Source of the DNA: a virus
Length of the DNA stretch: 22,098 nt
Reading direction: 5' to 3' (one strand)
Virus record (IMG/VR): IMGVR_UViG_3300009686_000025
Coordinates: 1-22,098 of that record
Within the stretch, counting starts at the first letter, position 1. Every line of letters starts with the position of its first letter. A model generated the notes under the pieces. That model had not been told where the DNA came from. It saw nothing but the letters and a program-made list of their open reading frames with translations, and did not search any database. Below are positions 1 through 22,098 of the stretch, piece by piece. The position numbers and the translations under genes were made by a program.

Positions 1-165
1 GAAATATTAGCTGAATTTAACGTAATACCAGGTACACCATTTAATTTTGAAATTGATCTTAATGGAGCAAATTGGGCTATTTTTGAGGAATTTGGTAATG
101 AACAGAGTCCATCAAATGGAGACTCAGTCGGAAACTACGCAATTACTGATGTTTATTTTAAGTAA
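1..165 (+). CDS. C-terminal 54 codons of an unrecognised protein (5' end outside window)
   Basis: The first frame is open from base 1 to a TAA at 163-165. It reads as a credible protein end, beginning EILAEFNVIPGTPFNFEIDL and closing with YAITDVYFK. It is acidic and rich in aromatic, Asn and Gly residues with alternating hydrophobic positions, which suggests a beta-sandwich such as an extracellular or binding domain. That is only an impression from composition. I recognise no family. A good intrinsic terminator follows about 75 nt later, consistent with a real transcription unit ending here. It lies upstream of the packaging genes, so it could be an early or cargo phage gene or, less likely, a host gene. 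Confidence 0.6.
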   Translation, partial: EILAEFNVIPGTPFNFEIDLNGANWAIFEEFGNEQSPSNGDSVGNYAITDVYFK

Positions 166-237
166 AGATAAAAGCGTATTAGAGGAACTGATACAGTAGC
201 TACAATAACAATATTTTATAAAGAATTCTATGTTTAC

Positions 238-267
238 AAAAAGAGATAGTATCTATTATCTCTTTTT
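238..267 (+). terminator. Intrinsic terminator closing the upstream transcription unit
   Basis: An 11-bp perfect stem pairs AAAAAGAGATA (238-248) with TATCTCTTTTT (257-267) around an 8-nt loop, and the T run continues to 269. The A-rich 5' arm makes it potentially bidirectional. It separates the upstream gene from the late structural operon. Confidence 0.8.
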
Positions 268-298
268 TTGTTGCTTTAAAACAAGTCTGAGAATTAAA

Positions 299-376
299 AA
301 GGTACTTCCAGCGACTTGAAACCCTTGCGGTGCCTGGCGAGCCCAAACTACCCAAAGTAACGGCTTAAATTTGGTA
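299..376 (+). other. Candidate packaging (cos) region upstream of the terminase genes
   Basis: The 264 bp between the first gene and the small terminase contain the terminator and then a block at about 301-345 that is strikingly GC-rich for this window. It contains TTCCAGCGACTTG (306-318) and TTGCGGTGCCTGGCGAGCCC (325-344). No plausible gene covers it. Lambda-type phages with Nu1/GpA terminases carry cos just before the small terminase gene, and lambda cosN has a similar GCGAC...GCGG arrangement. The core CTTGCGGTGCCTGGCGAG has imperfect dyad symmetry, with outer CTnGC/GCnAG arms matching. CTACC (348-352) and GGTAG (372-376) can also pair. The location and composition are seen directly; the cos role is inferred. 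A regulatory RNA or leader is the alternative. I found no convincing promoter here. Confidence 0.45.
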
Positions 377-429
377 GCCACTTCCTTCCTGGAAATTCAT
401 ATAAATTGGTCTGAAAGAAGGTGATTTTG

Positions 430-969
430 ATGAGTGAAACCAGTAGTAAAAAAATGCATGTAACCATAGTAAACAGTATAGTTCTAGGTAGCTGCTGGGG
501 TATCACTGACAGACGAGTCAGACAGCTCCGAGAAGAGGGTATAATATCGGAAGTGGCTAGGGGTAAATACGACCTCATCGAAAGCACCAGACGTTATTGC
601 GAATATCTCAGACAACAGGTTAATGCAAGCAACGATGGTAAGGAAGTTAAACTTAATTACGACACTGAAAAAGCTCTACATGAGAAAGTAAAAAGAGAAA
701 AAGCAGAGCTACAGTTCAAAGTGATGAAGGGTGAGCTTCACAGGTCTGAAGATGTCGAATCAGTCATGACGGATATGATAACCAGGGCAAAGACAAAACT
801 ACTTGGTATTCCGCCTAAAGTTGCTCCGCTAGTCCTTGGATATAAAGATATTTCAAAAGTTCAAACGATACTTCAAGGCCATGTCGAAGAGGCACTAAAT
901 GAATTAGCAGATTATAATCCTGAACTATTTATAAATGATGAAGTCTTACAGGGTGATGATGATGAGTAA
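430..969 (+). CDS. terS: Terminase small subunit, Nu1-like DNA-packaging protein
   Basis: This 179-residue protein should bind the cos site and load the large terminase onto concatemeric phage DNA. Residues about 12-60 form a winged-helix DNA-binding domain, with WGITDRRVRQLREEGII (23-39) as the helix-turn-helix, the same N-terminal location as in lambda Nu1. Residues about 75-105 form a highly charged helix suited to oligomerisation. The C-terminus is acidic (QGDDDE) and would contact the large subunit. ATG 430 is chosen because an AGAAGGTGAT SD (416-425) lies just before it. The in-frame GTG at 421 falls inside that SD. The gene overlaps the large terminase start by 8 nt, which implies translational coupling. 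The family call is firm at the fold and position level; exact sequence similarity to Nu1 was not computed. Confidence 0.88.
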   Translation: MSETSSKKMHVTIVNSIVLGSCWGITDRRVRQLREEGIISEVARGKYDLIESTRRYCEYLRQQVNASNDGKEVKLNYDTEKALHEKVKREKAELQFKVMKGELHRSEDVESVMTDMITRAKTKLLGIPPKVAPLVLGYKDISKVQTILQGHVEEALNELADYNPELFINDEVLQGDDDE

Positions 970-2809
970 AAGTATCTCGAAGCTATACTTGAAGGTATTA
1001 AGAGTGTGGGCTCCACCTCCAAATCTTTTACCAAGCAATTGGGCGGATACTTACAGAAAATTATCTCCAGAAGCATCATCTTCTCCAGGGCAATGGCATA
1101 CTGCAGATTATCAAAAAGATGTAATGGATGCCATTGTAGACCCTGACATTGAAAAAATAGTACTGATGTGGAGCTCACAAGTTGGTAAAACGGAGATTGA
1201 GCTTAACATTGCAGGATATTACATACATCAAGACCCAGCACCAATAATGGTGGTGCTACCAAGTAAGGATCCACTAGCAAAAGATTGGAGCCGTGACAGA
1301 CTGGCTCCGATGATTAGAGATACCGAAGTTTTAAGGGAAAAGGTCAGTGATCCAAAAGCTAGGGATGGAGAAAACTCCACACTGCATAAGAAGTTCCCTG
1401 GCGGATTAATTGTTATGACAGGAGCAAATGTTGCTGCTGACTTAGCATCAAGGCCTATACGAATTCTTCTCTGTGATGAGGTTGATAGATTCCCTATATC
1501 TGCTGGAACTGAAGGAGATCCAATAGCTCTAGCAGAGAAAAGACAGCAAACTTTTTGGAATCGTAAAAAGGTGTATGTATCTACCCCCACAATTGAAGGA
1601 GCATCACGAATTCAAAATGATTATTTGAAAGGTACCCAAGAAAAATGGATGAAAAAATGTCCATGCTGCGGCGAATATGTATTTATAAATTTTTACGGCA
1701 CCAAGTTTCAGCATGAATGGATAAGCCCGAAGGTTGCTAATGTCTGGGATGTAAATTTCAAATGTCCTGAATGTTGGGCTGAAGCAGATGAATTTGCTTG
1801 GAAAGCTCAGCCAGGCAAATGGATAGCAGAAAATCCTAACATAAAAGGAACCAGGAGCTTCCACTTGAACGCTTTTTATTCTCCCTGGTACCACTGGGAT
1901 GCAATTATAAAAGAGTGGCTCGAAGCAAAGAAAGACCCAAAGCTTCTCCAAGTCGTAATCAATACACTATTCGGCTTACCATATAAAGAAAAACTTGACA
2001 TAGATAGTGAGGACGACTTTTTAAAACGTCGCGAACCATATGAGTCAGAGCTACCAGATGGAGTATTATTACTGACATGTGGAGTTGATACCCAGGACGA
2101 CAGACTTGAATACGAGGTTACTGGATGGGGCAGGGGAGATGAAAGTTGGGGCATCGAATACGGTGTAGTTCTTGGTAAGCCTGATGACCCAACGACATGG
2201 CAAATGCTCGATGATAAATTAAAGAAAGTGCATCATTTTGAAGATGGAAAAGGCTTATTGATTGCATGCACATGTATTGATAGTGGTGGTCACTTCACTA
2301 CCGAAGTGTACAAGTTCTGCAAAAAGAACGAACATCGTAGAATTGTTGCAGTAAAGGGTAAAGGCGGTCCTGGCATGCAGCTCATTCACAAGCTTAGCCG
2401 AAATAATAAAGAAAATGCATTAGTTATTATTTTGGGAGTTGACGAAGGAAAGACAAATATCATATCTGCTCTTAAAGTTGAAGAACCAGGTCCAAGATAT
2501 TGCCATTTTCCTGATGAGGAAGATAGAGGATATGTTCGTAGCTACTTTAGTGGCTTACTTTCAGAGCATCAGGAATTAATAAGGACAGGCGGAATAGCTC
2601 ATTATGTATGGAAAAAGAACGTTGAACATGCAAGAAATGAGGCATTTGACACAAGAAATTATGCTCAGGCAGCCCGTCAATTAATAAAACCTAATTATGA
2701 TGAGCTTGAAAAAAGGATTAAAGCAATGTCTTCAGGTGCAATCCCATCAGTTCTACAGCAAAGCAAGCCTAAGAAACGAAGTGGGTGTGTCAAAAAAGGT
2801 ATTGATTAA
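962..2809 (+). CDS. terL: Terminase large subunit, lambda GpA type (ATPase and cos nuclease)
   Basis: This 615-residue protein is the packaging motor and nuclease. The N-terminal ATPase has a Walker A-like SSQVGKTE (about 71-78), followed by a GpA-typical MVVLPSKDPLAKDWSRDRLAP segment, and Walker B LLCDE (169-173). A cysteine cluster, CPCCG (233-237) with CPEC (268-271), matches the zinc-ribbon-like insert of this family. The C-terminal nuclease carries conserved acids in GVDTQDDR (374-381), CIDSGGH (438-444) and NEAFDTRNYA (560-569). The length is normal for GpA (about 600-650). ATG 962 has an AGGGTGAT SD (950-957); ATGs at 956 and 959 are possible, and the longer form from 935 has no SD of its own. 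GpA enzymes generally generate cohesive ends, which supports the cos interpretation upstream. Confidence 0.95.
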   Translation: MSKSISKLYLKVLRVWAPPPNLLPSNWADTYRKLSPEASSSPGQWHTADYQKDVMDAIVDPDIEKIVLMWSSQVGKTEIELNIAGYYIHQDPAPIMVVLPSKDPLAKDWSRDRLAPMIRDTEVLREKVSDPKARDGENSTLHKKFPGGLIVMTGANVAADLASRPIRILLCDEVDRFPISAGTEGDPIALAEKRQQTFWNRKKVYVSTPTIEGASRIQNDYLKGTQEKWMKKCPCCGEYVFINFYGTKFQHEWISPKVANVWDVNFKCPECWAEADEFAWKAQPGKWIAENPNIKGTRSFHLNAFYSPWYHWDAIIKEWLEAKKDPKLLQVVINTLFGLPYKEKLDIDSEDDFLKRREPYESELPDGVLLLTCGVDTQDDRLEYEVTGWGRGDESWGIEYGVVLGKPDDPTTWQMLDDKLKKVHHFEDGKGLLIACTCIDSGGHFTTEVYKFCKKNEHRRIVAVKGKGGPGMQLIHKLSRNNKENALVIILGVDEGKTNIISALKVEEPGPRYCHFPDEEDRGYVRSYFSGLLSEHQELIRTGGIAHYVWKKNVEHARNEAFDTRNYAQAARQLIKPNYDELEKRIKAMSSGAIPSVLQQSKPKKRSGCVKKGID

Positions 2810-2812
2810 TAC

Positions 2813-2840
2813 GGAAATCGTGCAAATATGTACGGTTTTT
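2813..2840 (+). terminator. Terminator-like hairpin after the large terminase gene
   Basis: The stem CGTGCA (2819-2824) / TGTACG (2829-2834) has loop AATA and one G-T pair. It extends outward by AAAT/GTTT pairing and is followed by a T-rich stretch (GTTTTTAATTATTTTATA). It sits in the 71-bp gap between the terminase and the next gene, one of the longest non-coding gaps in the operon. It is probably a partial attenuator or mRNA 3'-end element rather than a full stop, since the head genes downstream have no visible promoter. Confidence 0.4.
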
Positions 2841-2880
2841 AATTATTTTATAACGATTTTAAAGAAAAGTTGGTGATGAT

Positions 2881-3117
2881 ATGGCTGCAATAACTCTTGA
2901 ATTTGCAAAAGATAGACTTGCGTTATGGCTTGAGGCAGAAGCGGCAGTTGCAACTGGTCAAGGATATCAGATTGGATCTAGGCGATTAGAGCGAGCAAAC
3001 CTCTATCAGATAAGAGAACAAATAAAGATGTGGGAAAGCAAAGTTGAAGAGCTTGAATCAATAGCACGTGGTGGAGGAAGAAGAAAATCTTTTAGAATAA
3101 CTCCAAGGGATTTGTGA
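2881..3117 (+). CDS. Small gpW-like / DUF6148 head-tail joining protein
   Basis: This 78-residue protein lies between the terminase and portal genes, the place of lambda gpW. The pattern, with EFAKDRLALWLEAEAAVATG followed by a YQIGSRRLERANLYQIREQI helix-hairpin-helix and a basic tail (GGGRRKSFRITPRDL), is the one I associate with DUF6148 and gpW-like proteins. In lambda, gpW plugs the portal after DNA filling so that the tail connector can bind. The length fits (gpW is 68 residues). The start is ATG 2881 with a GGTGATGAT SD immediately upstream. It ends 10 nt before the portal start codon, so translation of the two is likely coupled. Confidence 0.8.
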   Translation: MAAITLEFAKDRLALWLEAEAAVATGQGYQIGSRRLERANLYQIREQIKMWESKVEELESIARGGGRRKSFRITPRDL

Positions 3118-3127
3118 GGTGACTAGG

Positions 3128-4732
3128 TTGAATAATTCAGAAATGGTTGAGATTGAAAAATCAAAGACAAAGCAATTGGAAGCCAAGGCACAAATCCAAA
3201 TTGCAAAAGCAAATGGAGAAATTGCTAAGGCGAGAGCTCAACTCGCTAAAAGTTTTAGGAATTCAGGATATTCTGAAAGCGGAGCAAGCAGGGTGAAAAA
3301 ATCTGTGAAAGGTTGGACTGCTAACAGCAAGAGTCCAAAGGAGGACATAGACGATAATCTTGATTTGCTACGACAGAGATCTAGAGATCTGTTCATGAGC
3401 GCACCAATTGCAACATCAGCAATTAAAACAAATAGAACGAACGTTGTTGGACAAGGACTTAAACTAAAAGCAAGAATTGATTTTTCTTTTCTTGGACTTT
3501 CAAAAGAAGAAGCTGATGCATGGGAAATGAATACAGAAAGAGAATTCAATCTGTGGGCTGATTCTGTTTGGTGTGACGCTCTCAGGATAAATAATTTTAA
3601 CGAGTTGCAGCAGCTCGCATTTATGTCATGGCTTCTAAATGGTGATGGTTTTGGTCTGTTGAAAAATGATGATGCAACTGATTGGATGCCTTATACTCTC
3701 AGGATGCATTTGTTTGAAGCGGATCGAGTTAGTAATCCAAATAATAAAACAGGAAACGACGTTAAAGCTCCTAATGGAAATCGAATAATAAATGGTATTG
3801 AAATAAACAGTAATGACGCTGTCGTAGCATACTGGGTTTGTAATCAATATCCAAGTAGTAATTCAGGGAAGAAAGAGTGGAGTCGTGTTGAAGCCTTCGG
3901 AAAGAAAACAGGTAATCCTAATATTCTTCACCTCATGGAGCAGGAACGATGCGAGCAATATAGAGGGGTACCATATCTGGCGCCGGTAATAGAATCTTTA
4001 AAACAGATTAACAGATATAGCGAAGCGACATTGACGGCTGCAGTAATACAGTCGTTTTTTACTGCATTCATTAAAACTGAAACGAACGCGTCGGATAATC
4101 CATTTAATTCTGCTATACCTGAAGATCAGCAGGTAGAAAGTGATGAATTTTCTTATGAACTTGGTGCCGGAACAATTAACGTGTTAAGACCAGGTGAGGA
4201 TGTTACTTTTGGAGATCCTAAACAACCAACAGCACAATTCGAAGCATTCACTACAGCAATGTGCAAATATATTGGTGCAGCATTGGAAATACCTTTTGAA
4301 CTTTTAACAAAGTCTTTTATGGCCAGTTATTCAGCATCGAGAGCTGCACTCCTAGAGGCATGGAAAGCATTCCGCATGAGAAGAACATGGTTTGCGGCTG
4401 ACTTCTGTCAACCTACATATGAGGTGTGGCTATCTGAAGCTGTTGCAGTTGGAAGGGTGAATGCTCCAGGATTCTTTAATGATGCCGCAATAAAGAAATC
4501 TTGGTGTAAAGCTGATTGGAATGGACCAGCTCCTGGAATGATTGATCCCGTAAAAGAAGTTCAAGCTGCTACACTCAGAGTTACTGAGGGTTATTCCACA
4601 CATGAACAGGAAACAATCGGACTCACTGGTGGTGATTGGGATAAAAATATAATTCAGATTACTAGAGAAAATGAACTTTTAAGAAAGGCCAGAGGAGCAA
4701 TACAACCAGTAATAGAAGGGGGAAATGAATAA
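3128..4732 (+). CDS. Portal protein, lambda gpB family
   Basis: This protein of about 534 residues should form the dodecameric ring through which DNA enters and leaves the capsid. Family-typical segments follow in order: SRVKKSVKGWTANSKSP (about 55-71), a LRQRSRDLFMSAPIATSAIK stretch (81-100), NVVGQGLKLKARID (105-118), and a later EIPFELLTKSFMASYSASRAA segment. The N-terminal 45 residues are an unusual Ala/Lys/Glu-rich helix with several AKA/IAKA repeats. A TTG start at 3128 is preferred because GAGGTGA (3116-3122) is correctly spaced for it. GTG 3119 lies inside that SD, and ATG 3143 is a further alternative. It overlaps the protease gene by 8 nt if the latter starts at 4725. Confidence 0.92.
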   Translation: MNNSEMVEIEKSKTKQLEAKAQIQIAKANGEIAKARAQLAKSFRNSGYSESGASRVKKSVKGWTANSKSPKEDIDDNLDLLRQRSRDLFMSAPIATSAIKTNRTNVVGQGLKLKARIDFSFLGLSKEEADAWEMNTEREFNLWADSVWCDALRINNFNELQQLAFMSWLLNGDGFGLLKNDDATDWMPYTLRMHLFEADRVSNPNNKTGNDVKAPNGNRIINGIEINSNDAVVAYWVCNQYPSSNSGKKEWSRVEAFGKKTGNPNILHLMEQERCEQYRGVPYLAPVIESLKQINRYSEATLTAAVIQSFFTAFIKTETNASDNPFNSAIPEDQQVESDEFSYELGAGTINVLRPGEDVTFGDPKQPTAQFEAFTTAMCKYIGAALEIPFELLTKSFMASYSASRAALLEAWKAFRMRRTWFAADFCQPTYEVWLSEAVAVGRVNAPGFFNDAAIKKSWCKADWNGPAPGMIDPVKEVQAATLRVTEGYSTHEQETIGLTGGDWDKNIIQITRENELLRKARGAIQPVIEGGNE

Positions 4733-5897
4733 AATGAGTTTTTGGAGTTTTAAAAACAGTACTGAAAATGAGAATGAAGTTGAACTTCATGTCTCAGGTG
4801 AGATTATTAGTGATGATAACGCATGGATATACGATTGGTTCGGTATTCCAAACGCATCACCTAACGCATTTCGAACTGAACTGGCAGCGCATAAAGGTAA
4901 AAACATAACTGTTTGGATAGACAGCTATGGTGGTGATGTCTTTGCAGGAGCTGGAATTTATAATGCCTTAAAAGAACATGACGGAAAAGTAACATCAAAG
5001 ATAACAAAAGCAATGTCTGCAGCTTCTGTTATTGCTATGGCAGCTGATGAAATTCAAATGAGTCCTGTCGGAATAATGATGATACATAATCCTATTGGAA
5101 GAGTTGATTGGGGCGAAGCAAAAGATATGCGCAAAGCCGCTGATGTATTGGATGAAGTAAAAGAAACTATAGTCAATGCATATCAAATTAAGACAGGAAA
5201 GCCTCGAAATAAGATTTCAGAAATGATGGATAGTGAAACTTTCATGTCTGCTAAAACGGCAATTAAAGAAGGTTATGCTGACAAAATATTATATTCAGAC
5301 GATAAAGCAGATCCAGTTGAAAATAATTTTTCTTTTAGTCATCTGTCAATACAAAATTCAATGGCAGATTCAATGAAGAAATTCTTTGAAGTAGCAAAAA
5401 ATAACCCATCAAAAGATACACAATTACCTAGTGCACCACAGGCAAAAGCTCCAGAGCTTCAGCCTGCTGCAAATATAACTAACAAAGACGAAGGAGGTTC
5501 ACCTATGTTTAAAGACGTAACTGAACTTAGAAATGCGCATCCAGATTTAGTTAAGCAAATTGAAGATGCTGCAAGGGATGAAGGAACGAAATCAGAAAGA
5601 ACAAGGATTCAGGATATTGAGAAAATATCAAAAAATCTGGATCAGAAATTAGTCAATGAGGCTAAGTTTGACAAGCCTGTTGATGCAAAGGACTTAGCAT
5701 TTCAAGCATTGCAGCAGGATAACAGCAAAGGTAAAAAGTATCTTGATGATGCAAAAGCTGATGCTGATGAATCTGGAGCAGGTGAAGTTACTGTAGATCC
5801 TGTAAAACAGCAATCCGCTACGGAAAAATTAGAAGCCGAGGACAAAGCAGCAGATAGTATCGCAAACGCAGCTAATAGAAAGAGAGGTATTAAATAA
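4725..5897 (+). CDS. Prohead protease (ClpP/S14 type) fused to C-terminal scaffold
   Basis: This 390-residue protein has a ClpP-like serine protease in residues about 18-195. Its glycine-rich IDSYGGDVFAGAGIYNAL (65-82) matches the oxyanion-hole region. The probable nucleophile is Ser98 in KAMSAASVIAMAADEI, and the probable histidine is His121 in MMIHNP. The family processes scaffold and portal during prohead maturation, like lambda gpC. After a Pro/Ala/Gln linker (about 215-255), the final 130 residues form a helical, charged scaffold with its own start (see 5505-5897). ATG 4725 has SD GAAGGGGG only 2 nt away, while ATG 4734 is 11 nt away; neither spacing is ideal, so the exact start is uncertain. 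The stop overlaps the decoration gene by one base (TAATG). Confidence 0.9.
   Translation: MNKMSFWSFKNSTENENEVELHVSGEIISDDNAWIYDWFGIPNASPNAFRTELAAHKGKNITVWIDSYGGDVFAGAGIYNALKEHDGKVTSKITKAMSAASVIAMAADEIQMSPVGIMMIHNPIGRVDWGEAKDMRKAADVLDEVKETIVNAYQIKTGKPRNKISEMMDSETFMSAKTAIKEGYADKILYSDDKADPVENNFSFSHLSIQNSMADSMKKFFEVAKNNPSKDTQLPSAPQAKAPELQPAANITNKDEGGSPMFKDVTELRNAHPDLVKQIEDAARDEGTKSERTRIQDIEKISKNLDQKLVNEAKFDKPVDAKDLAFQALQQDNSKGKKYLDDAKADADESGAGEVTVDPVKQQSATEKLEAEDKAADSIANAANRKRGIK
5505..5897 (+). CDS. Nested in-frame scaffold protein (lambda Nu3-like) from an internal start
   Basis: Within the protease gene and in the same frame, ATG 5505 is preceded by AAGGAGG (5491-5497) with a 7-nt spacer, one of the best ribosome-binding sites in the window. 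It yields a 130-residue protein starting MFKDVTELRNAHPDLVKQIE, predicted almost all helical and rich in Lys, Glu, Asp and Ala. This matches the lambda C/Nu3 arrangement, in which the scaffold is made separately and in excess from the 3' part of the protease gene. A strong SD at that exact domain boundary is unlikely by chance. Production as a separate protein is inferred, not shown. Confidence 0.75.
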   Translation: MFKDVTELRNAHPDLVKQIEDAARDEGTKSERTRIQDIEKISKNLDQKLVNEAKFDKPVDAKDLAFQALQQDNSKGKKYLDDAKADADESGAGEVTVDPVKQQSATEKLEAEDKAADSIANAANRKRGIK

Positions 5898-6286
5898 TGG
5901 TTGATGATTTATATTCAAGCATAGGAACATTTACACCGGATAACCTTATTGCCGGTCAGGAGTTTCCCTCTTTGGTTAAAGGGATAACTCTAGCAAAGAA
6001 TCAAGGAGTAGTCAAAAGAGGCACCGTTGTTGGAATAATTACTGCAACAGGTTTGGCAAAGCCAGTAGATAAATCAAAGGCTGATGGTCAGCAATTACCT
6101 TACGGTATATTAACTGACGATGTAGACACCGGTTCTGTTGCTACTGCAGATTCTAAGGCGACTACATATGTTTCAGGAGTGTTTAATAAAAAAGCACTTT
6201 TGTTTGGAAGTACGGACACCGCTGCAGATTATGAAACTGCTCTCAGAGATTTAGGTATCTACTTGAGAGACAATATTGCGTACTAA
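5897..6286 (+). CDS. Head decoration protein, lambda gpD-like
   Basis: This 129-residue protein lies directly between protease/scaffold and capsid genes, the position of lambda D. It is Gly/Thr/Val-rich with short beta-strand patterns (VKRGTVVGIITATG, YGILTDDVDTG, ATTYVSGVFNKKALLFG), as expected of the trimeric proteins that cap capsid three-fold sites and stabilise the packed head. It lacks cysteine. Its ATG overlaps the preceding TAA by one base, with an AGAGAGG SD upstream. It is slightly longer than lambda gpD (110), which is normal for Firmicute versions. Confidence 0.85.
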   Translation: MVDDLYSSIGTFTPDNLIAGQEFPSLVKGITLAKNQGVVKRGTVVGIITATGLAKPVDKSKADGQQLPYGILTDDVDTGSVATADSKATTYVSGVFNKKALLFGSTDTAADYETALRDLGIYLRDNIAY

Positions 6287-6303
6287 GAGGGAGGAAAAAG
6301 AAA

Positions 6304-7323
6304 ATGATTGATATTTATAGCACTAGAACAATGTTAAAAGCAATAAACCTTGTGAAACCTGTGTATACCTTTTTTAGAGATACATTCTTCTCAAGCGTAG
6401 AGACATCTCCAACTGAAAAAATTGATGTGGACTTCAAAAAAGGCAAAAGAAAAATGGCTCCATTCGTTGCTCCAAGAATCGGTGGTATAGTAATGGATCG
6501 TCAAGGATTCACTACTAACACATACAAAGTTCCTAAAATTGCTCCTGAAAGAATTATCACTGCTGATGATTTGAAAAATAGGAGTATGGGAGAGAGTATC
6601 TACAGTGCAAAAACTCCAGCTGAGAGAGCTCAAGAGTTTCTGGCGCAGGATCTCCTTGACCTTGACGACATGATAACAAGAAGAGAAGAGTGGATGTGCA
6701 GAGAGGTTATGCTTAACGGAAAAGTTGTAATGAGTGGCGAAGGATTTGAACAGCAAGTTGACTTTGGTTTTACAAACAAAGAAACATTGGCAGGTGCAGC
6801 TCTTTGGTCAGCAGATACATCAGATCCAATTGAAGACTTGAAGAGATGGAGACTAGCTATCATTCAAAAAACAGGGCAGTCGCCAAATATTGTGGTAATG
6901 GCTTCCAATGTGGTTAGTAGATTTATCAAGCATCCTGTTGTACAAAAATTGCTTGACGTTGCAAGACTGAATATCGGAGCAATAGAACCAACAGTACAGT
7001 CTCCAGCATTGACTTTTGTTGGTAAATTGCCATCTTTAGGACTAGAGGTTTATAGTTATGACGAATGGTTCCTTAATGATGCTGGAACTGAAACAGCAAT
7101 GGTCCCTGATAATACAGTTATTATTGGAACAAAAGGTGTGAATAAGCGCATTTATGGAGCACTCACTCAGGCTGAAAATGGCGAATTTGTCACAATTGAA
7201 GGTCAGAGAATTCCAAAATCATGGTTCAATGAAGACGATGAAGTGAGAAAAGTAAGACTCGCATCAAGACCACTACCAGTACCAGATGATGTCGATGGCT
7301 GGTATGTCGCAATAGTAATGTAA
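6304..7323 (+). CDS. Major capsid protein, lambda gpE family
   Basis: This 339-residue shell protein has an HK97-type fold inferred through the gpE family. Typical features include MIDIYSTRTMLKAINLVKP at the N-terminus, FVAPRIGGIVMDRQGF (54-69), the long helix around PAERAQEFLAQDLLDLDDMI (105-124) followed by RREEWMCREVMLNGKV (126-141), and a C-terminal SRPLPVPDDVDGWYVAIV. It is almost exactly the size of lambda gpE (341). The SD is strong (AGAGGGAGG, 6286-6294, about 9 nt before ATG), consistent with the most abundant virion protein. No N-terminal prodomain is evident, consistent with a separate scaffold. Confidence 0.93.
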   Translation: MIDIYSTRTMLKAINLVKPVYTFFRDTFFSSVETSPTEKIDVDFKKGKRKMAPFVAPRIGGIVMDRQGFTTNTYKVPKIAPERIITADDLKNRSMGESIYSAKTPAERAQEFLAQDLLDLDDMITRREEWMCREVMLNGKVVMSGEGFEQQVDFGFTNKETLAGAALWSADTSDPIEDLKRWRLAIIQKTGQSPNIVVMASNVVSRFIKHPVVQKLLDVARLNIGAIEPTVQSPALTFVGKLPSLGLEVYSYDEWFLNDAGTETAMVPDNTVIIGTKGVNKRIYGALTQAENGEFVTIEGQRIPKSWFNEDDEVRKVRLASRPLPVPDDVDGWYVAIVM

Positions 7324-7339
7324 AGGAGCAGGTGATTAG

Positions 7340-7735
7340 ATGATAAAAGTTACAGTTGGTAAAGTAAATGATGGAATTAAAGTCTATTCGACTGGTGACA
7401 TTATTTCGAACTTGCCCGAAGTAGAAGAGGATAGACTTGTTAAAAATGGTGTTGCTGAATACGAATATGGTAAAGAAGAAGCACCGGAAACTCCTCCATC
7501 AAAACTTATTCCTGATGGTAATGTTGACAAGGTAAATGCTTACGTTTCTACAATTGAGGACATTGACTTGCTTCAAAAAATGGCTGCAGAAGAGGAATCT
7601 GATAAAAACAGAAAGACTGTTCTTGAAGCTATTTATAAAAGAGCACAGGAATTAGCAGATGACGATGATGAACCAGACGGTAAAGAATCTCTAGATATTA
7701 AATTTGATCCTAATGATGTGATGCAAAATGGCTAA
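7340..7735 (+). CDS. Acidic head-associated protein in the lambda FI position, function unknown
   Basis: This 131-residue protein has an N-terminal beta-rich segment (IKVTVGKVNDGIKVYSTGDII then LPEVEEDRLVKNGVAEY). Such short N-termini are common in small phage head proteins encoded after the capsid gene. Residues about 60-110 form a helical hairpin (STIEDIDLLQKMAAEEESDK, then TVLEAIYKRAQELADDDDE), and the C-terminus is strongly acidic. By position it corresponds to lambda FI, which helps the terminase engage proheads, but no sequence match is visible. It overlaps the next gene by 8 nt. The start is ATG 7340, with AGGAG and AGGTGAT both upstream. Confidence 0.75.
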   Translation: MIKVTVGKVNDGIKVYSTGDIISNLPEVEEDRLVKNGVAEYEYGKEEAPETPPSKLIPDGNVDKVNAYVSTIEDIDLLQKMAAEEESDKNRKTVLEAIYKRAQELADDDDEPDGKESLDIKFDPNDVMQNG

Positions 7736-8042
7736 GTTTATGGATTATGTTTTATCAGACTTAAACACTCTCATTAACAGTGATGAATTTGCAGAAATAC
7801 ACAATGTTGATGGTAAAGATGTCTCAGTTATAGTCGATAATGACAAGTTGCAAGAACGTAGCAAGAAGGAGTTTGATGGCTTAAGTGTCGGAGAGCTCCT
7901 TTATTTTGCAAAAGTATCTGATCTAGCAAAGAAACCAATGCAGGACTCGGTTCAATTATTTGATAAAAGACCATATTTGGTTTTCAACGTTAGAGAAGAT
8001 AATGGACTTTATGAAATCATTCTTCAGCAGAATAGAGGGTGA
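7728..8042 (+). CDS. Head-tail connector, lambda gpFII-like
   Basis: This 104-residue protein is likely the head-completion or stopper protein that provides the docking site for the tail. Its C-terminal half has the connector beta-barrel pattern: YFAKVSDLAKKPMQDSVQLF, then KRPYLVFNVREDNGLYEIIL. This reads as a hydrolase-free small barrel that ends each domain with a V..V.ed.G.Y.I.L strand. The position after capsid and FI-like genes supports this. The SD is weak (GATGTGAT about 8 nt upstream), so translation may depend on coupling with the overlapping upstream gene. ATG 7740 is an alternative start. Confidence 0.7.
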   Translation: MAKFMDYVLSDLNTLINSDEFAEIHNVDGKDVSVIVDNDKLQERSKKEFDGLSVGELLYFAKVSDLAKKPMQDSVQLFDKRPYLVFNVREDNGLYEIILQQNRG

Positions 8043-8046
8043 TGAT

Positions 8047-8673
8047 ATGGGAAGAAATTCAGCAATTATAGATATTGATACTACTCAAATTGAGCGCCTT
8101 ACAAAAGAACTAAAAGGGTATGAGAAGGAAGTCGCAGAAGCAACAAGGCTTGCTTTAAATCGTACCATTGATTTCACAATAACTCAGGCAGGACGCGAAG
8201 TATCAAATCTGTATGCTGTTAAACAAAAGGAAGTTAAAGATAGTTTTAATGGAGGCATAAAAAAGCCTACTAAAACTAAACTTGAAGCTTCAATTATGTC
8301 AAAAGGCCATACTTTAAGCCTTGCACACTTCCCATTCACTCCCAAAACTGCAAAGCGAGGTAAGAAAAGTGTTTTTCAGAATGCAGTATTCGTAAAAATC
8401 AAAAAGGCAAGAGGAAGTGTACTAGTCAAAAATGGATTTGTTGGCCACACAGGAGCGACCTCTGCAGAGAAAACTCAGTATAATGTTTTTATGCGTGAAG
8501 GCAAGAAAAGGCTTCCGATTATGCCGATTAGAACGCTTTCAATTCCACAGATGATCACAAATGATAATGTTGGAGAAAAAATAAGTCTGGCAGCATCTCA
8601 AAAACTAAATGAGAGACTGGAGCATGAAGTAGTTAGGATAATGACAAGTACACAGAAGAAGGTGAGCAAATGA
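8047..8673 (+). CDS. Minor tail protein Z-like (gpZ family) neck protein
   Basis: This 208-residue basic protein has a helical N-terminus (IERLTKELKGYEKEVAEATR, ALNRTIDFTITQAGREV) and a beta-rich middle containing LSLAHFPFTPKTAKRGKK and VFVKIKKARGSVLVKNGFVG. It ends with a Lys/Arg-rich helix. This layout is typical of gpZ and similar tail-completion proteins, which act at the head-tail joint. The upstream in-frame extension back to 7960 lies inside the previous gene and lacks an SD; ATG 8047 has GGGTGATGAT directly upstream. It overlaps the next gene by 4 nt (ATGA). Confidence 0.75.
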   Translation: MGRNSAIIDIDTTQIERLTKELKGYEKEVAEATRLALNRTIDFTITQAGREVSNLYAVKQKEVKDSFNGGIKKPTKTKLEASIMSKGHTLSLAHFPFTPKTAKRGKKSVFQNAVFVKIKKARGSVLVKNGFVGHTGATSAEKTQYNVFMREGKKRLPIMPIRTLSIPQMITNDNVGEKISLAASQKLNERLEHEVVRIMTSTQKKVSK

Positions 8674-9200
8674 GTGTAATGGAACTGGACATATTAAAAG
8701 AGTTTCTTGAGAGCAACGTTGCAAACACAATTAAACTGCAAAAGCCTTCTGATGACAATGTTGAGTTGTACGAACTTGTCAATCCTTCTGTTCATGTTGG
8801 ATGGATTCCTCCAAAAGGTTTTTTACCAGAAGGAATGGAAACTTCAATCCCATGTCTCATTGTTGGACTTGATGATGGTGATAGTGATACGAATAGTTCA
8901 AACATGAATATTCGCGTTTCTGCGGCCATATATAGTCCTGGTGAGCATGTACTTAATGGAGATCTGGTTGAATTTAATCCGAGCTTTAACGGGTATAGGG
9001 ATTTAATGAATTTGGTAGACAGAACGGTTACTGAACTTATGAAGAACCCAATAATAGCTCAAAAAATATCTGTAAGTAGATCCTTAAAATGGGGCATGTA
9101 TGAAGAAAATCCATATCCGTATTGGTATGGATGGATACGCTTCAGTATAAGTACAGCTCCGCAATCATATGTGCAATCTATTGCACAGCAATATTTATAA
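8670..9200 (+). CDS. Probable tail terminator/completion protein
   Basis: This 176-residue protein lies between the neck protein and the sheath, where tail terminator (tube-end) proteins are usually encoded. It begins with a helix (MELDILKEFLESNV) followed by alternating beta strands: YELVNPSVHVGWIPPKGFLP, SIPCLIVGLDDGDSD, MNIRVSAAIYSPGEH. A helix follows (GYRDLMNLVDRTVTELMKN), then PYWYGWIRFSIST. That alpha/beta arrangement is common in terminators such as lambda gpU. I do not recognise the exact family, so the role rests on position and fold impression. The start is ATG 8670 with AAGAAGGTGAG upstream. Confidence 0.55.
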   Translation: MSVMELDILKEFLESNVANTIKLQKPSDDNVELYELVNPSVHVGWIPPKGFLPEGMETSIPCLIVGLDDGDSDTNSSNMNIRVSAAIYSPGEHVLNGDLVEFNPSFNGYRDLMNLVDRTVTELMKNPIIAQKISVSRSLKWGMYEENPYPYWYGWIRFSISTAPQSYVQSIAQQYL

Positions 9201-9215
9201 GAAAGGGGCGATATC

Positions 9216-10664
9216 ATGCCATACAAACATGGTTCATTTGCCGAAATGCAAGCAACAAAGGATTTTGTAAGCTCAGTTATTGGAACAACTCCAGTTTATA
9301 TTGGGATACTTCCAGTTCATCAGCTTATGGATTTTTCCAACAAAGTTAATACGCCTATTTTAGTAAACAGCTTCTCTGATGCAGTAATGAAATGTGGATG
9401 GAATGATTCGAATTGGGCTAACTTTGATTTGTGCGAGGCAATATATGCACATTTTAAAAACAGCATACAACCCATCGGACCAATAATCTTAGTTAATGTT
9501 TTGGATCCAGCAACAAAAAAAGCTACCGCAAAAACGGCTGTTGTTACAATAACAAACGGAGTTGGAGAAATTGCCAACGACAAAGTAATACTGAAGACAT
9601 GTGCTATAGCTTCCAAAGTTCTTGGCACTGACTTTAGTGTTGAATATTCAACCGATGGTAGCAAAGTAATTGTAAAAGCTATTACAACTCTTGCCGCATC
9701 TGTAACTGTGACTTTCGATGAAGTTACTCCCAGTACATTAGTTGCTGCAGATATCATTGGTGGTACGAACTCAACAACAGGCGCAAAGACAGGGATATCT
9801 TGTGTGGATTTGGTGTATATAATGCACAATCTTATACCGAATATACTGTGCTCTCCTGGATGGAGCTTCAATCAAACCGTAGATGCAGCACTTAAGGCAG
9901 CAAGTCAAAAAATAAATGGACATTGGTACGCATGGGTAAATAGCGATTTGGTTACAGACTCCAATGCTGATACGATAACAAAGGCGCAAGAATGGAAAGT
10001 AGCTAACGCATATACTGGAGCAGGTGAGGCTCCATGTTGGCCAATGGCTAAAAATGTGAATCGTAAATTTCATTTATCAACATTGGCAACAGTTGTTATG
10101 CAGCAGGTGGATTCATCTCATGATGGGGTGCCTTATGAAACTCCATCAAACAAGCCAATTGATATTACAGGTGTATGCCTTGCTGCAGGAACTGACCTCA
10201 CATATGATCAGGTACAGGCGAATGATTTGAATAGCAAAGGAATTCGTACAGCTACATATTGGGGTGGCCGTTGGGTTCTTTGGGGACCACACACTGGAGC
10301 TTTTGAATATGGTAAGGATATGGATGCAAGAGATAAATTTGATAGTAGCGTCCGAATGATTTATCACATCATGAATGACTTCCAAAAGAGATATGGTACC
10401 AAAGTAGATATGCCAATGAGTAGAAGCATGGTTGATACCATACTTAATGATTATCAGATGTTTCTTGATAGTCTAATTAGTACCGGTGCATTACTTTTTG
10501 CAAAAATCGAATTTACCGAAACCAGCAATCCAGTTAGCGATATTGTTGAGGGTGATTTTGACTTTGATATTAGTACAACAACAACTCCACCTGGTAAGTC
10601 TATTACTGCGAAAGTACAGTACACATCAGCTGGAATAGAAGCTCTAATGGGGGGTGAATCTTAA
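9216..10664 (+). CDS. Contractile tail sheath protein
   Basis: This 482-residue protein should polymerise around the tail tube and contract to drive it through the cell envelope. The C-terminal third carries recognisable sheath features: the LTYDQVQANDLNSKGIRTA region, YWGGRWVLWGPHTGAFEY, and FDSSVRMIYHIMNDFQKRYG. A Ser/Thr-rich beta stretch at about residues 98-190 looks like a surface protrusion domain inserted into the core. It establishes that the tail is of the contractile (myovirus) type. SD AAAGGGG lies 8 nt before ATG 9216. It overlaps the tube gene by one base (TAATG), the usual sheath-tube pairing. Confidence 0.93.
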   Translation: MPYKHGSFAEMQATKDFVSSVIGTTPVYIGILPVHQLMDFSNKVNTPILVNSFSDAVMKCGWNDSNWANFDLCEAIYAHFKNSIQPIGPIILVNVLDPATKKATAKTAVVTITNGVGEIANDKVILKTCAIASKVLGTDFSVEYSTDGSKVIVKAITTLAASVTVTFDEVTPSTLVAADIIGGTNSTTGAKTGISCVDLVYIMHNLIPNILCSPGWSFNQTVDAALKAASQKINGHWYAWVNSDLVTDSNADTITKAQEWKVANAYTGAGEAPCWPMAKNVNRKFHLSTLATVVMQQVDSSHDGVPYETPSNKPIDITGVCLAAGTDLTYDQVQANDLNSKGIRTATYWGGRWVLWGPHTGAFEYGKDMDARDKFDSSVRMIYHIMNDFQKRYGTKVDMPMSRSMVDTILNDYQMFLDSLISTGALLFAKIEFTETSNPVSDIVEGDFDFDISTTTTPPGKSITAKVQYTSAGIEALMGGES

Positions 10665-11167
10665 TGTTTTCAGGTAATGTAATTGCTCATAAAGTCTATG
10701 GTGATGGAAATGAAGTTGGAGACAATATTTCTTGCCAGCTTCCATCAGTAGAGGTTGCTTCATCAGAGCTAAAGGGTGCAGGCATCATGGGAACAATAGA
10801 TGCTCCTTCACTTGGGCAGATTAACAGTTTAACTTTTTCAATGTCTCAGCGTTCTATTAACAAAGATTCAGCTCAACTATCGGCCCCAGGAGTACACAAT
10901 ATAGAACTGAGATTTGCAAAGGAAGTAATAACTGGTGATGGTGCCACAGTTCCAGAGGGAACAAAGGTATTTATTTCAGGAATGTCAAAAAAATTAGATC
11001 CAGGCAAAGTAGAATCAGCGTCAACCATGGATGGCTCTCTTGAATTCGAGGTCATAAGATACAGAATAGTCATCGCTGGTGTGGAAGTCTTGCTGATTGA
11101 CAAACTAAACTACATCTACAAAATAAACGGTGTAGATTATATGAAAAATGTTAAAGCAGCTCTTTAA
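10664..11167 (+). CDS. Major tail tube protein, P2 gpFII-like
   Basis: This 167-residue protein forms the inner tube. It has the P2 FII-type pattern: an N-terminal acidic beta segment (KVYGDGNEVGDNISCQLPSV), a SSELKGAGIMGTIDAPSLGQ loop, a long strand with FSMSQRSINKD, and a C-terminal strand region ending KINGVDYMKNVKAAL. Its size matches P2 FII (172). It directly follows the sheath gene. Its SD is GGGGGTGA about 7 nt upstream. Its final codons form the left arm of a terminator-like hairpin (11153-11180), which could raise the abundance of sheath-tube transcripts relative to later genes. Confidence 0.9.
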   Translation: MFSGNVIAHKVYGDGNEVGDNISCQLPSVEVASSELKGAGIMGTIDAPSLGQINSLTFSMSQRSINKDSAQLSAPGVHNIELRFAKEVITGDGATVPEGTKVFISGMSKKLDPGKVESASTMDGSLEFEVIRYRIVIAGVEVLLIDKLNYIYKINGVDYMKNVKAAL

Positions 11168-11180
11168 AAGGGCTGCTTTT
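11153..11180 (+). terminator. Hairpin with T-run overlapping the tail tube stop codon
   Basis: AAAGCAGC (11153-11160) pairs perfectly with GCTGCTTT (11172-11179). Three more pairs (T-G, C-G, T-A) close a 5-nt loop TTAAA, and a short T run ends at 11180. The TAA stop (11165-11167) lies in the apical part, so a terminating ribosome would cover the structure. It is likely a leaky terminator or an mRNA-stabilising 3' element marking the end of the abundant sheath/tube message. Confidence 0.6.
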
Positions 11181-11197
11181 CATTAGAAGGAGAAAAC

Positions 11198-11539
11198 GTG
11201 AATAAAATACTTAAATTATCCAAACCAATCGATATTAATGGAAAAAAAGTGAGTGAAGTACCTTATGACATCGAGGGAATGACTGTAAAAGATAAAATTA
11301 ATGCGGGTAAAGCAATGAAAACTGCAGGTGTCCCTATGTCCACTGCTGAGGAATTAGATCCTGATTATCATTCATATCTTTTTGCCGCAGCTGTATCTAA
11401 AGCTGACTCATCAATTGATATTACAGACGTAATGAGGATAAATGCTAAAGATGCTCAGAAAGGTAGTAGTGAGGTAAGAAATTTTTTCTATCTAGATTCG
11501 GAGGATTCGTCCCAGACGACTACTTTCGAAGATCAATAA
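11198..11539 (+). CDS. Tail assembly chaperone, short form (gpG / P2 gpE analogue)
   Basis: This 113-residue protein is encoded between tube and tape measure genes, the invariant place of tail assembly chaperones that coat the tape measure during tube assembly. It has an N-terminal beta segment (LKLSKPIDINGKKVSEVPYD), a helical middle, and an acidic tail (LDSEDSSQTTTFEDQ) of the kind seen in the unshifted form. The start is GTG 11198 with AAGGAG (11187-11192). Near its end the reading frame crosses a double slippery sequence that would give a longer form (next entries). Confidence 0.8.
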   Translation: MNKILKLSKPIDINGKKVSEVPYDIEGMTVKDKINAGKAMKTAGVPMSTAEELDPDYHSYLFAAAVSKADSSIDITDVMRINAKDAQKGSSEVRNFFYLDSEDSSQTTTFEDQ

Positions 11540-11673
11540 GTCAAATAATTCTAAACACTTCAACGTCGGCTGAATTTTGTTTCAATTCAACTTTGTATGA
11601 CTTTGTGGAATTTTTTGAGGATGCATGTAATGAAGCAGAACGCATGAAAAAGGCAGGTGGTAAACATGGCTAG
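11198..11673 (+). CDS. Tail assembly chaperone, -1 frameshift fusion form (gpGT / P2 gpE' analogue)
   Basis: Slippage by -1 at 11482-11488 would join residues 1-97 of the short form to 61 residues in the -1 frame ending at TAG 11671-11673, giving about 158 residues. The extension has no start codon or SD of its own. It reads LSRFGGFVPDDYFRRSISQI and ends FFEDACNEAERMKKAGGKHG, with the acidic helix then RMKK-GG tail typical of frameshifted chaperone extensions. It runs up to and 8 nt into the tape measure gene, filling what would otherwise be a gap of about 125 bp. Lambda G/GT and P2 E/E' use the same -1 mechanism. The coding potential is seen directly; slippage is inferred. Confidence 0.78.
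11479..11488 (+). promoter_or_regulatory. Programmed -1 ribosomal frameshift site
   Basis: The 10-nt run AAATTTTTTC, read in the zero frame as aga aat ttt ttc, holds two overlapping X XXY YYZ heptamers: A AAT TTT (11479-11485) and T TTT TTC (11482-11488). P2 E/E' uses the closely related T TTT TTG. An SD-like GAGGT (11471-11475) lies 6 nt before the second heptamer and could stimulate slippage. A small TCGTC/GACGA hairpin (11507-11519) lies 18 nt downstream. Confidence 0.78.
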
Positions 11674-13393
11674 TACGAAGGAAATAAGGGCGCTTATTAC
11701 ACTTGCTGGTAAGCTGGATCCTTCATTGCAATCAGCAATGCTTAAGGCAACGAATCAACAAAATAAATTCACTCAAAATGCAAAAAAATCTGGAACATCT
11801 TTGTCCTTGGTTGGCCAGATTGCAAAGGGTGTATTCGCAGGCAATATTTTGACTAGAGGTGTTAGCTTAGCAGTTAATGGGCTTAAAAATATGTCAGGCG
11901 AGGGTCTTGAATTAGCATCTAGTTTGTCTGAGGTTCAGAATGTCGTAGATACAACCTTTGTCGGTAATGCGAAGCAGATTAATCAATGGTCTAAGACAGC
12001 ACTAGATGCTTTTGGATTATCTGAGCTGCAAGCAAAACAGTATACCGGTACGTTAGGTGCAATGTTCAAGAGCAGTGGAATAGCAAGCCAATATTCATTG
12101 AGGATGTCAAAGGATCTATCTGGATTATCAGGTGATTTTGCATCATTTTATAATTTAGATAGCAAAACGGCCTTCGACAAGATACGTTCTGGTATATCTG
12201 GAGAAACAGAGCCATTAAAACAACTTGGTATTAACATGTCTGTTGCAAACTTGCAGGCATTTGCATTATCTAAGGGTATAAAAACGCAATACTCTAACAT
12301 GGATCAAGCCTCGCAGACAATGTTGCGGTATAACTATTTAATGACTGTGTCTAAGGATGCACAAGGCGATTTTGCTAAAACTTTGGATACTTCATATGCA
12401 AATCAAAAGAGGTTGTTTGATACCAAAATTCAAGAAACCATAGCTAAAATTGCCACAAAATCAATGCCATTATTAACAAATGGACTAAAGTTTGTTAATC
12501 AATTAATGGATAAAATTGATGTTGATAGAATTGGAAATGGGATTGCTACAGCAGCTAATTATGCTGTTATGTTCCTTAGTGGGGCTAAAGAAGTATTTAA
12601 TTTTATTTCAGAGAATTGGTCAACATTAACTCCAATAATCTTTGGAATTGTAGGAGCTATGGCAGCGTGGAAAGCAATTACTGTGGGCATGATGATTTAT
12701 CAAGGTGTAATGGCAGGAATAAGAGCTGGAACTATTGCAGCAGCACTTGCTCAATGGGGGCTTAATGCAGCAGTATTAGCAAATCCTATGACTTGGATAG
12801 TAATTGGTGTAGCAGCTGCAATTGGAGTATTGGTAGCAGGCATATATCTATTGTGGAAAAACTGGGATGCAATATCAGCTTTTATTGTTGGAATTTGGCA
12901 AAACAATGTCCTTCCATTTTTCATGGGAGTCGGAACTTTTTTCAGTGGCCTATGGAGTGGAATAGTTAATGGAATCAAGGATGGATTCTTTTCGGCTATT
13001 AATTGGGTTTTAGAAAAGTTTAATTGGTTAATAGAAAAAGCAAACCTAATACCTGGCATTAATATACCACTAATACCTACAATACAAACATCTGGCGGTA
13101 TGGAACAATATGCTGCAGGTGGATTTGCCAATAAACCTTCAATTTTTGGTGAAGCTGGCCCAGAGGCAGCAATACCTATTAAGCGAACACCAAGAAGCTT
13201 AGCATTACTAGATAGAACTGCTGAGCTACTGGGTGTAAATAAGCAAGGAAATGGATTTAATTTTACATTCAGTCCTTCCTATAGTGGAGGGACTACGCAG
13301 GAGGTTAAATCTGAGTTTAGTAGGCAAAAGGAAGAGCTCAGAGAGATGATTGAAGAAATATTGAGAGATGGGGGGAGACCAAGCTTTGGCTAA
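11666..13393 (+). CDS. Tail tape measure protein
   Basis: This 575-residue protein sets tail length. It has a typical tape-measure core in the first 230 residues (FAGNILTRGVSLAVNGLKNM, a SLSEVQNVVDTTF motif, SGETEPLKQLGINMS). A long hydrophobic segment at about 320-430 follows, including VIGVAAAIGVLVAGIYLLW, probably the membrane-active part released on infection. The end is flexible and Gly-rich, with EQYAAGGFANKPSIFGEAGP. At about 1.5 angstroms per residue the tail would be roughly 85 nm. ATG 11666 follows an AGGTGG SD; the longer GTG start at 11657 overlaps that SD. It overlaps the frameshift product by 8 nt and the tail X gene by 8 nt. Confidence 0.92.
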   Translation: MASTKEIRALITLAGKLDPSLQSAMLKATNQQNKFTQNAKKSGTSLSLVGQIAKGVFAGNILTRGVSLAVNGLKNMSGEGLELASSLSEVQNVVDTTFVGNAKQINQWSKTALDAFGLSELQAKQYTGTLGAMFKSSGIASQYSLRMSKDLSGLSGDFASFYNLDSKTAFDKIRSGISGETEPLKQLGINMSVANLQAFALSKGIKTQYSNMDQASQTMLRYNYLMTVSKDAQGDFAKTLDTSYANQKRLFDTKIQETIAKIATKSMPLLTNGLKFVNQLMDKIDVDRIGNGIATAANYAVMFLSGAKEVFNFISENWSTLTPIIFGIVGAMAAWKAITVGMMIYQGVMAGIRAGTIAAALAQWGLNAAVLANPMTWIVIGVAAAIGVLVAGIYLLWKNWDAISAFIVGIWQNNVLPFFMGVGTFFSGLWSGIVNGIKDGFFSAINWVLEKFNWLIEKANLIPGINIPLIPTIQTSGGMEQYAAGGFANKPSIFGEAGPEAAIPIKRTPRSLALLDRTAELLGVNKQGNGFNFTFSPSYSGGTTQEVKSEFSRQKEELREMIEEILRDGGRPSFG

Positions 13394-13595
13394 TTATTTT
13401 AATTATACAACAATGCGCGGTGATACATTTGATATCCTGGCTCTTGATGCTTATAACGAAGAGTTTAAGGCAGATGTTATCATCAAGGCCAATCCTCAAC
13501 ACTCCGGTGTTATTATTTTTGATGCAGGAGTAGTTCTAAAAATACCTATTATTGAAGAGCAATCATCAGACACATTGCCACCATGGAAGAGGTGA
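13386..13595 (+). CDS. Tail protein X (LysM-like baseplate hub associate)
   Basis: This 69-residue protein matches the short tail-X pattern: YTTMRGDTFDILALDAYNEE, then IIKANPQHSGVIIFDAGVVL and KIPII. P2 gpX-like proteins have a LysM-type fold and are placed with the hub and tape measure ends. A TTG start at 13386 is preferred: a GGGGGGAG SD (13370-13377) lies 8 nt upstream, and the product begins just before the conserved TT-RGD segment. The ATG at 13368 would overlap this SD and add six residues. It overlaps the tape measure stop by 8 nt. Confidence 0.85.
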   Translation: MANYFNYTTMRGDTFDILALDAYNEEFKADVIIKANPQHSGVIIFDAGVVLKIPIIEEQSSDTLPPWKR

Positions 13596-13599
13596 TATT

Positions 13600-14514
13600 T
13601 TGCAGATAATATATCAGGGCAAAGACATAAACAATGCAGTTGAAGTAAAGGCTGCAAGTATTACTGATAATGCAGGTGGGATTGCTGACAGTGTGGATAT
13701 GACCTTTGCTGACACAGAAAAGCTTTGGGGTAAATGGAATCCACATAAGAATGATACTGTACAGCTAAAAAATGATGGCTTTGATTCAGGCATAATGTTT
13801 GTTGACGAATTGCAGCAAGAGCGCGGAATATTTACTATACGCGCTCTATCAATTCCACAGGAAGCTAAAACTGAAAAAACTAGGACCTGGGAGAAAGTTA
13901 GGTTCCTGGAGCTGGCTCTTGATACTTGCAAAAACAATGGATTTACTTTGCAGACGTTTGGCGTTGAAAATTGGCTGTATGAAAGAGTTGATCAGATAGA
14001 CATTGCAGACTTTGTTTTTCTGTCACATCGCTGCATGCTCGAAGGGTATGTGCTAAAACTTACTGATCATAAAGCTGTAATATATTCTGAAAAATATTTG
14101 GAGTCATTACCATCAGTAAAGACGGTAAACCCTGAAGACGTTGACGGAAAATATAAATACTTTAATACATCTCAAAACATATATCATAGCTGCAGAGTGA
14201 CGTACGGCAATATGAAGTATGAGTTTACTCCATCCAATGCACCTGCAGGACCTATTTTGAAAGTCAACAATGTACCTGTTTCAAGCTTAGCTGAAGCTGA
14301 AAGGTTCTGTAAAAACATACTTAGATATCACAACAAGAATGAAGTTAAATTTAAGTTTGATATTGAAATAGACTCTGGACTTGCTGCAGGTAATATGATT
14401 ACGATTAAAAACTTTGGTATGCCTGACGGAACTTATTTCGCAAGTAAAGTTATTCAAGATGTGGCGAATAAAAGAACTTTCTTTGTTCTCCGCAAAACTT
14501 TGGAGGGATATTGA
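13600..14514 (+). CDS. Baseplate hub protein, P2 gpD-like (late control D family)
   Basis: This 304-residue protein is the trimeric hub joining tube to baseplate. Features include an N-terminal beta barrel starting QIIYQGKDINNAVEVKAASI with DSVDMTFADTEKLWGKWNP, the second barrel region with WEKVRFLELALDTCKNNGFT and ERVDQIDIADFVFLSHRCML (LysM/barrel-type linker), and a C-terminal LAAGNMITIKNFGMPDGTYF strand pair. Length and order after X match the gpD family. The TTG start at 13600 follows SD AGAGGTGAT (13588-13596); upstream in-frame ATG 13552 lies inside the X gene and has no SD. No OB-fold spike domain is fused to its C-terminus. Confidence 0.85.
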   Translation: MQIIYQGKDINNAVEVKAASITDNAGGIADSVDMTFADTEKLWGKWNPHKNDTVQLKNDGFDSGIMFVDELQQERGIFTIRALSIPQEAKTEKTRTWEKVRFLELALDTCKNNGFTLQTFGVENWLYERVDQIDIADFVFLSHRCMLEGYVLKLTDHKAVIYSEKYLESLPSVKTVNPEDVDGKYKYFNTSQNIYHSCRVTYGNMKYEFTPSNAPAGPILKVNNVPVSSLAEAERFCKNILRYHNKNEVKFKFDIEIDSGLAAGNMITIKNFGMPDGTYFASKVIQDVANKRTFFVLRKTLEGY

Positions 14515-14516
14515 TT

Positions 14517-15050
14517 ATGGCAATAGCAAGTTTCAGTAAAAAAGTCTTTTCAGTAAGTAGTAACAAGATATATACGTTTTCTGGACTTCAATATAGTTCA
14601 AACTATTCAACTGAGGATCAAGACGTTGAAGGCAAAAAACCATCAACCTATAAAAAGGGTCCTGGACTTAATGCAATGGATTTTTCAGTAAAGCTAGATG
14701 CCTCATTTAAGATCAATCCTAGAAAAGAAATAACCGAATGGGAAAATATTAAGGATGCAGGGATACCATATGTTTTTATTCTTGGGAATAAAGCGTTAGG
14801 AAAAAATAAATGGTTGCTTGTTGATGTGAGTGCATCTGATATGAATATCGATAATGCTGGTAATATTTTATTAGCTAATTTGAGTTTAAAGTTTACTGAA
14901 TACGTAAGAGCTGGTGCAAAGAGTAATAGTGGCAGCCCAAAGACAAAAGCTGCAGGAATAAAAACTCCAGTAGCAGTGGATCCAAATATATTAATGGCAG
15001 TAGCCGAAGAAAAAGCTGCAGCAAAAAGAACTAATCCGGGGATGAATTGA
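14517..15050 (+). CDS. Probable gpU-like tail/baseplate protein
   Basis: This 177-residue protein starts MAIASFSKKVFSVSSNKIYT and contains FSGLQYSSNYSTEDQDVEGK, LNAMDFSVKLDASFKINPRK, GIPYVFILGNKALGKNKWLL and LANLSLKFTEYV. This order (short N-terminal strand, a long beta unit, a G-KNKW-LVDV strand, then a final FTEY) resembles P2 gpU-type proteins, which cap a tail end. The last 45 residues are an Ala/Lys-rich tail. ATG 14517 has SD GGAGGG 9 nt upstream; the TTG at 14511 is too close to it. It occupies the slot where P2 encodes the spike gpV, but it is not spike-like. The family call is moderate. Confidence 0.6.
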   Translation: MAIASFSKKVFSVSSNKIYTFSGLQYSSNYSTEDQDVEGKKPSTYKKGPGLNAMDFSVKLDASFKINPRKEITEWENIKDAGIPYVFILGNKALGKNKWLLVDVSASDMNIDNAGNILLANLSLKFTEYVRAGAKSNSGSPKTKAAGIKTPVAVDPNILMAVAEEKAAAKRTNPGMN

Positions 15051-15059
15051 GGTGGTATT

Positions 15060-15368
15060 GTGATATACGAAATAGATACATCTAAAAAAATAATACTTAA
15101 TTGGGCTGCAAAAGGCGCTGAACGAATATTACAAAATGTTATAAATCTTATAAATACCTGGCAATATGAAATTGCTTACAATCGGACAATGGGACTACAA
15201 GCAGGATTACTTGACAAGCCATCAGAGGATGCTGCAGTTGAATTCATATCACAGGTACATAATATAGTTTCTTCCTTTGAACCCAGAGCTGATGTGCAGG
15301 AAGTCAATTATACTGATATCGATGAAAATGGAAATATGCAATTTAAGGTGGTGATAGACGTTGAGTGA
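15060..15368 (+). CDS. Baseplate wedge protein, gp25/P2 gpW-like
   Basis: This 102-residue protein has a helix with ERILQNVINLINTWQYEIAY, an NRTMGLQAGLLDKP loop, then VHNIVSSFEPRADVQEVNYT and a final QFKVVIDVE strand. The conserved motif around EPR-D-V and the size (gp25 132, P2 W 115 residues) support the call; the protein links hub to wedge and may nucleate sheath assembly. The start is GTG 15060 with SD GAGGTGG, and it overlaps the J gene by 8 nt. This W-J-I order is fixed in P2-type tails. Confidence 0.82.
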   Translation: MIYEIDTSKKIILNWAAKGAERILQNVINLINTWQYEIAYNRTMGLQAGLLDKPSEDAAVEFISQVHNIVSSFEPRADVQEVNYTDIDENGNMQFKVVIDVE

Positions 15369-16476
15369 TATTAATTTTGTTGATGTGAATTCGGAATATA
15401 TGCTAGATGAAATGATATCAGGTTTCGAATCTGTATTAGGAGAAACATTATATCCTGGAGATGAACGAAGAATGTTTCTGCAACAGCTACTTCCTTTATT
15501 AGTGGTAACTAAGAGTAGTATAAACGAATCTGCAAAAATGAATCTACTAAAATATGCAACGGGCGTATATCTTGATGCAATGGGAGAAAGAACAGACACA
15601 CCAAGGTTGCCTGCACATAAATCAAAAACAACTATAAGATTTACTTTGTCTGCAGCACAGACATCTAATGTAATTGTACTTGTTGGTGCGCGAGTTACTC
15701 CAGATGGTAAGTTATATTTTGCAACCAAACAAACATTAATAATTGTCGCTGGACAGACTATTGGAGATGTTGCAGCAGAAAGCACAGAGGGCGGACAAAT
15801 ATATAACGGGTTCACTTCTGGACAGATAAAAACATTAGTGGATCCAGTTGCATATGTTTCTAGTGTTTCTAATGTTGATACGAGCTCAGGTGGCGCGGAT
15901 ATCGAGTCAGATGATGATGGCGTTGATGTGTGGAGTGGATATCGTGAGAGAATAAGAGAATCTTTTAATAAAGTAAGCGCAGGAAGTGAGGCAGGATATA
16001 TATTTTGGGCTAAAACTGCTAACGCTGAAATAACTGACGTTTCAGTTATTTCTCCATCGGCAGGCAATATACAAATTGTTGTGCTTATGAAAGGTGGAAG
16101 GATACCCACTCAGGCAGTATTAGATTATGTATTAGCAATATGCACGGATAGTAAAAGAAAAGCACTTACTGATCAGCTTAGCGTAGTTGCTCCTGTTACT
16201 GTACCTTATGACATTACATTTACATACTATATTAGCTCATCCATGGCTGCAGATATAAGTAGCATTCAAACAGCTATAACTAAAGCCGTTGATGAGTACA
16301 TCGTGTGGCAATGTGCTAAATTAGGACAAACTATTAACCCTGACAAGCTGAGGCAATTAGTATTAAATGCAGGTGCCAGTAAGATAACAATTACCGCTCC
16401 AGTTGAGACACCCGTTACCTCTAGTCAGGTTGCAATCTCCGGGACTTATACTCCAACATATGGAGGGATTTATTGA
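15361..16476 (+). CDS. Baseplate wedge protein J
   Basis: This 371-residue gpJ-family protein forms the baseplate periphery together with W and I. Recognisable parts are LPLLVVTKSSINESAKMNLL, YATGVYLDAMGER (family-typical GxxLDxxGE-type motif), the strand region with IRFTLSAAQTSNVIVLVGAR, and DVWSGYRERIRESFNKVSAG followed by YIFWAKTA. The C-terminus carries VDEYIVWQCAKLGQTINPDK. The start is TTG 15361 with SD AAGGTGGTGAT close upstream. It overlaps the I gene by one base. The size matches Firmicute J proteins (about 350-380). Confidence 0.92.
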   Translation: MSDINFVDVNSEYMLDEMISGFESVLGETLYPGDERRMFLQQLLPLLVVTKSSINESAKMNLLKYATGVYLDAMGERTDTPRLPAHKSKTTIRFTLSAAQTSNVIVLVGARVTPDGKLYFATKQTLIIVAGQTIGDVAAESTEGGQIYNGFTSGQIKTLVDPVAYVSSVSNVDTSSGGADIESDDDGVDVWSGYRERIRESFNKVSAGSEAGYIFWAKTANAEITDVSVISPSAGNIQIVVLMKGGRIPTQAVLDYVLAICTDSKRKALTDQLSVVAPVTVPYDITFTYYISSSMAADISSIQTAITKAVDEYIVWQCAKLGQTINPDKLRQLVLNAGASKITITAPVETPVTSSQVAISGTYTPTYGGIY

Positions 16477-17039
16477 TGAATTTAAATAACGTTGACCTCT
16501 TAAAATTGCAGACTTTATTCATGCAGCAAGATTTAACGACTCAGGCAATATGTGCTGCTCTCAATCAACAATTTGAGAATATAGCCGGTGACATTGGAAA
16601 GTGTCTCATATTATCTAACATTAATCTATTGTCTGTAGAACTACTTGATGAACTTGCATATGAGCTGCACGTCGACTGGTATGATTCATCAGCCAGCATT
16701 GATGTAAAAAGAGCGCTAATAAAAAATAGTGATAAGGTCCATATGTACCTTGGTACTCCGTATGCGGTAGAACAGGTAGTGTGGGATTATTTTGGAGATG
16801 GATATGTAGAAGAGTGGTATCAATATACTGGTGGTGAGCCATACCACTTTAGAGTTGTAACCAGCAATCCATCAGTAACTGGAGAACTTGCTGAGCTATT
16901 CGCGTCTGCAATGGATAAAGTTAAGCGAAAAAGTGCAATAATGGATGCTGTAGTTGTGGACTTATCAGCTCAAATGACTGTTTACTATGCAAACAGTCTA
17001 CACGTAGGAGATTTATATATTTTAGAACAGGTGGTGTGA
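16476..17039 (+). CDS. Tail protein I (P2 gpI-like)
   Basis: This 187-residue baseplate protein attaches fibres to the wedge. Typical features are LLDELAYELHVDWYDSSASI followed by VKRALIKNSDKVHMYLGTPY, VEQVVWDYFGDGYVEEWYQY, and GEPYHFRVVTS. The AYELHVDWYD and LGTPYAVE motifs are diagnostic for the family. ATG 16476 is used with SD GGAGGG (16462-16467); the TTG one codon earlier is possible. P2 I is 176 residues. Confidence 0.92.
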   Translation: MNLNNVDLLKLQTLFMQQDLTTQAICAALNQQFENIAGDIGKCLILSNINLLSVELLDELAYELHVDWYDSSASIDVKRALIKNSDKVHMYLGTPYAVEQVVWDYFGDGYVEEWYQYTGGEPYHFRVVTSNPSVTGELAELFASAMDKVKRKSAIMDAVVVDLSAQMTVYYANSLHVGDLYILEQVV

Positions 17040-17042
17040 TAA

Positions 17043-17585
17043 ATGAGCTTTAGTCTAATACAAATTACTACAAAAGGTAGGGCCTTATTAGCAAGAGTCC
17101 AAACAGGGACAACAATAAACTTTACTCGTATAAAAATGGGTGACGGAGCGATTACAAACCAAGTTATTGAAGATATGACGGATGTAATAAGTCAAAAAGC
17201 AGACCTTGGCATAAATGATTTAAAAGTGTTAACTGGTGGAAAGGCCAAAGTTCAATCAGTATTTACAAATCAAGGTCTTTCAACAGGATTTTATTGGAGA
17301 GAGATAGCAGTATTCGCTACGGACCCAGATAATAGTTCTGCAGAAATCATGTATTGTTATGGCAATGCCGGAGCATTAGCTGAATATATTCCTGCACAAG
17401 GATCTGAAATCCTTGAGAGATTTATAAGTTTGCTTACTATTATTAGTAATGCCAGCAGTGTAACTGCTACAATTGATCAATCATTAGTCTATGTCTCAAA
17501 GTTAGATTTTGACGCTCTTATCTCTGTTGTAATATCGGTTGCACAACCATTAAGTCAAAATAAACTTTGGTTGAAATTATTATGA
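17043..17585 (+). CDS. Stand-alone tail-collar fibre protein (gpH N-terminal domain)
   Basis: This 180-residue protein matches the phage tail-collar fibre domain normally found at the N-terminus of P2-like gpH: ITTKGRALLARVQTGTTINF, TRIKMGDGAI, a GINDLKVLTGGKAKVQSVF strand, and GFYWREIAVFATDPD. It should fasten the fibre to the baseplate. Unusually it ends after a short helix instead of continuing into a fibre shaft; the shaft is encoded in the next gene in another frame, with an ATGA overlap. I saw no slippery sequence at the junction, so two polypeptides are expected. The SD is GGTGGTG. Confidence 0.88.
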   Translation: MSFSLIQITTKGRALLARVQTGTTINFTRIKMGDGAITNQVIEDMTDVISQKADLGINDLKVLTGGKAKVQSVFTNQGLSTGFYWREIAVFATDPDNSSAEIMYCYGNAGALAEYIPAQGSEILERFISLLTIISNASSVTATIDQSLVYVSKLDFDALISVVISVAQPLSQNKLWLKLL

Positions 17586-19225
17586 TAGTACGAGGCATAG
17601 TTTCAACAATAGAGGGCAATAAAGCTAGACTTGTATTGATTGATTATAATGATCTTGTTACAAAGTTTATTACTGTATCCAAAGACATTGATGCAATCGC
17701 TATTAATGATATCGTAATAGCTTTTTTTAATGATAAGTATTTTAGTGATGGGGCTATAGTAGCCAGGATAACAGGCAAAGAAAACACAACTGATTATAAT
17801 GAATTATTAAACAAACCTGTATCCACAATATATGATATTGATGTCGCTGTGGATAACTCCCATGTACATGAAAATAGAAATTTACTAGATACAATAACTC
17901 AGACTTTAGTTACAGCTTGGAGCAGTGCATATGTTCATATTTCGGATACTATTAAGCATATTAAATCTACAGAAAGAACTCTGTGGAATACTGTAACTGA
18001 TAAGGTTGATAAAGTAACTGGAAAGCAACTATCAACCGAAGACTATATAACGAGCGAAAAAACCAAACTTGCAGGAATTGAAACTGGTGCTGAGGTTAAT
18101 AATATTTCGGACGTAAACGCTGCTCTATTAACAGGCTCAGCAAATATTATACTGCATTATCATTCTACAGATAGAAATAGAGCAAATCACACAGGAATGC
18201 AGACAGCTTCTACAATATCTGATTTTGATACAGAGGTGACTAATAATACAGAGGTATCAGCTAATACAGCGTCAAGGCATTCTCACAGCAATAAAAGTAT
18301 CCTTGATGGTATTATACAAACAGTTGTAGATAGTTGGAATAGTGCTGTAACTCATATTTCTGATAATGTAAAACACATTACTTCAGCAGAAAGAACTCTG
18401 TGGAATACTGTAACTGATAAAGTTATAAAGAATGCAGATATAACAGGCTCTACAAAAGCAAAAATAACATATGATTCAAAAGGTTTAGTTACTGGTGGCG
18501 CTGATTTAATTGCATCAGATATACCAAATTTATCTTGGAGTAAGATAACCGCTGGGAAACCTACAACTATTAGTGGATACGGAATTACAGATGCTTATAC
18601 GAAATCAGAGGTAGATAATAAAGTATCTGCTGTATACAAGTATAAAGGTAGTGTCACAACCTATTCTTCTCTGCCTTCTTCTGGACAAGTTGGTGGTGAT
18701 GTGTATAATGTCACTGATACTGGAATCAATTATGCTTGGGAGGGTACTGTATGGGATGATATTGGTGGAGTCGAAGCACTTGCAACATTAATAAATAACG
18801 GCTTAATGACAAAAGAGGATTTTAATAAACTTGCAGGGATCACAACCGGTGCTACTAAAAATGATACAGATGCGAACTTGAGAAATCGTACTAACCATAC
18901 TGGGACACAAACAGCAAGCACAATTTCAGATTTTGTTGCAACCGTAAGAGGAACAGTTTTATCAGGACTGAGTGTAGTAGCTAATACTGCAATAGTTGCT
19001 ACTGATACTATACTGGTCGCATTAGGTAAGTTGCAGGCTCAGGTGTCATTAAAAGCGCCATCAGCTAGTCCTACTTTCACCGGCATACCTAATGCACCAA
19101 CAGCAACAACCGGGACAAACACACAACAGATTGCTACAGCTGCTTTTGTCCAGAGTACGGTATCTCAGCAAATAACAGTAGGAGCAACAAAGCCATTACA
19201 AGGGTTTTGGTATAAAACAATTTAA
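17582..19225 (+). CDS. Repetitive tail fibre with OB-like N-terminal domain
   Basis: This 547-residue fibre has residues about 1-62 (IVRGIVSTIEGNKARLVLID, then DIVIAFFNDKYFSDGAIVAR) that look like a small OB-type beta barrel, perhaps its docking domain. Two copies of a shaft module follow, each with HISD--KHI-S-ERTLWNTVTDKV (near residues 120 and 259). NHTG-QTASTISDF motifs occur near residues 203 and 440, and TSEKTKLAGIETGA / FNKLAGITTGATKN repeats are also present. The C-terminus has SPTFTGIPNAPTATTGTN, a common fibre ending. ATG 17582 overlaps the previous stop (ATGA) without a strong SD, so coupling is expected. Confidence 0.85.
   Translation: MIVRGIVSTIEGNKARLVLIDYNDLVTKFITVSKDIDAIAINDIVIAFFNDKYFSDGAIVARITGKENTTDYNELLNKPVSTIYDIDVAVDNSHVHENRNLLDTITQTLVTAWSSAYVHISDTIKHIKSTERTLWNTVTDKVDKVTGKQLSTEDYITSEKTKLAGIETGAEVNNISDVNAALLTGSANIILHYHSTDRNRANHTGMQTASTISDFDTEVTNNTEVSANTASRHSHSNKSILDGIIQTVVDSWNSAVTHISDNVKHITSAERTLWNTVTDKVIKNADITGSTKAKITYDSKGLVTGGADLIASDIPNLSWSKITAGKPTTISGYGITDAYTKSEVDNKVSAVYKYKGSVTTYSSLPSSGQVGGDVYNVTDTGINYAWEGTVWDDIGGVEALATLINNGLMTKEDFNKLAGITTGATKNDTDANLRNRTNHTGTQTASTISDFVATVRGTVLSGLSVVANTAIVATDTILVALGKLQAQVSLKAPSASPTFTGIPNAPTATTGTNTQQIATAAFVQSTVSQQITVGATKPLQGFWYKTI
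17970..18003 (+). repeat. 34-bp direct repeat in the fibre gene, copy 1
   Basis: This copy is identical over 34 bp to 18387-18420, 417 bp (139 codons) downstream and in frame. It encodes ERTLWNTVTD plus flanking bases. Sequence outside this core is diverged between the copies. Confidence 0.9.
18387..18420 (+). repeat. 34-bp direct repeat in the fibre gene, copy 2
   Basis: Second copy of the repeat at 17970-18003. Same-frame recombination between the copies would delete or duplicate exactly 139 residues of the fibre shaft. Confidence 0.9.
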
Positions 19226-19240
19226 GGAGGCGTTTATTTA

Positions 19241-20815
19241 ATGACAATAAAAAACATACAGATGGTTCCACCAGACAATAATTATGGAGATGTGCTACAT
19301 CCGGAAACTAATGCAGCAGTAGTAAAAATGACTGGATATGCCGTACCCAGCACAGGTGGGGCTATAGCTCCAACAGATACTGCTAATCAGGCATTAGGTA
19401 AATTGGAGAAAAACGCTAGCTCGCATTTTTTGGATTATGTGAGCGTAAAAAGATTTGGAGCAAAGGGAGATGGAATTACAGATGATACTGCATCCATACA
19501 GAATGCGATAAGTTATATTAATTCACAAGGTGGAGGTCAACTGTATTTTCCTAAAGGAATATACAGTGTTAGCCAAAGTATCATATTGTATGCCAATATG
19601 CAGTTATATGGTGAAGGTAGAAATAATACTATTATTAAACTAAAAAACAATACTAATTTAACTGAAATAATACAACTCACAGAAAAAGACAATGTAACAT
19701 TAAAAGATTTTACGCTGGATTGTAATTCAAACAACGGAACAACGGGTAACGGAATAACATTTTGGAAGTCTCGCAATAATTTAGTATCTAATATTAAAAT
19801 CATAAATGCACATACTATTGCACTTAATATGTCTAATGTTGAAGATAGTACAGTTGAAAAGTGTTTCTTAATAGGAACTAAAGTTAATACTGTTGTTTCT
19901 TTTAGTAACGATGATATAACTTTTGCCAACGGTAATAACAAAATATTAAATAATACTATTGAAAATGGATATTTAGATGGTATTATCTACAACACTAATA
20001 ATGGTTTGATTGATGGGAATACCGTAAGAAAAAATGGACTTAATCCAACTGTAACAGCAGGCGGTATTTATTCTAATGGGCATACTGGTTTAACAGTTGT
20101 TAACAATACAATATATAGTAATGATGGTAATGGTGTTGATTTGATAAACTGTAATTCCATTACAGTTGGTGATAACAAATGTTACAATAATAATTCTGCT
20201 GGTATAATGTTTTCAGGATGTCACGATGGTACTATTGGTATAAATATATGTAAAAATAATGGAATTTCGCCTAGCACTAATCAAGATGATGGAATATCTG
20301 TTTCAGATGGCAGCTATGGTATTAGTATTACTGGTAATAGATGTTTTGACGAACAAACAACTAAAACGCAACAATGGGGTATCCAAGTTAGCGGAACTTC
20401 CCATGACATTTCTATAACTGGTAATACTTGCAACGGGAATATGAATGCTGAAGGTATAAATGTAAGTTCTACTGGTGCAAATATTATAGTGAATGGAAAT
20501 ATACCATTCACGAAATCTTTTTCAAGTGACGTACCTTTTGATTTTTCATTGGCATCTAATGCTACTATGACACTAGTAAGTGATAACAGTAAGATTACAG
20601 TAGTGGAAATCATTGATAAAAATATGGGTGGATATGGAAGATTTTTGTTAAGGGGTTCTAGTAATCTTGTTGCTGGATTAGAAGACCCATACAACCTTTT
20701 TGCAATTACTGATACAGGAACAGAAAGTGCGGTTTATTATAATGGAACTGCTTATGTTATTAAAAACAAAAGGGGAGCAACTTCTTATTATTCGTATATG
20801 ATAACCTTTATTTAG
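19241..20815 (+). CDS. Tailspike with pectate-lyase-superfamily right-handed beta-helix
   Basis: This 524-residue protein is probably the receptor-binding or glycan-cleaving spike. Residues 1-60 are an attachment region ending in TDTANQALGKLEKN. The superfamily signature VKRFGAKGDGITDDTASIQN is at 69-88, followed by GGGQLYFPKGIY. Many Asn/Gly-rich coils at about 125-435 (such as GNTVRKNG and NNTIYSNDGNGV) form a parallel beta-helix. Residues about 440-524 look like a C-terminal beta-sandwich. The strong SD AAGGAGG (19224-19230) is 10 nt before ATG. Catalytic residues cannot be assigned by eye, so a binding-only role is possible. It is more AT-rich and Asn-rich than the head genes, consistent with exchange between phages. 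Confidence 0.85.
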   Translation: MTIKNIQMVPPDNNYGDVLHPETNAAVVKMTGYAVPSTGGAIAPTDTANQALGKLEKNASSHFLDYVSVKRFGAKGDGITDDTASIQNAISYINSQGGGQLYFPKGIYSVSQSIILYANMQLYGEGRNNTIIKLKNNTNLTEIIQLTEKDNVTLKDFTLDCNSNNGTTGNGITFWKSRNNLVSNIKIINAHTIALNMSNVEDSTVEKCFLIGTKVNTVVSFSNDDITFANGNNKILNNTIENGYLDGIIYNTNNGLIDGNTVRKNGLNPTVTAGGIYSNGHTGLTVVNNTIYSNDGNGVDLINCNSITVGDNKCYNNNSAGIMFSGCHDGTIGINICKNNGISPSTNQDDGISVSDGSYGISITGNRCFDEQTTKTQQWGIQVSGTSHDISITGNTCNGNMNAEGINVSSTGANIIVNGNIPFTKSFSSDVPFDFSLASNATMTLVSDNSKITVVEIIDKNMGGYGRFLLRGSSNLVAGLEDPYNLFAITDTGTESAVYYNGTAYVIKNKRGATSYYSYMITFI

Positions 20816-20831
20816 GCACACAAAATTTAAA

Positions 20832-20859
20832 TTGTAATATTATGTATTTCTGATATACT
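20832..20859 (+). promoter_or_regulatory. Sigma-A type extended -10 promoter for the acyltransferase gene
   Basis: A -35-like TTGTAA (20832-20837) is followed by a 16-bp spacer and a -10 TATACT (20854-20859) with the TG extension (TGATATACT). An AATTTAAATT palindrome (20824-20833) overlaps the -35 edge and could be a regulatory site. Spacing to the SD AAAAGGAGGT (20871-20880) leaves a very short leader. It would allow transcription in the lysogen, when the late operon is silent. Confidence 0.65.
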
Positions 20860-20888
20860 AATAACATATCAAAAGGAGGTACATGTAT

Positions 20889-21995
20889 ATGGGAGAACAA
20901 AAGAGAGATATATATTGGGATATTATCAAGGGGTTAGGAATAATAGCCATAGTTCTTGGACATATTGCTAGTCCTTATTCATCATTTGTATATTTATATC
21001 ATCTCTCACTTTTCTTTTTCGTTTCAGGGTTTTTATATAAAGATACTCATTCCATAGATGTATTTAATTATACTAGTAGAAAATTACGTGAATTATATTT
21101 ACCGTTAATTAAATATGGCGTAGCTTTTATATTACTTCATAATATTTTTATTAAACTTAATATTTATAGTAAAGAAATTGACCCTTCAACATCATATTAT
21201 AGTTTATCAGATATGTTTTATCGTAGTATAAATGAAATTATAAATGCCAATTCTCTTGAGGGTTTAGCAGGAGCTTTGTGGTTTGTTACACCTTTGTTTG
21301 TAGCAATGCTGATATTTTGTATAATTAGAAATTTTGCAATTAAATTTAAATTAAATGATATTAAAAAAGAAATATTCAGCGGCATAATTTGTTTGTTATT
21401 AAGTTTACTAGGATTAAAATGTTTTATTAATCATATTCAATTAACATGGAGAACCGATATAGCACTAGTAGTTATGCCAATAGTTTTTATTGGGTATTTA
21501 TTTAAAATATATAATAGTAAAATTCGAATAAATTGGATAGTTGCTTTACTTTCAATATGTGTTTTAATTAGTTTGTATAAGGATAATATTAGGATTGATT
21601 TTGCGAATGGTGCTATACCTACTCCAGTAAAATTTATATTAGCTACATTTTCAGGTATCTATGTAAATCTTTTTCTAGGTAAAGTATTAATGAAGCAACA
21701 ATATATAGCAAAGTTTATTGCTTATTTGGGAAAAAATTCATTTCATATAATGGCTTTACACTTTCTTTCATTTAAAGCCATGAATCTTATTGATGTTTTA
21801 ATTAATCATAAACCATTATATATGGTTGCATCATTTACAGTTTCAAATACAAATTGGTGGGTATTGAACTTATTAGCCGGACTACTAATACCAGTCTTAT
21901 GTGTTTACTTATATGAGTTAATAAGAACAAAAATAGTATATTTGAATGGAAAGCGAAAGGATTCATATAAAATCATGAGTGCGACTAACTTGTAA
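20889..21995 (+). CDS. Membrane O-acyltransferase (acyltransferase family 3), probable lysogenic-conversion gene
   Basis: This 368-residue integral membrane protein has about ten hydrophobic segments. Family-3 features include RDIYWDIIKGLGIIAIVLGH at the N-terminus, with the GH pair (24-25), then VYLYHLSLFFFVSGFLY (34-50), LWFVTPLFVAML (130-141) and AYLGKNSFHIMALHF (278-292). Relatives such as OafA and phage Oac transfer acetyl or other acyl groups to surface polysaccharides; the substrate here cannot be told from sequence. ATG 20889 has SD AAAAGGAGGT at good spacing; ATG 20883 is too close. It has its own promoter and terminator and is clearly more AT-rich than the head genes, marking it as an acquired cargo (moron) gene. 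Its position beside the tailspike fits receptor modification. Confidence 0.88.
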   Translation: MGEQKRDIYWDIIKGLGIIAIVLGHIASPYSSFVYLYHLSLFFFVSGFLYKDTHSIDVFNYTSRKLRELYLPLIKYGVAFILLHNIFIKLNIYSKEIDPSTSYYSLSDMFYRSINEIINANSLEGLAGALWFVTPLFVAMLIFCIIRNFAIKFKLNDIKKEIFSGIICLLLSLLGLKCFINHIQLTWRTDIALVVMPIVFIGYLFKIYNSKIRINWIVALLSICVLISLYKDNIRIDFANGAIPTPVKFILATFSGIYVNLFLGKVLMKQQYIAKFIAYLGKNSFHIMALHFLSFKAMNLIDVLINHKPLYMVASFTVSNTNWWVLNLLAGLLIPVLCVYLYELIRTKIVYLNGKRKDSYKIMSATNL

Positions 21996-22013
21996 TAACT
22001 TAATAAATAGTTT

Positions 22014-22040
22014 AAAGGGCTTAGATATAGGCTCTTTTTT
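22014..22040 (+). terminator. Intrinsic terminator after the acyltransferase gene
   Basis: AAAGGGCTTA (22014-22023) pairs with TAGGCTCTTT (22028-22037), with two G-T pairs and a GATA loop. Its right arm merges into a six-T run (22035-22040). It lies 18 bp after the stop codon and ends the acyltransferase transcript. Confidence 0.75.
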
Positions 22041-22071
22041 ATATTCAAAATAATACAAATTGAGGTGAAAC

Positions 22072-22098
22072 ATGAGGATAACTAAGGAACTGCCAGCC
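22072..22098 (+). CDS. Start of a downstream gene, truncated by the window end
   Basis: ATG 22072 is preceded by TGAGGTG (22061-22067) at suitable spacing, and nine codons (MRITKELPA) remain open to the edge. The ribosome-binding site resembles those of the other phage genes, so a real gene is likely, but its identity cannot be inferred. No separate promoter is visible after the preceding terminator, within only about 30 bp. Confidence 0.5.

Follow-up and report, generated by a model that had tools for sequence, protein, structure and literature searches.

The locus raises the question of what the GC-rich, non-coding block lying just ahead of the terminase genes does. The source record is a virus stretch of 22,098 nt, which was analysed whole and is called the window below. 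The first-pass annotation had read the block at 299-376 as the candidate cos site of a phage with a GpA-type terminase. Conservation upstream of the same terminase pair and the DNA ends of relatives, which fall inside the element, both uphold this reading. On the basis of conservation, position, spacing and the ends of relatives, we consider the element to be a lambda-type cos site of a GpA-type phage, with a probability of roughly 0.93.

The gene upstream of the block ends at 165. The terminase small-subunit gene terS was located at 430-969 on the plus strand (start 430, alternatively 421) and matched phrog_57, a PHROG terminase small subunit family (E=1e-34). It is followed on the same strand by terL at 962-2809, which matched PF05876 (E=8.7e-73) and PF20454 (E=1.1e-78), confirming the assignment to the GpA type, and a tail sheath gene (phrog_23) lies downstream of both. 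A search of solved structures with a profile of four TerS proteins gave no match up to E 0.1, and blastn of 150-1000 against phages gave none. The block has a GC content of 50.0%; the window as a whole averages 36.8%, and the stretch 166-298 has 24.8%. Stretches of 78 nt as GC-rich as 299-376 make up the top 1.05% of all those in the window, and 322-344 (78.3% GC) is its richest 23-mer, the sole one at that level among the 23-nt windows (4.5e-5). The block was also rightly described as non-coding, being covered by nothing other than short minus-strand open reading frames of 51 and 79 aa. The dyad symmetry claimed for it did not hold up. The best inverted repeat in 299-376, which differs from the motif pair originally named, was equalled or beaten in 228 of 300 dinucleotide shuffles, and symmetry was therefore dropped as support for a cos site. 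At 238-267 on the plus strand, outside the element, an AT-rich hairpin (inverted repeat 238-251/254-267, 93% complementary) precedes a run of T and is perhaps the terminator of the upstream gene; a consensus terminator scan of 100-520 made no call on it.

The conserved element spans 300 to about 394, and the interval 299-376, proposed earlier as the nicking and binding region, thus holds a cosQ-like box and the nicking site cosN and misses the cosB-like site. The first motif quoted for the block, TTCCAGCGACTTG, begins shortly after the conserved box does, overlaps it with its first letters and otherwise consists mostly of variable spacer. The cosQ-like box AGGTACTT occupies 300-307 on the plus strand, 30 nt before the predicted top-strand nick; in lambda (J02459), GGGTCC likewise starts 30 nt ahead of the cut. 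Among 51 distinct relatives, the distance from box to cut was 29-31 nt. The box of the window (AGGTACT) differs from that of lambda (GGGTCCT) in two of seven bases, and six of the seven close relatives L098-L104 carry the lambda form, GGGTCCTT.

The nicking core, TTGCG^GTGCCTGGCGAG^CCC, was assigned to 325-344 on the plus strand, since the records or contigs of relatives start or stop at homologous positions. Nicks are predicted at 329/330 on the top strand and at 341/342 on the bottom strand, and from these two positions a 12-nt 5' cohesive end, 5'-GTGCCTGGCGAG (330-341, plus strand), is deduced for the phage. This predicted overhang is one base longer than the 11-mer GTGCTNGCGAG of most relatives examined. 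CG precedes the top nick (328-329) and CC follows the bottom nick (342-343). Two-fold symmetry around cosN is weak, with 6 of 16 bp in 328-343 by hand count and 4 expected by chance.

A spacer (345-377) with AAATTT at 367-372 leads from cosN to an R3-like site; relatives carry an A-tract/T-tract in the same spacer. The R3-like site, CCACTTCCTTCCTGGAA (378-394, plus strand), is a putative TerS-binding site (cosB) by position and likeness. Its inner motif CTTCCTTCC (381-389) begins at +52, 52 bases past the cut. The R-like motif also started at +52 in 29 of the 51 relatives, at +49 in one and at +51 in one, while the strict R expression, which finds lambda R1 and misses lambda R3, failed in 20. 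From the nick to position 520, this expression matched a single R-like site. The sequence CTTCCTTCCTGGAA recurs in two contigs with related TerS (L002 and L006), and it occurs once in the window at up to 2 mismatches, with 0.16 expected. Counted from the cut, mean information was 0.99, 0.38 and 1.88 bits per base at -30 to -24, -23 to -6 and -4 to +14, respectively, and 0.92, 1.01 and 0.31 bits per base at +15 to +45, +46 to +60 and +61 to +72, respectively; the values for box and core are inflated by the search pattern itself, and those beyond +14 are unaffected. An exact 11-nt inverse pair was also found, joining TAGCCACTTCC at 375-385, which overlaps the R-like site, to GGAAGTGGCTA at 549-559 within terS. 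The second copy may be an inverted TerS site or a product of chance. By eye, the inverse match shrinks to 9 nt in L006 and to 5-6 nt in L002 and L005, and 549-559 encodes a conserved stretch of TerS; for both reasons a second R site is not claimed.

The exact sequence TGCGGTGCCTGGCGAGCCC had no match in viral_contigs. A like element was found upstream of the terminase in five contigs with related TerS (L002-L006), three of which (L002, L003 and L004) are identical in letters. It was also found before the terminase of Anaerobacterium chartisolvens (L007), the one TerL relative found in genome_contigs, where an extra gene, ParB-like by eye, stands between the element and terS. When the box and core pattern alone was searched in viral_contigs, 68 contigs matched, and in 56 of them a same-strand GpA match begins 533-803 nt downstream. 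Of the other 12, four have GpA in the full record (L031, L038, L050 and L063). Four contigs with less than 700 nt downstream of the element (L035, L049, L057 and L072), as well as L080 (907 nt downstream) and L056 (1,221 nt downstream), have no GpA in the record. The last two, L043 (20,136 nt) and L055 (17,203 nt), have no GpA anywhere in the full record.

A profile built from 51 other distinct elements matched the window at 298-388 on the plus strand, scoring 38.7 bits (E=5.6e-10), and nowhere else in it at E values of 10 or less. Scanning from the terminase side, we found the element upstream at E<0.01 in 112 of 160 loci (37 of 80 found by TerL and 75 of 80 found by TerS), these loci being the best 80 of each longer list, with some contigs counted twice. 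The other 48 had no element at E<0.01, some of them carrying weaker forms; L106, which begins too late in its contig, L107 and L117 gave no element match. The element is therefore kept among relatives with the same terminase pair, as the alignment check suggested in the first-pass annotation had called for.

The second check suggested there, mapping DNA ends, was run on relatives, and record, contig and published ends all fell inside the element. Seven deposited relatives, Lagaffe, Shimadzu, nd4, Lily, Lelie, Pioen and Vibrio X29, have record ends within it. The Lagaffe record ends in ...GCGGTGCT and begins with GGCGAGCCC..., Lily with ...GGGGCG and GGTGCGCGTGAGCCC..., Lelie with ...TTTACG and GGTCCG..., and Pioen (PP479940) with ...GAGCG and GGCTCG..., respectively. 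The Shimadzu and nd4 records carry GTGCTTGCGAG and GCTGGCGAG, respectively, at each end. The X29 record, with ends ...GCGGGTGCTCGCGA and CCCC..., was opened at the predicted bottom nick. The exact base varies among the records: the first base after the predicted top nick opens those of Shimadzu, Lily, Lelie and Pioen, and those of nd4 and Lagaffe open 2 and 5 bases further on, respectively. For nd4, Shimadzu and X29, the ends are those of the deposited records, and a literature search on Shimadzu termini found no paper. For Lily, 5' cohesive ends with 12-base overhangs are reported in PMC6070908, and 5' ends are stated again in PMC11860570. For Lagaffe, PhageTerm put cos ahead of termS (PMC5883640), and for Lelie it gave 5' overhangs (PMC11792537).

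Metagenomic contigs also begin and end at the predicted nicks. Among 28 distinct element-bearing contigs that begin in the fetched flank, three start exactly at the predicted top nick, 24 start upstream of it by 15 to 1891 bases and one, L112, starts 12 bases downstream; the corresponding Poisson figure is a rough 5e-7. In this set, contigs seen by both scans count once, after manual merging; the deposited genome of Lily (L166) was excluded, as was L230, and L115, below the cut-off at E=0.013, is absent; L115 starts 4-5 bases before the nick. Searching with the pattern stripped of the bases after the bottom nick gave 58 contigs, 11 of them new. Four of the new contigs end exactly at ...GCGAG, one ends a base later and five carry other bases; the apparent end of the remaining one, L263 (G003), is really no contig end.

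A 5' overhang is filled in during library making and leaves a short repeat at both ends of an assembly, while a 3' overhang is trimmed. For end inspection, 14 records were picked whose loci appeared to begin or stop close to the element. In these, the 11-mer GTGCTNGCGAG stands exactly at the contig end in G001, G002, G005 and G006 and exactly at the start in G006, G007, G008 and G009, giving eight contig ends on predicted nicks from seven IMG/VR contigs. G006 (44,959 nt) carries GTGCTGGCGAG at both start and end. Another long contig, L230 (IMGVR_UViG_3300024999_001770, 65,729 nt), opens 116 bases ahead of terS, and its first letters, TGGGCTTCAGACTCCCG, are unlike the common 11-mer; the offset of this start, TGGGCTTCAG, is uncertain, and the contig perhaps represents another cohesive-end type.

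The same ends bear on the reading of the element as the pac site of a headful phage, where one initiating cut would be made near terS and later ends would be imprecise. Such a site has in its favour that PhageTerm classed the relative Pioen as headful (PMC11792537). However, the right ends of G001, G002, G005 and G006 are exact too, with G006 carrying the 11-mer at both ends, and Lily and Lelie have the 5' cohesive ends cited above. Even for Pioen, the first base of the PhageTerm-rearranged record corresponds to the cos top nick, and its headful call may be worth re-examining. Together these observations make a pac site improbable.

That the element acts in RNA, giving the terminase transcript a structured leader or a regulatory 5' end, seems more improbable again. 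The alignment of 51 elements does fold better than column-shuffled versions (z of -19.4 for the top strand and -11.7 for the bottom strand), but the fold is a hairpin of 5-6 pairs at about -5 kcal/mol that forms on either strand within the invariant core, where covariation cannot show because the core does not vary. An Rfam search of the whole window gave no match, another gene separates the element from terS in L007, and the DNA ends of relatives fall inside the element. These ends, lying in the core, also argue against a promoter or operator that would control the packaging genes, although the element does sit where one might be placed, between a terminator-like hairpin and the first packaging gene. 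In 100-520, no sigma-70-like promoter was found, against 1.3 expected from shuffles, for this one promoter type, and a regulatory site of this kind is the least probable of the three alternatives.

Taking the element as a cos site, we compared it with known systems. Lambda cos (J02459) shares with it the place before the Nu1/GpA genes, the box 30 nt before the top nick, the CG before that nick, the 12-nt 5' stagger (inferred here) and an R site (putative here) about 50 bases past the cut. The two differ in that lambda has CG after the bottom nick and the window does not, and in symmetry, which reaches 10 of 16 bp in lambda cosN and 6 of 16 bp here. By hand count, 4 of 12 bases of the cohesive ends match. 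According to PMC4669245, CG base pairs flank both nicks in lambda-like cos sites, and lambda-like phages in the narrow sense have cohesive ends much like those of lambda. Judged by its letters, the window phage is not lambda-like in that narrow sense, since 4 of 12 cohesive-end bases match and the bottom nick lacks a flanking CG.

Lambda has a complex cosB of three R sites and an IHF site, whereas the window has one R-like site. PMC9026076 places lambda R3 at bp 50-65, with its distance to cosN being critical, and describes N15 as having a single R3 at bp 48-60 and a terS start at bp 89. Compared by published positions only, the window has one R-like site at +49 to +65 and terS at +101, and because this single site lies at a comparable position, it would follow the simple, N15-like plan. 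Lily, Lagaffe and Lelie carry a homologous element in the same place with their record ends within it, and their TerL proteins are 45%, 48% and 46% identical to that of the window, respectively. The core letters of Lily (GGTGCGCGTGAG) and Lelie (GGTCCGAAAG) are unlike those of the window. The R-like site reads CGTTTCGTTTCG in Lagaffe, TTTCGCTTTCCG in Lily and CACTTCCTTCC in the window, and none was evident by eye in Lelie.

Based on this plan, TerS would bind the R3-like site at 378-394 and anchor GpA, which would nick concatemeric DNA in a staggered manner at cosN (top 329/330, bottom 341/342) and leave the 12-nt 5' cohesive end GTGCCTGGCGAG. The terS-bearing end would go into the capsid first, and packaging would halt at the next cosQ-cosN. 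We infer both the contact of TerS with the R3-like site and the role of the cosQ-like box.

Lambda-like cos sites are already known, and individual Firmicutes phages have had theirs mapped before. Our literature search, which covered listings with few subscription papers among them, showed no description of a cos plan shared by Firmicutes GpA phages. As far as can be read from the DNA, the window element would work like lambda cos and represents a different, Firmicutes-type version of it. Beyond this one phage, we think it somewhat probable that a single cos grammar unites the GpA phages of Firmicutes with lambda and, judged by letters, also takes in Vibrio X29 and, weakly, Fusobacterium Funu1. 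In the proposed grammar, an RGGTMCT box is followed after about 30 nt by CG^G and a stagger of 11-12 nt, and then, past a spacer, by an R3-like site near +52. If it is true, sequence by itself would give the genome ends of very many uncultured phages to one or two bases, and orphan copies with no terminase of their own, like that of L055, would mark elements that borrow the packaging machine of a helper.

Because the site very probably follows the plan of phage lambda cos, the genome ends of the window phage should be predictable almost to the letter, and chromosome ends are predicted almost to the base for many relatives as well. The lambda plan of box, cut and R site at fixed distances would then extend far beyond enterobacteria. 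It also yields a simple signature in the DNA by which GpA phages that have 5' cohesive ends can be recognised; with it, circular assemblies could be opened correctly, automatic calls such as the headful call for Pioen could be vetted, and satellites with cos and without a terminase could be found.

Several side observations were made. In L055 (IMGVR_UViG_2728369667_000005), a full cosQ-cosN copy lies at 4650-4694, with a neck/tail-completion-like gene and a DnaC-like helicase loader upstream and an HNH endonuclease and a sigma-factor-like gene downstream. L055 is perhaps a satellite borrowing a helper terminase, or a rearranged prophage. L043 (IMGVR_UViG_2513237367_000003) carries a Lagaffe-like element and diverges from Lagaffe directly after the R-like site, just before terS, and perhaps marks the border of a prophage or a break in the assembly. 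The gene ending just before the element is neck/tail-completion-like in L055 (3682-4509, phrog_27) and, by eye, in L002, and a neck protein (Ne1) is the last gene before the right end in Lagaffe and Shimadzu; the phrog_27 gene of the window is at 7960-8673, away from the cos element. Past the tail genes of the window, 20883-21995 encodes an acyltransferase (PF01757, E=3e-25), perhaps a cargo gene altering the host surface.
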